Source: Pseudomonadota bacterium (GTDB lineage Bacteria > Desulfobacterota > Desulfobulbia > Desulfobulbales > Desulfocapsaceae). From it: a stretch of DNA of 64,000 nucleotides. How positions within the stretch are numbered: the first letter of the stretch is position 1; each line of letters begins with the position of its first letter. Shown here one piece after another: positions 1-64,000 of this stretch. The position numbers and the translations under genes were made by a program. The DNA lies in the NCBI GenBank assembly GCA_018820855.1, contig JAHJNL010000037.1:1-64000 (forward strand), written 5' to 3'. The notes under the pieces were generated by a model. It ran no database searches and was not told where the DNA came from. It saw only the letters and a list, made by a program, of their open reading frames with translations.

Positions 1-110
1 AAGAGTATGGCGTTGTCATTAACAACAAGGATATCGGCGAAAAGGTCTTTTCTACCCTTGCCGCACTTGCCGACTACATTCGCAGCAATTCCCCCAAGCT
101 CTCTTCTTGA
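1..110 (+). CDS. Acyl carrier protein, C-terminal end (5' truncated by window edge)
   Basis: The first 110 bases read as an open frame beginning at base 3 (EYGVVINNKD...) and ending at TGA 108-110. The peptide EYGVVINNKDIGEKVF followed by a short amphipathic segment (LAALADYIR) is the usual helix III/IV end of an acyl carrier protein. The phosphopantetheine serine lies left of the window. Its stop codon overlaps the TTG start of the ketosynthase at 107 (TTGA), so the two are translationally coupled and the biosynthetic operon clearly begins outside the window. It would be the second ACP of the cluster, with the complete one at 4107. Only about 35 residues are visible, so identification rests on tail pattern and context. 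Confidence 0.7.
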   Translation, partial: EYGVVINNKDIGEKVFSTLAALADYIRSNSPKLSS

Positions 111-2272
111 GTAAAAAAAACGTCTATATTGCAGGGGCCGGGATCCTCAGTCCGCTTGGCATTGGCCTCGATGCCACGGAAAAGGCGCTGCAGGAAAACA
201 GATCAGGAATTGCTCCTCTCACTGTTTTTTTCATCCAGCACCCTCCTCCCCTGCCCACAGCCCAGGTCCAGAATCTACCGGAGTCTACTCTCCCCCGGAC
301 CCACGCCCTGGCCATTGCTGCGGCCCTGCAGGCCATGGGCGACTGCAAGCAGGCACCGGATGCGGTAATCCTGGGGACAACCACCGGCGGAATCCTGAGC
401 ACGGAACAGCTACTCGCAGACAAGGTGCAAAATCCGGAAGCATACAGGTACCATGGCCTATCCACCGTAGCCGAGGTAGTTGCCGAACAGGTCCACTGCA
501 CCGGAAAAGCCCTCACCATCTCCACGGCCTGCTCCTCCGGGGCTGTCGCCATCAGTCTGGCCCTGAAGATGCTGCAATCAGGAAAGGCGAAGAGGGTCCT
601 GGCTGGGGGAGCAGATTCACTCTGCCACTTGACCTATTTCGGATTTCACTCCCTGCAGCTCGTTGATCCCCACGGCAGTAGACCCTTTGACAAAAACCGA
701 CAGGGTATGTCGGTGGGTGAAGGAGCAGCCCTGCTCCTCCTGACCACTGTAAAACCGGAAAAGCCACTGGGCCAGCTTCTTGGGGCAGGTCTTTCCTGCG
801 ACGCCTACCATGCAGCAGCTCCTCATCCCCAAGGAAAAGGGGCCTGCAAGGCCATGCAGACCGCTTTAGACGATGCCGGACTGGCAGTGAACGATATCGA
901 TTATATCAGCCTGCACGGCACCGGAACCCCCGATAATGACCGGGCAGAAGCCAAGGCAGTCAGAGATCTCTTTCCTCTGCCACCTGCACTGTCCTCGATT
1001 AAGGGAGCCACAGGTCACGGTCTGGCCGCAGCAGGGGCCATTGAAGCTGTGGTGGCAGCGATTTGCATTGAAAAAGGATTCCTGCCAGGCAACACCGGTT
1101 ACCGCGAAGCAGCCCCTGAGCTTCACCTTTCCCCCCTTGTCCAAGCTGCCAGCCGTTCATCATCTGCCGTCCTCTCCAACTCATTTGGTTTCGGCGGCAA
1201 CAATGGCTGTCTGGTCATTGGCCGATCCGACACCTTTGCCGCACACCAGCCTGTGACACAGAACACTCCTCTCACCATCCTCGGCAGTTCCTGCATCACA
1301 GGCGCCGGCAACAGAGAAGCGAGTATGAACAGTCTCATGCAGGCAAAACCCATGAATGGAATGCTTGGCCTGGACGATATCTCGAAAAACCTTCCCACCA
1401 AAAAGATACGCAGATTGAAACGCTTTTCCCGCCTGACGCTGTCCCTGGCTGCGGCCGCCTATGCGACTTCTGGCCTGGAGCAGCCCCCGCAGAGTGTCTT
1501 CATGGGCACTGGCTGGGGGGCGCTTTCTGAGACCTATGACTTTCTTAAAAAGCTGAGAGACACAGAAGAACAATTTCCAAGCCCCATCGATTTTGTCGGA
1601 TCGGTTCACAACAGCGCTGCCGGTCAGGTGGCAATCATGTTTGGGGCCACCGCTGCAAACATCACAGCCAGCGGCGGAGATTACTCCTTTGAACAGGCAT
1701 TGCTGGCCGCAGAGACAATGCTCGATGACACATCCGCTCCTGCCTTTGTCCTTGGTGCAGATGAAGGCCATGCCCAGTTTTCCTCACTCTTCGATCTGTC
1801 CATCCAAGCGGGAACAGCACTGTCTGACGGCGGCGGCGGTTTTTGCCTGTGCAGAAAAGCAATACCGGGAAAGGTGCAGGTACAGATACCGTTTTACCAG
1901 TCCGGCACAGCTCCAGGCGTGCTGGATGCCCTGACTGAGGCCCTGGGAGGTGCAGACAGGCTGCGAAACGAAATCGGCCTGATACTCGTTGGAATCCCGG
2001 CATCTTCATTGAAAACCGGGGAACAGCAACTGAAGGACTTTCTCAGCAGAACTGCTCTCTCGGTTCCTGTTCTGCACTACCGGGAAGTCACCGGAGAATT
2101 TGCTTCGGCGTCAGCAGTTGCTGCTGTCATGGCTGTTCATTTGCTGGAGACAGGAGAGCTCCCGCCCAGTGTTGCTCCAGCAGCAAAAGGACTGACTCCG
2201 CTTGCTGACACGAAAATCCTGGTCCTTGCTCTGGGAAAGACTATTACAGCCATGGAGTTTGGGATTCAATGA
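107..2272 (+). CDS. Beta-ketoacyl synthase fused to a catalytically dead ketosynthase-like domain
   Basis: Predicted to perform decarboxylative Claisen condensation on ACP-bound acyl chains. Residues 1-375 are a complete KS: Cys142 in TACSSG, His270 in HGTGTPDND, Lys299 and His304 in KGATGHG, and the GFGGNNG end motif. Residues about 388-600 are a second KS-like N-terminal domain (ILGSSCITGAG ... HNSAAGQVAI), in which the Cys motif is replaced by ITASGGDYSF, so it cannot condense. It may be structural or gatekeeping, like a chain-length factor. A normal KS is about 410 aa; this protein is 721 aa. The start is TTG at 107, overlapping the stop of the upstream ACP, and AAAAAAAACG directly after the start fits the MSKKNV N-terminus. 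The end overlaps the next gene by ATGA. The fold and active site are clear; substrate and chain length cannot be read. Confidence 0.88.
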   Translation: MSKKNVYIAGAGILSPLGIGLDATEKALQENRSGIAPLTVFFIQHPPPLPTAQVQNLPESTLPRTHALAIAAALQAMGDCKQAPDAVILGTTTGGILSTEQLLADKVQNPEAYRYHGLSTVAEVVAEQVHCTGKALTISTACSSGAVAISLALKMLQSGKAKRVLAGGADSLCHLTYFGFHSLQLVDPHGSRPFDKNRQGMSVGEGAALLLLTTVKPEKPLGQLLGAGLSCDAYHAAAPHPQGKGACKAMQTALDDAGLAVNDIDYISLHGTGTPDNDRAEAKAVRDLFPLPPALSSIKGATGHGLAAAGAIEAVVAAICIEKGFLPGNTGYREAAPELHLSPLVQAASRSSSAVLSNSFGFGGNNGCLVIGRSDTFAAHQPVTQNTPLTILGSSCITGAGNREASMNSLMQAKPMNGMLGLDDISKNLPTKKIRRLKRFSRLTLSLAAAAYATSGLEQPPQSVFMGTGWGALSETYDFLKKLRDTEEQFPSPIDFVGSVHNSAAGQVAIMFGATAANITASGGDYSFEQALLAAETMLDDTSAPAFVLGADEGHAQFSSLFDLSIQAGTALSDGGGGFCLCRKAIPGKVQVQIPFYQSGTAPGVLDALTEALGGADRLRNEIGLILVGIPASSLKTGEQQLKDFLSRTALSVPVLHYREVTGEFASASAVAAVMAVHLLETGELPPSVAPAAKGLTPLADTKILVLALGKTITAMEFGIQ

Positions 2273-3615
2273 AAGTTCTCCTCATCTCCCCAAACACCCT
2301 CAAGGTCCCCTACCCTGTTTACCCCATCGGCCTTGACTATGTGGCAGGCTCCCTCTCAGCTGAACACCAGGTAGAGATAGCGGACCTGAACATCCTTGAC
2401 CGCGACGCCCTTGCTACACGTCTTCATGAATTTGCCCCAGACATTATTGGCCTCTCTTTAAGAAATATTGACAACACCGAGATCGGCGACCCGCTTTTTT
2501 TCATTGAGGAATATCAGGAACTGGTCGCCTGGTTACGGACTCGGAGCCAGGCAGTCCTGGTCTGTGGCGGCGCCGGATTCACCATCCTGCCCCAGGAGAT
2601 TTTCACTGCCCTTGACCTTGACTACGGCATCGTCGGCGAAGGGGAGCGATTCGGCCTGCTTGTTGACGCCCTGGCAAACAAACACCCACTTTCAGACATC
2701 CCCGGACTGCTCAGCCATTCAGCCCCTGCTCAGGCAACTGCCCCCTGGACAGGAAAACAGCAGAGACAACTCACCCGAACCGCCTCCCATTACCAGTTTT
2801 ATCTGGACCATGGCGGGATGCTGAACCTGCAGACCAAGAGAGGGTGTTCGTTTCGCTGCATCTACTGCCCGTATCCCCACATTGAAGGGAAAAAGCATCG
2901 GCTGACCCCGCCCGAAGAGGTCGCCCGCACAGCCCTTAGCCTGCAGCAGGCCGGAGCAAAATACTTTTTCATCACCGATTCCGCCTTTAACTCAGATATA
3001 GCTCATAGCCTGGCGGTGGCGAAAGCCTTTCAAAAATGCGGCGTCTCCATACCCTGGGGCGGATTCTTTGCTCCGCTCAGGCTCCCGGCTGACTATTTTA
3101 TGACCATGTGCGCTGCCGGTCTCAAACATGTGGAGTTCGGAACCGAATCCCTTGCCGTCACCATGCTGCAGAACTACCGCAAACCTTTCCGACCTGAGGA
3201 TGTCCTGGCTGCCCATAATCAGGCGGTGGACGCCGGTCTGCATGTGGCACACTACTTTCTCATGGGTGGACCTGGCGAATCGGAAAAGAGTGTGGAGGAA
3301 ACACTGACCAACATCGATTTTCTCAAAAAAACCGTCCTCTTCTTTTTCACCGGCATCAGGATCTATCCTCACACCGCCCTTTATGATATGGCAATTGCTG
3401 AAGACAAAATTGCAGCAGACACAAATTTACTGAAACCTGTTTTCTATGAAAGTGATGCCATCAATCATCAGACGATTGAAAATATTATTCTGCAAAAAGC
3501 TGAGAAACGTATAAACTGGATTGTAGGCTCCGGAGGCGCCAAGTCTGCAGCCACGGTAACCAAAATGCATAAACGTGGTTACACCGGACCTCTTTGGGAA
3601 TATCTGATTCGATAA
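2269..3615 (+). CDS. B12-binding-domain radical SAM protein of lipid-cluster type
   Basis: 448 aa. Residues 1-150 have the Rossmann pattern of a cobalamin-binding domain (KVLLISPNT, YPIGLDYVAGSL, DIIGLSLRN, VCGGAGFTILP, DYGIVGEGE). Residues 185-400 form the radical SAM barrel with the cluster motif C193-x3-C197-x2-C200 (RGCSFRCIYC). The expected function is SAM cleavage to a 5'-deoxyadenosyl radical, or B12-assisted radical chemistry such as methylation or ring formation on an acyl substrate. The usual DxHxxG cobalamin ligand motif is not visible, so any cobalamin would bind without the protein His. The ATG overlaps the KS stop (ATGA), so it is co-translated. Proteins of this architecture are annotated in databases as lipid-biosynthesis B12/radical SAM proteins, which fits the neighbours. 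The family is clear; the reaction is unknown. Confidence 0.85.
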   Translation: MKVLLISPNTLKVPYPVYPIGLDYVAGSLSAEHQVEIADLNILDRDALATRLHEFAPDIIGLSLRNIDNTEIGDPLFFIEEYQELVAWLRTRSQAVLVCGGAGFTILPQEIFTALDLDYGIVGEGERFGLLVDALANKHPLSDIPGLLSHSAPAQATAPWTGKQQRQLTRTASHYQFYLDHGGMLNLQTKRGCSFRCIYCPYPHIEGKKHRLTPPEEVARTALSLQQAGAKYFFITDSAFNSDIAHSLAVAKAFQKCGVSIPWGGFFAPLRLPADYFMTMCAAGLKHVEFGTESLAVTMLQNYRKPFRPEDVLAAHNQAVDAGLHVAHYFLMGGPGESEKSVEETLTNIDFLKKTVLFFFTGIRIYPHTALYDMAIAEDKIAADTNLLKPVFYESDAINHQTIENIILQKAEKRINWIVGSGGAKSAATVTKMHKRGYTGPLWEYLIR

Positions 3616-3743
3616 ACAAAGCTTTTTGCAGGTCACCCATCCAGCTGTTTGGTTTTTTTTATGAACCTCTCTCAGTTTTACAGAAAGAACAGCAGATCAA
3701 TTGAAAAAAAAAATAATTCCTGGTACAAGCAAAAGATTTCTCC

Positions 3744-4097
3744 ATGTGGTACTCAATTATTACAGTACAACAAACTGATGACGATGCTATCGTTGCCCAG
3801 GTAACGACAGATCAACAGTCTCCATGGTTCTCTGGACATTTCCCGGGTGATCCTATTTTACCCGGCATTGCCCAGCTGAAAATGGTGACTGATGTCATTG
3901 GCAAAGCCCTGGAGAAAGACCTGCACCTGATCGGTTTAACGAGAATTAAATTTAAAAAACTTATCCGGCCAGGAGTAGTGCTGGATATCCATGCCATTAG
4001 CGGTAAGCAAGAGAACAACTATTCTTTCCGTATTACCAGCAATCAGGAAAACGTCTGTTCCGGCACACTGACACTGGCACCCAAACAGGAGAATTAA
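3744..4097 (+). CDS. FabZ-like 3-hydroxyacyl-ACP dehydratase (single hotdog)
   Basis: 117 aa, shorter than FabZ (about 145-150 aa). The hotdog signature SGHFPGDPILPGIAQL is complete and includes the catalytic His of the HFPG motif, followed by a central helix (MVTDVIGKAL) and strands LTRIKFKKLIRPG and YSFRITSNQ. It would dehydrate 3-hydroxyacyl-ACP to enoyl-ACP, or act as the small priming dehydratase seen in aryl-polyene and ladderane-type clusters. The second catalytic acid of FabZ is not obvious because the helix is divergent. A 128-bp gap separates it from the radical SAM gene upstream; the ACP starts 9 bases after its stop. No ketoreductase is present in the window, so its substrate must come from an enzyme encoded elsewhere. 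Confidence 0.82.
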   Translation: MWYSIITVQQTDDDAIVAQVTTDQQSPWFSGHFPGDPILPGIAQLKMVTDVIGKALEKDLHLIGLTRIKFKKLIRPGVVLDIHAISGKQENNYSFRITSNQENVCSGTLTLAPKQEN

Positions 4098-4106
4098 AAG
4101 AAATTC

Positions 4107-4373
4107 ATGAACACAGATATCAGTCAGACCATTACCCGTATTGCCGAAATCATCATTAACGAGCTCAAACTCGAAGATGTTACTCCGGAGACCTTTGATG
4201 CTGATCTGGACCTCGTTGACGAGGTCGGCGTTGATTCCATGGACCTGGCAACGATTGCTCTCGTCCTCCGCGATGAATACGGGATCAGAATTGACGAGGA
4301 TGATTACCCCAAGTTGACAACCATCCGCATTATTGCTGAATATATTGACAACAAGTTAACAAGCGACGACTAA
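4107..4373 (+). CDS. Acyl carrier protein
   Basis: 88 aa, the usual ACP size. Helix I (TRIAEIIINELKL) is followed by the 4'-phosphopantetheine site at Ser44 in GVDSMDLA, then helices II-IV (LRDEYGIRIDEDD ... TIRIIAEYID). DSM replaces the commoner DSL, a variation frequent in secondary-metabolite ACPs. The protein is strongly acidic. It lies between the dehydratase and the two radical SAM genes, and starts 3 bases before the next ORF begins, so the acyl substrate of those radical enzymes is probably carried on this protein. Confidence 0.92.
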   Translation: MNTDISQTITRIAEIIINELKLEDVTPETFDADLDLVDEVGVDSMDLATIALVLRDEYGIRIDEDDYPKLTTIRIIAEYIDNKLTSDD

Positions 4374-4376
4374 CCG

Positions 4377-5444
4377 ATGTATCAAGGCATAGAAAACAGA
4401 GAATACAAGTTTTCCGAGATCATAGCCGACCCGGCCATTGGTGCATGTTGGGAAAAAGTACGCAAATATTTTTTCCTGCGTGAATCCACCTATGACATGA
4501 GCAATCGCTGCAATATTCGTTGCGAAGGCTGTTATTATTTTAACGGCGAAAAGCAGTTTGCCAAAGAAAACCTGAATGTTGCAGACTGGAAACAGCTCAT
4601 GGAAGCTGAAAAGGAACGGGGAATCACCTTTGTTGTCCTTGCCGGTGCCGAGCCATCCCTGGTCCCGCAGTTGTGTCAAACCTGCTACGATGTCATTCCC
4701 CTGGGCTGCATTGCCTCCAATGGCCTGAATGTACTGGCCAAAGAGATTGATTACCGCATCCATATCTCTGTCTGGGGAAATGATCAGACCAGTTTTGAAA
4801 TCAGAAAGGCCAAGGATATGCTGGCCAGGCAGATGGCGAATTACCAGGATGATCCGAGAGCAGTCTGGGTCTATACCTTTACCCCGGTAAATATTGACCA
4901 GGCCCGGGAAGTAACCGAACTTCTTGCGGCCAACGGCCACCAGATCACCTTTAATATGTTTTCATCACCTGTGGGCTACAGCGGCCACCTGCGGCACACG
5001 CCAGAGACCCTGGCCCATACCCGTGCCACCATGAGTGAGCTGCTTCACGAATTTCCGCAGACAGTCCTCTTTTCCCCTTACAATATCGTGGCCCACACCC
5101 ATACACAGGGCCTGCATGATCTCTTTTCCTGCTCCTATCCCCGAATGAACCCGTCCACAGATATCGGGCTGGGCAGGTCCTTTCGCCAGTACCGCACAGA
5201 CCTGCAATGGGATCGTGCGGCTGCCTGCTGTGTCCCGGATACAGACTGTGACGACTGCCGGCATTATGCTGCCGGCAGTGCCGTGGTCACAGCCAGGATG
5301 TACCGCCACGCCACCAACCCGGTCACCTTTTCCGCCTGGCTGGATTACGTAGATACCTATCTTGCTGTCTGGGTCAGGGGCTATGAAAAGAGTGCTACTC
5401 TCTGCCAGGAAATGATTGAACCACCAAGCATAGTAGAGAGTTGA
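4377..5444 (+). CDS. Radical SAM enzyme with C-terminal Cys cluster (copy 1 of a pair)
   Basis: 355 aa. The radical SAM motif is C45-x3-C49-x2-C52 (RCNIRCEGC), followed by the GGE-like loop as AGAEPS and a TIM-barrel-like alternation of strands and helices. Near the C-terminus is a second Cys group, C284-C285-x5-C291-x2-C294, which may hold an auxiliary Fe-S cluster or a structural metal. The same arrangement appears in the neighbour at 5525, and the two share the frame (ANY...DDP / ANYAGDP; YTFTP / YTITP), so they are paralogues. It follows the ACP by 3 bases. Radical chemistry on an ACP-bound chain is inferred from position; no known substrate motif is visible. It is not a B12-type enzyme. 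Confidence 0.85.
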   Translation: MYQGIENREYKFSEIIADPAIGACWEKVRKYFFLRESTYDMSNRCNIRCEGCYYFNGEKQFAKENLNVADWKQLMEAEKERGITFVVLAGAEPSLVPQLCQTCYDVIPLGCIASNGLNVLAKEIDYRIHISVWGNDQTSFEIRKAKDMLARQMANYQDDPRAVWVYTFTPVNIDQAREVTELLAANGHQITFNMFSSPVGYSGHLRHTPETLAHTRATMSELLHEFPQTVLFSPYNIVAHTHTQGLHDLFSCSYPRMNPSTDIGLGRSFRQYRTDLQWDRAAACCVPDTDCDDCRHYAAGSAVVTARMYRHATNPVTFSAWLDYVDTYLAVWVRGYEKSATLCQEMIEPPSIVES

Positions 5445-5524
5445 GAGTTGAAAAACAGTTTCCATGCGGCCCTCATCTTTACTGAAGATATTACACTGAA
5501 AACTTTACCTGATCTTCCCTTATC

Positions 5525-6523
5525 ATGAAAACAGTCAGCTCCCTGCTCGATGACCACTGGTATGAGCGTTACAAAAAGATTTCCAAGCTCAATATCCGCA
5601 GTTCCATATATGACGTGACAGACCGCTGCAATCTGCGCTGCAAGGGATGCTTCTTCTTTTCCTCGGGTGAGCATGAACGGGCGTCTGAAGAAAATGACGT
5701 CAGTAAATGGCATACCTTTGTTGAAAAGGAGATGGAGCGCGGGGTCAATCTGGCCATCCTCATCGGCGGTGAGCCCACCTTATGCCTGGATCGAATCGAG
5801 GCCTTTTACAAACGACTGCCCACCTTTTGTGCCACCAACGGCCTCATAAAAGTGCCCAGGGACCGTTTTCCGGACATGATGGTCGGCCTGTCCTTATGGG
5901 GGGATGAAGAGGATGAAATAGCCCTGCGCGGCAAAGACACCTTTAAGATCACCAGCGCCAATTATGCAGGAGATCCACATGCCTATTACCTGTATACCAT
6001 CACCCCGAAGCAACTGGGTAAAACGGGAAAAATAATCCAAAAGATCAAAGACATCGGACTGAAGGTACACATGCAGCTGCTCTCCAACGACGAGGGCGTT
6101 GACGGTTTTTCCTGGAAACCCGAAGAACTGGTCGAGGTGCGGGCAGAAATGGATGCCATGCTTGATGCCTACCCGGAAACCGTTATTTCCTCGAAGTACT
6201 ATCACAAGGTTATCACCACCGGCCGGATGCTCGACAGAAAATTCGGCTGGATGGAATGTCCCTCAGTAACAGAGCCCATAGACAAACGAGATCCCCGCCC
6301 CAAGCGTCTCACCAACTTTATCCGCTGGGCCTCGGATCTGGAGACCATGCACCGCTGCTGCACCTCTGAAACCCGTGACTGTTCTACCTGCAAGGATGGT
6401 GCGGCCCATATGAGCTGGGTCATGGTCAACAAACGAGCCCATCTCAAAAGCACAGAGGACCTGCACAACTGGATAGAGGTCTATGAGATGTTTGCCAAGC
6501 TTTATCAGTTTATCCCCTGGTAG
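5525..6523 (+). CDS. Radical SAM enzyme with C-terminal Cys cluster (copy 2 of a pair)
   Basis: 332 aa. The cluster motif is C35-x3-C39-x2-C42 (RCNLRCKGC), followed by GGEPT and, near the C-terminus, C278-C279-x6-C286-x2-C289, matching the arrangement in the preceding paralogue. It lacks about 10 N-terminal residues relative to copy 1. An 80-bp gap precedes it. The next ketosynthase starts 10 bases after its stop. Two divergent copies suggest two successive radical steps or a heterodimer. Family assignment is firm; the reaction is not known. Confidence 0.85.
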   Translation: MKTVSSLLDDHWYERYKKISKLNIRSSIYDVTDRCNLRCKGCFFFSSGEHERASEENDVSKWHTFVEKEMERGVNLAILIGGEPTLCLDRIEAFYKRLPTFCATNGLIKVPRDRFPDMMVGLSLWGDEEDEIALRGKDTFKITSANYAGDPHAYYLYTITPKQLGKTGKIIQKIKDIGLKVHMQLLSNDEGVDGFSWKPEELVEVRAEMDAMLDAYPETVISSKYYHKVITTGRMLDRKFGWMECPSVTEPIDKRDPRPKRLTNFIRWASDLETMHRCCTSETRDCSTCKDGAAHMSWVMVNKRAHLKSTEDLHNWIEVYEMFAKLYQFIPW

Positions 6524-6533
6524 CTAGAGTTCC

Positions 6534-7784
6534 ATGGAGAGCAGCAAACCGGTTATCGTCGGCTACGACGCCATCTCTGCACTGGGCGTCGACCTGGAAG
6601 ATCAATGGCAGCGTGCCCTGCAGGGAGAAAGCGGTATCGGTCCGCTGACCCGTTTTCCGCTCAGCCAGGATTTTCCTGTCCGCATTGCCGGTCAGCTTCC
6701 TGATATCGACGATCTGCCCTATCCCTTCCTCTCTGCCAGACATCAGGCCAGCTGGAGTTCTCCGGTATTCAAGTACAGTATGCTTTCTGTTGCTCGAGCC
6801 CTGGAACGAAGCGGACTCGAAATAAGCCCTGAACTTGCTCCCAGAGTTGCTGTAACCTACAGTTCAGCCATTGGCGGTCTGGATGCAGTGCTGAACGCCG
6901 ACCGTCGCCTGCAGGCAGAGAATAAACTCCCTCCGCCATACGCAAACCCCAACTCCTGTATCAACATGGTTGGCGGTAAGATTGCCATCCAGACAGGGGC
7001 TCAAGGTCCGATTGTCTCACCCATCACTGCCTGTGCAACCGGCCTTACTTCCATGATTACCGGCGCCATGTTTCTGGCCCTGGACAGAGCCGATGTGGTC
7101 ATCTGCGGCGCAGTTGATTTTGCCTTGGTTGAACCCATTGTCGCCGGTTTTTACACCATGAACGGTGTCTACAACCCAAAGGAAGGCCAGGAAGAGGAAC
7201 CGCCGCAAGCGGCAAGCCGCCCTTTTTCCCTGAACCGCAGAGGTTTTGTCCTCTCTGAGGGGGCAGGTGCTGTGATTCTAGCCAGCCGTAAATTTGCCGA
7301 AAGCCATGGCCTCCCTTTCACCACCGAACTTGCCGGCTGGGGCATGACCTCTGATGCCCACCATTTTGTGGCTCCCTATTTCAAGACCATCAAGAAGTGT
7401 ATGCAGGATGCCATACAGGACGCAGGAATCAGTCCGGCAGATATTGCAGCAGTCAACGGGCATGCCGCCTCAACCCGTGTCGGTGACAAGGTTGAATATG
7501 AGGCCCTGCGGGCACTCTTTGGCAACACCATGCCACCTGTCTCTGCCAATAAATCCCTTATCGGTCATGCCATGGGTGCATCCAGCGTCATTGAATCCAT
7601 CTTTGCCATCCAGGGCATGCAGGAAGACGTCCTCCTCCCCACCATCAACTACCTGCCTGACCCGGAAATCGAGATAGACTGTGTGGCTGACACCAAAAGA
7701 CAACTCCCCCAGGAGTATGTCCTGAAAAACTCTTTCGGCTTTGGCGGCTGTAACAGCTGCGCTGTCTTTAAAAGAGTAAATTGA
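6534..7784 (+). CDS. Beta-ketoacyl-ACP synthase (FabF-like), complete triad
   Basis: 416 aa, FabF length. Catalytic residues are all present: Cys167 in TACATG, His310 in NGHAAST, Lys340 and His345 in NKSLIGH, with the C-terminal NSFGFGG motif. In the His motif the usual HGTGT is altered to GHAAST, a deviation worth noting because the surrounding Gly/Thr shape the malonyl pocket. It lies back to back with another complete KS (7804), with a 19-bp gap. The adjacent pair could form a heterodimer or act sequentially. Role: chain elongation in the same ACP-dependent pathway. Confidence 0.9.
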   Translation: MESSKPVIVGYDAISALGVDLEDQWQRALQGESGIGPLTRFPLSQDFPVRIAGQLPDIDDLPYPFLSARHQASWSSPVFKYSMLSVARALERSGLEISPELAPRVAVTYSSAIGGLDAVLNADRRLQAENKLPPPYANPNSCINMVGGKIAIQTGAQGPIVSPITACATGLTSMITGAMFLALDRADVVICGAVDFALVEPIVAGFYTMNGVYNPKEGQEEEPPQAASRPFSLNRRGFVLSEGAGAVILASRKFAESHGLPFTTELAGWGMTSDAHHFVAPYFKTIKKCMQDAIQDAGISPADIAAVNGHAASTRVGDKVEYEALRALFGNTMPPVSANKSLIGHAMGASSVIESIFAIQGMQEDVLLPTINYLPDPEIEIDCVADTKRQLPQEYVLKNSFGFGGCNSCAVFKRVN

Positions 7785-7803
7785 AAGTCACGCCGGTACG
7801 CTT

Positions 7804-9069
7804 ATGAAAGCACCACTCAACAGAAGAGTCTTTGTCGTCGGCTACAGCGCTGCAACGCCGCTCGGCAACACCTTTGCCAAAACCTGGCAGGCCGCAGTTG
7901 CAGGAAAAGCCGGGTTTCGCAGAGTAAGCAGATGCGAGACAGACAGCCGCAGTAATGTGGTGGGAGAAATACCGGACTGGGACCCGACACAGTTTTCCTA
8001 TGTTACCCGGAAAGAGGCCTCTATCTGGGATGCAGCCTATGTCTTTCTGACCATGGAGGCCTGTAAAGCGGCACTTGCCCATGCAGGGCTGGAAATGGAC
8101 AGGCAGACCGGGCCCAGAACCGCCTGTCTGATCGGTTCGGCCTTAAACGGTACCGACTCCTACCGTATTGCCATGGACAACTATGTGAACCGGGGGCCGT
8201 TTAAGGTCAGTCCCTATCTCCTGCCCAATGTCTGCGCCAACCTCCCTGCCGGCAAAGCCGGAATGCTGCTGGGTTTTACCGGGCCGATTTTTTCTCCCCA
8301 GGGCGCCTGTGCCTCGGCCAACCATGCCATTGGTATCGGCTCCAGAATGATCCGTGACGGCGACTGTGATTTTGTCCTGGCAGGAGGCGTGGAAACCTGC
8401 CTGATCCCGGAGATTATCCAGGGATTTTCCAATATGCTGGCGACAATCAAGGTAGGCCCGAAAGATCGTGCCCACAACGACCCCACCCAGGCCTCACGAC
8501 CGTTCAGCCTCGACCGCAGAGGTTTTGTCCTTTCCGAAGGAGCAGGCGTACTGGTGCTTGCAGCAGAAGACAAAGTCAAAGCGCTGGGCCTGCAAGCAAA
8601 AGCTGAGATTGCCGGCATCGGATGGACCTCTGACGCCAAGCACTTCACCCGGCCGAACACGGAAACCATAGTCCGGGCAATCCATGACGCCATTGCTGAT
8701 GCAGAGATAAGCCCGCAGGACATTGGCAGCATAAATGCCCACGGGACCTCAACCCCCACAGGCGATTCCACTGAAGTGGAATGTCTGCGGGAAGTCTTCG
8801 GCAAAGGGATCGGACACATTCCCATCACTGCAAATAAGTCGCAGGTGGGACACAGCCTCGGCGCTTCAGCGGCCATTGAAGCAGCCCTGTCCATTGAAGC
8901 CATGTCCGGATCCCTAGTCCTGCCCACAGTGAATCACATCCCGGATCCGGCCTTTGATGACCTCGACGTTGTGCCCAACCAGGCCCGCAAGCATGTGTAC
9001 GAACATGTTCTTTCCAACTCATTCGGCTTTGGCGGCACCAACTGCTGTATTGTCTTCAAGGGAATTTAA
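7804..9069 (+). CDS. Beta-ketoacyl-ACP synthase (FabF-like), second of a tandem pair
   Basis: 421 aa. The triad is Cys169 (GACASAN), His313 (NAHGTSTPTGD), and Lys345/His350 (NKSQVGH), with the NSFGFGG end motif. It is closer to standard FabF than the KS at 6534 because HGTST is retained. Both have the insertion PTQASRPFS / PPQAASRPFS before RRGFVLSEGAG, so they are related. Including the fusion at 107, the operon encodes three active KS domains and one dead one, more than normal fatty-acid synthesis needs. Confidence 0.92.
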   Translation: MKAPLNRRVFVVGYSAATPLGNTFAKTWQAAVAGKAGFRRVSRCETDSRSNVVGEIPDWDPTQFSYVTRKEASIWDAAYVFLTMEACKAALAHAGLEMDRQTGPRTACLIGSALNGTDSYRIAMDNYVNRGPFKVSPYLLPNVCANLPAGKAGMLLGFTGPIFSPQGACASANHAIGIGSRMIRDGDCDFVLAGGVETCLIPEIIQGFSNMLATIKVGPKDRAHNDPTQASRPFSLDRRGFVLSEGAGVLVLAAEDKVKALGLQAKAEIAGIGWTSDAKHFTRPNTETIVRAIHDAIADAEISPQDIGSINAHGTSTPTGDSTEVECLREVFGKGIGHIPITANKSQVGHSLGASAAIEAALSIEAMSGSLVLPTVNHIPDPAFDDLDVVPNQARKHVYEHVLSNSFGFGGTNCCIVFKGI

Positions 9070-9097
9070 CAGACTTTCTATACAAGAGAAAAACACG

Positions 9098-9580
9098 ATG
9101 CGACCCAAACCCTTTATCCCTGAATTAGTACCGGACCATCCTTCCCATGTCCGGGATGCCAACAGCGGCAAAATCTGGCATCGCTGCGAGATGCGCACCC
9201 TCTATGTTGATACGGATCGTTCCCAGGTTGTCTATCACGCCAATTACCTAAGATACTTTGAATTCGGCAGAGCATCACTCATGCGGGAGGCCAACTATCC
9301 TTACAAAATCATAGAAGAAAGCGGCTACATCTATCCCATCATCAAAACAGAACTCAACTATTATACCCCCCTCTACTATGATGACCTGATGATCATCCAC
9401 ACCCGGCCTGCCCAACTGGAGCTTGTCAAACTGCAGTTTGATTACTGCATCACCAGGGCAGAGGACGGAGAAATAATCTGTACCGGATACACCAAGCACT
9501 GTGCGGTAAACAGAGACGGCGTCCCTGTGGAGATCGATGAGAAAACGATCAAGCTCTGGGATCAATTTCCCCGCCAATAA
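9098..9580 (+). CDS. YbgC/4-hydroxybenzoyl-CoA-type hotdog thioesterase
   Basis: 160 aa with the chosen ATG at 9098. The frame is open further upstream, but only through the preceding KS gene. The signature YVDTDRSQVVYHANYLRYFE is the YbgC/4HBT active-site region, with Asp40 as the likely catalytic acid, followed by strands ICTGYTKHCAVN typical of the family. The expected reaction is hydrolysis of acyl-ACP or acyl-CoA, releasing the product of the cluster. The stop TAA shares its last base with the next ATG (TAATG), so the dehydratase behind it is translationally coupled. Chain release fits its place near the operon end. Confidence 0.85.
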   Translation: MRPKPFIPELVPDHPSHVRDANSGKIWHRCEMRTLYVDTDRSQVVYHANYLRYFEFGRASLMREANYPYKIIEESGYIYPIIKTELNYYTPLYYDDLMIIHTRPAQLELVKLQFDYCITRAEDGEIICTGYTKHCAVNRDGVPVEIDEKTIKLWDQFPRQ

Positions 9581-10434
9581 TGTCCAGCCGCAAGCCTGTT
9601 GAAATCTTAGTCAAGCCCTGGTTCAAAGATCACTGTTTTAACGGAAAAGTAATTCTTCCGGCTGTGGAAATAATGGAGATTCTGGCTTCCGCTGTTCAAG
9701 CAATACGGCCTGACATCCTGCCCTGGACGATGTGCGACGCCACCTTCTCGAAATTTCTTGAGATTCCTGCAGGAGCAACAGAGTTGTCAGCCCTGATAGA
9801 ATATGACGGAGGGGACAAGGGCGAGATCTGTGCCAGACTAGTCAGCCAGATACACTTTAAAAAGATCAGCAGAATCAAAGAACATGCACAGATAACATTT
9901 CTGACTCATCTGCCGGAAACGGCGGATCTGGCAGCCACGGACCTGTCATTTCCCACACAAGCAAGCAATTCTGTAACAGCAGAGCAAATTTATATGGACC
10001 TGGTCCCCTTTGGCCCGGTCTACCACACTCTGACTGGCCACCTCCATCTTTCCGAGAGAGGCGCGTGGGGTACACTGCTGGCACCACTCTTGACCGGAGA
10101 CAAACAGACAGAAAAAACACTTGGTTCTCCCTTCCCCCTTGACGGAGCCATGCATGCTGCCTGTGTCTTTGGTCAGTGTGTTACCGATTTTGTTCCATTT
10201 CCAGTCGGTTTCAGGGAACGTCTTATCCTCAATCCGACAAGGGCAGGTGAGCAATATAAGACCAGTGTCATTCCTGTCTCACAGAGCAGCAACGAACTCG
10301 TTTTTGACCTGTTTATTGTCGATACAGCGGGAACACTCTGTGAAACGCTAACAGGATTACGGATGCGGGATGTCAGCGCAGGTCTCATTACGCCCCCGGC
10401 TTGGATAAGAAATAATGGCTTTGCCAATAGTTGA
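9580..10434 (+). CDS. PKS-type (double-hotdog) dehydratase
   Basis: 284 aa, the size of a stand-alone polyketide dehydratase domain. The N-terminal hotdog has the motif DHCFNGKVILPAVE with catalytic His18 (HxxxGxxxxP). The C-terminal hotdog has DGAMHAACVFGQ with Asp188 and His192, the expected Dx3(H/Q) acid. It would dehydrate beta-hydroxyacyl intermediates and is the second dehydratase of the operon. Overlap by one base with the thioesterase gene shows co-translation. It is the last recognisable gene of the operon; no clear terminator follows. Confidence 0.8.
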   Translation: MSSRKPVEILVKPWFKDHCFNGKVILPAVEIMEILASAVQAIRPDILPWTMCDATFSKFLEIPAGATELSALIEYDGGDKGEICARLVSQIHFKKISRIKEHAQITFLTHLPETADLAATDLSFPTQASNSVTAEQIYMDLVPFGPVYHTLTGHLHLSERGAWGTLLAPLLTGDKQTEKTLGSPFPLDGAMHAACVFGQCVTDFVPFPVGFRERLILNPTRAGEQYKTSVIPVSQSSNELVFDLFIVDTAGTLCETLTGLRMRDVSAGLITPPAWIRNNGFANS

Positions 10435-10651
10435 AAATGAGCAATCGCTTTCCAGCTCAGCAAGCTGAGGAACACAAAAGAGACGTCTATCCCCGTAGGT
10501 TATACCGGCTGGCACCCCGCCCAGATCCGCCGACTGACAGAATTGTCCGCACTGAAGGAAGGACAAGCAATATTCCAGCGTTTTCCGGCCCATTTTGCTC
10601 TGATTCTCATAAACCAGAGCAGACCTTGCCAGGTTGTGTTGTCGCCGCCGA

Positions 10652-10855
10652 TCAAACTCGTATATCGATGCGAGAGCTTGCCAGCGATGTGGTTGGGGAG
10701 GCTGCCTGAGATGACGAAACCTGGCTATTTGAGGGCGTGATCCCCTCAAGGGATTTCTGCAAGAGCTGCAGAGCCAATTCGGGTTGTTTATTGGCAGATT
10801 TAAGAATTGATGTGTTCATGGTCAAGGGAATGCTGGTGCTTCCTGCAATATTCAT
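10652..10855 (-). CDS. Small YjfB-like putative motility protein
   Basis: 67 aa. The strongest evidence that it is a gene is an AGGAGG Shine-Dalgarno at 10863-10868 (minus strand), seven bases before the ATG at 10855. The N-terminal half (MNTSILKSANKQPELALQLLQKSLEG) resembles the short YjfB-type proteins, which carry a helix with the pattern LKxAxxxxxxAxxLLQ. The C-terminal half is Ser/Ala-rich and probably disordered. The function of that family is unknown beyond co-occurrence with motility genes. It is convergent to the biosynthetic operon. The bases 10,435-10,651 between them hold no gene I can support. Confidence 0.55.
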   Translation of the reverse strand: MNIAGSTSIPLTMNTSILKSANKQPELALQLLQKSLEGITPSNSQVSSSQAASPTTSLASSRIDIRV

Positions 10856-11077
10856 GGGATATCCTCCTGATTCAGTTTCATCAACATATCATTTATGATA
10901 ATGCAGGAAAGGAGATCCGTCAAATAGGAAACATTACCCGGGAGTAACTGAATAGCTACGTAAGCAGAAACATCGCAGGACCGACACACAAACCAATGGT
11001 TTCAGACATTCATTTTTCAGGGCAACATCCTGCACTCTTGGCAATGACCCAACAACGAGTAACTCTTTCTATCTGGC

Positions 11078-11166
11078 AGGAGCGGCTTCAGCCGCGAACA
11101 GCCTCCCACACAGCTCAAACAGACAAGCTGGCGGCACCAGGCCCGTTCGCGGATAAATCCGCTCCT
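11078..11166. repeat. REP-like inverted repeat pair
   Basis: AGGAGCGG-cttca-CCGCGAAC-type unit at 11,078-11,099 and its inverted partner at 11,145-11,166. The outer arms AGGAGCGG and CCGCGAAC are identical in both; only the centre differs (CTTCAG against ATTTAT). Each unit is itself a short hairpin, and the pair is separated by 45 bp. This is the layout of extragenic palindromic (REP/BIME) elements mobilised by RAYT transposases. No RAYT gene is in the window. It lies between two unrelated operons, downstream of the phosphatase gene, where it could stabilise or end transcripts. Confidence 0.7.
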
Positions 11167-11225
11167 ACAGGAAATGAACAACTTTCCTTTATCCTTAATA
11201 GAGTCAGACAAGAACCTGACTATTC

Positions 11226-13022
11226 TTATTCGGAAAATATTTCATCTTTGGTATAGACCTTATAGACGTATTCAGAAAAATTTTCCTCTACAAACAGGGC
11301 AACGTCCGCCTGGGTTACCCCACCTTCATCGAGTATCTCCTGATCAAGGTAAATCATATCATCAAAGGGCATTCCTTCATTTGGATCATTCAAAACCACA
11401 TTCTCACCAAAGGCAGTTTCAATGGCATCAAAGAGATCATTCTGATAGAGAATACGGCCTTCATAAGCGTTATGCGCTCCATGATCTGCAGTAACCACCA
11501 TCAGGTAATTACTCCTTCCGACATTTTTATCAAGCCAGTATTTAATCTTCATGAGGCAGTAATCCGTATAATACATATAGGTATATATTTCCGGTGAGTT
11601 AACCCCATATTTATGCCCGACCTTATCCAGGCATTTAAAATTAAAGAAGACAAGATCCGCGATGTTGTCCATGCCAACCCCTTCGCTCTCAATCGTTTTC
11701 AACAGCATGTCAACAGCCCAGAGCTGATAAAATGGAGTGTTCATCGTTTCACTAAAATATGAATTGCTGGGAAAGGCTTCGTTTTCATTCCACAATTGAT
11801 ACTCTGAGGTGGGTGCGGTTTTCTCTGGCGTTACCGAGTCATGGCTGAAGGAAAAAGTTGTGCCGTCCGGAAACGATCCCTGCGGTCCCGTTATTACATT
11901 ATCATTTGGGACTGCATAGGGAGAGTTGTCTGTTACGATCATGCCTTCTGTCCACTTGTCGTTGTGGATGTCGATGCCATAGTTGTTCAGCAACCATTGG
12001 TCAATGCGAATAGCCGTATCGTTGGCATCCTGTAGTAATGTCTCCGGAAGGTGGAAATATTCATCATTGGTATATGGCAGTCCGGTATCCATAAGCAACT
12101 GAACTACGATGTCATTATCACTTTCATCAGAAAATGCGGCACCATGCCCACCCATAGCCAATGCAGCCCTGCCATAGGGACTCATTGAGATAATGACCGG
12201 TTTATTATCCTTTTCCAAATCCATAACATCTGCATAACTTGGAACCGTCAAATTGAACATATTCATGCTGTGCCGCGGCTCATCGTTGAAAGCCAGAGGA
12301 AAGGAATCACCCAGTTTTATATTATTGCCCACGATGCCATGCACGCCGGGCGTTGTGCCGGTGCCAACCACTGTGTGAGAGACCGCAGTCCGTGAACCGG
12401 CATAACTCAAGCGAGCTTCTGAATAATAGGTCCCCTTCTCTATTAACTCCTTGCTGGTGAACTGCCAGGCAGCACTCATTTGTGGATTCGTAAAATAATC
12501 GGCCCGGGCCTGATCCAGGGTGAAGACCAAGGCAACTCTGGGTTGACCAGGAGAACAGTTGTTTTTGATACGTTTTGTCCAAGGCAATGAACCGGCCAGG
12601 GCATCTGACAAAACAGTTCCAGTTGCTTCATCCGGAACAGCAGTATCGAGTATCTTGGCCAAGGTAGGGACAATATCTTCATTGGATGCCTGTCCATCAG
12701 AGACGAACCCTTTCCGTACCCCTTTGCCATAGAGGATAAGCGGAATACGCGTATCCGATTCCCAGGCAAAACCATGGGAGCAGGAAAAAGTGGCATTCTC
12801 TTTTGAGCTGGTGAGTACATCAGGAAGATAAACAATGTTGAGTTCCGGGGTACGGGCCTCATGATTCGGGGCAAAATTCAGACGATACATTGGCAGGAAA
12901 TCAGGATTTTCGTCAAGTTCAGCCCCATTGCTGTTTCCTGCTGCGAGTATGCATAACAAACCGAATAATGCGCTGCTTCCCCATCTTCTTCTTTCATTTT
13001 TTGATGTTGTCATTTTTTTCAA
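11226..13022 (-). CDS. Secreted alkaline phosphatase/phosphodiesterase superfamily protein, circularly permuted
   Basis: 598 aa with a signal peptide (basic MKKMTTSKNERRR, then SALFGLLCILAA). All metal ligands of the PafA-like type I phosphodiesterase fold can be matched: Asp170 (FTLDQAR), nucleophile Thr212 (SRTAVSH, before GTTPGVHGI), Asp466 and His470 (LDKVGH), Asp513 and His514 (TADHG). The last His, normally near the C-terminus in a HG..YDxDxxVPLxxYG block, is instead at residue 83 (SHGFAWESDTRIP), followed by GKGVRKG and DIVPTLAKIL, i.e. before the first Asp. The protein ends at VYKVYTKDE, exactly where that block would begin in PafA. It should hydrolyse phosphate mono- or diesters in the periplasm. 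SD AGAGGA lies upstream. It is monocistronic between divergent or convergent unrelated genes. Confidence 0.85.
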   Translation of the reverse strand: MKKMTTSKNERRRWGSSALFGLLCILAAGNSNGAELDENPDFLPMYRLNFAPNHEARTPELNIVYLPDVLTSSKENATFSCSHGFAWESDTRIPLILYGKGVRKGFVSDGQASNEDIVPTLAKILDTAVPDEATGTVLSDALAGSLPWTKRIKNNCSPGQPRVALVFTLDQARADYFTNPQMSAAWQFTSKELIEKGTYYSEARLSYAGSRTAVSHTVVGTGTTPGVHGIVGNNIKLGDSFPLAFNDEPRHSMNMFNLTVPSYADVMDLEKDNKPVIISMSPYGRAALAMGGHGAAFSDESDNDIVVQLLMDTGLPYTNDEYFHLPETLLQDANDTAIRIDQWLLNNYGIDIHNDKWTEGMIVTDNSPYAVPNDNVITGPQGSFPDGTTFSFSHDSVTPEKTAPTSEYQLWNENEAFPSNSYFSETMNTPFYQLWAVDMLLKTIESEGVGMDNIADLVFFNFKCLDKVGHKYGVNSPEIYTYMYYTDYCLMKIKYWLDKNVGRSNYLMVVTADHGAHNAYEGRILYQNDLFDAIETAFGENVVLNDPNEGMPFDDMIYLDQEILDEGGVTQADVALFVEENFSEYVYKVYTKDEIFSE

Positions 13023-13934
13023 TCCTCTTTGTTTATTTCCATTTGGTTGAATATTTCTCAGAACGCCACACGATATATAGTTTTTGTAGATTTGTGAAAT
13101 AGAAAATATCTATTACTACCGAAAGAAGTTTTAAAATTATGATGATAGCTCATGGCTACGGTATGGCGGGGATATATTCTGCCGACACATCTTACACACA
13201 GATACTATCCTGAAATGGAGGAGGATCGGCTAATTCATTATAATGATAAGGACAGGACAACAAAGAGTGTTCCACGAAAAGGAACACACGAGCAGGATTT
13301 AAAAAAATATGGATTGATGGCAGCAGCAACCGGCAGAAGGATAGCGTCTGTTTATGAAAACCTGAAAATCGACTAAGCGCGCTACGCTACCCAAAGGAAA
13401 CGTGAGTATCTCAACAGCATGAGGCAACTCGTCTTTTCAAGGCATGGAAAGGATGCACTCACTGAAGGGTGCCTTAAAAAAACAGACTTTTTGTTCAATA
13501 TCGAGGAGCAGACGAAAAAAAACGAGAAACAGTGAGAAAGCAGGAAACACTCCTTGTACCCTTGGGGGGCAAAAAGTATGGATATCTTCAACAGGGCATT
13601 ACAGTGAAGCATCACTTCATCAGGAGGGTCATTCCTCATTGCCAGTAAAGGAGATGTGCCAGATTTTTCCAGCGCGGACTGACATTTTTTACAAGTTAGG
13701 CGAAAGTGACTTTTGGGAAACTTAGATCTCCTGAAAGTATCTCATCATACCTCCCTGAAGGTTGGTCACCCAAAGGCCACCTAAGAAGCTCTCTTTTAAA
13801 AATATTACAATGGCGACGTGTCCTTCTCGCTACCCCCATGATCTTCCGTGAGAAACCATAGCACTCCATTCGTATTCTTCACGTTGGCAGAAACAATTGG
13901 TCGAACCAAACGAGACAGACATTGCTCTGCCCTG
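13023..13934. other. Gene-poor spacer with possible decayed coding sequence
   Basis: No intact gene can be supported. A plus-strand frame from 13,152 encodes 74 residues (MATVWRGYILP...), stops at TAA 13,374-13,376, and continues in the same frame for about 50 residues (ARYATQRKREYLNS...) to TGA near 13,534. It has no Shine-Dalgarno and no recognised relatives. Around 13,758-13,780 an imperfect hairpin (AGGT/GGTC against GGCCACCT) has no U-tract on either strand. The AT-rich stretch next to 13,023 should contain the promoter of the phosphatase gene, but I cannot place it. Confidence 0.35.
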
Positions 13935-14390
13935 TCACTCATCTATACCCAGCACCTTGTCAATATCGAGGATACCGATCAGAGAGTTGTCTCTCTTGTA
14001 AACTCCGGTAAAATATTTCCCCTGGATGCCGCTCATATTGGCCGGTGAGTGCTCTTTATTAACCATATCAACTGCTACCACATCGCCAATTTTTTTCACC
14101 AGCAGACCGACAGAACTGCCTGTTGAGTTGACGATCACATTACGTGCATCAGGAGACGCTTCTGTCTCCCCCATACCTAACTTTTTACCCAGGTCGATGA
14201 CAGTAACGATCTGCCCCCGCAGGTTCAGGATTCCCAGCACATATTCCGGGGCCTGTGGTACCTTGGTCATCATCATGAGTTTGTTGATTTCCTGGATCTG
14301 CAGAATATCCATACCGCACAAGGCATCCCCGACATAAAAGGTAGCCAGTTCCACGATATTTTTTTCTACCTGTTTCTTTGTTGTATCCAT
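13935..14390 (-). CDS. cheW: CheW chemotaxis coupling protein
   Basis: 151 aa, standard CheW length. It has the two beta-barrel subdomains: LATFYVGDALCGMDILQIQEI, APEYVLGILNLRGQIVTVIDLG (the NLRG-x-(I/V)-x-P/V-x-(I/V)DL motif), SVGLLVKKIGDVVAVD and FTGVYKRDNSLIGILDIDKVL. It links chemoreceptors to the CheA kinase at the cytoplasmic signalling array. It is the last gene of the leftward operon MCP-CheA-CheW and begins 68 bp after the CheA stop. No CheY, CheR or CheB accompanies it. Confidence 0.95.
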   Translation of the reverse strand: MDTTKKQVEKNIVELATFYVGDALCGMDILQIQEINKLMMMTKVPQAPEYVLGILNLRGQIVTVIDLGKKLGMGETEASPDARNVIVNSTGSSVGLLVKKIGDVVAVDMVNKEHSPANMSGIQGKYFTGVYKRDNSLIGILDIDKVLGIDE

Positions 14391-14458
14391 ATCACCACCG
14401 ATCTCCGTTCCTGTTTCCAGGCATGTTTATTCACTCAAACGACTCCTTCCTCTGGTTC

Positions 14459-16384
14459 CTATCGCGCCTCAGGAGAAGATGCAAAAGATGTCTCCTGACC
14501 ATCTAACAGAAACTCCTGGCTGTCGTCAATCCATTCGGAAAAAATACTGCCGATAAGCTCTGGGACATCCACCAGCATCGTTGTATGTCCGTTAATTATC
14601 GCAGAACCCTGTATCCCGGTCTGTTTCAGGGTTACATTATCAATTGCGACATTGAGTTCCAGTGCATCAATCGGGCCTACGGCCAGCAAGCCCACCGCTT
14701 TAGAACCGTAGTTAAAAACAATGACCAGAAGGTCCTCCCTGTCGGCAAGCGCCTGCACCATCGCCGCATCATGGATACAAATAAGCGGCAGGCTGCCGCC
14801 GCGATACTGCATAACCCGTTTTCCGCCAAGATCTTCAATCTTCGAGCGATTAATCTTCTCGATACGATCGACCAGACCAAGATTCACAGCAAACTGCTCC
14901 TGCTCGGAGGATCGAAAAAGGAGCAATGACTGACGCTCATTGCTCATCCGCTGAGTCTCTGCCGCACTCATTGCCACTTCGGAAGCCCGATCAGTACCAT
15001 CCAGGGCCACCAATCCCGCCATACGCGCCAGGTTGCTGACATCCAGTATCAACGCAATTCTGCCGTCACCCATGATGGTCGCCCCGGCATACCCCTTACA
15101 GCCCTGCAGATGAATGCCCAGAGGCTTGATGACAATCTCTTCAGAATCCAGAAGCTGATCTACGATAAGCCCGTATCTCATTGTCCCCGTGGAAACCACC
15201 ACAATGTTCAGCGCACTCATCGGAGAGTGGCGGCGGTCAGCAATCGAGCGAGATCGCGATTTTCCAGAACCTTGGACGTTTTCCGTCTGAATGCTTTGTG
15301 ATTCGGAACCGAACGCCGGCGAAACTCGACCACGGCGGTCTGATATGCGTTCCCGCCGATCAGCTTTAGCCTTATTGTCAGCGGGATCAAAATAGGTTCG
15401 TTCGATACCGATCACATCTGCAAGCCGTATCAACGGCAACAGGTTACCGCGTAGCCGCACAACCTCTGCATCACCTACACGCTCTATACGTTCTTTTATC
15501 TGGTGAGCCGGAATCCGCAGCAACTCCTCCAGATTTACCTGGGGAATGGCATATCGTTCATCACCGGTCATTATGATCTGGCAGGGAATAATGGCCAGGG
15601 TCAGAGGCAGTTTGACGGAGACAGTTGTCCCGCAATTGAGTTCTGATATGATGTCAATATGACCGCCGAGCTTATCAAGGTTTGTCTTGACCACATCCAT
15701 ACCCACACCTCGGCCGGATACATCTGTCACCTTCTCGGCAGTTGAAAAACCAGGCAGAAAAATCAGGTTGATCTTCTCCTTCTCTGACATTGCCTGGGCA
15801 TGCTCAGCGGTAATCAGTCCTTTACTGACAGCACTGGTTGCTAATGCCTCTCCGTCAAGCCCCTTCCCGTCATCGCTGATCTCAATGACTACCTGTCCCG
15901 CCTCGTGAAATGCTCTCAAAACCACCCGACCTGATGCAGGTTTACCGATTTTTTGCCGCTCTGAGGGGAGTTCAACACCATGATCAACTGAGTTGCGGAT
16001 CAGATGGGTCAGAGGATCGCTGATCGCCTCAATAATGGTTTTGTCCAGCTCGACATCCTGACCGATAATTTCCAGGTCAACAGTCTTCTCCAGCATCTTT
16101 GCCAGGTCTCTGACCACACGGGGAAATTTACTGAAGACATTGCCGATCGGCTGCATGCGTGTGAGCATGATCGCCTCCTGCAGTTCCGAGGTGATCATAT
16201 CGATACGCTGTCCGACAACGCCAACGTTATGGAAATCTGTCGAAGCGATTGTTTGCAAAAGCTGGTTCCTGCTTAATACCAACTCACCGGCCAGGGTCAT
16301 CAGCGAATTGAGGAGACTGACATGGACCCGGATCGAGGTGTCCATGTTCATCTGATCTGTTTTTTCATGTAACTGGTTGTTCAT
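14459..16384 (-). CDS. cheA: CheA-like histidine kinase lacking Hpt and P2, with two CheW-like domains
   Basis: 641 aa. The protein begins directly at the P3 dimerisation helix (SIRVHVSLLNSLMTLAGELVLSRNQL, residues 17-42). P4 ATPase follows, with N-box HLIRNSVDHG (N131), G1 ISDDGKGL and G2 GRGVGMDVV, then a P5 CheW-like domain (about 262-455) interrupted by a basic, Arg/Ser-rich insert (about 340-400). A second CheW-like domain lies at about 480-620. A normal CheA starts with a His-containing P1 domain and CheY-binding P2; neither is present, so the protein cannot phosphorylate itself in the usual way. It would need a separate Hpt protein or act as a scaffold. The start is supported by AGGAG upstream of ATG 16384 and there is no missing 5' reading frame. 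It is cotranscribed with the MCP and CheW. Confidence 0.9.
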   Translation of the reverse strand: MNNQLHEKTDQMNMDTSIRVHVSLLNSLMTLAGELVLSRNQLLQTIASTDFHNVGVVGQRIDMITSELQEAIMLTRMQPIGNVFSKFPRVVRDLAKMLEKTVDLEIIGQDVELDKTIIEAISDPLTHLIRNSVDHGVELPSERQKIGKPASGRVVLRAFHEAGQVVIEISDDGKGLDGEALATSAVSKGLITAEHAQAMSEKEKINLIFLPGFSTAEKVTDVSGRGVGMDVVKTNLDKLGGHIDIISELNCGTTVSVKLPLTLAIIPCQIIMTGDERYAIPQVNLEELLRIPAHQIKERIERVGDAEVVRLRGNLLPLIRLADVIGIERTYFDPADNKAKADRRERISDRRGRVSPAFGSESQSIQTENVQGSGKSRSRSIADRRHSPMSALNIVVVSTGTMRYGLIVDQLLDSEEIVIKPLGIHLQGCKGYAGATIMGDGRIALILDVSNLARMAGLVALDGTDRASEVAMSAAETQRMSNERQSLLLFRSSEQEQFAVNLGLVDRIEKINRSKIEDLGGKRVMQYRGGSLPLICIHDAAMVQALADREDLLVIVFNYGSKAVGLLAVGPIDALELNVAIDNVTLKQTGIQGSAIINGHTTMLVDVPELIGSIFSEWIDDSQEFLLDGQETSFASSPEAR

Positions 16385-16526
16385 TGTATTCTCCTGTACT
16401 GCTTGCCACAGAAAAGCACCAAATTTTTTGTGCCTTTGAAAAAATGAATTGCCACAATGTCCGTCATATCAACGTAATATTACCCATCGAGGCAATCCAT
16501 CTTCTTTCTGTTAAAAGTTCACGACA

Positions 16527-18515
16527 TTAAGCAACCTTGAACTTACGCACTAAGCCATCAAGCTGCTCTGCCAGCCTTGAAAGCTCATTGGCACTTTGAT
16601 TTACATTCTGGCTGCTGTTGTTTATTTCACTGGATCCGTTACTTATCTCACTGATTTCACGACTGACATCCTGAACCGCAACTGAACTCTGTGCCACATT
16701 CTCATTCACCTCACTTATGCCGGCGGAAGCCTGGGCTATATTTTCGGATATTTCAGAGGTCGCGGCCGACTGCTGTTCAACGGCAGTTGCAATGGTGGTA
16801 ATGACGTCATTGATTTCGTTAATAACTCCGGAAATTGCCTGGATATCGGTGATTGTGGCACCGGTGGTGCCCTGCATCCCTTCAATTTGAATCTTAATAT
16901 CTACAGTGGCTTCCGCTGTCTGCTTGGCCAGTTCTTTAATTTCGTTTGCGACCACAGCAAAGCCCTTCCCTGCTTCACCGGCTCTTGCCGCCTCGATGGT
17001 AGCATTGAGCGCGAGTAAATTGGTCTGCTCCGATATTTCGGTGATGACTTCGGTTACTTTTCCTATTTTATTAGCCGCTGTACCCAACTCATTGACTTTC
17101 GTGGCGGTCTTATGAGACTGCACCACTGCGTCCTCAGAAATCCTTTTGGCCTTGGCCGCATTCTGAGCAATCTCATTAACAGTGGCAGACATCTCTTCCG
17201 CTGCGGAAGCAACCATACCGATGTTACTTGAAGACTGTTCCATTGCCGCAGATACGGAACTCATGTTCACACTGATTTCCTCAGTTGCCGAGGCAACTGA
17301 ATTGGCACGTCCCACAGCATCTTCAGAAGTTGCTGAAAGTTGAGTGGATATGGTTGCCAACTCGGTGGAGGAGGATGTGAGAGTATTGACACCGTTGCTA
17401 ATGTCTTTGATCATGGCACCAAGTGCTACGGTGGTCTGATTAAGGGCCTTGGCCATTGTCCCGACCTCATCCTGCTGATCTATCATCAGGGAGGAGGTAA
17501 AATCTCCCTTGGCTACCTTGTTTATAAATTCCACCACTTTTTGTATGGGCCCGGTGATTGAACGGGTAAGGATGAAAGCAAAGGCAATACCTGCAAGGAT
17601 GGCTATACAGGCAACAATCAGGGTTAATCGGATAGCATTTTGACTTTTGGTCTGCACAAGGGGTCCCAGGACATCCTGTTCTTCTTTTACAGAAGAATTT
17701 ATATCTTCAGCAGCAACCAGCACTTCGGGACCTAATTTTAAAAAAGTGTCAGTTAAAATAGCATTCCGTTCGTAACTGATTGTAGCGAGTTTCTCGAAGG
17801 CAGATATATATATTTGAGCCTCTTCTTTGACTTTCGCATTCAATGCCCGATGAGCTGGGTTCTGCAAGAGCGCATCCAGTGCAGTAACTCCTGTTAAGAC
17901 CTTGGCAATTTCCGATTTCACTTGGTCGTAATCAGCAGGTGCGCTGGTAGCGAGAAATTTCTGACCATAGAGCCTCCCCAGCAGCATATGACGGAGAACT
18001 ATACCTGCCTCATAGGCAACGTCGACATTATTATCTTCCTTTGCCGATGCCATAATTTCCGTCAAATATTTTTCCATCCTGGGACCGGAATCTCGAAGCC
18101 CCTTATTCACTATCTCCTCACTAGCATCACGGATCTCAATTATTCTGACAAAACCCTTCCCGTAATTATGCATATTATCTTTCACGACATCGACATCTTT
18201 GGCACGTTTCGGATCTTGAATTTCCTTTTGGGCCTCATCAAGAAAGCGATTCATTTTTTCAACATAGTCATTGTACTCCTCGACATTCTTATCACTTGCG
18301 GTTCTAAGAAAAGCACTGACGCTCAATCGCACCATCAGCATATTGGTCTGTAAACGACCGGCGAGGTTGGTTTGCTCGGCCAGACCGCGATAGCTGACAA
18401 AACCGTCCCTCACTCCACTCAATCCCTGCCAGGAGACGAAAGAAACAATAATAAGGAGCAGAATTACGATACCGAATCCCCCACCAATTTTTGCTGCAAG
18501 GCTTAACTTTTTCAT
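16527..18515 (-). CDS. Methyl-accepting chemotaxis protein (copy B)
   Basis: 662 aa with ATG at 18515 (SD AGGAG, then [17 protein letters not shown]); the longer frame upstream lacks an SD. TM1 lies at residues about 8-30, then a large helical periplasmic sensor (about 31-300), TM2 about 305-327 ([20 protein letters not shown]), HAMP ([21 protein letters not shown]) and a long coiled-coil signalling domain. Its tip ([20 protein letters not shown]) is the CheA/CheW-binding hairpin. There is no C-terminal CheR pentapeptide. It is the first gene of the MCP-CheA-CheW operon and probably the receptor for the Hpt-less CheA. The ligand is unknown. Confidence 0.93.
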
Positions 18516-18626
18516 TTTTTCTCCTCTTATAAATGTGCGTCCTGAAATTTCCCCAAATGCCACAACTGGAAACTGCAGATCGTTTTAGCTGCAAAGCCAC
18601 TTGCAACTTTTTATTTATATTCGCTT

Positions 18627-18998
18627 TTATTCGCTTGACCTTATAATTTTTCGAATGGTTTCCTCGGCATGAATATAGTTTTGACTGGCAAATGTGTAAT
18701 ATCTTGGGTTCAGCAGTTGCCCGACTTTTAAAAGTTCCTGGTCATATTCCTGAAGAATAAAGAAAATCTTGAAGTTACTGCACTCCCCCCCCAGGCACGT
18801 CAGGGCCTCCAACTCCTGTTGATCGCGAGCAAAAAGAATTATGAGATCACCGCTGCGCAACTGCAGTGCTTCATGAGAACTAAATCGCAAACCACTGGGC
18901 AGTTCCTGAATATTTATCGGAGGATCTAAAGAACATAGCCACTCCAGAGCTGCTGAGGCCTGAGCAGATTTTTGAGCAGTGTAGAAGAAAATGTTCAT
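18627..18998 (-). CDS. Small receiver-like protein of unknown function (copy B)
   Basis: 123 aa, not matched to a named family. The order of strands and helices (NIFFYTAQ; DLIILFARDQQELEAL; FKIFFILQEYDQELLKVGQLL; YYTFASQNYIHAEETIRKII) looks like a receiver (CheY-type) fold without the acidic pocket and clear phosphoacceptor, so I infer a pseudo-receiver. A close paralogue (about 75-80 % identical by eye) is at 26147. Both lie directly upstream of an MCP gene. SD (GGGAGAGAGGG) precedes ATG 18998. Cytoplasmic; probably a partner of the adjacent MCP or of the PocR kinase. Very likely a real gene because a second copy is conserved at protein level. Confidence 0.7.
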   Translation of the reverse strand: MNIFFYTAQKSAQASAALEWLCSLDPPINIQELPSGLRFSSHEALQLRSGDLIILFARDQQELEALTCLGGECSNFKIFFILQEYDQELLKVGQLLNPRYYTFASQNYIHAEETIRKIIRSSE

Positions 18999-19199
18999 TC
19001 CCTCTCTCCCTTTTTCCTAGGTTGAAATAAATGTTCAAATTACAGAACAACGAACCACCACATTGCGGTACTGTTACATTGCAGTATGTGTTCCAGCTCA
19101 ACAAACAATATTAAAAGTCATTATTATTTCAGATTGTTGCTTGTACTTTTGAGGGAAATCCGCCAAAGCGCGCAGAGAGGAGGTGTGCATTGGCTGTAC

Positions 19200-19400
19200 A
19201 TTGAGTCTGATTTTTCAGACATGAGGGAGAGGCCCCTGCACAATAATTCGGAGCCGCGACATTGGTATGTGACGCATATCAACTTGATATAAAGGTGATT
19301 TATTTACGACTTGATATGCAAGTGCCAATGGGAAATGAGCTATTACAACAAAAAAAGAAAATCTACTTTTCCATACTGTCTTATTTATTAGACACCATGA
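19200..19400. repeat. Conserved non-coding leader with two hairpins (copy B)
   Basis: Part of the 759-bp gene-free region 18,999-19,757. A block here recurs at 26,690-26,910. Hairpin 1 is GTCTGA (19,205-19,210), loop TTTT, TCAGAC (19,215-19,220). Hairpin 2 is TGTCTTA (19,377-19,383), loop TTTA, TTAGACA (19,388-19,394), preceded by GAAAATCTACTTTTCCAT. In the other copy the stem is TGTCTGA/TCAGACA, so a T-A pair replaces a G-C pair. The element lies upstream of the small receiver-like gene and downstream of the sigma-54 regulator gene. It could be a leader, a processing site or a terminator; on the minus strand a T-rich stretch follows only after about 14 nt. Confidence 0.6.
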
Positions 19401-19757
19401 GCACTCCTGACACTCATTTTTACAGGCATTCACAATTAAGCAGATCAACTATACGTTATATCAATTCATCTGGGTGTTACGCAGGCAGGAGAAGGATTGG
19501 AGCCATCCAATTGGCATATAACCAATCTTTCCAAACAACATTGCTACAGATATGGGAAGGCACTCTTCTCAAATAATACATGGAAGATCTGGTGAAACAT
19601 TGCAGAAAGGAAAAAGGAGACCGGAACACAGCGAAACAAATTCGGTATCGTCAGGTTTGAGCCGGCAGTTACCAGTTCTTCAAAATAACCCATCAAATCG
19701 GAATGACAGCAATCAATTTTCCGAGGGCCTGTTTGAATGATTTAGAATTTTTTCGGA

Positions 19758-21173
19758 TTACTTCTTGAGGCGATCCTGGGTGGTTTTATACTCTATCTTA
19801 TTCAGCAACTGGTACACCCTCGCTCGAGAAATACCTGATATTTCGCAAGCTTCCTGTATGTTTTCCGCCGTGTAGGTCATAAGGTGAGTGAGATATTCTA
19901 TTTCCATCATTGCCTTATACTCTTTCCAAGGCAAGGGTCTATTCAGTTCCTTACGCAAAGTTTTTGCTTTCTCATACCCCTCTGGCCTATTTTGCAGCTT
20001 CCGTTGTGCCTGATCTATACGAATATGATCGGGGAGATGATAGGAAAAAAGAGTATGATGCCGGTAGGCTCTGGCACACACTTCTTCCAGAAGTTGCTGC
20101 AGCTCACGAACATTGCCGGGCCAGGGATGCGTTTGAAGATGTTCTATAAACTCTGAGGTGAGGACCTTCTGTTCAATCTGTAACCGATCACAGAGGCACG
20201 AAACAGTATGTCTTGCCAGGACAGGGATGTCTTCAATTCTCATGCGCAGAGGGGGAAGACAGATATGAAATGAACGCAATCTGAACAGGAGGTCGGCACG
20301 AAACATTCCAGCCTCAACCATCTTATCAAGATCGCGATTCGTGGCGGTGACTACTCTGAAATCTGAGTAGTATTCTGTTGTGCTGCCCACCGGTCGATAC
20401 CGCCCTTCCTGAATAACGCGGAGAAATTTCTTTTGTACATCAAGGGGGAGTTCGCCGACTTCGTCCAAAAAGAGCGTGCCGCCGTTGGCAAGCTGGATAA
20501 GTCCTTCTCTAGCCTTCTCAGCTCCGGTGAATGCCCCTCTGGCATGACCAAACAGTGTGCTTTCAATGAGAGTCTCCGGCAATGATGCACAGTCTATAAT
20601 GACAAAGGGCTTTTCAGCCCTGGGCGAATTTTCATGGAGTGCTCTGGCAAAAACTTCCTTTCCTGTTCCTGTCTCCCCGGTTATGAGGACACTGGCATCT
20701 CCGGTTGCGGCATTTGCAAGTTTATCAAGACATGCAGTGATTGCCGGCCCTTCGCCAATAATTTTGTCCCGTTTAAGAGCCACCTTGATGACAGAAGTTG
20801 TCTGTTTTTCTTTTCTGTATTCAAGCGCACGCGTGAGGGGAAGCAGGAGATCCCGAATGACATGAGGCTTTTCCAGATAACTCCACGCACCTGACTTAAT
20901 AGCTTTTTCTGCACCACTCGAGTCGCCCGCTCCCGTCATAATAATTATTTCCGGGGTGGAAGGCAGACTTGCAAATTGGCTCAGAGAGTCCAGGCCATTT
21001 CCGTCCGGCAACTTCACATCGAGAAAGACCACATCAAAGTCAGCTTCCTGTGCCACATGAATACCATCTGTTAACGTATATGCGCATGTTACTGCGTGAT
21101 CGACAGATTCAAGACGTCGTACCAACATGGAACAAAGCATTTTATCGTCATCCACTATAAGAATATCAGCCAT
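19758..21173 (-). CDS. Sigma-54-dependent NtrC-family response regulator
   Basis: 471 aa from ATG 21173 ([10 protein letters not shown]). Receiver domain 1-120 with the phosphoacceptor Asp52 (FLDVKLPDG). AAA+ domain about 145-375 with Walker A GETGTGKE, GAFTGA loop (GHARGAFTGAEKA) for sigma-54 contact and Walker B GTLFLDEVGE. The C-terminal Fis-type HTH is ENIQEACEISGISRARVYQLL. It activates sigma-54 promoters when phosphorylated, most likely by the PocR hybrid kinase whose 3' end it overlaps by 8 bases. No convincing -24/-12 site was found in front of the neighbouring small ORF or MCP genes, so its targets may lie elsewhere. Confidence 0.95.
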   Translation of the reverse strand: MADILIVDDDKMLCSMLVRRLESVDHAVTCAYTLTDGIHVAQEADFDVVFLDVKLPDGNGLDSLSQFASLPSTPEIIIMTGAGDSSGAEKAIKSGAWSYLEKPHVIRDLLLPLTRALEYRKEKQTTSVIKVALKRDKIIGEGPAITACLDKLANAATGDASVLITGETGTGKEVFARALHENSPRAEKPFVIIDCASLPETLIESTLFGHARGAFTGAEKAREGLIQLANGGTLFLDEVGELPLDVQKKFLRVIQEGRYRPVGSTTEYYSDFRVVTATNRDLDKMVEAGMFRADLLFRLRSFHICLPPLRMRIEDIPVLARHTVSCLCDRLQIEQKVLTSEFIEHLQTHPWPGNVRELQQLLEEVCARAYRHHTLFSYHLPDHIRIDQAQRKLQNRPEGYEKAKTLRKELNRPLPWKEYKAMMEIEYLTHLMTYTAENIQEACEISGISRARVYQLLNKIEYKTTQDRLKK

Positions 21174-23619
21174 TGTCAAGAACCTTACGTATTGTTTCAG
21201 CCAGTACTCGTGGGGGGAATGGCTTCACCAGAAATTCACAGACTCCAAAAGATTTTGCTTCAACCCTATTCACCGATCTACTGTAGCCGGTACAAAGTAT
21301 GCTTTGGGCCTCAGGTCTTATTTTCAGAATTTCCCTGATCAGATCAAGACCCGTCAGGTTCGGCATTGTCATATCCGTTACAATAATATCGTAATCCTCC
21401 GGTTTTTGTTGAAAATCATTAAGTGCTTCAAGACTGTCCGAAAAACATGTCACCTGATAACCGAGTTCCTCCAGAGCCCGTTTGTGCAGATCTATCAGAA
21501 CATTTTCATCATCTATCAACAAAACCCGTTCACGACCACTTTGGGGGAGGTTCACATGAGTGCTCACTGTGGAGAACTCTTCTTCAACTATCGGCAGATA
21601 TATCTGAAAAACAGTGCCTACTCCGGGGGCACTCTCCAGCAAGATTGTACCTTGATGGTTTTGTACAATGCCATTGACCACCGCAAGCCCCAAACCCGTT
21701 CCTTTTTCTTTTTCTTTGGTCGTAAAAAACGGATCAAAAATTTTTGTTTTAATTTCCTCTGGGATGCCCCTCCCTGAATCGCAAATTTCGATACAGGCAT
21801 GCCGTTGATCGGTTTGTTCTGCACTATTCAATAAGTACAGGGAGGCGGGAGGTGCTGCCTCACTGAGAGTGACCGAAATAAGACCATAATCGTCTTGTAT
21901 TGCCTGCATGGCATTGGTGCAGAGATTCATAACAACCTGATGAATCTGAGTCGGATCAGCCAGAACACTCCCACATTCCTGATCAATTGACACTCTAAAC
22001 TGAATGGAGCTTGGGAGGGATGAGCAGAGCATATCGGCCACTTCCTGTATTGTGTCCTGCAGTCGCAGAGGCTGGAAATTCTCCTTTTCCTGACGGCTGT
22101 AAAGCAGGATCTGTTTAACAAGGTCGGCGGCCCTGTTACCGGCAAGTACCATCTGCTGGATATCTTGAACAACCGGGCTGGACGGAGGAAGTTGCTCTAA
22201 TGCCATCTGCCCATGACCAAGAATGGATGTGAGAATGTTATTGAAGTCATGAGCTATTCCCCCAGCCAGTGTGCCGAGTGCCTCAAGCTTAACCGACTGC
22301 TGTAACTGCTGTTCAAGCAGCTTTCTTTCCTGTTCGTCTTTTTTCTGCTCAGTAATATCCTGGATAATTGAGAGAAGCCTGGCACGCCCGTGAACCTTGA
22401 TTATCTCGGTAAAATATAAACATTGCAGTTTATCCCCGTTTTTGGTCCTGATGCTTACTGCATAATTATTGATCGTTTTTTGCTGCTGGGTATGTTGTTT
22501 CAGATAGGATCGCATTTCCATGGTGAGGATGCCCAGATCAGTGGATCGACGTCCAATCATCTCATCTCTGGTATAGCCGATGGTTTGTGCAAATTTGTCA
22601 TTTACAGCGATAATCTCACCGCTTTCGATATCACTGATAGCCATCAGAAGCGGATTTTTTTGAAAGGCCTTTTCGAATTTTTCTTCTGCCTGCTTAAGCT
22701 TCGTGATATCTGAGACTGTTCCTAACACTCGTTTGACAGAGCCGTCCGGGGTACGGGCAACAACTTTCCCACGTGCACTCACCCAGATATAATCTCCCGA
22801 AGTGGTGATAGAGCGAAACCTGTTTCTAAACGGTTTGTCGGATGAGATACTTTGCAGGAATGCCTCATGGGTACGGATACGATCTTGCGGGTGAATGAGG
22901 TCCTGCCAGACACCGTAGTTAATGGGAAAAGCATCAGCTTCATAGCCCAGCATGGTATAGGCACGAGGACTCCAGGTTATGATGTCCCGTTCCAGATCCC
23001 AATCCCACAGTCCATCATCAATTGCCTCCAGGGTCATGCGAAGTTGCTCCTCATTTTTCCGCAACATCTCAGTTTGTTCGAGCTCCTTCAAACGAGTCAG
23101 TCCCATTGAAGCAATATTCCTCGTGAATACAGAAATAAAATCAAGAATGCGGGTATGGGATGCAGCTGAGAAGACAGGAACCTCTGCCAGCGCCTGCATG
23201 TATTCAACCTCATCAAATCCATATCGATGGGCCTGGTGCCGAAAGCGAATTCGTAATTCTTCCGAAACAGGTTCGTGCAGAACCTGTCCGGCAAAAACAT
23301 TGGCCAAGTGTTGCCCATTAACCAAAAGAGGACAGAGGGAGTCGATCAATCCGTGGGGACAGGTGTAAACAATAGAGGTTTTACCATCGGGTAAAACATT
23401 CACGTGTTGGGTATCACATTCTATGCACAACTTACAGGAGGCACTGTTTTTACGGTGAAAATCAAGGCATATCCTCTGCCACCCCACTCCCTTAAGAACA
23501 TTTCCTTCGAGGTCTACAATTGCCAATGGCATGTTAGTGAGACTACACAATTGTTGTAGCATTTCCCCCAGCTCATCAATATCCAGGAGATCAGTAAGTT
23601 TGTATTGCAGCTTCAACAT
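21166..23619 (-). CDS. PocR-PAS-PAS hybrid histidine kinase (copy B)
   Basis: 817 aa from ATG 23619, a start aligned with the paralogue at 29549; a TTG lies six codons earlier. It is cytoplasmic, with no TM. The N-terminal PocR sensor (about 1-180; [26 protein letters not shown]) has a Cys group C62-x2-C65-x2-C68 plus C87 (CPHGL), possibly a metal or cluster site. PAS1 is about 195-305 and PAS2 about 312-425. HisKA has His457 (GGIAHDFNN). HATPase follows (N-box [24 protein letters not shown]), then a C-terminal receiver about 700-812 with Asp in IIVTDMTMP. PocR domains sense small organic molecules in the cytoplasm. It overlaps the response regulator gene, forming a two-component pair. Confidence 0.93.
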
Positions 23620-24136
23620 AATTTTCAGAAATAACAAGTAAGCCCTTTTGCAATCTGCGCTCAGGGAGACTAAAGAAGGTGTTCATATATTTTTTTTGCA
23701 ACATCATCTGCGCCAACTCCGTCAGCAGCCTCAGCATGGATTTTTGCATCGTTACGCCAAAGACTATCACAAAATAACAGTTAATAACTAGTACAATAGC
23801 AGATCAGATGTTAAAAACTCATCGATTATCTATAAGAACACTTGAACTTATGTCCATTTCCAAACAAGCAGATAACATCGGCTTGATGCGTGAAAAAATT
23901 CTTCGTTCGCCTCGAATAGAGCGTTAAGATTTGCTTCTTGCTTGCCTTTCCAGGCAGTCGATAAATTTAAGGGCAGGATCTAGATGATATGCCAATGATT
24001 AAACCTATCGAGCAACTAAACATTATGAAATAACTCCACATTACAACAAACAGATCCCCACCCAACTCTTATGACAGACAGGTTCATAAGGTGGCTGGGC
24101 GAGGACTGATTTCATTTGTCTGAAGAAATAATACAC
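23620..24136. other. Intergenic region upstream of kinase copy B
   Basis: 517 bp without a supported gene. It separates the MCP of copy A from the PocR kinase of copy B, both read leftward, so it holds the end of one unit and the promoter of the next. Near the MCP end is a hairpin at 24,057-24,099. The remainder is AT-rich and I could not place a -35/-10 or a sigma-54 site with confidence. Confidence 0.5.
24057..24099 (-). terminator. Hairpin downstream of MCP copy A
   Basis: An imperfect stem pairs CCCA-CCCA and CTTATGA (24,057-24,074) with TCATAAG and TGGCTGGG (24,084-24,099), with loop CAGACAGG. It lies 38-80 bp beyond the MCP stop. Only a weak T-run follows on the minus strand, so termination efficiency is uncertain. 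Confidence 0.4.
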
Positions 24137-25801
24137 TCAGACCTTGAATTTTTTCACAAGAGCTTCCAACTGAACAGCCAACTCAGCCAAGCCCTGAGCA
24201 CTCTGCTGAACCTGGCCGCTGCCGTCCCCCACCTCGTTCGACTGCTGGTTAATTCCAGCGATATCGCGTGTAATGTCGGCAATGACTACTGTACTCTGCG
24301 CCATACTTTCATTAACCTCGACAATTCCCTGAGACGTCTGAAAAATATTGTTGGAGATTTCGCCGGATGCAGCCGACTGCTCTTCCACAGCAGTGGCGAT
24401 CCCATTAATCACATTATTGATCTCAGTGATCACTGCGGAAATCTTTTCGATATCTTCCACCGCTGTTGATGTCGTATTTTGCATCTCACTGATCTGACTT
24501 TTAATATCTACAGTGGCTTCAGCAGTCTGGCGAGCCAATTCCTTGATCTCATTGGCTACCACCGCAAACCCCTTACCCGCTTCACCGGCCCTCGCCGCTT
24601 CAATGGTAGCATTCAAGGCCAGCAGGTTGGTCTGTTCGGATATCTCAGTAATGGCTTCGGTCACCCTCCCTATTTTATGAGCTGACTTGCCCAGAACTGC
24701 CATTTTTTCAGAGGCGAGCATGGATTGTTCGACCGCATCCTCGGAGATAAGGCGGGCCTTTTCAGCACTCTGGGCAATCTCAGTTACGGTGGCAGTCATC
24801 TCTTCCATAGAAGAGGCAACCATGTTGACGTTACCTGATGACTGCTCCATCGTGGCGGAAACCGAATTTATATTGGTGCTCATCTCTTCAGTGGCAGCAG
24901 CAACCGTAGCCGATTTATCTGCAGTATCACGGGCTGCTCCTGTCAACTGCTTGGAAATAGCGGCCAGATCGTTGGAAGAAAAGGTGAGACTGCTGACTCC
25001 GCTGACGACCTCCTTGATCATACCACTCAATTGCTCTATCATGGAGTTAAGAGATGAGGCCATATGGCCAATCTCATCCTTCTGCATAATGTCAAGTCTT
25101 GAGGTGAAATCTCCTTTGGCCATGGTCTCTATTAAGGCGGAGGCCTTGCTTATCGGAACAGTAATGGAGCGGATGATGAAAAAGGCAAAGACCATACTCA
25201 AAACCAGAGAGATGCCTAGGAGGATACTGATCACCATCACTTCAATACCGGCATCATGAGCAGCCTTTTCACCTGTTGTATCAGCCAAGGCTGTTTGAAA
25301 ATCTTTTAATTCATCTATTGCTTCTATATATTTTTTTTGCGAATTCCGAATCTCGGAAAGAAGTAATTCTTTTGCCTGATCAATTTGTTTTGTTTTAACC
25401 AATTCTAAATAAACATCAACATGACGAGCAAAATCACTCCGCCTGTCAATAGATTTCTGTAATAAAGATTTTCCCTGGTCACTCTTGATGGTACTGACCA
25501 ATTGCTCAAAAAGATCATTGATCATGTCGCGAGATGCAGCAATCCGTTGCATCTCGTAATTTTGATGCTCTTTGTTATCGTCGATAATGATATTACGCAG
25601 ACACCGGGCAACGACATTAAGATGTTCAATAATATGACTGGCCTGCTCGGTCTTTTTCATGCGATCATGGACAAGTAGATCGAGCTCACCATTCAACGAC
25701 ATGATCCCCTTGATCGAATACCCTCCGACTCCCATCATCAGCACCAGAATGATGCCAAAACAGAAGGTTAAACGTGATCCGATCTTGAAATTTTTCAACA
25801 T
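24137..25801 (-). CDS. Methyl-accepting chemotaxis protein with four-helix-bundle sensor (copy A)
   Basis: 554 aa from ATG 25801 ([23 protein letters not shown]). TM1 is about 12-32, followed by a helical periplasmic sensor of about 155 residues of the 4HB_MCP kind, then TM2 about 190-212 ([20 protein letters not shown]). HAMP ([22 protein letters not shown]) and a signalling coiled coil with tip [20 protein letters not shown] follow. The signalling half is very similar to the MCP at 16527, while the sensor is shorter and different, so the duplicated units now detect different ligands. It has no CheA/CheW of its own and would use those at 13.9-16.4 kb or others. Confidence 0.93.
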
Positions 25802-26146
25802 TCCATATCTCCTTTTCTCAAAATTGTCGTTGTCAGAGGATGTCCTCAAATCTGTCCAAAACATTTACTAACGTAATAATTTATCTTCACAGATACTTGT
25901 CTCTCTATGCATGACTTTCTTGAAACAACAGATGAAACAACAATCATCCTGCGCTCATCTCTCAAACAGATAATGAGCTGATACCCACAGTCCAATAGCC
26001 CTCTCCAAAAAGGGTCAACATGCTGGATTGACAAACTCCCTGCAGCCTGTCAATGCACAGCTCCTGTACGAATGAGAAGATCGACAAAGAGAAACTGCAT
26101 ACGATTCCACCTGACTCGCAGCCCCAACCATAAATGCCCATCTGCT

Positions 26147-26509
26147 TTATCTTATGATTTTCCTGATCGTTTCCTCAGCATGCATATAGTTTTGACTGGC
26201 AAACGTGGAATATCTGGGATTAAGCAATTGCCCAATCTTCAAGAGTTCCTGATCATACTCTTGAAAAATAAAAAAAATCTTGAAGTTACTGCACACACTC
26301 CTCAGCCGTATCAAAGCCTCCAACTCCTTTCGATCACGGGCAAAAAGAATGATGAGGTCTCCGCTACGCAGTTGCATCGACTCGTAAGAACTAAATTCTG
26401 AGCCACTGGGCAGTTCCTGAATGTTTAATGGAGGGCGCAGAGAACAAAGCCACTCAAAAGCCGCTGAGGCCTCAGTGGATTTTTGAGCAGTGTAGAAAAA
26501 ATTGTTCAT
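26147..26509 (-). CDS. Small receiver-like protein of unknown function (copy A)
   Basis: 120 aa, paralogue of the protein at 18627. Shared segments include INIQELPSG/LNIQELPSG, LQLRSGDLIILFARD, CSNFKIFFI, QEYDQELLK, GQLLNPRY and HAEETIRKIIR. Conservation of these blocks and insertion-free alignment show selection on the protein. The C-terminal SSE of copy B is absent. The spacing to the MCP downstream (345 bp) is longer than in copy B (111 bp). A weak SD (GAAGAGAGAGGG) precedes ATG 26509. Function unknown; pseudo-receiver fold inferred. Confidence 0.7.
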   Translation of the reverse strand: MNNFFYTAQKSTEASAAFEWLCSLRPPLNIQELPSGSEFSSYESMQLRSGDLIILFARDRKELEALIRLRSVCSNFKIFFIFQEYDQELLKIGQLLNPRYSTFASQNYMHAEETIRKIIR

Positions 26510-26689
26510 CCCTCTCTCTTCCTTGTTTCTGGGCTGAAATAGATGACAGCATAAAAACTACCTACCAGCCCAATGCAGTATCCGTTCCTTTTTTTGGGTA
26601 TATAAACAAAACAGGACAATGCTTTATTAACTTATTGATTTCTTAATTATATTTACAAAAAGGAGAGTGGCCCACGAGCAAGGTTCCAT

Positions 26690-26910
26690 TCGCATCAAGT
26701 CTAATTTTTCAGACTCAGTGGCCACATCCCTGGCCAGCAATCCAGCTCTGCGACATCAGTCGAAAAACGTATCTATTCGACACAAAAGGATTTTTTTACT
26801 TCAGAAGAAAACGCTGATGGAGGAAGGAGAGTTATTGCGAGTAACAAAAAAGAAAATCTACTTTCCCATCCTGTCTGATTTATCAGACAGGACAAAAGCT
26901 CCTGATAACA
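26690..26910. repeat. Conserved non-coding leader with two hairpins (copy A)
   Basis: Second copy of the block at 19,200-19,400, inside the 571-bp gene-free region 26,510-27,080. Hairpin 1 is AGTCTAA (26,698-26,704) against CAGACT, imperfect. Hairpin 2 is CCTGTCTGA (26,870-26,878), loop TTTA, TCAGACAGG (26,883-26,891), a perfect 9-bp stem, preceded by GAAAATCTACTTTCCCAT. The loop and left flank are the same as in copy B while one stem pair differs by a compensatory change. It lies about 190 bp after the kinase stop and about 360 bp before the small gene on the minus strand. Confidence 0.6.
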
Positions 26911-27080
26911 TTATTCATTATCAGGCTGTACGCCAATAGATAAGTCCCGCAGATCTGTTCTGCAACGCCCCTTACAGAGACTTAGAGACTTCCTTTATGT
27001 AGAGTAAGATGAAAATGCCTGGAAAGGCGGGAACGCTTCAAGACATTGTACAAAAATGAAGCAGAGCATGGCTATTGCTT

Positions 27081-29549
27081 TCAATTAGACGTTGCACGGC
27101 CATGGTCCAGAACCATGCGTATGGTTTCAGCCAATACCCGAGGAGGAAATGGTTTCATCAGGTATTCAGTGACTCCGAGAAATTTTGCTTCGGCCTCGTT
27201 CACTGATTTATTATACCCGGTACAGAGTATGCTTTGCACCTCAGGTTTTATTTCCAGGATCTCCTTGATCAAATCAAGACCAGTCAGTCTGGGCATTGTC
27301 ATATCCGTTACAACGACATCATAACAATCTGTTTTTTGTTGAAAGTCCTTAAGTGCTTCAAGACTGTCGGAAAAACATGTAACCTGATACCCGAGTTTCT
27401 CCAATGTGCGTTTGTGCAGATTTATCAAACTATTTTCATCATCTACCAACATAATCCGTTCATGGCCGTATTGGGGAATCTTCACGTCAGTACTCGCTGA
27501 AACAAACTTTTGTTCGACTGTCGGTAGGTAAACCCGAAACGTTGTGCCTGCCCCCGGATCACTCTCCAGGGTAATTGCACCATGGTGCTTGCGCACAATG
27601 CCATTGACCACTGCCAGTCCGAGCCCCGTTCCCTTGTCTTTTGCTTTGGTCGTAAAAAAAGGATCAAAAATTTTTGTTTTGATGTCCTCTGCTATACCAC
27701 TCCCGGAATCACAAACTTCTATACATGCAACCCGTTGATTGCTTTGTTCCACGCCATTCAGTAACTGCAGAGATACTGGCGATATCACCTCACTGAGAGC
27801 GATTTCAAGAGTGCCATAGTCACCCTCTATTGCCTGCATGGCATTGATGCATAGATTCATGATAACCTGATGAATCTGACTCGGATCTGCCAGAATGACC
27901 CCGCAGTCCTGATCAATTGATACTGAAAAATGAATGGAGCTTGGAAGGGATGAACAGAGCATATCAGCAACTTCCTGCATTGTGTCCTGTAGCCGCACAG
28001 GCTGAAAATCCTCTTTTTCCTGGCGACTATAGAGCAGAATCTGTTTAACAAGATCGGCGGCCCGGTTACTGGCAAGTATCACCTGATGAATATCTTCAGC
28101 AACTTGGCTGGATGGCGGTAGTTGATCTAAGGCAATCTGTCCATGACCAAGAATCGAGGTAAGAAGGTTATTGAAGTCATGAGCTATCCCTCCAGCCAGT
28201 GCTCCGAGTACCTCCAACTTAACCGCCTGCTGTAACTGCTGTTCCAGTAATCTCTTTTCTTCTTCGTCTTTTTTCTGCTCAGTAATATCCTGGATAATTG
28301 AAAGAAGCCTGGCACGACCGTGGATATTGATGATCTCGGTAAAATATAAACATCGCAGTTCATCTCCATTTTTGTTCCTGATGCCTACTTCATAATTGCT
28401 TATCGTTTTTTCCTTCCGGGAATAGTCTTTCAGATAAGATCGGATTTCCATGGTGAGGATGCCGAGATCAGTGGATCGATTTCCAATGACCTCATCTCTA
28501 CTGTAGCCAAGAACCTGGAGAAATTTTTCATTTACAGCGATAAACTCACCGGTTGCAATATCACTGATGGCCATCAGAAGCGGATTTTTTTGAAAAGCCT
28601 TTTCAAACGTTTCTTCTGCCTGCTTAATCTTTGTAACATCGGCAAATATTCCTGACACACGCTTAACAGAACCGTCCGGGTTACGGGCAACAACTTTCCC
28701 GCGGGCACTCACCCAGATATAATTTCCAGAAGCAGTAAGATAACGAAATTCATCTTGGAATAGTTCGTCGGAGGAGATGCTTTGCAGCAAGGCCTCATGT
28801 GTGCGCTTACGGTCTTGCGGATGAATGAGATTTTGCCAGACGCCATAGTTAATGACAAATGCATCAGGTTCATAGCCCAGCATGGTATAGGAACGAGAGC
28901 TCCAGGTTATGACATCCTGTTCCACATCCCAATCCCACAGTCCATCGTCAATTGCTCCCAGAATCAAACGAAGTCGTTCTTCCTTTCTCCGTATGATCTC
29001 GGTTTTTTCAAGTTCTTTCAATCGAGTCAGTCCCATACAAGCAATGTTCTGCATAAGAACAGCTATTAAATCAAGAATACGGGTATGGGATGCAGGCGAG
29101 AAAACAGGAACCTCTTCCAGCGCCTGCAGATATTTTATTTCATCAAATCCATACCGATGAGCCTGGTCGCGGAATCGAATCCGTAATTCCTCTGAAACAG
29201 GTTCATGCAGAACCTGTCCGGCAAAGACATTAGCCAGGTGTTGACCATTGATAATAATCGGACAGATAGAATTAATCAGTCCATGAGGGCAGGTATAGAT
29301 AATAGACGATTGATCATTTAAGAAATCAGTCACGTATTGAGTATCGCATTCTTTACATAACTTACATGATGCGGTCTTTTTACGGTGAAAATCACGGCAT
29401 ATCTTCTGCCAACCTATTTTTTTGAGAATGTTGCCTTTAAGGTCGACAATTGCCAATGGCATGCTGGTAACACCATACAACTGTTCCAGTATTTTTCCCA
29501 GTTCATCAATATCCAGCAACTCACTGAGACTGTACCGTAACTTTAACAT
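27081..29549 (-). CDS. PocR-PAS-PAS hybrid histidine kinase (copy A)
   Basis: 822 aa, paralogue of the kinase at 21166 along its full length. It has a PocR sensor with the same Cys group (CKLCKEC ... CPHGL), two PAS domains, HisKA ([18 protein letters not shown]), HATPase ([24 protein letters not shown]) and a C-terminal receiver (VVVTDMTMPRL). The ATG at 29549 begins [18 protein letters not shown]. Unlike copy B, no sigma-54 response regulator follows; the next gene leftward is the small receiver-like protein. Its phosphoryl signal therefore ends in its own receiver, in the small protein, or in the regulator of copy B (cross-talk). Confidence 0.93.
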   Translation of the reverse strand: MLKLRYSLSELLDIDELGKILEQLYGVTSMPLAIVDLKGNILKKIGWQKICRDFHRKKTASCKLCKECDTQYVTDFLNDQSSIIYTCPHGLINSICPIIINGQHLANVFAGQVLHEPVSEELRIRFRDQAHRYGFDEIKYLQALEEVPVFSPASHTRILDLIAVLMQNIACMGLTRLKELEKTEIIRRKEERLRLILGAIDDGLWDWDVEQDVITWSSRSYTMLGYEPDAFVINYGVWQNLIHPQDRKRTHEALLQSISSDELFQDEFRYLTASGNYIWVSARGKVVARNPDGSVKRVSGIFADVTKIKQAEETFEKAFQKNPLLMAISDIATGEFIAVNEKFLQVLGYSRDEVIGNRSTDLGILTMEIRSYLKDYSRKEKTISNYEVGIRNKNGDELRCLYFTEIINIHGRARLLSIIQDITEQKKDEEEKRLLEQQLQQAVKLEVLGALAGGIAHDFNNLLTSILGHGQIALDQLPPSSQVAEDIHQVILASNRAADLVKQILLYSRQEKEDFQPVRLQDTMQEVADMLCSSLPSSIHFSVSIDQDCGVILADPSQIHQVIMNLCINAMQAIEGDYGTLEIALSEVISPVSLQLLNGVEQSNQRVACIEVCDSGSGIAEDIKTKIFDPFFTTKAKDKGTGLGLAVVNGIVRKHHGAITLESDPGAGTTFRVYLPTVEQKFVSASTDVKIPQYGHERIMLVDDENSLINLHKRTLEKLGYQVTCFSDSLEALKDFQQKTDCYDVVVTDMTMPRLTGLDLIKEILEIKPEVQSILCTGYNKSVNEAEAKFLGVTEYLMKPFPPRVLAETIRMVLDHGRATSN

Positions 29550-29743
29550 ATTTTCCCAAAGTGAAGAAATAAGAAATAAGCATTCATTACGGACCGATAA
29601 GCATATCGCAGTATCTCGGAAGATTCCTTGAGCGAAACAAGGACAACGAATGTCTCAAATGAAATACTATGCGCCGCTGTCTCTCTGATTTTGATGACTT
29701 AATTCAGTTATCATTTAGAAAAAAACAACTCCATCTCTCAACC

Positions 29744-31393
29744 TCAAAGATCAAGAATCGGCAGGGTCAGGGTAAAAACGGCCCCCCCTTCCTCTCTGTT
29801 CCGCACCCCAATCTGTCCTCCCAATTTCCTCATAATATTGTAACAGATTGCCATGCCTAAACCGGTTCCTTTGCCTGGATCTTTGGTAGTAAAAAAAGGA
29901 TCAAAAATCTTCTTCATTACCTCTGGTTTTATCCCTGTTCCACTGTCTGTGAATTCAATATATATGTTTTTGCCAGATACCCTGGTAGATACCTCTAACG
30001 TTCCATCCTTATTAATCGCATCAAGACCATTGTCCAACAAATTTAAAAAAACCTGCTGCAGTTGCGGACCATCAGACATAGTGGTTGGCAGATCTTCAGC
30101 GAGTTTTCTTTCAATAGTTATGTTATTGTTCTTGGCATCATTTTCGACAAAGGAAAGGGTTTCTTCGATCAGTTCATTTACATTCACAGATTGTTTCTCT
30201 GCAGTAATTTTGCGAGAAAAACCAAGTAAGCGGTGGGTTACCGTTGCCGCTCGTTTAACGTGATATCTAATCTTGTCTACGGACTCTTTATACTCTGCCA
30301 GATTTTTCATCTGGCTGGGATTTTCTTCGATCAATAACTCTTTTATCCAACCTGCCTGGTTGGTAATCATCTGCAATGGATTATTTATTTCATGGGCAAT
30401 ACCGGCAGCAAGTCTGCCAACTGTTGCCATTTTTTCCACCTGAATCATATGTTGATCGATCTCCTGTCTGTCACGATCAGCCTTTTCAAGCCTTCTCACC
30501 ATATGCCAACTGACAAAAGCGGCAACCACCAGCACAAGTACACACGTTATTGCGACAATGGCTAGATTAGTATTTCTAATCTCATAAAAAACACCAAGGG
30601 AATCGGTTATTCTGGACTTTATAACCAACAGCCATTGCCCATCCATTACCCATCTGGTGGTATATTGATAGGGACCTATTGTCGTTACAGCAGTGCCGTC
30701 ATGAAATTCAAGAAGATTGCTTTCCTCTGCCGACAGAACAGTGGTGCCCTGCAGACTTGGTGTCTGAAATGCTCCCTGACGATTGAGAATATAGGCATCT
30801 CCGTTTGGTCCTATCTGAGCACTGCGCAGGAGCGCATTAAACAGTTCGGAATTAATCGTGGCCCGCAGCACATAGGTTTTCAGAGGATCGGTAACAGCAA
30901 TAACAAAGTGGGGCTCATCACGAAATCCTCTAAAGACATCGCTGACATGCTTGCCGCTGACCAGAACTTCCTTAAACCAAGGCTGCACCTGATAATTTTT
31001 ACCTTTGATGCTGCTCCTGTATGGCCCGACATAGGCCAATTGCTCCCCTGAAGAAGCAATAACATGCAGATCAACAATTTCATTTGTCGTGTTAACAGCC
31101 GCAAAAAGTTCCTCCAGATGATCCGGCTGTGCAAGATGCTCGAGAGTGTAGATACCAGTCAGGGTTATCAGCAGGTCTTCCTGTTTTTTGAGAAAAAGAT
31201 TAACAACATCCTTTCTGTGATCAAGGAGCCTGCTGGCAATCGCTTCTGTTTTAAGAATAGCACATTTTTTTAAATTGTATGTTGTTACCAGGAAAACAAT
31301 GAGCACAGGCACAATAACCAGGATAGAAAAAGTAATCGTCAGACTTTTCCGCAACCCGGAATAAGATTTTTCTTTTTCCCACATTTGCTCCAC
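29744..31393 (-). CDS. Membrane sensor histidine kinase with dCache domain
   Basis: 549 aa with GTG start at 31393 (alternative ATG at 31384). TM1 is about 19-40 ([20 protein letters not shown]). A periplasmic double-Cache sensor lies at about 45-270 ([25 protein letters not shown]). TM2 is about 274-296, then HisKA with His in [14 protein letters not shown] and HATPase ([23 protein letters not shown]). There is no receiver. It is the last gene of the leftward TSUP operon, 28 bp after the HTH gene, and the natural phosphodonor for the two single-domain response regulators of that operon. Confidence 0.92.
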
Positions 31394-31421
31394 TCCGTCC
31401 TCTGTCCTTAAAGGGATAACG

Positions 31422-32021
31422 TTATTTAAAAAGAGTGTGAATGGTCTCGACCAATTCGTTAATTTTTATAGATCGCGTAACAACGGCATCTGCTTTCGCG
31501 GCTCTAATCTGCCCTATTTTTTTTTCAGACAGATTTTTCTCGATTATCGCCAGAATTTTAAATTCTCCTGTTTTTTTTGCAAAATTGATAAGCTGCAAAG
31601 CTTTATCATGAGCGCCAATGGTGTCTGCAATGATCAAGTCCGGGACAAAAGTCAGTATCTTATATTTGACTTTCATGTTGTAACAAATGGTGTCGGAAAT
31701 AAACTTTTCCTCTTCCCTGAGCTTTTCAAAAAAATGTTTAAGAAATGTGACATAGATATATCCAAGTGTTTCACTGGAGAAAACAAAGAGTATTTTTTTT
31801 GCCTCAACCGGGAGTATTGATGCGGGGATTGTCATATTATACTGCACCAGGAAATCGACAAGATCATCGCAACGCACTTGTTCGTTTTTTTTTGCAAGTG
31901 ACTTCAGGCACCTTTTTTCAACCCACTTTTTCACCCTGTCCTTCGAAACACAGCATAAGGTAGCCACCTGCTCAAAATTCAATATTTCGAGTTCACTGTT
32001 TTTTTTATTTTCTACTGTCAT
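31422..32021 (-). CDS. HTH (excisionase/MerR-like) protein with receiver-like C-terminus
   Basis: 199 aa from ATG 32021; the longer frame overlaps the preceding response regulator. The N-terminal 55 residues (NFEQVATLCCVSKDRVKKWVEKRCL) form a helix-turn-helix of the excisionase/MerR type. The C-terminal 120 residues have the strand/helix rhythm of a receiver (KKILFVFSSETLGYIYVTFLKHFFEKL; PDLIIADTIGAHDKALQLINF; FKILAIIEKNLSEKKIG), with Asp at the expected end of strand 3 but no acidic pair at the N-terminus. This is an unusual DNA-binding pseudo-receiver. It sits between a response regulator and a kinase. Confidence 0.65.
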   Translation of the reverse strand: MTVENKKNSELEILNFEQVATLCCVSKDRVKKWVEKRCLKSLAKKNEQVRCDDLVDFLVQYNMTIPASILPVEAKKILFVFSSETLGYIYVTFLKHFFEKLREEEKFISDTICYNMKVKYKILTFVPDLIIADTIGAHDKALQLINFAKKTGEFKILAIIEKNLSEKKIGQIRAAKADAVVTRSIKINELVETIHTLFK

Positions 32022-32031
32022 GCGCGGTTGC

Positions 32032-32433
32032 TCAGGGCTGAAAGCTCTCATCACGGGTAATACGAACCTTTTCACAAGCCAGTTCTATTTTTTCAAGAAG
32101 TTCATTGGTGTCGATTGGCTTGAGGCAATAATCAAAAGCTCCCCCTTTCATTCCTTCAATACCTGAGTTAACAGAGGCATGTCCTGTAAGGATAATAACC
32201 TCGGCAGAGGGCCATTCCTGTTTGATCAGCATCAGGCAATGGATACCACTTATTTCCGGCATGCTTACATCCATGACTATTACATCAAAGGGATCTGCTG
32301 TCATTTTTGCCATTGCTTTCGAACAACTCTCAGCTGTATCCACTGTCAAACCACGCCTGGAAATTATTTTGGCCAAGGGGATTCTAAAATCAGCTTCATC
32401 GTCAACAATTAAAATCTTTTGATGTGTTTTCAT
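32032..32433 (-). CDS. Single-domain response regulator
   Basis: 133 aa. It has a complete receiver: acidic pair in LIVDDEADF, phosphoacceptor Asp55 (VIVMDVSMPE), Thr in ILTGHAS and Lys in LKP. There is no output domain. It is closely related to the response regulator at 37403 (LTGHASVNSGIEGMKGGAFDY against LTGHASVESGIDGMKLGAFDY), so it arose by duplication within the operon. It would relay signals among the operon's kinase, PEP/pyruvate-binding protein and HTH protein. Confidence 0.93.
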   Translation of the reverse strand: MKTHQKILIVDDEADFRIPLAKIISRRGLTVDTAESCSKAMAKMTADPFDVIVMDVSMPEISGIHCLMLIKQEWPSAEVIILTGHASVNSGIEGMKGGAFDYCLKPIDTNELLEKIELACEKVRITRDESFQP

Positions 32434-32461
32434 ATACCCAATTCCTTTCCTATAGAGTCAG

Positions 32462-35218
32462 TTAAGATTTAGACAACATTGCATTTATTTCAGTCAGGAA
32501 TTTTTCTCTGTATTGATTCACTGACGCCTGATTGTTCATAACCATATCTATTTGTCTGGCATGCAGGCTAAGGTAACCAAGAATTTTTAATCGTTGCCGA
32601 AGAAATTCAATTGGTCGTTTTTCCACCCTGGCCGTCAAAGAATCGCCCTTCTGTTCCAGACGAAAATCAAACTGACCGAGGATTTCGGAAAGCAGTGTTA
32701 TCCTTCCAATCTTACGATTGGTATCCGCTGCCCCTCCTTTGAAAGTAAAGGTAACATAACTTTCTGTCAGCAGGTCGCTCAGATAAGCCTCAATCATAGC
32801 GAAATGATATCCTAATCGGACAGATAAGTTACAGAAATTTTTTGAAATGAGAAAATAATTCTTAGCGGTCATCGGTGAGGCCACGGCAGGTTCAAGACCT
32901 TGCTGCATGGTGGATTGAAACAGAATAGAGCCAAGACCTCTTACGCTGACGGCAGGAGGCCCCTGCCAGGGAAAGCTGGAAATCCCCTCCCATATGGCAA
33001 TCATTGGCGCAGAAACGATGTCTTCCATACATATTGTCTTATCTGTAATATCTGTTCCTTCCCGGAAACCATCGGCCAAGTCAATAACCCACCAATCCAG
33101 GGGCACTTCTCCCATCAATCTCTTCGCAGCACGTTGATCAAAATGGTTTTTTTCACCAAAACGAAACATCTCCACCACTGCTTTTTCATGACAGAACCGG
33201 GTAATATCATGAAGGGTTTCACAATAGTTTGACTTAAAATAAGGCGAACCGGGATCTGTCAGATTAAGCGGAGTTATGTGTTGCAGCAGGTTACGAAGAA
33301 TTCCCTGCACAGGACTGCCGGCCATAAGATCAGGCTGTTGTGCCGCCTGGGCCAGGAGGTCTTCCCGCTTTCCGGAATAGATCGTACGATTGGTTGCATC
33401 TACGGTAATTATGTCGCCATTGGTCAATTTTTTTAACCCGTCCACCACTCCAAAAACCGCTGGAATCGCAAATTCTCTGGCAACGGTGGCCAGATGTCCG
33501 GCCACGCTGCCTGTCTCGCCTATCAATGCTATCGCTTTTGTTAACAATGGTGCCCATTCCGGCAAAGGATGCTCTACAACCAAGACAGCCCCTTTGGGAA
33601 ACTGCAGCATATCCACAGAAGATCGAACCAGATAGACAGGTCCGCAGGCAACACCTTGACTGCCCGTTATCAAACCACGAAGTAACGGGTGTCCTGCCCC
33701 CTGCTCATCCTGGGAATTATCACGGTCTTCTTCATCAGTACCATCAACCATGGGTTTACTATGCAGGATATTATTTTCACCCTGCTTATCAATTGACCAT
33801 TCATTGTTTTGAGGAAATCCGAAATGGCCATTTTCGCTGGCGATACACGGTTTGCCTATTACCAAGCCACAGAGCGAGGATTCTTCCCCTGATTCCGACT
33901 CGCTCAGAAAGCTGTCACTCCCGGCTGCACCAATGGCTGCAACCATGGGTCTGCTTTGCAGGATAATTATTTCCCCCTGTTTATTGATGGACCATTCAAT
34001 GTCTTGAGGAGATCCGAAATGGGCCTCCAGAATAAGTGCAATTTCAGTCAGACGTGATGCCCATTTCATGGTCAGAATGTCAGGAAAAGCCAATCCACTG
34101 CCGGAACTATTCACACTGTTAGCACCTCTATGTTGCAGGATCATGTGCGGGGATTGCCTGGAGACGAGGAACAGATCCGTGTTACAGGTGCCGTCTACAA
34201 CTCTCTGGGCCGTTCCTTGAGTCATATTGAGAATGACCCACGAACTTGCCGGGTTTGCCGGATCCCTGGTATATGTAACACCACTTACGGCAGCATCCAC
34301 CATAGCCAGACAGCCAACGCCCATTTCGATATCTTTATGAAGATAGCCTTTCTGCAAACGATAGAGTATGGCCCGGCTCGTGTATTTACTGGCAACTATC
34401 TCCTTATAGCTCTGACCGAGAAACTCCTTGTGTATGTTCAGTTCGGTATGATATTGACCGGCAAATGAAGCACCGGCGTAATCTTCTCCGAGAGCGCTGG
34501 AACGCATGGCAACAGTGACATCGTTTTTTGTTTCCTTTTCAAGTTCTGCATAGGCAGAGTAGATTTTCTCTTCCAGATCAGCAGGCAGTCTGCTGTTGCT
34601 TATCATTTGCTGAATAGCGGCACTGGCCGTATAAACTTCTGCCAGATTGTCCGTGTCAAGCATCTGCAGAAGCCGGTCAATTTCAGGAGCAAGATTGTTT
34701 GCCGAGAGAAAATAGCTGGCAGCCGATACCGTTATTACAAAACCTGGTGGAGTTTTTACACCGGCAAGACTTGCAACCTCCCCAAGATTGGCCATTTTTT
34801 CCCCCACCTCATCGGCCATGGTTCGCCTGAGCCTGGTCAGGGGGATTATCCATTCTCCGCTATAAACCCGTGGAGCCTCTTCCAGGGTATCATTGAGATG
34901 AGTACTGATTTTTTCAAAAACTGTTTCCAGGTGATGATAACGCCCATCTGACAGTACTGTCAGATGTTGAATCATTTTGTAGACATTGACCATGACCGCA
35001 GTACTGCGTGAACGGACAAAGGCCATGCTGAACGTCTGACCTGATTGCAAGGTCTGCTCCATCTCGGCCATGGCCTCAAGGGCATTGTTATTGGCGGTGA
35101 GCAGTGCCCTGAAACTTCTGTATCTGGCCCTGAAAGCGGCCTGCAGTTCCTCAGGGGTACGTCTGGCACTCTTATCCAAAGAGAAAACAGTCTTTATCCA
35201 GTTGACGATGCCAGGCAT
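32462..35218 (-). CDS. PEP/pyruvate-binding (PpdK/PpsA-like) protein with internal duplication
   Basis: 918 aa. A helical N-terminal region (1-115) precedes a pyruvate-phosphate-dikinase-type ATP-binding domain (about 120-430): TRLRRTMADEVGEKMANLGEV, VAMRSSALGEDYAGASFAGQY and SPQDIEWSINKQG..ILQSRP. It continues with a PEP-utilising mobile domain with the phospho-His in GSVAGHLATVAREFAIPAVFGV (near residue 572). The C-terminal PEP-binding barrel of true PEP synthase is absent; instead there is an unrecognised 300-residue region, so simple PEP synthesis is unlikely and a signalling or phosphotransfer role is more probable. A 65-residue segment is repeated in tandem (about 396 and about 461), with the second copy degenerate (QNNEWS..HSKP). 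No clear SD precedes ATG 35218. Confidence 0.82.
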   Translation of the reverse strand: MPGIVNWIKTVFSLDKSARRTPEELQAAFRARYRSFRALLTANNNALEAMAEMEQTLQSGQTFSMAFVRSRSTAVMVNVYKMIQHLTVLSDGRYHHLETVFEKISTHLNDTLEEAPRVYSGEWIIPLTRLRRTMADEVGEKMANLGEVASLAGVKTPPGFVITVSAASYFLSANNLAPEIDRLLQMLDTDNLAEVYTASAAIQQMISNSRLPADLEEKIYSAYAELEKETKNDVTVAMRSSALGEDYAGASFAGQYHTELNIHKEFLGQSYKEIVASKYTSRAILYRLQKGYLHKDIEMGVGCLAMVDAAVSGVTYTRDPANPASSWVILNMTQGTAQRVVDGTCNTDLFLVSRQSPHMILQHRGANSVNSSGSGLAFPDILTMKWASRLTEIALILEAHFGSPQDIEWSINKQGEIIILQSRPMVAAIGAAGSDSFLSESESGEESSLCGLVIGKPCIASENGHFGFPQNNEWSIDKQGENNILHSKPMVDGTDEEDRDNSQDEQGAGHPLLRGLITGSQGVACGPVYLVRSSVDMLQFPKGAVLVVEHPLPEWAPLLTKAIALIGETGSVAGHLATVAREFAIPAVFGVVDGLKKLTNGDIITVDATNRTIYSGKREDLLAQAAQQPDLMAGSPVQGILRNLLQHITPLNLTDPGSPYFKSNYCETLHDITRFCHEKAVVEMFRFGEKNHFDQRAAKRLMGEVPLDWWVIDLADGFREGTDITDKTICMEDIVSAPMIAIWEGISSFPWQGPPAVSVRGLGSILFQSTMQQGLEPAVASPMTAKNYFLISKNFCNLSVRLGYHFAMIEAYLSDLLTESYVTFTFKGGAADTNRKIGRITLLSEILGQFDFRLEQKGDSLTARVEKRPIEFLRQRLKILGYLSLHARQIDMVMNNQASVNQYREKFLTEINAMLSKS
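33745..34030 (-). repeat. In-frame 195-bp tandem duplication inside the PEP/pyruvate-binding gene
   Basis: The segments beginning CAACCATGGGT at 33,745 and at 33,940 are spaced by 195 bp (65 codons) and stay similar for about 85 bp, both ending near AAATGGCC/AAATGGGCC. They encode HFGxPQxxEWSIxKQG and the following xILxSxPMV block. The downstream copy in the protein has lost the Asp, Gln and Arg of the usual DIEW/QSRP motif. Confidence 0.8.
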
Positions 35219-35242
35219 AGAGGATTCAATATGTTAAGGGAA

Positions 35243-35276
35243 GGACAACAGAGACAGGAAACTGTCTCTGTTGTCC
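35243..35276. promoter_or_regulatory. Perfect 15-bp hairpin with GAAA loop before the PEP/pyruvate-binding gene
   Basis: Arms GGACAACAGAGACAG (35,243-35,257) and CTGTCTCTGTTGTCC (35,262-35,276) pair perfectly around the loop GAAA, read on the plus strand; on the transcribed minus strand the loop is TTTC. It ends 24 bases upstream of ATG 35218, inside the operon. There is no T-run after it, so it is not a classical terminator. A role in RNA processing, mRNA stability or translation of the downstream gene is likelier. Confidence 0.65.
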
Positions 35277-35366
35277 GATAACGAGAGATAGTCTTTAACA
35301 AACTTAAATCACTCGGCAAAAAAGATTTTCACTTCGTTTTTTTTTGCTCATTGGACAATTCATTCA

Positions 35367-36053
35367 TCAATGCCCGATTTTGAGGCCGAGCCCTTCAAAA
35401 AGGTACATAATACCAAATCCATACCAAAGAGTATAGATCACATAGAAGACCAGAGAGAATATCACAAGCAGCAGAGAGTCCATTACAGACTGCGCTTGTA
35501 TTCCGTAGTAATTATAAGACATTTCCACCGCCTTTTTGATCACGGTGCCGACTATGTTGGCCTCCTTAAACTTTTCCTGCTTATTCAGGTTCTTCTCCAT
35601 GGCCTTCAGTGACTTATACAGGTTATAGAGGGCCTGTCGCTCGTTGTAACCATACTTTTCATTAACTGCGGCTCCATTGTTATTATACATAAAATCTGCA
35701 TCAACCAGGCTGTTGTGGAGTATGGCCCCGATATCACCTTTGACTTCCAGGATATTACCGACAACGGTCACGGTTGCGCCACCGGCTTCCAGCAGTTTTA
35801 CACTCTGACGCGCCTGCTCTTCATCCTGCATGGTCAGTTTCAGTTCAACAATTGTCCCTTCGTATTTTTTGACTTTTTCCATGGTCTCAGGGATATAATA
35901 GGCCGATCCCTTGGATATGGAGTTATAGAGATTGTCAAGAAAGTTAAGACCGTTCTGGCCCTTGAAGATTGGCATAAAGATTACGCCAAGGACGATAAAA
36001 AAGCTTACCAGCATCAGAATGCCTCTGATTTTCAGTTTCTTTTCTATACTCAT
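35367..36053 (-). CDS. Uncharacterised membrane protein of the TSUP operon
   Basis: 228 aa. TM1 is at about 10-30 (GILMLVSFFIVLGVIFMPIF) and TM2 at about 195-220 (LLLVIFSLVFYVIYTLWYGFG), enclosing a roughly 160-residue soluble domain (EGTIVELKLTMQDEEQARQ ... YGYNERQALYNLYKSL). It has no recognised family. The ATG overlaps the permease stop (ATGA), so the two are co-translated, which suggests a subunit or assembly partner of the permease. Confidence 0.75.
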   Translation of the reverse strand: MSIEKKLKIRGILMLVSFFIVLGVIFMPIFKGQNGLNFLDNLYNSISKGSAYYIPETMEKVKKYEGTIVELKLTMQDEEQARQSVKLLEAGGATVTVVGNILEVKGDIGAILHNSLVDADFMYNNNGAAVNEKYGYNERQALYNLYKSLKAMEKNLNKQEKFKEANIVGTVIKKAVEMSYNYYGIQAQSVMDSLLLVIFSLVFYVIYTLWYGFGIMYLFEGLGLKIGH

Positions 36054-37342
36054 GAGACAGGCACCTCCCCTTTCAGTGTTTTGATGTTACTCAGAAATGT
36101 ATTAAAGACCCAGAAACAGAAGATACCGATAACAATGAAAAATCCGTAGATGCCGATCTGTTCCAGGGTATAGGTCAGCTGCTGGCTCCAGTTGATAACA
36201 TCCATTTCCCGCAATTTAGCCGGCAGGGCAAAAACACGGTTAACAAAACCGGCCAGCACAGACATGGCATAAAAACCTCTGATGGTGATACCGGGAACCA
36301 CCTTGGTAACAAGAGAACCGATCTGGATACCAAACAGGGAGCCAAGGAGCATACCCATGGCCAGGGTGTAAAAGATAAAACCATAGATTGCATATTGGCT
36401 CAGTGAGGCGTAACCGGCAGTAAAGATGATCTGGAAAATATCGGTACCTACAGTGGTCATGGAAGACACGCCAAGGCCGTAGACAAAGATGGGGAAAGTC
36501 AGGAAACCGCCACCCACACCCATGATACCGGCGGCCATACCGACAAAGGCACCACTGAGCACAAGAAAGAGCCAGGAGATCTTGCGACCGCCGGGGGTAA
36601 TACCATGATCAAAGGAAACCATGGGGGGAATATTGATTGCCTGCAGCTTCTTGCCGATGGCTGGGATAACCTCATCTTTACCACTTACCGTTTCGCCTGC
36701 TGCACTTGCTCTATTCAGTTCTTTTTTGCAGCTGAAATAATCAGTGAGGGCATAAAAGCCAAGGAAGCCCAGCATACCGACATAAACTGTGGTAATAAAG
36801 GCATCACTGAGTACAGGATTGAGCTCATAAAGGTAACGATTTAACATACCACCTGCCGTGGCACCGCCAATGGCACCGATCAAAAAGGTAAACGCCAGCG
36901 GCACCGAAATATTGCCCAGCTTTTTATGAAGCACACTTCCCATAATAGCCTTGGCAAAGATATGAAAGAGATCAGTACCAACGGCCAGGATACCTTTGAC
37001 CCCGATACTCATCAGAGCCGGGGCAATAATAAAGCCACCACCTGCGCCAATGCAGCCGGTGATCAGTCCGGCAGCCAGGCCGACCAAAATCGAAGCAATA
37101 AAAACAGTAGGGGTGTAAAAGGCCGGCGTGTAAGCCTTTTTGCCACCGAGCACATCCGGCAAACTAGTGACATCACCGCTAGCCATAGCAATACCGCCAA
37201 GGATAATCGGTACCAGCAACAGACAGAGGATCAGTCTTCTGTTGCGGCTCTTCAGGATGTTGTCTGACATTTCCAGTTCCCATTTCGCGTGAGCTCTTGC
37301 CCCCATCATCATGAACTGGTTTAAGTCTTTAAAAAAACTCAT
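36050..37342 (-). CDS. TSUP (TauE/SafE) family anion permease
   Basis: 430 aa, longer than the usual 250-300 aa. There is an N-terminal soluble extension of about 30 residues, then about eight to ten membrane segments. The family glycine-rich motifs appear twice, once per half: GLITGCIGAGGGFIIAPALMS and GMAAGIMGVGGGFLTFPIFV. The loop between halves (about 195-235) is hydrophilic. Members carry sulfite, sulfate, sulfonates or related organic anions; which one cannot be read here. SD AAAGGAG lies before ATG 37342. It is second in an operon headed by a response regulator under a sigma-54 promoter. I recall a similar permease/regulator/PEP-synthase-like grouping in Desulfovibrio, which fits a sulfur-metabolising host. 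Confidence 0.9.
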   Translation of the reverse strand: MSFFKDLNQFMMMGARAHAKWELEMSDNILKSRNRRLILCLLLVPIILGGIAMASGDVTSLPDVLGGKKAYTPAFYTPTVFIASILVGLAAGLITGCIGAGGGFIIAPALMSIGVKGILAVGTDLFHIFAKAIMGSVLHKKLGNISVPLAFTFLIGAIGGATAGGMLNRYLYELNPVLSDAFITTVYVGMLGFLGFYALTDYFSCKKELNRASAAGETVSGKDEVIPAIGKKLQAINIPPMVSFDHGITPGGRKISWLFLVLSGAFVGMAAGIMGVGGGFLTFPIFVYGLGVSSMTTVGTDIFQIIFTAGYASLSQYAIYGFIFYTLAMGMLLGSLFGIQIGSLVTKVVPGITIRGFYAMSVLAGFVNRVFALPAKLREMDVINWSQQLTYTLEQIGIYGFFIVIGIFCFWVFNTFLSNIKTLKGEVPVS

Positions 37343-37402
37343 TGCTGCGTCTCCTTTGTTTATTATTATGCTGCTTAATCAGTTAAATACTGAGGTTCGG
37401 CA

Positions 37403-37831
37403 CTAACTCGGCATGGCCATATCCCTTTTTATCTGCGCCGTTTCAATTTTGTCTTGCTGCATTTTTTTCTTTTCATAGGCATCTTTAAGTTTTTCCAACA
37501 ATGGCTCAAGCTCCATGGGCTTCATCAGATAATCAAAGGCACCCAGCTTCATGCCATCTATGCCTGATTCAACAGAAGCATGGCCTGTAAGCATCACCAC
37601 TTCAGTTAACGGCCGCAGCCGTTTGATCTCCCGCAGAGTCTCAATGCCGTCCATGCCAGGCATCTTCACGTCGAGGAGCACCACATCAATATCTCCTTTT
37701 TTAATACGCTCCAGGGCCTTCTCGCCATCTTCTGCCCCATCACAGAGGATATCCCGCTTACTCAGACGCTTCATTGTCATAGTTCTGAATTCCTGTTCAT
37801 CATCAACAATCAGTACGTTAAAAAGTGCCAT
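37403..37831 (-). CDS. Single-domain response regulator, first gene of the TSUP operon
   Basis: 142 aa. Receiver with LIVDDEQEF, phosphoacceptor Asp54 (VLLDVKMPGM), LTGHAS and the Lys in LMKP. A charged 20-residue C-terminal tail (KKKMQQDKIETAQIKRD) follows. There is no output domain. SD AAGGAGG lies eight bases upstream of ATG 37831. It is the promoter-proximal gene of the leftward operon, with the sigma-54 site about 85-100 bp upstream. Confidence 0.94.
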   Translation of the reverse strand: MALFNVLIVDDEQEFRTMTMKRLSKRDILCDGAEDGEKALERIKKGDIDVVLLDVKMPGMDGIETLREIKRLRPLTEVVMLTGHASVESGIDGMKLGAFDYLMKPMELEPLLEKLKDAYEKKKMQQDKIETAQIKRDMAMPS

Positions 37832-37914
37832 AATTGCCTCCTTGGGTTGTTTTTTTAATGCTGTGGACCAACTGTTCCCCTGATTGTATTGCCTATCCTT
37901 ATGCCTTATTAGAT

Positions 37915-37930
37915 AGCAACTTGGAGGCCA
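37915..37930 (-). promoter_or_regulatory. Sigma-54 (-24/-12) promoter of the TSUP operon
   Basis: The minus strand reads TGGCCTCCAAGTTGCT: GG at -24 and GC at -12, separated by exactly ten bases, with TTGCT as the -12 box. The match to TGGCACGNNNNTTGCW is good. Transcription would start near 37,902, giving a 5' leader of about 70 nt before ATG 37831. The divergent operon encodes a sigma-54 activator. Confidence 0.75.
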
Positions 37931-38039
37931 GAAATGCTTTTCGCTGAATTTTAAATTATTATTCTGTAGTTACAGCATATTAGCTGTTCATGTTTTTCTT
38001 GCAGATTAGCATTGAGGAGGATTGCAGAAGGGATAGACG

Positions 38040-38061
38040 GAGTGTAACAAATGTTACACTC
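38040..38061. promoter_or_regulatory. 22-bp palindrome, probable activator (UAS) site
   Basis: Arms GAGTGTAACA and TGTTACACTC flank a two-base centre (AA). It is centred about 150 bp upstream of the predicted sigma-54 start, the usual distance for an enhancer bound by an NtrC-type dimer. It also lies 265 bp upstream of the divergent kinase gene. Partial copies of TGTAA/TGACA occur near 38,111-38,170. Confidence 0.7.
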
Positions 38062-38217
38062 CGGATGAGATATTCACATTTCCCCTGTACGATGAAGAGA
38101 TACAGACTCGTGTAAAAACAGTGACAACGCTTGGGGAGTTAAGGTATCTTTGTATAGAAAATGTGACAAAGCATTTGGCTGCGCAGGCAAATAGGGGGAG
38201 ACTGAGCACATGAATAA

Positions 38218-38233
38218 TCACATTTTTTTGTGA
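38218..38233. promoter_or_regulatory. Inverted repeat TCACA-N6-TGTGA upstream of the PAS kinase
   Basis: Half-sites TCACA (38,218-38,222) and TGTGA (38,229-38,233) flank a run of six T, 92 bp upstream of TTG 38325. It could be an operator for this operon, but the sequence is short and AT-rich, and the CRP-like half-sites are in the opposite order to the CRP consensus. Confidence 0.35.
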
Positions 38234-38324
38234 AGGTATCTATCAGGAAAAGATGAGTGTCGTATGGGAAATGAGCCAAAACAAGTCAGCTCTTGTCTGA
38301 CTGGGCAGTGTAAGGGAGAAAAGA

Positions 38325-39551
38325 TTGATTAACATTACTGGAAGTGACCGCAAAACAGACAAACGCTTAATTGAGATACTTGAAAAACAAAAACAGGATC
38401 TCGTTATTCGTTTCCTCAAAAAACACGAAGAGTTGGAGGCCGGAAAACATTTCACCAATCAAATCCTTTCCAGCCTCTCCAGTCTTTTTTTCCTTCTCAG
38501 TAAAGATCTTGTAATCGTCCAGGCAAATCAGGAATTCTATCGCTGCCTTGAGTATTCTCCTGAAGATAAAGAGAGCCTGACTCTTGAAATAATTACCGGA
38601 GAGAAGAATTACCCGACTATCAAAGCCGCTGTAATTGACGGGGAATTTGCCCCCCTGGAGACCCACCTCTTCACTCGAACAGGGAAAGAGATCCCAGTCA
38701 CTCTCAAAGGATCGACCTATACAACTGAATCAGGCCGTATCCTCTATATACTGATCGCCTCAGACAGAAGTGACTTTCAAACGATGATGCTCCGCATGTG
38801 TGAAGCCCAGGAGCAGTTAATTCATTCCGACAGACTGGCAAGCCTTGGCGAAATGGCCGCTGGTGTCAGTCACGAGCTGACCCAGCCCCTGAATGCCATT
38901 CTGCTTTTCGCCAGAAACTGTATTAAGGCCCTGGATGACCCGCTGCAGAACAGGGACATGCTTGAAGGAAATCTCAATATCATCATAGACCGCGTCAACA
39001 AGGCAACCTCTATAATTCGCAGCCTGCAAAATTTCGGCCGCAAAGTACCGGATGAAATTGCAGAGGTGGACATTAATGATATTCTTCACAATATCCTGGA
39101 ATTTCTGGATTCACAGCTGACATTGTCTGACATAAAACTGACCCTGCAACTTGATGAGACACTACCCAGGGTCATGGGACAGGAGGTCAAACTGGAACAG
39201 GTCTGTTTGAATCTTATCCAGAATGCCATTCAGGCCATGGGAAAGACAGAACGTCCTATGCTGACAGTCAAAACCAGACTCCAAAACAGTGTTGCTCCGG
39301 AAACCCTGGAAGAAAAACCCTTTGTAATGATAACAATCGAGGATAATGGTGAAGGAATGAGCAGGGCCACACAGAAAAAAATCTTTGATCCATTTTTTAC
39401 CACCCGCGAAGTTGGCACAGGCATGGGACTGGGGCTCTCCATAGTTGATCAAATCATCCGTGGATTCTCAGGATTTATCAAAGTGGAGAGTTCTCCCGGT
39501 TCCGGCACCTGTTTTTCTGTCCTGCTGCTACCCTGCCATAAAGAAAACTAG
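38325..39551 (+). CDS. PAS sensor histidine kinase paired with NtrC-type regulator
   Basis: 408 aa. The start is TTG 38325, supported by AAGGGAG seven bases upstream; no ATG alternative keeps the conserved N-terminus. It is cytoplasmic, with no TM. PAS is about 48-155 (LSKDLVIVQANQEFYRCLEYSPED), HisKA has His183 (AAGVSHELTQPLNAIL), and HATPase follows (LIQNAIQAMG; IEDNGEGM; GMGLGLSIV). It is followed after 15 bp by its sigma-54 regulator and is divergent from the TSUP operon it most likely controls. Confidence 0.93.
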   Translation: MINITGSDRKTDKRLIEILEKQKQDLVIRFLKKHEELEAGKHFTNQILSSLSSLFFLLSKDLVIVQANQEFYRCLEYSPEDKESLTLEIITGEKNYPTIKAAVIDGEFAPLETHLFTRTGKEIPVTLKGSTYTTESGRILYILIASDRSDFQTMMLRMCEAQEQLIHSDRLASLGEMAAGVSHELTQPLNAILLFARNCIKALDDPLQNRDMLEGNLNIIIDRVNKATSIIRSLQNFGRKVPDEIAEVDINDILHNILEFLDSQLTLSDIKLTLQLDETLPRVMGQEVKLEQVCLNLIQNAIQAMGKTERPMLTVKTRLQNSVAPETLEEKPFVMITIEDNGEGMSRATQKKIFDPFFTTREVGTGMGLGLSIVDQIIRGFSGFIKVESSPGSGTCFSVLLLPCHKEN

Positions 39552-39566
39552 AGAAAAGGGAAAACC

Positions 39567-40976
39567 ATGCAACAGACCGATCATGATGCCACCCAACAAA
39601 CTCCCCGGATTATGGTTGTTGACGATGACATTTATCTGCTCACAGCCATTGAACAAACCTTGCTCCTCAATCACTATTGCGTGGACACCTTTTCCACTAC
39701 TCAAAATATTTTACCGGCATTGACAGAATTTGAGTATGCCGCAGTGGTCACAGATATTAAGATGCCGGGGATGGATGGAATCGAACTTCTTGGCCATATC
39801 AAAAAAACCGATCCGGAACTGCCGGTTATCATGATTACAGGTCATGGAGATGTGGCCATGGCTGTTTCCTCCATCAAAGACGGGGCCTATGATTTCCTGC
39901 AAAAACCTGTTGATGAAGATGTCTTGCTGACCTCACTCAGCAGGGCTGTGGAAAAAAGACAGCTTGTCCTGGAGAACAGAAAACTCAGTAGACGTCTTCA
40001 GGAGCAACGCCGGAACCGTTCTTATTTCCATGGGTTGGTGGGCAATCATCCATCCATGCAGCACCTCTATGACACCATAAAAAAGGTGGCTGCAGAGAAT
40101 GATCCTGTAATGCTCTACGGTGAAACCGGAACAGGAAAAGAGTTGGTGGCACGAGCAATCCACGAAATTGCTGACCGATCCGGAAAACCCTTTGTGGCTA
40201 TCAATATGGGAGCCATCCCGGTGGATATGATAGAGTCTGACCTGTTTGGTCATGTCAAAGGGGCGTTTACTGGGGCAGTCCAGCAAAAAACAGGCAAATT
40301 TTCCTATGCCGGAGAAGGTACCCTTTTCCTTGACGAAATCAACAGTCTGCCCATAGGACTTCAGACCAAACTCCTGAGAGTGCTTGAAGAGAAAACCATC
40401 ACTCCGTTAGGAAGTAATGTCCCTGTCCCCGTGCATGCCAGGATCATCGCGGCCACAAACAAGGATCTCTCTGAAGAAATAGCCAAAGGGCGTTTTCGTC
40501 AAGATCTCTTTTTTCGCCTTAATGTCTTACCAGTAACAATCCCACCCCTAAGAGAGAGGAGCGAAGATATCCCTATGCTGGTTGAATATTACCGCCAGGC
40601 CTATTGCCATGAACGGCATCAGGATGTTGAACCTTTCAACCAGAAAACATTACGTTCTCTGCAAAAAGAAGCCTGGCCAGGAAACGTGAGGGAGTTGAAA
40701 AATTATGTGCGCAGAATTTGCATATTCGGATCGCAGCCCTTTACAGATAAGACTTCTCAGAATTCCGAACAATTGATTAAGCAGGGAATTAAGGAGCATT
40801 TGCCGCTAAAATCCCTGATAGAGCAAGTAGAGAAAAAATATCTGATAGAGATATTAGGCAAAAACCAGGGTCAGATAACTCAATCCTATGAGGATTTGGG
40901 GATTTCACGAAAAAGCCTCTACGACAAAATCAACAAATACGATATTAACTTAACTGTTTTCAGGCAGACCGGTTGA
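39567..40976 (+). CDS. Sigma-54-dependent NtrC-family response regulator (likely activator of the TSUP operon)
   Basis: 469 aa. Receiver about 13-130 with Asp63 (VVTDIKMPGMDG). AAA+ about 155-385 with GETGTGKE, GHVKGAFTGAVQQ (sigma-54 contact loop), GTLFLDEIN and R-fingers. Fis-type HTH at the end (QITQSYEDLGISRKSLYDKI). SD AAGGGA. It shares an operon with the PAS kinase, and a sigma-54 promoter and palindromic UAS lie in the shared upstream region, making a self-contained regulatory loop. Confidence 0.95.
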   Translation: MQQTDHDATQQTPRIMVVDDDIYLLTAIEQTLLLNHYCVDTFSTTQNILPALTEFEYAAVVTDIKMPGMDGIELLGHIKKTDPELPVIMITGHGDVAMAVSSIKDGAYDFLQKPVDEDVLLTSLSRAVEKRQLVLENRKLSRRLQEQRRNRSYFHGLVGNHPSMQHLYDTIKKVAAENDPVMLYGETGTGKELVARAIHEIADRSGKPFVAINMGAIPVDMIESDLFGHVKGAFTGAVQQKTGKFSYAGEGTLFLDEINSLPIGLQTKLLRVLEEKTITPLGSNVPVPVHARIIAATNKDLSEEIAKGRFRQDLFFRLNVLPVTIPPLRERSEDIPMLVEYYRQAYCHERHQDVEPFNQKTLRSLQKEAWPGNVRELKNYVRRICIFGSQPFTDKTSQNSEQLIKQGIKEHLPLKSLIEQVEKKYLIEILGKNQGQITQSYEDLGISRKSLYDKINKYDINLTVFRQTG

Positions 40977-41310
40977 CGAAGATGGCAATAATTTAGGACA
41001 GGTAGCAGATCACCTTTGCCTCTCTCGTCAAAGCCATACCCCCAAGAACGCAACATGGTTCCGCAACTATCCTGACAGTTGCTGCGATAAGATGAGATTG
41101 GCTGTGGAAAATGGGCTGCGAATAATTTACTGTAACGCAAATAAACCAAGGTCATTGACCAACCCTTAGCAGAGTTGTCAGAGTTCCGAAAATCGTGAAG
41201 CAACCGCCCCAAACAGAGAGATGCCTTGGCAGTTATACCTTTGAGTGCAGCCGCTATCGCCCTCGTTTGATAAGTTACGAAAAGTCACCCTTCGAAGCGA
41301 TATGGTTATA
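40977..41310. other. Intergenic region without supported gene
   Basis: 334 bp between the NtrC-type regulator and the membrane protein gene, which converge here. Frames in this stretch lack Shine-Dalgarno sites and family features. I see no clear terminator: there are short GC-rich patches but no stem with a T-run. Confidence 0.4.
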
Positions 41311-41694
41311 TCAGGATGGTTCCGGGGGAATCAAGGCAAAGAGTTTCTCCACAGTAACCCTGCTCAACCAGCGAAGAAAAATCAGCGTGAATTTGGCACC
41401 TGAAAAATACATGCCCAGGAGAAAGACCAGGTGCGACAAGCCATAAACCAGAGGCCCTCCGATCACAGCAATCATTGGTTCGTGCAACTTCAGGGCTGCA
41501 ATACCACAGAGCGCAACGGCTGGCCAACCGAGAAGAAAACTGAAACAGATCAGGAAAACTCCGGCAAGAACCTGCAGGGAAGGCTTTTCTTTAAAGGCAG
41601 TCAAGTCAGCCTCTTCTTCGATAGCCTTACGGACAAAATCGATGGCGGCAAACCGTATAAGACCTTTTCTGATATTCAATTTCATTCTGTTCAT
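41311..41694 (-). CDS. Small integral membrane protein
   Basis: 127 aa. A charged N-terminus (MNRMKLNIRKG) precedes three hydrophobic segments at about 42-62 (VLAGVFLICFSFLLGWPAVAL), 75-95 (AVIGGPLVYGLSHLVFLLGM) and 98-115. No family is recognised. It is divergent from the glycosyltransferase at 41797 with a 102-bp gap. Start choice is uncertain (ATG at 41694 without clear SD). Possibly an envelope-assembly factor, given its neighbours. Confidence 0.65.
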   Translation of the reverse strand: MNRMKLNIRKGLIRFAAIDFVRKAIEEEADLTAFKEKPSLQVLAGVFLICFSFLLGWPAVALCGIAALKLHEPMIAVIGGPLVYGLSHLVFLLGMYFSGAKFTLIFLRWLSRVTVEKLFALIPPEPS

Positions 41695-41796
41695 AAAAAA
41701 CTTGGATTATTCTCACTAATAAATGGCAGGATGCTGTCTCTTTTTCTCTTTATACCACAACCCGTTGCCCCGGCAACTCATTTGCACAGGTAGAAC

Positions 41797-42516
41797 ATGG
41801 CACCGACCGCTGACTCTTGGTTCTTTTTTGATAAAATCTATTGTATATCAATAGATACGCGTGGTGACAGACGAACGGAGGCGAAAAAACAGTTTGCCGA
41901 TGTCGGCCTTCTGGAACGGGTGGAGTTTGAACTTGTCAAAAAACATCCCGACAATCAGGAAAAAGGGATCTTTCAATCCCATATGCTTTGTCTGAATAAA
42001 GGATTGCAGGCTGGAGCCCGCCATATCCTGATCTTTGAAGATGATATCCTTTTTCAGGGATACCAGCCCGAAGTTCTACGGAATGCCACTCTATTTCTGC
42101 AAAATTTTCCAGCCTGGAATGGTTTTTTTCTTGGAGGCATTACCACGAAAATGACAAAGACTGATGAACAATCCGTGGTCAACATACAATATCGCTGCCT
42201 GGCCCATGCCTATGCTCTCAACCATTCCTTTGCCAAGCGGATTGTTCAGGAAACATGGAATGATATTCCTTTTGATGATATACTGCGTCGCCATTGTAAG
42301 GATTTTTTTGCCATTTACCCCATGATAGCCTTTCAAAGCCAGGCCAGCACAGATAACCAGACCATTGCCATAGACAAGATGCGGCGATTCTTCGGCGGCC
42401 TGCCTTTTATCCAGAAAACTAATGAATTTTTCCAACGCCACAAGACACTGATTCTCTGTATTCACCTCCTTTTTCTCGCAGCCATCACTCTGGCAATCGT
42501 CAACGCCTGGACATAA
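41797..42516 (+). CDS. Glycosyltransferase family 25 (LPS-type) with C-terminal membrane anchor
   Basis: 239 aa. The N-terminal block KIYCISIDTRGDRRTEAKKQF is the GT25 signature, and the EDD motif (E81-D82-D83 in ILIFEDDILF) binds the metal and sugar nucleotide. KGIFQSHMLCLNKGL and LAHAYALNHSFAK are also conserved in the family. A TM helix at about 215-235 (LILCIHLLFLAAITLAIVNAW) anchors it. It would add a sugar to lipooligosaccharide or another lipid at the inner membrane. First of three rightward genes (GT25, exporter-methyltransferase, deacetylase). Confidence 0.85.
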   Translation: MAPTADSWFFFDKIYCISIDTRGDRRTEAKKQFADVGLLERVEFELVKKHPDNQEKGIFQSHMLCLNKGLQAGARHILIFEDDILFQGYQPEVLRNATLFLQNFPAWNGFFLGGITTKMTKTDEQSVVNIQYRCLAHAYALNHSFAKRIVQETWNDIPFDDILRRHCKDFFAIYPMIAFQSQASTDNQTIAIDKMRRFFGGLPFIQKTNEFFQRHKTLILCIHLLFLAAITLAIVNAWT

Positions 42517-42544
42517 CAATCAACCTGACAACACACTACTCACA

Positions 42545-45500
42545 TTGTTTAATTATCGCCTTCTCATCATTGTTTTCATCCTGATCTTCGGAACTGCTGC
42601 CGCAGGTATCCTTCGCCTTGATATCGACACAGACGTAGTCCGCTCTCTGCCGTCAGATCAAACCATTATAAGCGATGCCCTGGAGATATTCACCAACCAT
42701 CCCATTCACGATCAGATTGCTGTTGATATCATGCTGGACAGAAATGATCCGGATATCCTGGTGGAATGCGGGAGTTTTGTTGAAGAACAACTCCGGGCAA
42801 GTAATCTGTTTGCAGAGGTAGGGACAAGCGAGATCGGCAAGCTCATCCCTGATCTTGCCTTGCATATTGTCAACAACCTGCCGATCATGTTCTCCCCAAA
42901 AGAGCTTACGCAGCAGATTGCCCCCAGATTGGAAAAAGAGGTTATCCAGCAGCGTCTGCAGGAACTGCTGCAGAAACTGAGCAGTCTCGAAGGAATCGGC
43001 CAGTCCAAATTTATCGCCAAAGACCCTCTTGGCCTTATGGAACCGGTCATGGCAAAGATGGCAATGCTTGCGCCTCTGGAAGGATCAAGGATGTACAGAG
43101 GCCACCTTTTCTCGGCAGACAACCTTCACCTCCTGGTGAGCGCACGGCCGCTTACTGCCGGAACAAACACGGCCTCTGCTCGACAGATTTCCGCACTGCT
43201 CGCCACAATTTCACAAAATCTCGCAGACAAATATGGCCCCGAGGGGATCAGCGTCACCCTCACTCCAGTGGGCGCCTATCGGGCAGCGCTGGACAATGAA
43301 CGCATCATACGCCATGATGTCCGACTGGCCCTGCTGCTTTCAACTGCGGGTATTGCCCTGCTCCTGTTTTTTTCCTTTCCAAGGCCTCTGCTCGGTCTCT
43401 TCTCCCTGCTGCCGGCACTTGCCGGAACAGCTGCCGCCTTATTTGTCTTTTCCCTGTTTCATTCTTCCATCTCCATCATGGTCTTAGGCTTTGGCGGTGC
43501 TATTATCTCGATTACCGTTGATCACGGTATTGCCTATCTCCTCTTTCTTGATCGTCCAAAAAAGACAACAGGCAAAGAGGCCTCCCGGGAAGTCCTGGCG
43601 GTGGGAATCCTGGCGGTCCTCACCACTGGAGGTGCCTTTCTTATCCTCTGCTTCAGCGGTTTCCCCATCTTTGTGCAACTGGGTCAGTTCACGGCCTTAG
43701 GCGTATTCTTTTCCTTTCTTTTTGTCCATTCCGTCTTTCCCCACATCACCCCTTCCGTGCCTCCGACCTCCAAACGTACCCTTCCCCTGCAAAGGCTCGT
43801 GGACAGGATGTACAGCAATGGACGCGTCGGAGCAGCTGTTGCTGTAATCCTGGCCGTTACCCTGCTCTTTTTCGCTCACCCCAGATTCAATGTCAGTCTG
43901 GAAAGCATGAATACGGTAAGCACGGAGACCCTTGCTGCCGACAACCTCTTTGCAACGGTCTGGGGCAGTATTGATAATAAGATATTCTTGATGGTTACCG
44001 GTGATTCTATCGATGAAATCCAGGAAAAAAATGATATCCTCCTGCAAAAGATAGAAACAGATAGAGACGTCTCCATTCTCAAATCCGCCTTTGTTCCCTC
44101 CATGATATTTCCAGGCGAACTCAGGGCCAGAGAAAACCTGGCTGCCTGGCAACAGTTCTGGGATCGGAACAGGGTTGAAAAACTTCAAAAAGAACTGCAG
44201 GCAAGCGCTGTTTCCCTGGGTTTTGCCGCGCACGCCTTTGACCAGTTTCTGGACCAGCTCCAGCCGTCATTTCTACCTGACACCTCTGCCCTTCCTGCCC
44301 CCTATTACACCCTTATGGGTATATCGGAAAAGAACGGTACCTTAATCCAATTCATCACCCTTTCCCCAGGACAGAAGTACAGCGGCCAATCCTTTTTTGA
44401 TCGTTACAGCCAAGAAGCCAAGATCTTTGACGGACCTTTTTTCTCTGAACAGCTGGCAAACATTCTGTTTACCACCTTTGCCACAATGCTTGCTATCATT
44501 GCAGTAAGCGTAGCTATCCTGCTGTTTTTCTTTTTCCTGAGCTGGCAGCTGACACTCATCACCCTGCTGCCCCCACTTTTTTCCTATATCTGTACCCTGG
44601 GGACCATGCAGCTGATTGGTCACCCCCTGGATATTCCCGGTCTGATGCTCTCCATTGTCATCCTGGGTATGGGCATCGATTATTCCATATTCTTTGTCAG
44701 GGCCCACCAACGATACCGCAATCCCGATCACTCCTCCTTCAGACTTGTACGCATGACAGTCTTTATGGCAGCTGTATCGACGCTCATCGGTTTTGGCGTC
44801 CTCTGTTTTGCCGAGCATTCCCTGTTACGAAGCATAGGTGTCACATCATTGCTGGGCATCGGCTACTCGCTGCTCGGCGCCTTTCTCCTTTTACCTCCTC
44901 TCCTGCAGGCTTTCTTCTCCGAAAAAAAACAGAGCGCCCCGGCAGAACAATCCCTCGCTCAGCGTGTTCTCGGCCGCTATCATCTCATGGAAGCATACCC
45001 ACGGATGTTTGCCCGCTTTAAGCTAAAATCAGATCCCATGTTTGGAGATCTTGCCACACTTCTTGCAGACCATAAAAAAGATGTCACTATGGTCCTTGAT
45101 ATCGGCTGCGGCTATGGAGTTCCCGGCTGCTGGTGTCTGGAATACTTCCCGCAGGCGAAAATTATTGGTATTGATCCGGACCCGGAACGAGTGAGGGTAG
45201 CAGCCCTGGCCATGGGAGAAAGAGGGGATATTCGGCAAGACATGGCTCCGCAACTGCCTTTGCTTCCCAGGCCCGCCGATCTGGTGCTGCTGCTTGACAT
45301 GCTGCACTATCTGGATGATGAAACAATCACTACCCTTTTTGCGAACTGCTTTGAGGCCCTTACCCACGGCGGGATACTGGTAATACGTTTTGTAATCCAC
45401 CCGGACCTCCCGCCATCCAAGTCCTGGATGCTTGAACATTACAGGATCAAGTTCTCCGGCGGAACGCCCTGGTACCGTTCTTCTGAAAAGATGGCGGAAC

Positions 45501-45610
45501 TCATGCGCAAGGCCGGTTTTATCGTTGAACGCAATATGGTTTCACAGTCAAATCCGGAACTGGTCTGGATAATAGGTAGAGCTGAAAAAGATGAAACCAG
45601 CAACAAATAG
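42545..45610 (+). CDS. RND/MMPL-family exporter fused to a SAM methyltransferase
   Basis: 1021 aa with TTG start at 42545 (no good SD; no ATG near the N-terminus). Residues 1-800 form an exporter with two six-helix halves: TM1 at 5-25, large periplasmic loops, TM clusters at about 258-400 and 640-790, and the RND-type motif GFGGAIISITVDHGIAYLLF / LGMGIDYSIFFVRAH, whose charged residues carry protons. Residues about 815-1015 are a class I methyltransferase with motif I VLDIGCGYG (near 849) and LLLDMLHYLDDE. Exporters of this predicted-exporter type accompany aryl-polyene and lipid clusters, usually with a separate methyltransferase. The fusion implies methylation at the membrane. It overlaps the deacetylase gene by 20 bp. 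Confidence 0.85.
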   Translation: MFNYRLLIIVFILIFGTAAAGILRLDIDTDVVRSLPSDQTIISDALEIFTNHPIHDQIAVDIMLDRNDPDILVECGSFVEEQLRASNLFAEVGTSEIGKLIPDLALHIVNNLPIMFSPKELTQQIAPRLEKEVIQQRLQELLQKLSSLEGIGQSKFIAKDPLGLMEPVMAKMAMLAPLEGSRMYRGHLFSADNLHLLVSARPLTAGTNTASARQISALLATISQNLADKYGPEGISVTLTPVGAYRAALDNERIIRHDVRLALLLSTAGIALLLFFSFPRPLLGLFSLLPALAGTAAALFVFSLFHSSISIMVLGFGGAIISITVDHGIAYLLFLDRPKKTTGKEASREVLAVGILAVLTTGGAFLILCFSGFPIFVQLGQFTALGVFFSFLFVHSVFPHITPSVPPTSKRTLPLQRLVDRMYSNGRVGAAVAVILAVTLLFFAHPRFNVSLESMNTVSTETLAADNLFATVWGSIDNKIFLMVTGDSIDEIQEKNDILLQKIETDRDVSILKSAFVPSMIFPGELRARENLAAWQQFWDRNRVEKLQKELQASAVSLGFAAHAFDQFLDQLQPSFLPDTSALPAPYYTLMGISEKNGTLIQFITLSPGQKYSGQSFFDRYSQEAKIFDGPFFSEQLANILFTTFATMLAIIAVSVAILLFFFFLSWQLTLITLLPPLFSYICTLGTMQLIGHPLDIPGLMLSIVILGMGIDYSIFFVRAHQRYRNPDHSSFRLVRMTVFMAAVSTLIGFGVLCFAEHSLLRSIGVTSLLGIGYSLLGAFLLLPPLLQAFFSEKKQSAPAEQSLAQRVLGRYHLMEAYPRMFARFKLKSDPMFGDLATLLADHKKDVTMVLDIGCGYGVPGCWCLEYFPQAKIIGIDPDPERVRVAALAMGERGDIRQDMAPQLPLLPRPADLVLLLDMLHYLDDETITTLFANCFEALTHGGILVIRFVIHPDLPPSKSWMLEHYRIKFSGGTPWYRSSEKMAELMRKAGFIVERNMVSQSNPELVWIIGRAEKDETSNK

Positions 45611-46439
45611 TGTACAGAAAAGCAATCTGTCCCCTGCTGAGAAAACCGGCTTTATCGCCTGTCTGCTTGCAGCTCTGCTCTTTTTCATCGGTGCCTGGTT
45701 TATTGCCATACTCCCCCTGTTTCTGTTTCTGCTGCTCTGCCTTGCAGCACCATTTTTTCCGCAACATGGGATTTTCCTCCCCATAATCAGCCGAGGTATA
45801 TCCGGCAGCAAGGGCGTGGCCCTTACCTTTGATGACGGCCCATCCCCTTCTTCCACACCAATAGTGCTGGAACTGCTGGCCCGCTATAACCTGCAAGCCA
45901 CCTTCTTTGTCATCGGTGAAAAAGCAGCCCGACACCCTGAGCTTATTGCAGACATTCTTGCCCGGGGACACGGCATTGCTAACCATTCCTGGCAACATGA
46001 CAATCTGCTTATGTTAAGAAGCCGGAGAAAGCTCCGGCAGGATATCCACAGGACTCAGGAGGTATTACAGCAATTCGGAATTAAGCCCCTGCTCTTCCGG
46101 CCACCGGCAGGAATTACCAACCCACGCCTCAAGCAGGTACTTCTCGATGAAGGCTTGCTCACAGTCACCTTCAGTTGCCGGGCTTTTGACCAGGGAAATA
46201 AAAAAATTACCAATCTTGCACAGCGCATCCTGCAGAGGGTCAAACCAGGAGACATTATTCTTCTCCATGACGTTACCCCGCAGACAAAAATTGCAAAGAA
46301 CTGTTGGAAAACTGAACTTGATACCCTTTTTCACGCCCTGCAAAAAAATCTTTACCCCGTCCAGCCGCTGGAAACCCTTATCGACCGTCCCGTAATGATT
46401 TCTTCCCAAAAAGGCCTGCAACTGAACAGCCTTCCATAA
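45591..46439 (+). CDS. Membrane-anchored polysaccharide deacetylase (NodB fold)
   Basis: 282 aa. Two hydrophobic segments at about 22-55 are followed by the NodB domain: motif 1 TFDDGP (Asp81 base, Asp82 metal), motif 2 NHSWQH (metal His132 and His136), motif 3 RPPAG and the C-terminal LLHD motif with His. It would remove acetyl groups from N-acetylated glycans facing the periplasm. It overlaps the exporter gene end by 20 bp, so it is cotranslated, and its glycan could be that built by the GT25. Confidence 0.87.
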   Translation: MKPATNSVQKSNLSPAEKTGFIACLLAALLFFIGAWFIAILPLFLFLLLCLAAPFFPQHGIFLPIISRGISGSKGVALTFDDGPSPSSTPIVLELLARYNLQATFFVIGEKAARHPELIADILARGHGIANHSWQHDNLLMLRSRRKLRQDIHRTQEVLQQFGIKPLLFRPPAGITNPRLKQVLLDEGLLTVTFSCRAFDQGNKKITNLAQRILQRVKPGDIILLHDVTPQTKIAKNCWKTELDTLFHALQKNLYPVQPLETLIDRPVMISSQKGLQLNSLP

Positions 46440-46490
46440 TATTAAATCAGCCATGCTGCCCGGATCCGGGAAAATCCGTCTGTTATGCTG

Positions 46491-47978
46491 TCAGGCCATG
46501 GTTTCGAGAACAGATTGCCGAGCAGGAAGAACTTTCTGCAGAAGAGCTGTTCCTGGAGATTCAGCACCGGCGGAAAAGCTCAGGGAAAGGAAGGGAGCAG
46601 CGCTGACACGCTCTTTCAACTCCTTATCAAAACCTGAAACAAACTCTGCCTTTTCCCGAGATTCCAGGAAGAAGGAAAGCCTGATTGTCTCCTCGTTCTG
46701 AATAAAGTTGACTCGAACGTCTCCAAGTCCCTCCAAACTAAGATGCAGAGTACAGTTGAAACTCTCCTCCTGCTCCCTCTCTCCTCCTTGCTGCCCCCCC
46801 TCTCTCTCCACCATGAGATAGCCTTTTTCCACAAAGGAAAAAGGAAGAGGAAAAAGAAAGATACTGTCGTTGTTCAGCACTGCCTGCAAAAACTGACTGT
46901 TCTCTAAAGTCGAGAGCAGACGGTTGGCCTGAGCGCTGATCTCCTCCTGACCCTGGAAAAGTTTTGTGATTTCTGCAAGAAGCGTTTTGAGCTGAGCTGC
47001 TGTTTCCTGGCCCCTCCCCTGCGCCACCATGGCCTCTGACCGTATGCCCAGCTGCTCCAGACCTTTTTTTAGAAGTTCTCCTGCACCGGGTTCCTGGAGC
47101 TGGGCTGGTTGCAGCGACTGAAAGTCTTTCAACACTTGCTGCTGAGACGGGTTTAACAGATCCAAGCCTGTAAAAATAGGAAGCTGCAGGGCCCGAACCA
47201 GAGCAGGTAACTCCTGTCCCTGCGTAATAAGGGTAAGAGGCTGCGCTGATTTTACCGGATCACCTCCATCACCCACAGGCAAAAAAGTCACAGCAGGCTG
47301 CAGAGAGCGGAGCTGCAAGACCCGGCTATCTCCGGGACGTCCGCCAATAGGACCCTCCAGCCGATAGGATTCACTGCCGATCCGAACCAGGCTTTTATTG
47401 TCTCCCTGATTTTCAAGCACCGTGGCCTTCACTGTATAGTTGCCCTGGCGGAGCAACTGTGCCACTGCTTCAGGTTCCATCTTCTGCATCAGGGTCTGAG
47501 TTGTTTGACTGCTGCCTGGCGTTGCTCCCTGCAATGGCATTCCTTTTTCCGCAACCGGCAAACCAATACCTCTCAGTTCAATTGCCTGTTCGGACGTTGG
47601 CCTTGGCCCAAAAAAGAAGGTGGTCTGCAGATTCCTGAGGAGGGGGGTTAGGTTGACAGGCTCTCCTGTCAGGGGAAGAGTTCTCCTGATCTGGGCAGGA
47701 AGAGGATCTTCAATTTTCTGCAGTTCAAGAACAGGGTTCGTGGACAGGACCTGAAACCGAACCTGCTCCCCTTTACTAAGAGGCAGGCCTGATTGCACGC
47801 TGAACTGTGTCCCTGCCGCCTCCAGCAGGAACACATTCTTTCCCTGACTCTCCACTACAGTGGCAGAGAGCACTTTCCCTGTTTCCAATTGAGGAACAAG
47901 CGGAGACCTCTCCCCTGGCTGGCCAGGATTGGTCTGTCGGCCGCCAAGGGAGGCAATCGCTGTCAATTTATTGATCAT
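46491..47978 (-). CDS. FliK-like flagellar hook-length control family protein
   Basis: 495 aa. The N-terminus (GKVLSATVVESQGKNVFLLEAAGTQFSVQSG) and a repeat at about 190 (NYTVKATVLENQGDNKSLVRIG) are beta domains. The middle is Gln/Leu/Pro-rich. The C-terminal 150 residues contain the FliK_C pattern HLSLEGLGDVRVNFIQNEETIRLSFF, followed by a helix. FliK is secreted through the flagellar export apparatus and sets hook length; a solitary FliK-C protein may have a similar ruler or stability role. SD GGGAGGGGGG lies upstream of ATG 47978. It converges with the deacetylase gene and diverges from the K+ channel gene. No other flagellar structural genes are in the window. Confidence 0.65.
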   Translation of the reverse strand: MINKLTAIASLGGRQTNPGQPGERSPLVPQLETGKVLSATVVESQGKNVFLLEAAGTQFSVQSGLPLSKGEQVRFQVLSTNPVLELQKIEDPLPAQIRRTLPLTGEPVNLTPLLRNLQTTFFFGPRPTSEQAIELRGIGLPVAEKGMPLQGATPGSSQTTQTLMQKMEPEAVAQLLRQGNYTVKATVLENQGDNKSLVRIGSESYRLEGPIGGRPGDSRVLQLRSLQPAVTFLPVGDGGDPVKSAQPLTLITQGQELPALVRALQLPIFTGLDLLNPSQQQVLKDFQSLQPAQLQEPGAGELLKKGLEQLGIRSEAMVAQGRGQETAAQLKTLLAEITKLFQGQEEISAQANRLLSTLENSQFLQAVLNNDSIFLFPLPFSFVEKGYLMVEREGGQQGGEREQEESFNCTLHLSLEGLGDVRVNFIQNEETIRLSFFLESREKAEFVSGFDKELKERVSAAPFLSLSFSAGAESPGTALLQKVLPARQSVLETMA

Positions 47979-48170
47979 CCCCCCTCCCGTAAATAATTAA
48001 TAATCCCAACATATCCTTCAGAAAGCGCCTTTTTAACTATATCCGTAAAAACGTTAAAAATGCAACTTGGCGTAAAGGAAAATACATGCTTTACTATGAG
48101 TAATAATATTTATCTGGAAAATTTTTTTCACCTGCTCTCCAACCTCTTTGTCAGGATCTGATATCTTGTT

Positions 48171-49865
48171 ATGAAAATGCTCCTGGCCCAACTCCTCTTT
48201 TTTGTCAGAAACAAAGAGGCAAAAAAAAATGTCGATCTCCTGCTTCGCTTCCTCTTCTTTCTGACATTCATCATCGCGCTGTACAGTATCACCTTCCATC
48301 TGATCATGCTCTACGAAGGCAGGAATTTCAGTTTGATCACAGGATTCTACTGGACACTTACGGTCATGTCGACTCTCGGTTTCGGGGATATCACCTTTTC
48401 CTCAGATCTGGGCCTGCTCTTTACCCTGCTTGTCCTTATTTCAGGAATCATCCTCCTCCTGATCATGCTGCCCTTTACCTTTATCCAGTTCTTTTACGCC
48501 CCCTGGCTGCAGGCCCAGAACCAGTCAAGGACCCCACGCTTCCTGCCGGAAACCATCCGCGGCCATGTCCTGCTGACAAACTTCGATGCATTGACCAGAA
48601 ACCTTGTAAAGAAACTCAAAAAGCATCACTACGACTACACCTTCATTAACGGTGATCAGCAAAAGGCTCTGGAGATTTATGACGCCGGCTACAAAGTTGT
48701 CCTCGGTGATGTTGACAATCCTGACACTTATCAAAAGACTCAAGCCGCTCATGCGGCCCTGATCGTGGCCACGGCCGATGATCTGATTAACACCAATATC
48801 TCTTTTACAGTTCGGGAAATAAGTAACGTAGTACCCATTGCCAGCAGCGCTGACAAAGAACACTCTCTCGACATCCTCAACTTTCCCGGCAATACCCACG
48901 TCTTCCAGTTCATGAAAATGTTAGGCGTAAGCCTGGCAGAGAAGACCATAGGTGTTGTCGAACCCAATATCATCGGACGGTTCCAAGAACTGCTTATCGG
49001 AGAATTTCCTGTCCGCGACACTATTCTCACCGGGCAGACTCTGGCCCAATCCCGGCTCAGACAAACCCTTGGACTTACGGTTATCGGTTTCCTGGAACGA
49101 GGACAAATTCTCCCACCCGATCCGCAAACAGTACTCACCCAGACAAACATCCTGATCCTTGCAGGAACACAAACTGCCATGGAGCGGACAGGCAGACAGC
49201 TGGCAGCGGTCCCCACAGAGCCCCCTCCCGACCCTTCAGTACTCATCCTCGGTGGCGGAAGAGTGGGACAGGCAGCAGCCGATTTTCTCCTACAAAATAG
49301 TATTTCCTATAAAATTGTCGAAAAAATGGCTACAGTGAGGAAGGGCAAGGCCCATTGCATCCTTGGCGATGCCGCAGACATCAAGACCCTGGAGAAAGCC
49401 GGCATCAATAAGGCCCGATCAGTAATTATCACCACCCATACTGATGCCATGAATATCTACCTCTCCTTTTACTGCCGTCAGCTGCGACCGGATATTCAGA
49501 TCATAACCCGGGCCACGGAAGAGCGCACCATGCCAAAACTGCACAGGGCCGGCGCCGACCTGGTGGTTTCCTCAGCGGCCATGGGGGCAAACTCCATCAT
49601 GAATCTTCTGCAGCCCTCTGATGTCTCAATATTTTCAGAGGAGCTCAATGTTTTTCTGGTTCCGATTCCTGCGGCACTTGCAGGAAAGACCCTGATTGAG
49701 ATCAAACTGCGGGAGCAAACCGGATGCAGTGTGCTGGCAATAAAAAGCGCTGAGAGTTTTCTCACGAATCCGGACCCGACCACTCCCCTGGCAAAAGCAG
49801 GAGAGTTACTCCTGGCCGGATCGCTGGAAGCTGAAAAAGTTTTCAGACAGGAGTATCTGAACTGA
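48171..49865 (+). CDS. Potassium channel with two RCK (TrkA-N/TrkA-C) units
   Basis: 564 aa. TM1 is about 25-47, the pore helix has filter T68-L-G-F-G-D73 (TLGFGD, a variant of TVGYGD), and TM2 is about 80-105. RCK1 is about 128-330 (HVLLTNFDALTRNLVKKL; VLGDVDNPDTY), RCK2 about 345-560 (SVLILGGGRVGQAAADFLL; ILGDAADIKTLEKAGI). RCK2 keeps the GxGxxG nucleotide fold while RCK1 lacks it. It is a K+ channel gated by nucleotide or Ca2+ at the membrane. The start is ATG 48171 or the nearby ATG two codons on; no strong SD. A 70-bp gap follows before the PilZ gene. Confidence 0.88.
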   Translation: MKMLLAQLLFFVRNKEAKKNVDLLLRFLFFLTFIIALYSITFHLIMLYEGRNFSLITGFYWTLTVMSTLGFGDITFSSDLGLLFTLLVLISGIILLLIMLPFTFIQFFYAPWLQAQNQSRTPRFLPETIRGHVLLTNFDALTRNLVKKLKKHHYDYTFINGDQQKALEIYDAGYKVVLGDVDNPDTYQKTQAAHAALIVATADDLINTNISFTVREISNVVPIASSADKEHSLDILNFPGNTHVFQFMKMLGVSLAEKTIGVVEPNIIGRFQELLIGEFPVRDTILTGQTLAQSRLRQTLGLTVIGFLERGQILPPDPQTVLTQTNILILAGTQTAMERTGRQLAAVPTEPPPDPSVLILGGGRVGQAAADFLLQNSISYKIVEKMATVRKGKAHCILGDAADIKTLEKAGINKARSVIITTHTDAMNIYLSFYCRQLRPDIQIITRATEERTMPKLHRAGADLVVSSAAMGANSIMNLLQPSDVSIFSEELNVFLVPIPAALAGKTLIEIKLREQTGCSVLAIKSAESFLTNPDPTTPLAKAGELLLAGSLEAEKVFRQEYLN

Positions 49866-49935
49866 TGCGAGAAACAATACGCAGCAAAAGATTCCCATTA
49901 ACTGTACACAAAATCCTCAAAAAGTAGATTTCCCT

Positions 49936-50865
49936 ATGTCCGACGATAAACACGAAAAATTCATTCATAGCATAAAGAAAAAGCTTAGCCTCTTCTTTCC
50001 CGAAGACACCTACTCTTTTACTTGGCAGGCGATTGAAGAAGGCCTGGAACGCGGTGACTTCATGGTCAAAAGTACGGAGATACTTCCCTACCTGCAAACC
50101 GCCCTCTTCGACGACAAGATCATCGAAGTTGAACTCGACGGCATGACCCGTGTCTATTTCAGCAGGATTCACGATGACACCCCTGATCTTGTCGAGGTGG
50201 AGGAGGATGGAGAAATCCGGCTTGAAGAACCTTTGTATCCTCCAGGGGATTATCTGAAATTGATGTCACACCTCATTACGCTGCCCCTGGAACCAGGCCT
50301 GGGCAATCTCCATATCCGAGACAGTCAGAAGGTCATGCTCCGCCTCTTTACCGCCACCTGTGCCATTGAACTGGGTACTTTTTTTCAGGATTTGGCCGTG
50401 GTTCGCGATATTCCCGTACTGCGCCTGGCCTTTCCCGTTATCGGCAGACAGGTTCGAGGAGCAAGGGCCTTCCGGGCAAAGGTTCCGACCGATATGGACT
50501 TCCTTCTTCTTGTCATGGGCAAACGCAAGCGTCCGAACATGCGCAAGCATCCGACAGATATCAGCGCCAACGGCATGTCCTTTCAGGTACGTAAGGAAGA
50601 GCGAACCCTGTTCCAGATAGATGAAACCTGTAGTATCCAGTTTGTCCTGAATGGTGAGTTACTGGTGAAAGTGAACTGTACAGTCCGTCATATTTCCAAG
50701 GTACGGGGAAAAAAAGGAATCGAATACCGTTGCGGAGTCCAGTTCGATCTGCCCACCCGCTCCGTTGCCGCCAGCATAGAAACCGTTGTGGCCGCAGTGC
50801 AGCGGGCGCATCTCAAAGAGCTCTCTGACAAATCATTGGAAAGCGGTATCAGGTTGGTTCAGTGA
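49936..50865 (+). CDS. PilZ-domain c-di-GMP effector
   Basis: 309 aa. The N-terminal half (1-165) is an unrecognised domain with a YcgR_N-like feel (YLQTALFDDKIIEVELDGMTRVYFSRIHDD). The C-terminal half is PilZ with an Arg-rich N-motif (RGARAFRAKVP) and the second motif D208-I-S-A-N-G213, plus GIEYRCGVQF at the end. It would bind c-di-GMP and control motility or envelope functions. Converges with the hybrid kinase at 50887, with only 21 bp between, so their 3' ends abut. Confidence 0.83.
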   Translation: MSDDKHEKFIHSIKKKLSLFFPEDTYSFTWQAIEEGLERGDFMVKSTEILPYLQTALFDDKIIEVELDGMTRVYFSRIHDDTPDLVEVEEDGEIRLEEPLYPPGDYLKLMSHLITLPLEPGLGNLHIRDSQKVMLRLFTATCAIELGTFFQDLAVVRDIPVLRLAFPVIGRQVRGARAFRAKVPTDMDFLLLVMGKRKRPNMRKHPTDISANGMSFQVRKEERTLFQIDETCSIQFVLNGELLVKVNCTVRHISKVRGKKGIEYRCGVQFDLPTRSVAASIETVVAAVQRAHLKELSDKSLESGIRLVQ

Positions 50866-50886
50866 CCTGCCTTCTCCCCCTCTTTT

Positions 50887-53445
50887 TCACCGCCTCGATC
50901 CGTTTTCCCACAGATCGACACCTGTCAGTTCTTTCTTTATCGCGACCCCTACTTCTTCCATGGTGTAAGGCTTCTTGACGAAACTTCCCGCCCCATAGGC
51001 CTGAACCTTTCTCACCTCTTCTGTCTCAGCAAAGCCACTGGCAACAACCGACTTCAAGCCAGGCACTACTTTCAGCAGCTGTTCATACGTCTCCCGACCA
51101 TTCATTCCCGGTTCCATAAGCATATCCAGGACGACAAGATCCGGGGCCTTCTCTCTGACAAGGGCGAGGGCCTCCTCGCCTGAACTTGCCGTAGAAACAG
51201 AGTAATTCAGCCGTTCCAACATTCTTCTGGCAATAAGCCGCTGTTCTTCCACATCATCAACCACCAGAATAGACTCATTATTTCCGCGAAGCTGATCCAG
51301 CGGGATAATGTTCTCGGCCAGAGACAACTCATCTCTGCAAACAGGGAAAAAAAGTTCAAAGCTTGTTCCACGTTCACTGCTGCTGACACAGATGTAGCCT
51401 TGGTGATCCAGCATTGTGTTCCAAACCACGGTCAATCCTAAACCAGTCCCGCTTCGTCCCATCACTTTCCTGGAATAAAAGGGCTCAAAGATACGATCCA
51501 GATCATCAGCCTTGATACCTGGGCCGGTATCAGTCACCTGAAGCACAACATATTCGCCTGGCGGTACATCCTTGCAGCCGTCAAGGGGCATGTCAAGGTG
51601 TTGATTCCTGGTAACCAGAACCACTGTCCCTTCACCGTTAATGGCCTCTGCAGCATTAGCGGCGAGGTTGGTTATCACTTTCCGAATATGAATAAGGGAA
51701 CAACTGAGATGTGACAGGTTGTCATCCAGCTCCAAAACAAAGGAGACTCGGGGGTGAGCTTTTTTGATCTGTTGGATTTCCACCGAGTCACAGCAATTCT
51801 TCAGCAAGCTGTTCAGTGACACGACTTCCTTGGTGCTGGCAACCCCTCTGGCAACAGTGAGCAGATCGGCAACAACTGCTGCTGCTCTGCGTCCGGAGTT
51901 GAGTATTTCCTCCAGCGGCAGACGCTGTGGGCTGTCTTCCGGAAGATCAAGGAGCAGTAGTTCGGGCAGACTGACCACTCCGGAGAGAATATTGTTCAAA
52001 TCGTGGGCAACGCCACCAGCCAGTAAGCCAAGGGACTCCATCTTTTTGGTTGTGGCCTTGCTGCGTTTTCGCTCCTCCTCTTCTCTTTTCAGGCGATTCT
52101 TCTCCGTCAGGTCGTTGAAGTTGATAATAAACCGTTCCCCAATCTGCGTAAAAGTGAACTCGACCTCCGCCACGGTCCTGTCCTTTCTCAAGAACGTTCG
52201 CTGAAAGGATTGGATATGCCGAACCCCCTCCATAGATACAGCAAACATCTTCTGCCAGGAAGCCCTGTTCTGATCGGCAAGCTCACTGTTGTCATAGACT
52301 GCATCAAACCAATCATCTATAAACTGCAACTCCTGATCATCATACCCGTACAGGAGACGACATTTTTCGTTAATCATTTCAATCCGGCCGTTCACATTGA
52401 CCACGGCCATGGGGACACTGGCATGTCGAATCAAATCGGCAAGAGTCTGTTCGCTCTGCTCCAGTTGCTGCTGAGTCTTTCGCAGCTTTTTCTCTGCGCG
52501 ACTGACAATAACCTGACGAATCTGCCAGGAAATCCAGGAAAAGAGGGATAACATGACAAAAGCTATGATGACAATCCATTGATTGCGAAAGGTATTCATA
52601 GGAGCCAGGGCCTGCTCTGCGGCTGTGGCAACGACTATAGACCAGTGGTTATGGGGAAGTACGATGGGAACATAACTTGCATATTTGAGAATGGCCTCCG
52701 TCTCTTCTCCCCTGATCCGGTCATAACTATAGGTTGTATCTCCTGTCTCACCCTTCATCATCTTTTTGGCCATTTCGATGACTGAAGGAAACTGTGAGGA
52801 GGTCTCATAGACTGTCTTTCCAATATGGCCGGGAACCGGGCAATAGAGTTCCACTCCACTCGTGTCGATAAGCCAGGCATAGCCCTCAGTGCCAATCTTG
52901 ATATTTTCCACATATTGGCTGGAAATCAAGCGGAAGGGAATGAGAACACTGATGGACCCGGCATACTTCCCGTTATCAAAGACCGGATAGGCAAGGGCCA
53001 CACTGGCAAAACCCTGCACCGCCTGAAAAACATTACTGACGACAGGTTTCTGCTCATTCATGACATAACGGTTATGTTCCTGCCCACTGATATTCTTGCC
53101 GATCACCTGGTCATTACGAGGAGAAGTATAAAGGATATTACCCGTTGCATCCACACGGGTAATTGCCAGGACCTCCTTTTGGTGCGATTGGAAAAAGTTA
53201 TCCATCTGCTGCTTCCCTGTTTCATCCAGGGAGATAATGGTTTGATGGTGGGACAGGTAGTCCAGATTATTGGAGAGATGTTTGAAAAACTCTTCGATAC
53301 CTTTGGCGGCCTGTGCAGCCAGCAAACGCTGGTGGCTATACAGATTCTCAATGACTGTCTCTCGAATGGCCTTGTACGGGAGATAAAAAATAAAGGCACA
53401 GAACCCGAGAAAAAGAAGAAAGAAAAAGAGGCGACGTCTGATCAT
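50887..53445 (-). CDS. dCache-PAS hybrid histidine kinase with C-terminal receiver
   Basis: 852 aa. TM1 is about 7-27 (FFLLFLGFCAFIFYLPYKAI). A periplasmic double-Cache sensor of about 250 residues follows (QVIGKNISGQEHNRYV; GYAWLIDTSGVELYCPVPG). TM2 is about 290-312, then PAS about 345-450, HisKA with His in LAGGVAHDLNNILSG, HATPase (NLAANAAEAI, DTGPGIKADD, GTGLGLTVVW) and a receiver about 725-840 (DLVVLDMLMEPGMNG, with the Asp). Large ligand-sensing hybrid kinase, monocistronic; no partner regulator lies adjacent. It diverges from the 53,491 ORF and the LuxR regulator to the right. Confidence 0.92.
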   Translation of the reverse strand: MIRRRLFFFLLFLGFCAFIFYLPYKAIRETVIENLYSHQRLLAAQAAKGIEEFFKHLSNNLDYLSHHQTIISLDETGKQQMDNFFQSHQKEVLAITRVDATGNILYTSPRNDQVIGKNISGQEHNRYVMNEQKPVVSNVFQAVQGFASVALAYPVFDNGKYAGSISVLIPFRLISSQYVENIKIGTEGYAWLIDTSGVELYCPVPGHIGKTVYETSSQFPSVIEMAKKMMKGETGDTTYSYDRIRGEETEAILKYASYVPIVLPHNHWSIVVATAAEQALAPMNTFRNQWIVIIAFVMLSLFSWISWQIRQVIVSRAEKKLRKTQQQLEQSEQTLADLIRHASVPMAVVNVNGRIEMINEKCRLLYGYDDQELQFIDDWFDAVYDNSELADQNRASWQKMFAVSMEGVRHIQSFQRTFLRKDRTVAEVEFTFTQIGERFIINFNDLTEKNRLKREEEERKRSKATTKKMESLGLLAGGVAHDLNNILSGVVSLPELLLLDLPEDSPQRLPLEEILNSGRRAAAVVADLLTVARGVASTKEVVSLNSLLKNCCDSVEIQQIKKAHPRVSFVLELDDNLSHLSCSLIHIRKVITNLAANAAEAINGEGTVVLVTRNQHLDMPLDGCKDVPPGEYVVLQVTDTGPGIKADDLDRIFEPFYSRKVMGRSGTGLGLTVVWNTMLDHQGYICVSSSERGTSFELFFPVCRDELSLAENIIPLDQLRGNNESILVVDDVEEQRLIARRMLERLNYSVSTASSGEEALALVREKAPDLVVLDMLMEPGMNGRETYEQLLKVVPGLKSVVASGFAETEEVRKVQAYGAGSFVKKPYTMEEVGVAIKKELTGVDLWENGSRR

Positions 53446-53490
53446 CTTCCACGAACGTGTTGGTTTTCTAAAAAGGAGGGAGAAACAACT

Positions 53491-53613
53491 ATGTCCAACC
53501 AGTCAAGTGGCACCGGTCTTGTTACCAGTGCATATCATTTATATAATGCTATACCATTACACTGGCAAAAGACAAGAGATGCTGATTTTTTTATCAAAAC
53601 ACATTGGAGATAA
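53491..53613 (+). CDS. Possible 40-residue ORF
   Basis: ATG at 53491, eleven bases after AGGAGG, encodes MSNQSSGTGLVTSAYHLYNA... and stops at TAA 53611-53613. The Shine-Dalgarno is strong though the spacing is longer than ideal. No family is recognised and it has no TM or Cys motif. Either a small peptide gene or a truncated N-terminus of something lost. The bases 53,614-54,006 that follow are AT-rich and hold no other gene I can support. Confidence 0.35.
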   Translation: MSNQSSGTGLVTSAYHLYNAIPLHWQKTRDADFFIKTHWR

Positions 53614-54006
53614 AAAAAAGAAGGCCGCATCATCCGGTCACCCAAGAGTTGACGTCTAACCATCTTTTCAGAGTGACAAGTTGGTTAGAATAAATATCTT
53701 GACAGCCTTAACAAATCAGCCTGTTCAGAGCATATGCCCTGCTTAACCACTCATCTGAACCCATCACAACAATAATACGATATCTGTTTTCTTATCTTGA
53801 CTTAAAAAAACATCTACGATTAGATAGTTATTACTAGAAACAATAATAATTCAGCTAATTAGAGTCAAACCTGCTACAACAAGGGGAACAATAAGGCACA
53901 GCAGAGCATTACTCGTTGCATCATCACGCCAACCCAAGGTTTTCAAAGGAAGACCTCCCCCATAAGCTATACAACCTGTTCATATTCTACCATGAGGAGA
54001 GAATCA

Positions 54007-54159
54007 ATGAAGAGAATTGTTGCTGTCTTGAATCTGTTCCCCAGCAGCACTCCCCATCCTTTGATCGATTCTAGAAACATGCCTCTCCAGAAACTCACTC
54101 CTTATACCACCACAGCAGAATTCCAGGTGGAATTCAACTTCAGGATTGCCTCCAGATGA
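54007..54159 (+). CDS. 50-residue ORF coupled to the PAS-LuxR gene
   Basis: GAGGAGA lies six bases upstream of ATG 54007, giving [20 protein letters not shown]... and stop TGA 54157-54159, which overlaps the ATG of the next gene (ATGA). This strong SD plus stop/start overlap is what a leader or coupled small gene looks like. The peptide is otherwise featureless. It may serve to control translation of the regulator. Confidence 0.5.
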
Positions 54160-55499
54160 AAAAGATTCCAGAAGAATCAATTTTTGAATTACACATGGTC
54201 AGACAGCAGTTAAAAAAGGTGCTGGAAGAACACGGACAGGCCATCCTGCAGCTTAAAAAGAGCGAAGAAAAGTTCAGAACCATTGCCGACTATACCTACA
54301 ACTGGGAATACTGGCTGAACCCCAAAGGGGAATTTCTATACAACTCACCATCATGTGAAGGCTTGACCGGATATTCCGCCGAGGAGTTCACTACCGAGCA
54401 GGACCTCCTCTTATCTATTATTCATTCAGACGACCGGGACAACTTCAAAAACCATCGGCAACACGCCTGCTATACTTCTGGGGCGGCACAACACATTGTA
54501 TTCAGGATTATTACCAAAGAAGGAGTCCTGCGCTGGATCGCTCACAGCTGCCAGCCCGTATATAATTCTCAAGGCCAGTTTCTTGGCAGACGGGGAAGTA
54601 ATCGTAATATAACAACACAAAAATGCATTGAAGAACAAATACAGCTGAGCGAAGAACGATTCCGTCTGGCTCTCGATGCATCTTCTGACGGGGTCTGGGA
54701 TATAAATCTTGTCTCCAATAAAGAGTATTACGGGGAGAACTGGTACCACGTTCTTGGTTACACTGAGCTTGATGTAAAAACCAACTCTCTGACCTGGGAG
54801 GAACTGCTGCATCCTGACGACAAAGCGAAAACCCTGATAGCTGTCCAACAGCACCTGGATGGATTAACCCCTCACTATGAATCGGAATTCAGGATGCGCA
54901 ACAAATCTGGAGAATGGCAGTGGTTTCTCTCCCGGGGCAAAGTAGTGGAAAAGAGCGAAACCGGCAATCCCCTCCGTTTTATCGGAACCAATACCGATAT
55001 CACAAAGAACAAAAAAGTAGAGCTGGAACTGCAGGACATGCAAAATATTCTGGAGAAAAAAGTTGCCAAACGAACCAATGAAATACAGGACGTTAATGTC
55101 GCCCTCAACGTCCTGCTGAAAAAAATGGAACAGGACAAGATTGAGCTTGAACAGAAGATTACAGACAACATCACCAGACTTGTTATTCCCTATCTGGAAA
55201 AACTGCAAAACCTCAATCTGAATGCAAAGCACAGGATCATAGTAGAAATGCTGGCAGCCAACCTGCAGGAACTGACCGCCTCTTTTTCCCACACTGTTTC
55301 TTTGGGAATGGACAAACTCACGCCCACGGAACTACAAATTGCCAATCTGGTGAAGCATGGAAAAACGACCAAGGATATCGCTGAATTGATGCATCTTGCC
55401 CCGGGAACAATCAGTATTCACAGAAAGAACATCAGAAGAAAACTCGGTATCTCGCAACACAAGGTCAATCTCCAGGCCTATCTTTCTTCCACTACCTGA
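54156..55499 (+). CDS. PAS-PAS sensor with LuxR-type HTH
   Basis: 447 aa, soluble. A short helical N-terminus is followed by PAS1 about 42-155 ([28 protein letters not shown]) and PAS2 about 166-290 ([28 protein letters not shown]). A coiled coil at about 295-345 links to a GerE/LuxR HTH ([29 protein letters not shown]..., about 385-445). It senses a small molecule or redox state through PAS and binds DNA directly, without a receiver. Upstream of the large secreted genes, with candidate half-sites in the 389-bp gap that follows, it is their likely regulator. Confidence 0.88.
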
Positions 55500-55574
55500 G
55501 CGGCCCTCCCAAAAAGCCCCCCTCCGCAGCAAATTTCAAAAAACAACGACTCCGGACTCAACCTGTTTCAGATA

Positions 55575-55625
55575 TGGGTACCTTCCCCTCCCACAATGGA
55601 TAGGTTTCCTACCCATTCCCTATCC
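55575..55625. promoter_or_regulatory. Cluster of TGGGTA/TGGATAGG half-sites, candidate operator
   Basis: TGGGTACC (55,575-55,582), TGGATAGG (55,597-55,604) with its inverted partner CCTACCCA (55,608-55,615) at a 3-bp gap, and CCCTATCC soon after. The 19-bp inverted repeat is the kind of site bound by a LuxR-type dimer. It lies between the LuxR regulator gene and the start of the large exported protein at 55889, about 275-315 bp upstream. Direct binding is inferred. Confidence 0.45.
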
Positions 55626-55888
55626 GCTTTTACCTCATTGTTTTTCCATTGTTTATTTTGAGATAATAAGAGAAAGGATGGATTTCATATCTTCATCCCT
55701 CCATTATCGAAATCAACGGAGACATCTTATCCGACAGTTCCCTTGTTTCACCAACCAACATGGGGGACGAAGACTTACTTGAAAGTTCAACTTACCCAAA
55801 AAGAAATCAATACATACTCAGGTGTTCAAGGAGGATAGCCACAAGAAGCCATTATAACAAACCTAGTTACTCAAGGAGGGGGGGAAAA

Positions 55889-58800
55889 ATGAATAAACTT
55901 CGGCTACTCAGCATCAGTATTATCTTAGTACTATTTGGTTGTAGTGGAGCATTCGCGGTAGTGGGATACGGCCCCGGGAGAATCGAACTGAAGATTTTTG
56001 CCGGCCAAGACCATATTGATGTCGGAAGCGGCGGCATCTGGAACTCACGAGACAAACTGCATATTCAGCTGGACCCGGCTGATGGTTGGAGAATCAAGGG
56101 CTACCATGTAGATCTGGGAGGAGGTGAGGAGTACACGCCTCCTCTGACCACAACGGGCAACCCGAAAATAGGGTATTTTGCTTACACAGAAGAATTCCAA
56201 TTACCATACACAAACGAAGTCAATGAAGATGGCCACCCATTCCGGCGAACTCTCGTTCTCGACCTTGAAGAGGATCTTGGCTTTAAGTGGGGCGTACCCT
56301 GGGCCGATCTGCGTACTCAGGGTGTAGCTATCTTTCTGTCTTTGATCAAACTTGATGAGGAGGGAAATGTTGTCAGTGAGACCGGAGCATGGGTGGTTCC
56401 GGAACTGGTTACCTGGGCTGATGAGACAACCGTAGAATCCGAAGAAGGACTTATTGTCGACACCAGCAGCGGTGAGATTATTACAGCCGAGGTCACCGAG
56501 ATCAAATGGGTCGGTAAAGGCAACAAGGTCGCCCAACTTGCGGAGCAGCAAGCACAAAGAACCTGGGTCGTCGAAGAAACTGAGGATGCCATCGCATTCG
56601 ACGGTGGCCGCTGGGGCTGGTGGTTCCACTACGAGATAGCCCATCCCAAGACAGGCCACTTCATTGATTCACCAGTGGCCGGACTCTCGGTAGAAACTCC
56701 GACATATGCCGGTGTTACTGATGTAAACGCCGCCTTCGATTACTTTCCCGGGGAAAAAGTAGACATCTCCATCGGATCCATTCTTCTCGGTTCAACATTA
56801 GCCGATCACAAGATATCTCCACTGGACATCTTTCCTGCGGCCGACACTGAGGATCCGCAGGTTATCAACATGGCCCGTCTGCTGCAGAGCCTTGACCTGG
56901 ACGGCAATGCACAAGGCGGCATCATCATCAGCGAAGAAGTGGTTGGTGCCTTTGAACAAGCCATGGCTGACCTGGGACAATCAAGTATCGATTTCAGCAA
57001 TGACAACCAGGTCGAAGGTATCATCCAGGCGACCGTCAGCTACGCTGGTCAGCTGGATCCCGCCATCGCTCTGACAGTGATTTCTGCTGTAAGCGCCAGA
57101 GGGCACCTGGAGGGCACGCTGAGCAACTCCATGTTCCGCAAGAGAGTTTCACGCACGCCGAACTTGACCAGCTCCAAGGGCAAGATGGCCCTGTCGACGA
57201 CGTGGCTGCCGGCTCTGCCGGCCAACTCCGCCGATGGGACGGAGATTGTGGATATCACCTACCTCGATGAGGAAGGCGGAGTGATTCGCACCACCAATGA
57301 AGCCAAGCCGATCGTCATCACCTTCACCGACGCAGACCCGCTCACCGGGGCAGCCGACGTCTGGGCCGGCGTCTCCCGGGACGATGGCAACACATGGAAA
57401 CGCAAGAACATTTCCCGTTCGGGCAACCGCACCTCCTTCACCCTGGCAAACGGCAGCGAATACTACGGCGATTGCAAGAAGCCGGTCATCCAGGTCCAGG
57501 GCAACAAGATCCTGATTGCCTGGTCCAGCAAGTATGCCCGCGGCGGCAAGCCGCGCTACGCCATTGTCACAACCACTGGCATTGAGGATGACCCTTCGAC
57601 CCTCAAAGATGAGACCAGTTATGAGTATGACGATCCCTATGCAGTGGACGACATCTGGGGCGTCAGTGGACCCCAGCGCTCCCGCGACTACACCGAGGAC
57701 GGCTACCCCGAAGTGGGTGAGGTTCCCTACAGCGCTCTGTGGACCTGCCGTGGCGTGATCGCTTCCCAGACCGACGTGAACGCAGGTGTGGGCGACTTTG
57801 TCGGCGACATCGTCTGGTTCAAGCCCGAGCGTTTGACCAGCGGCCGCCGTGACGTCAACCAGATCTTCATCGGTGCTGCTTCGGGCGCCGGCTTCGGCGT
57901 CATCTGGCAGGAAGACCCCGATGGCGTGCGGCCGGGCCGAGCCGTCGGCCCCGGCGAGGGCTGGAGCGGCGCCACCACCAGCCACAAGACCGACATCTGG
58001 TACAGCTACGTCTCTTGGGGGGATCACACCAAGATCGATACGCACTTCGTGATCGGGGGCGATCCCGAGCATCCCGTTCAGTACGATGACGAAGGGAACG
58101 AAGTCGAAGTCGTCAACCGTCCCAAGGCCCTGGTCCCCATGTCATTGCCGGTGCGCATCTCGGACAACGACGTGCTGAACAAGAAGAACATGGGTCTGGA
58201 TACCAGCAGCGACGCCGAAGACGTGTCCTATTTCCCGGAGAACCTGACACGTTGCGTCAAGTTCGAGGCCGGCAAGAGCATGGTCACCCCGGATGCCGAG
58301 AATGCGTGGGAAGCCGACTACGCGGTGCTGCGAGCCGTACCGGAAGACCACTATCCGAGCATGAACTGCACCAACTGCCATGTGCCCTATGGGTTGGATC
58401 CCCACAATCTGGACACGCCGACCCAGGGCGCTCCCATTCCCCTGGTGGTCGTGAATGCCGAAGCCAATGATTATATCGGCGGCTTTACCAACGGTGACTG
58501 CGTCAGCTGTCATTTCAGCAACATCGTACCCCGTGACCGGGTCATCGCCATGACTTCTGGTCTCGACGAGGATGCCAAATGTGATGAGTGCGAGTCCAAA
58601 GGCGGAATATGGAAGGATGACCTCGAGGCTTACTTCCCCTACGAAGGCTACCCCTACATCTTCGAGGAAGATTCCGTCAATGACGGAACCCACCAGTACG
58701 GGCTGAAGGTTGCGGAGTTGTTGAGCGGCGAATACTACACCTTTATCAACAACGCCGGCAATGAGCGGTCTGTCGCCATCACCACCGACGGCAGGCTGCT

Positions 58801-60328
58801 GGACGGAGATACCGGGGCCTCCCGGCCCAACATCTTCCTGCAGTCCTACGTCAACACGGCCGGCAAGACCAGCGCCTGGGCCGTCATCACCTACGAGGAA
58901 ACCAAGGGCGCCGGCAGCGGACCTCCCGATCCCGACGACCTGATCCACTCCGACGACTATTCTCCCGAAGAGGGCAAGAATGTCATTTACCACAGCTTCG
59001 ATTTCACAAACCCAGATGTCGTCTCCGCAGGCCACATCATGAACCCGCCGGAAACCGACGATTCCGGCAACCCCATCTACCTGGTCGACGAATACGGCAC
59101 CCAGATCCCGGACTATCTCGGCAGGCCGCAGTTGGCCTACGAGAATGCCCGGCGGGGCCGCATTATCATGCAGGGCGTCAGCGCTATGGGGGCCTCCCGC
59201 ACGCCCCTGTTGATGGTCTACAAGATGGGCGAAGCCGGCCACGGCCGTCCCTCGGACATCTTCCTGTCGCGGTGGGAGGTTCCCATAACTGACACGCCAA
59301 CGGTGGACAACCCCTACCGCTTCGAGAACGTCCAGGGCGAATTGCGCGTGGATCCGCTCAGCGAGCAGCCCTACTGGCACAGCGGTCCGAAGAATATGAG
59401 CTCCGTCACTCCCACGGAGGTGACCGAGAGCATGGGCGATCCGGAGTCTGATGACCCCTTCGGCGCCTTCAAGGTCATCAGATGGGTGCAGACGGTCGAT
59501 AACTTTGAGGACAAATCCCACAAGAACCCGTACGATGACGCCCGCGCCCATCGCGGCCAGATTCGCGGCGATTTCGTCACCATGGGCTTCTCCTACACCG
59601 CCAACTGGGCTGCGTCTCGCAACGGCAACGACAAGTACGACCTGTTCATCCGCCGGTCCTTCGACGGCGGCAAGACCTGGACCACCGATCCGGCTGGAAA
59701 CGGTGTGGCGCACGGTCAGACCTGGACGTATCCCAGCGGCACCGAGAGTCCCGGCACCAAGGTGGAGGAACTCAACTTCTACCCTGCGGGCGATTTTGAG
59801 TCGATGCGCAACCTGTCGCAGCTGCCCAACCACAAGGAGACGGTCATAGAACCCCGCATCGTCGCCGTGCCCGGCACGATCAAGGATCCGGTGACGAAGG
59901 AGTGGACGAAAATTCCCGAGGACAAGCAGAACCCGGACGTCTTCTACGTGGCCTACGGCACCTCCACCAACCCCAAGAAGGATCCGGTTACCAAGGAGCA
60001 GGACGTACCGGTCCCGGCGGATCTCTACTACAGTTTCAGCAAAGACAGGGGTGAGAGCTATCACCTGGATGAGTGGGTGGTCAATCCCGACAGCGACGGC
60101 AACAACGCCGGAGAAACCGTGTATCGCTGGGGTCGACTGGCCAAAGGTGATGCAGAACAGGGTGAAGCGCAGCTGCGCATGACTCCTGACGGCTCACGTT
60201 TTTACGCCACCTGGCTGGACGATGGCATCGAAGGCAGTGATATCGTCTTCCGGCGGGTCATGTCGAAGGCCTTTGACGCGAACAAGTCCCCTGAAACCCT
60301 CCTGGCAGAGGAAGCAGAGCCCTTCTGA
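55889..60328 (+). CDS. Very large exported BNR/Asp-box protein with two haem c motifs
   Basis: 1479 aa from ATG 55889, chosen for GGAGGGGGG six bases upstream and a signal sequence (MNKLRLLSISIILVLFGC); an open frame to 55760 lacks these. The signal could be lipoprotein type (Cys18 in LFGC) or cleaved at AFA. Asp-boxes such as RRSFDGGKTWTT and DDGNTW point to beta-propeller folds. Two haem motifs, C827-TNC-H831 and C871-VSC-H875, and an extra CDEC lie in the middle; haem c attachment occurs in the periplasm. It shares long blocks (DDIWGV.GPQ.S, VGEVPY..LWTCRG, RLTSGRRDV, QEDPDG.RPG, GEGWSGA) with the gene at 60535. I recall these from proteins labelled choice-of-anchor O, function unknown. 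The first 1,200 bases are near 50 % G+C, while the rest is distinctly higher. Confidence 0.75.
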   Translation: MNKLRLLSISIILVLFGCSGAFAVVGYGPGRIELKIFAGQDHIDVGSGGIWNSRDKLHIQLDPADGWRIKGYHVDLGGGEEYTPPLTTTGNPKIGYFAYTEEFQLPYTNEVNEDGHPFRRTLVLDLEEDLGFKWGVPWADLRTQGVAIFLSLIKLDEEGNVVSETGAWVVPELVTWADETTVESEEGLIVDTSSGEIITAEVTEIKWVGKGNKVAQLAEQQAQRTWVVEETEDAIAFDGGRWGWWFHYEIAHPKTGHFIDSPVAGLSVETPTYAGVTDVNAAFDYFPGEKVDISIGSILLGSTLADHKISPLDIFPAADTEDPQVINMARLLQSLDLDGNAQGGIIISEEVVGAFEQAMADLGQSSIDFSNDNQVEGIIQATVSYAGQLDPAIALTVISAVSARGHLEGTLSNSMFRKRVSRTPNLTSSKGKMALSTTWLPALPANSADGTEIVDITYLDEEGGVIRTTNEAKPIVITFTDADPLTGAADVWAGVSRDDGNTWKRKNISRSGNRTSFTLANGSEYYGDCKKPVIQVQGNKILIAWSSKYARGGKPRYAIVTTTGIEDDPSTLKDETSYEYDDPYAVDDIWGVSGPQRSRDYTEDGYPEVGEVPYSALWTCRGVIASQTDVNAGVGDFVGDIVWFKPERLTSGRRDVNQIFIGAASGAGFGVIWQEDPDGVRPGRAVGPGEGWSGATTSHKTDIWYSYVSWGDHTKIDTHFVIGGDPEHPVQYDDEGNEVEVVNRPKALVPMSLPVRISDNDVLNKKNMGLDTSSDAEDVSYFPENLTRCVKFEAGKSMVTPDAENAWEADYAVLRAVPEDHYPSMNCTNCHVPYGLDPHNLDTPTQGAPIPLVVVNAEANDYIGGFTNGDCVSCHFSNIVPRDRVIAMTSGLDEDAKCDECESKGGIWKDDLEAYFPYEGYPYIFEEDSVNDGTHQYGLKVAELLSGEYYTFINNAGNERSVAITTDGRLLDGDTGASRPNIFLQSYVNTAGKTSAWAVITYEETKGAGSGPPDPDDLIHSDDYSPEEGKNVIYHSFDFTNPDVVSAGHIMNPPETDDSGNPIYLVDEYGTQIPDYLGRPQLAYENARRGRIIMQGVSAMGASRTPLLMVYKMGEAGHGRPSDIFLSRWEVPITDTPTVDNPYRFENVQGELRVDPLSEQPYWHSGPKNMSSVTPTEVTESMGDPESDDPFGAFKVIRWVQTVDNFEDKSHKNPYDDARAHRGQIRGDFVTMGFSYTANWAASRNGNDKYDLFIRRSFDGGKTWTTDPAGNGVAHGQTWTYPSGTESPGTKVEELNFYPAGDFESMRNLSQLPNHKETVIEPRIVAVPGTIKDPVTKEWTKIPEDKQNPDVFYVAYGTSTNPKKDPVTKEQDVPVPADLYYSFSKDRGESYHLDEWVVNPDSDGNNAGETVYRWGRLAKGDAEQGEAQLRMTPDGSRFYATWLDDGIEGSDIVFRRVMSKAFDANKSPETLLAEEAEPF

Positions 60329-60402
60329 TAGACCCGGAGCCTGTGGTTGAAACAGAAGAATAAGAGGCCGGATCGGAAGACGACTAATATCATGCAGTAA
60401 AG

Positions 60403-60444
60403 CACGGTTGCCGGCCAGGGGATTTTCCCGGGCAGGCAACCGTG
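60403..60444. promoter_or_regulatory. Hairpin between the two large exported-protein genes
   Basis: CACGGTTGCC (60,403-60,412) and GGCAACCGTG (60,435-60,444) pair perfectly, with further GC-rich bases in the loop. There is no T-run, so it is more likely an RNA stability or attenuation element than a terminator. It is in the 206-bp gap between the two genes. Confidence 0.45.
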
Positions 60445-60534
60445 ATCAATCGTTACTGCTATTGAACTCGAAATCCCATTGAAACTGAGACAGTTTCTAT
60501 CATTTTCAATGAAAAGAAAGCCGAGGAAAAAACT

Positions 60535-63500
60535 ATGAAAACAAAACGCTACATTGCCACCCTGGCCATGCTGCTACTCATGGCCGCCCCTGCGCTTGCC
60601 GAAGACGGAGAACTGTTCGTAAAGGACATTTCAAAAACACCGGACTTGGATACAAATCACGCCGCGCTCTGTGTGTTGTATAAGAATGTTCTAGCCAGGA
60701 ATTCGTCAGGCGAACCGGCACCGGTCACTTATACCGCCAAAGATGGCAGTGAGTTTACCAACGATTACGTCAGGCCGCTTATTGCTATGTATCACGATGG
60801 GCCAGTAGTCAATCCCGAGGACAGCGGAGAATTCCCGGGTCACGGCCAACGCGATGTGTTCGGCGCAGTGAGTCTGGATGACGGCAATACCTTTATACGC
60901 TCGAACCTGTCGAACTCGGGAGATAAGAGTTCCTTCACGCTCAAGGACCACACCACCTATTACGGTGACACCTTCCGGCTTTTCACCAATTCGGCCGGAA
61001 CCAAAGTGATGGCCGCCTGGGCCAGCCGATATGCCAACGGTGGCAATCCCAACTACGCCATGTCGGACACGGACCGGGAAGCCCTTGCAGCGTATCTGGG
61101 AATTGACCGGACAGATGCGGGGTTCGACTTGTACGTGGACGACATCTGGGGCGTCACCGGTTCCCAAGGCTCGTCCGATTTTGCCGATGAAGGCTTTCCT
61201 TCAGTGGGCGAGGTGCCCTATGCAACGCTGTGGACTTGCCGCGGCACGCTGGAAGATACCGACGGGGACGGGAAATACGACGCGGTGGTGTGGCGCCAGG
61301 CCGAACGGCTGACGTCCGGCCGGCGCGACGTACACCGCATCGAGGTGGGCGTGGCCGGCGGTGCCGGCTTCGTGGTCACCTGGCAGGAAGATCCTGATGG
61401 TCTGCGGCCCGGCACCGGTGAAGGCCCCGGCGAAGGCTGGAGCGGTGCTGTTGCGCACCACGAGACGGACATCTGGTACAGCTACATCGATTGGAATGAT
61501 TTCGATAAGGTGGATGACGGGGCTGAAGGCTTCAGCGCCATAGATCTCGCCGCTTACACTCTCGAGACCACTCCCGCAGTGGGCATCCCCATGTCCATGC
61601 CGGTTCGTTTGACCGACAACGCCATGGGACTCGCAAAGCCGGATGATTACGATGCGGCTGGAGAGCCCTCCTACCTCTACGAGCTCGATCAAGACGGCAA
61701 CGGTGTGAGTGATCTTTGTGAAAAAACGGTGAAGGTCACGGTGGAAATTCCAGACACCTCCAGTAATCCCCCGACCTCAACTACTCCAATGGATTTACAA
61801 ATGTGCGTTGCCGAAGATGGCCGCCTCATGCGGGGCAACACCGGGGCTACGCGTAACCGCGTCAACCTGCGGGGCTATGACACGGACGGCGACGGTGCGT
61901 TTGACGAGGCTTGGGTTGTCATGGCCTACGAGGAATCCAAGGGTCTGGGTGAGGAATTAGACTACGATCCAGGCGAATTGATCGAAAAAGTCGACATGGG
62001 CAAGAACATCTGGTACCACAGCTTCGACATGCGTAACCCGGAACTGGTCTCCCAGGGCATGATGCTCAACATGCCGGCGGTCTACCCGGACGGAACGCCC
62101 GTTGTACAAACTGAGAATCGTCTGGTGGAATATCCTCAACAAGCTGTATCCGCGGACGGTAACATTAGCTATAATTACCGATTCATGCATATCGAGCCTG
62201 ATCCTATCTACGAAGAACAACCAGAAACGGCGATACCCACAGTGCTGCTGCAGACCGAGATCGCCCGGCGCTTCAGCCTGATCTCCCAGCCTGCCAAGGA
62301 CGCCGGCCCGTCCGGCACGGTGGCGTTGGCTACGTGGAAACAGGGGATCATTCGTCAGGGTGGCCCGGCCGATGTCTATGGCCGACGTTTCATCATCCCT
62401 GAAGGGTTCAATGCCGCCGTGGACAACCCCTACGGCTACGACTGCATGGAATGCAGAACCAAGCTCTTCGAAGACGGATCCAATCCGCGCTACGTCAAGG
62501 GTCTTTGCATCTCTCCGCCCGAGGCCCTGTCCGCCAGCATGCCTTTCGACGTGCCGAATATTGGTGGGGAAGCCAGCTCCATGGGCAATGACATCCCTGC
62601 CCTGATCGCGGCGTTCCCCTTCAACGAGGCCTTCGACGACATCGATATGACTTTGTTGCCAGAAGGCGTGGACCAGATGCCGAAGGTCTACGAGTGGCAG
62701 CAGCTCGGGGCCAATTACGGCCAGGCAATCACGGATACTGATTTGACCAACTTGGACGATCAGTCCTGGGAAAACCCCTACGATGTGGCAAAGGGACACC
62801 GGGGTTTCATATCCGGCGACTTCATCATGTTGTTGTATGCATGGTCTCCCAACTGGCTGGCCAATACCTGGGGCCACGACAACTACAACCTGTACGTCAG
62901 GCGTTCCTTTGACGGCGGCGTCACCTGGACCACCTTGCCCACAGGCTGGACCGACACGCAGGCCCTACCCTCAACCACGACACTTGTAGCCGACGGCACA
63001 AAGTTCTACGAGTGGATGGGACCCGCCGGTACAGCTACCGAATACAAGGTGGAGTTCGATCTGGTTGCGGGTCAGTTTGAGCCAACCCGCAGCATGTCCA
63101 TGCTCAACGGCCTCAAGGAGACCGTGCTTGATCCGCGTTACGCTCCCACCGGAGGTCCGACGCACTCGAGCATCCTCGACGAAACCGGAGCACTCGACAA
63201 CCCCAATGGGGATGGTGAGAGTGAGCGTGATCCTTCCAAGTTTTTCATCACCTTCGAGGTAGGAGACAACACACTTTCAGAGTTCGGCGAGGCGCCCCCC
63301 CAGGATATGTACTATAGCCGCGCCACCAATTACGGCGATGACTATGAATATGTGTGGGATGAAGAAATCGCGGTACCCGATGGTGATGGATTCACTTATG
63401 ACCTCACATCCGATAAAAATGAGGGCTACTTCGATTGGCTGGAAGGCAAAGAAGAAACCCACGCCGCCGAGGCTTCCATGCACGCCAGTCCTGGTGGCAA

Positions 63501-63696
63501 GTTCTTCTGGGCCGTTTGGGAACAGTGGAAGGAAGACGCAGACGGGGAAGCGTACGACACCGATGCTCCTCTCAGAAGGCTCATGTTCCTGGATGATGAG
63601 ATCGAAGACACTGAAAATCCCAACCAAGGCCCCGGCGACGACGTCGGCCCCCCCAGCGGCGACGACCCCACACCGCCGCGTCCCGGAAAGCGGTAG
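60535..63696 (+). CDS. Second large exported BNR/Asp-box protein (paralogue, without CXXCH)
   Basis: 1053 aa. A clear Sec signal (MKTKRYIATLAMLLLMAAPALA|EDG) differs from the first gene's, so this is a soluble periplasmic or outer-surface protein. Asp-boxes (SLDDGNTF, RRSFDGGVTWTT) and the DDIWGVTGSQGS / VGEVPYATLWTCRG / RLTSGRRDVHRIEV / QEDPDGLRPG blocks match the gene at 55889. No CXXCH is present; YDCMECRTK shows a CxxC only. The C-terminus is an acidic then Pro/Gly/Arg tail (PNQGPGDDVGPPSGDDPTP). G+C is high overall but falls near 61.7-61.8 and 62.1-62.2 kb, suggesting insertions relative to its relative. Confidence 0.72.
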   Translation: MKTKRYIATLAMLLLMAAPALAEDGELFVKDISKTPDLDTNHAALCVLYKNVLARNSSGEPAPVTYTAKDGSEFTNDYVRPLIAMYHDGPVVNPEDSGEFPGHGQRDVFGAVSLDDGNTFIRSNLSNSGDKSSFTLKDHTTYYGDTFRLFTNSAGTKVMAAWASRYANGGNPNYAMSDTDREALAAYLGIDRTDAGFDLYVDDIWGVTGSQGSSDFADEGFPSVGEVPYATLWTCRGTLEDTDGDGKYDAVVWRQAERLTSGRRDVHRIEVGVAGGAGFVVTWQEDPDGLRPGTGEGPGEGWSGAVAHHETDIWYSYIDWNDFDKVDDGAEGFSAIDLAAYTLETTPAVGIPMSMPVRLTDNAMGLAKPDDYDAAGEPSYLYELDQDGNGVSDLCEKTVKVTVEIPDTSSNPPTSTTPMDLQMCVAEDGRLMRGNTGATRNRVNLRGYDTDGDGAFDEAWVVMAYEESKGLGEELDYDPGELIEKVDMGKNIWYHSFDMRNPELVSQGMMLNMPAVYPDGTPVVQTENRLVEYPQQAVSADGNISYNYRFMHIEPDPIYEEQPETAIPTVLLQTEIARRFSLISQPAKDAGPSGTVALATWKQGIIRQGGPADVYGRRFIIPEGFNAAVDNPYGYDCMECRTKLFEDGSNPRYVKGLCISPPEALSASMPFDVPNIGGEASSMGNDIPALIAAFPFNEAFDDIDMTLLPEGVDQMPKVYEWQQLGANYGQAITDTDLTNLDDQSWENPYDVAKGHRGFISGDFIMLLYAWSPNWLANTWGHDNYNLYVRRSFDGGVTWTTLPTGWTDTQALPSTTTLVADGTKFYEWMGPAGTATEYKVEFDLVAGQFEPTRSMSMLNGLKETVLDPRYAPTGGPTHSSILDETGALDNPNGDGESERDPSKFFITFEVGDNTLSEFGEAPPQDMYYSRATNYGDDYEYVWDEEIAVPDGDGFTYDLTSDKNEGYFDWLEGKEETHAAEASMHASPGGKFFWAVWEQWKEDADGEAYDTDAPLRRLMFLDDEIEDTENPNQGPGDDVGPPSGDDPTPPRPGKR

Positions 63697-63754
63697 AAAG
63701 ATCCAGTGAATGAATAGTCCGGGTCCATAAGTCAATTTGTCTCGAAAAAGAAAG

Positions 63755-63781
63755 CCCCTCCCCCGATCCCCGGGGGAGGGG
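63755..63781 (-). terminator. GC-rich hairpin, terminator for a gene entering from the right
   Basis: CCCCTCCCCCG (63,755-63,765) pairs with CGGGGGAGGGG (63,771-63,781) around ATCCC. On the minus strand it is followed by a T-rich tract (GCTTTCTTTTTCGAG); on the plus strand there is no T-run. It should therefore stop leftward transcription; the source would lie beyond 64,000. Confidence 0.5.
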
Positions 63782-63790
63782 GACAGGATA

Positions 63791-64000
63791 GCTCGGCAGG
63801 TTGCTGTATTCATCGTTGATAATTTTCCTCCAGAAGGAATCTTCTATGCTCTCTGGAACCAGGAAACTCTGGATCGAAGAAGCAACGTAATCACCAGCGA
63901 CGCTTGGTTTCGCAGGGTATTTATTATATCTTGACGAAGAAACGATTACACCGCCAAGTGGAGGCGGAGGAGGAAGTAAGGACAAAAGCAGCATGACCAG
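63791..64000 (+). pseudogene. Frameshifted remnant of a third paralogue of the large exported proteins
   Basis: Reading ARQVAVFIVDNFPPEG-IFYALWNQE ... AWFRRVF in one frame and, after a +1 shift near 63,925-63,930, YLDEETITPPSGGGGG-SKDK in the next, gives an end that resembles the C-terminus of the gene at 60535 (SPGGKFFWAVWEQ ... LRRLMFLDDEIEDTE) and of 55889 (DGSRFYATWLDDG ... FRRVM). It has lost the bulk of the gene and runs off the window at 64,000. The match is short, so moderate confidence. Confidence 0.5.

Follow-up and report, generated by a model that had tools for sequence, protein, structure and literature searches.

The left end of the 64,000-nucleotide stretch of DNA analyzed here (in the following called the window), which comes from a sulfate-reducer-type bacterium, carries an operon in which genes for acyl carrier proteins (ACPs) and ketosynthases (KSs) alternate with genes for radical SAM enzymes. 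This raises the question of which kind of acyl chain such a set of enzymes builds and whether the locus is related to the proposed ladderane genes of anammox bacteria, as suggested by a sequence-only reading that had labeled it ladderane-like.

Gene Content and Conservation of the Locus

All proteins previously listed for the operon were recovered as open reading frames with Pfam matches (Table 1), ACP1 being present in the window as a 3′ fragment only. The best NCBIfam match of ACP1 is PRK09184 (69.5 bits, cut-off 70). The genes had also been described as coupled by short overlaps. All three of these exist (TTGA at position 107, ATGA at 2269, and TAATG at approximately 9578), but they join three gene pairs only, and gaps of about 130 bp (3616-3743) and about 80 bp (5445-5524) are found elsewhere in the operon.

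Table 1. Features of the window operon, with positions counted from the first base of the window.
Feature	Position	Strand	Characteristics
ACP1, 3′ end	1-110	+	Whole gene on C69 (L004:32-298, minus strand); PP-binding domain
KS1-CLF fusion	107-2272	+	aa 1-380, ketosynthase of the APE type, active; aa 388-721, chain-length-factor domain, ApeC-like, dead
B12-binding radical SAM 1	2269-3615	+	Outlying TIGR04072 member
ApeI-like dehydratase half	3744-4097	+	Pfam ApeI-like; PDB 6qsr_A match
ACP2, complete	4107-4373	+	PP-binding (Pfam)
rSAM_A	4377-5444	+	Cys-rich radical SAM; conserved C-terminal C..CC..CxxC motif
rSAM_B	5525-6523	+	Cys-rich radical SAM; most conserved protein of the cluster
KS2, active ketosynthase	6534-7784	+	Pfam and catalytic motifs
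KS3, active ketosynthase	7804-9069	+	Pfam and catalytic motifs
4HBT-type thioesterase, ApeK-like role	9098-9580	+	Pfam 4HBT_2; NCBIfam YbgC/FadM above cut-off
PKS-type dehydratase, final operon gene	9580-10434	+	Pfam PS-DH and PKS_DH_N

The window begins at a contig end, and a second contig, C69 (10,754 bp), shares an exact 141-bp overlap with positions 1-141 of the window and completes ACP1. On C69, a divergent operon encodes a ketoreductase (FabG), a third dehydratase, an AMP-ligase, a glycosyltransferase (GT2), an LpxL-like acyltransferase, a LolA carrier, a FakA-FakB fatty-acid-kinase fusion, and a second B12-radical-SAM. The expectation of further pathway genes left of base 1 was thus borne out, with ketoreductase, ligase, and acyltransferase all supplied from there. 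Taken together, the window operon and the C69 operon span roughly 20 kb. No protein of these two operons matched an enoyl-reductase-specific family, and no RND/MMPL exporter gene was found in the cluster, MMPL-family genes being present elsewhere in the genome. A D-2-hydroxyacid dehydrogenase heading the C69 operon was considered as a further member of the system and rejected, as no homolog of it showed up in 20 related loci.

The arrangement of the genes is conserved in most of these 20 loci, which are distributed across the phylum, and a chance assembly of genes can therefore be rejected. ACP2 is present in every one of them (median identity 80%), and KS2 and KS3 in 19 each.

Ketosynthases and Split Dehydratase

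The assignment of three active and one dead ketosynthase domain proved correct. The catalytic Cys-His-His residues are kept in KS1 (TACSSG, HGTGTP, GHGLA), KS2 (TACATG, NGHAAST, GHAMG), and KS3 (GACASA, NAHGTST, GHSLG), whereas the C-terminal domain of the KS1-CLF fusion has retained none of the three. KS1, with PRK09185 as its best NCBIfam match (335 bits), matches PDB chain 6qsp_A (ApeO), and the dead, half-size chain-length-factor (CLF) domain matches 6qsp_B (ApeC), so that both chains of the ApeO:ApeC crystal structure are represented. KS2 and KS3 are closest in resemblance to FabF.

For ApeI:ApeP, likewise, one small dehydratase of the cluster matches chain 6qsr_A and the other matches chain 6qsr_B. 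The ApeI-like half retains the GHFP histidine, which is invariant in 20 out of 20 aligned sequences, and lacks the FabZ glutamate. This complementarity extends across the relatives, the histidine being kept only in the ApeI-like and the glutamate only in the ApeP-like half. ApeI and ApeP form a heterodimer with a single active site (PMC8041823). In line with this, the two small dehydratases are likely to share one active site, split between predicted heterodimer partners. An ordinary FAS II was rejected as explanation of the locus, as the split dehydratase, the CLF, and the radical SAM genes do not fit such a system.

Resemblance to Aryl-Polyene and Flexirubin Clusters

The dominant resemblance of the cluster is to aryl-polyene (APE)/flexirubin clusters. 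The APE gene list of Escherichia coli comprises 18 genes (PMC8253772), and counterparts of 11 to 13 of these are present here. Like the APE clusters of E. coli, Xenorhabdus, and Acinetobacter, the cluster combines a KS and an ApeC-like CLF with an ApeI:ApeP-type split dehydratase, a ketoreductase (FabG on C69) without enoyl reductase, two ACPs, a thioesterase, a GT2, an LpxL-type acyltransferase, a LolA, and an AMP-ligase. In contrast to these clusters, KS and CLF are fused into one chain, two active KSs, a PKS-type dehydratase, four radical SAM enzymes, and the FakA-FakB fusion are added, and an RND exporter, a head-group methyltransferase, apeD, apeA, and apeG are absent. The flexirubin clusters of Bacteroidota provide the top-scoring NCBIfam models for FabG (FlxB, 282 bits with a cut-off of 340) and for LolA (LolA2). 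However, these scores lie under the equivalog cut-offs, as several flexirubin/APE model scores lie under their curated ones, and the cluster differs from flexirubin clusters in having no FlxY-type ligase and in carrying a radical SAM pair. The AMP-ligase gave no specific match to an aryl-acid ligase of the ApeH kind, its hits to long-chain acyl-CoA ligase and 4-coumarate-CoA ligase all being far under cut-off, and a DUF3261 match in the cluster also scores under its cut-off.

The Tandem Radical SAM Pair

The novel feature of the cluster is the tandem of rSAM_A and rSAM_B, a strictly conserved pair without assigned family. Both proteins contain a CxxxCxxC motif (residues 45/49/52 in rSAM_A and 35/39/42 in rSAM_B) and a set of further cysteines that are invariant among their homologs (252/284/285/291/294 among 47 for rSAM_A; C-terminal 245/278/279/286/289 among 46 for rSAM_B). 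In rSAM_B, 147 of 332 residues are invariant across the 46 homologs, and its identity amounts to 82-97% within the order and 71-79% elsewhere in the phylum. Against PDB sequences, rSAM_B yielded very weak radical-SAM matches only. All loci with rSAM_B also contain rSAM_A. Of 146 same-order genomes, 46 contain the tandem, in each case with both members, and none of 62 genomes with TIGR04072-type loci of other kinds has it. Uncharacterized plasmid radical SAM proteins from Alteromonas, Burkholderia, and Tistrella resemble rSAM_B over its full length at 31-33%, share the C-terminal CC..CxxC motif, and are encoded next to hotdog-fold thioesterase or MaoC dehydratase genes. They differ in being present as a single copy alongside a PaaA-like diiron protein, and neither an rSAM_A partner nor a KS-rSAM core was seen beside them.

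The patchy distribution of the pair bears on the idea that the locus serves, as a specialized fatty-acid operon, to make the branched, methylated, or cyclized chain of a structural membrane lipid instead of a polyene. Such a role would agree with the FabF-likeness of KS2 and KS3, with the fact that B12-radical-SAM enzymes are often methylases, and with the FakA-FakB fusion and the LpxL-like acyltransferase, both of which suit incorporation into membrane lipids. On the other hand, presence in less than a third of the same-order genomes is ill-suited to an essential membrane lipid, the KS-CLF fusion and the ApeI:ApeP-like dehydratase are hallmarks of polyene synthases, and the lack of an enoyl reductase also argues against it. 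We therefore regard this explanation as unlikely.

Relation to Ladderane-Type Clusters

B12-radical-SAM 1 scores 386 bits against the NCBIfam model TIGR04072 (rSAM_ladder_B12; cut-off 360), so that one protein, passing the cut-off narrowly, lends the ladderane-like label weak support. The scores of this family are, however, bimodal (about 570-630 and about 350-415), with B12-radical-SAM 1 in the lower group. In the corresponding tree it falls into its own clade with other rSAM-pair loci, apart from the copies of the anammox bacterium Candidatus Jettenia and of ladderane-type Desulfobulbales loci, and it is about 35% identical to the anammox copy and equally far from the ladderane-type ones. 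The latter two groups have a FlxY/PaaK (phenylacetyl-CoA-ligase-like) ligase (38%), a SPASM radical SAM (53%), and a phytoene-desaturase-like protein (26%) in common. Whereas the loci L169 of Jettenia and L083 of Desulfobulbales possess all three genes, the window operon and C69 possess none of them.

In a comparison with anammox proteins, proposed earlier as a check, the TIGR04072 member of Jettenia was found to adjoin KS, ACP, and GT2 genes. The Jettenia genome contains no full-length relative of rSAM_B, and for the pair as a whole its locus offers only the SPASM enzyme named above. Ladderane-type loci as a whole share with the cluster B12-radical-SAM 1 (35%), GT2, an APE-type KS, and ACP. 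The canonical TIGR04072 loci of Desulfobulbales additionally share a counterpart of B12-radical-SAM 2 (58-60%) and LpxL, and carry an MMPL exporter and an AGPAT besides. The rSAM_A/rSAM_B-KS2-KS3 core is missing from ladderane-type clusters, except in two genomes carrying both cluster types. The ladderane tie of the cluster runs through B12-radical-SAM only, and its kinship with the anammox genes proposed for ladderane synthesis is remote. For Desulfotalea psychrophila, a cluster was reported to be syntenic with anammox, yet no ladderanes were detected (PMC2649909). Considering all this, production of cyclobutane lipids or of a direct precursor by the locus appears highly improbable.

D. psychrophila also contains the long-chain polyunsaturated hydrocarbons C31:8 and C31:9 (Rattray et al.), which have been proposed to arise in this species from an anaerobic pathway for polyunsaturated fatty acids. 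An analogous function of the present locus would follow the same unsaturated-chain logic, given the missing enoyl reductase. However, the cluster has head-group and envelope-transport genes instead of hydrocarbon-forming ones, and the phytoene-desaturase-like and phenylacetyl-CoA-ligase genes of the cluster described by Rattray et al. place that cluster with the other type. A hydrocarbon pathway is therefore improbable as well.

Proposed Pathway and Implications

With a probability of roughly 0.68, the window operon and the C69 operon constitute one system working like an APE/flexirubin type II synthase, with radical tailoring of a polyene acyl-lipid. This agrees with the earlier proposal that the operon makes an unusual acyl chain, one that is probably modified by radical enzymes, and that the remaining pathway genes lie to the left. 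From the gene content we infer a polyene product destined for the outer membrane and the following order of steps. The AMP-ligase would prime an ACP, and KS1-CLF, KS2, and KS3 would lengthen the chain with malonyl units, FabG providing the reduction step and the split ApeI:ApeP-like dehydratase together with the PKS-type dehydratase removing water. As the cluster lacks an enoyl reductase, the chain would remain unsaturated. The two B12-radical-SAMs and rSAM_A/rSAM_B might then alter the ACP- or CoA-bound chain, which would be freed by the thioesterase, re-activated by the FakA-FakB fusion or the ligase, and joined to a head group by GT2 and the LpxL-like acyltransferase. LolA and a possible DUF3261-like lipoprotein would finally bring the lipid to the outer membrane. 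Because two extra KSs, a PKS-type dehydratase, and four radical SAM enzymes exceed the APE set, the final product may differ from a simple aryl polyene. It is conceivable, although on balance doubtful, that rSAM_A and rSAM_B subject the carrier-bound polyene or acyl chain to a radical reaction of a new kind, be it ring closure, C-C coupling, or anaerobic desaturation, in which case anaerobes would make radical-modified outer-membrane lipids of a class not yet described.

Beyond anammox bacteria, genome mining has assigned "ladderane" clusters without known product to many phyla, Desulfobacterota among them (PMC9902471). The locus described here separates two cluster types that are lumped by the single TIGR04072 cut-off and, for one of the two, suggests chemistry of the polyene type. 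The radical SAM pair, always occurring together, very conserved, and without assigned family, represents a clean and testable target. If the proposed pathway is true, anaerobes would possess their own APE/flexirubin-like membrane lipids, with radical enzymes as tailoring steps.

Gene content and continuation on a second contig

The sequence-only reading had assigned two ACPs and three active plus one dead ketosynthase (KS) domain to window bases 1-10434, and these were confirmed by ORF calls, Pfam and direct reading of the KS motifs; its two dehydratases, thioesterase and three radical SAM enzymes were likewise recovered (ORF calls, Pfam), and the junctions between the genes were verified by direct reading of the sequence. 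It had also placed part of the pathway to the left of the window. Indeed, contig C69 (10,754 bp, same genome) supplies a FabG, an AMP-ligase and an LpxL-like acyltransferase and completes ACP1. The window itself makes up the initial 64 kb of contig C13. Since its bases 1-141 match C69 exactly and relatives show the same arrangement on unbroken contigs (e.g., L063, L067, L068, L071), this join is considered sound. About half the related loci share the FakA-FakB-like fusion of C69, and the 2-hydroxyacid dehydrogenase at the head of the C69 operon was not conserved among them.

Throughout 20 loci, the core of ApeI-like dehydratase, ACP2, rSAM_A, rSAM_B, KS2, KS3 and thioesterase is near-invariant. 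In most loci it is adjoined by the divergent operon and by the segment with ACP1, KS1-CLF and B12-radical-SAM 1, but in some these are separated or missing nearby, which suggests that the core may be able to function independently.

Location of cluster genes and of related proteins
Feature	Location	Context
KS1-CLF	window 107-2272	active KS1 and dead KS domain
B12-radical-SAM 1	window 2269-3615	
rSAM_A	window 4377-5444	tandem pair
rSAM_B	window 5525-6523	tandem pair
ApeP/FabZ-like dehydratase	C69	divergent operon
FabG	C69	divergent operon
LolA	C69	divergent operon
Possible DUF3261-like lipoprotein	C69	divergent operon
Second B12-radical-SAM	C69	divergent operon
AMP-ligase	C69	divergent operon
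FakA-FakB-like fusion	L004:6828-8549 (C69)	divergent operon; single protein joining FakA-like (DAK2) and FakB-like (DegV) fatty acid kinase parts
GT2 glycosyltransferase	C69	divergent operon
LpxL-like acyltransferase	C69	divergent operon
Pilin-like frame	C69	after the divergent operon's genes
MMPL-methyltransferase fusion	L075:5411-8518	G275
Plasmid radical SAM	L193:9929-11095	Burkholderia
Plasmid radical SAM	L194:9956-11089	Alteromonas
Plasmid radical SAM	L195:9962-11227	Tistrella

Comparison with ladderane-type clusters

The proposed likeness to ladderane clusters held only in part. TIGR04072 (rSAM_ladder_B12) was the sole ladderane-named family matched, B12-radical-SAM 1 scoring 386 bits (curated cut-off, 360 bits). 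In the genomes surveyed (146 from the order, 198 from the phylum), scores lay either at about 570-630 bits or in a lower group at about 350-415 bits. This lower group is split by the cut-off, so that certain proteins from other types of cluster receive the ladderane name. In a quick tree of 99 B12-radical-SAMs (SH-aLRT support only), the window protein grouped with all others of its type (SH-aLRT 99 for the window type together with one Desulfosarcina), the ladderane-type Desulfobulbales copies formed a third group, and the Jettenia copy sat on a long branch with Geobacteraceae-type sequences. TIGR04072-like enzymes of a Bacteroidota clade lie inside flexirubin/aryl polyene (APE)-like KS-ACP clusters (L141-L181; e.g., Alistipes L176, Flammeovirga L144), so such enzymes are not ladderane-specific.

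The locus of the anammox bacterium Candidatus Jettenia ecosi (L169), located by a scan of named genomes, contains KS genes, a TIGR04072 protein, an ACP and a GT2, together with a FlxY/PaaK-type ligase, a SPASM radical SAM and a phytoene-desaturase-like protein (38, 53, and 26% identity to the Desulfobulbales ladderane-type locus L083). None of the latter three was present in the window cluster. The anammox/Desulfotalea synteny of Rattray et al. (PMC2649909) involves phytoene-dehydrogenase-like and phenylacetyl-CoA-ligase genes and, going by the paper's gene description, fits the ladderane cluster type, not the window's. Two genomes carry a window-type core and a high-scoring ladderane-type locus on one contig, within about 7 kb (G067 contig C6; L065, L086) and about 28 kb (G061 contig C3; L081, L087) of each other.

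Likeness to aryl polyene and flexirubin systems

KS1 matched ApeO (6qsp_A) and the dead KS domain ApeC (6qsp_B), the half-size chain-length factor of ApeO (PMC8358021); the window's small dehydratase matched ApeI (6qsr_A), and ApeP (6qsr_B) was the only match of the one on C69. All four structural matches point towards APE-type systems. In relatives, the GHFP histidine is invariably present in the ApeI-like half, which lacks the FabZ glutamate; the ApeP-like half retains this glutamate and lacks the HFPG motif. Together they form a predicted split active site as described for ApeI/ApeP (PMC8041823). FabG and LolA scored best against flexirubin families. Compared with the Escherichia coli APE gene list (PMC8253772), counterparts exist for C, E, F, H, I, J, K, L, O, P and Q and probably for N and R, whereas A, B, D, G and M have none in the window cluster and C69. 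In the G275 cluster, one protein combines an MMPL transporter with a methyltransferase domain; it may be the exporter for which the window's cluster has no gene.

The rSAM_A/rSAM_B pair

The tandem radical SAM proteins rSAM_A and rSAM_B share about 30% identity. Each carries a CxxxCxxC motif, and towards the C-terminus five cysteines (C..CC..CxxC) that are invariant and could bind one auxiliary cluster. Both scored under the Pfam Radical_SAM gathering score, and no NCBIfam equivalog was matched over its cut-off. rSAM_B is the cluster's most conserved protein (median identity 84% over 20 loci; KS1-CLF 53%, B12-radical-SAM 1 57%). By a count of the places listed, 46 of the 146 genomes in the order have the pair, never one member alone (one copy contig-cut), as do about 15 further genomes elsewhere in the phylum. 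Window-type B12-radical-SAM 1 was found in 38 of the 46 pair-bearing genomes (one contig-cut copy counted) and in about 4 of the 100 without the pair (Fisher p about 1e-22, related genomes treated as independent). Of the 62 genomes found by way of named TIGR04072-type loci, none carried rSAM_B, the only matches there being short fragments (about 31-38%) in two.

Distant full-length relatives of rSAM_B with the same C-terminal CC..CxxC motif are found on Alteromonas, Burkholderia and Tistrella plasmids, adjoining hotdog-fold thioesterase or dehydratase genes, which suggests acyl-thioester substrates. For the Burkholderia and Alteromonas copies, these neighbours are thioesterase or MaoC genes, accompanied by a PaaA-like diiron protein.

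Overall, the cluster is most likely a radical-SAM-equipped relative of APE/flexirubin systems, which would build an unsaturated acyl chain and attach it to an envelope lipid. What sets this variant apart is the radical-enzyme pair, which lacks a family assignment.
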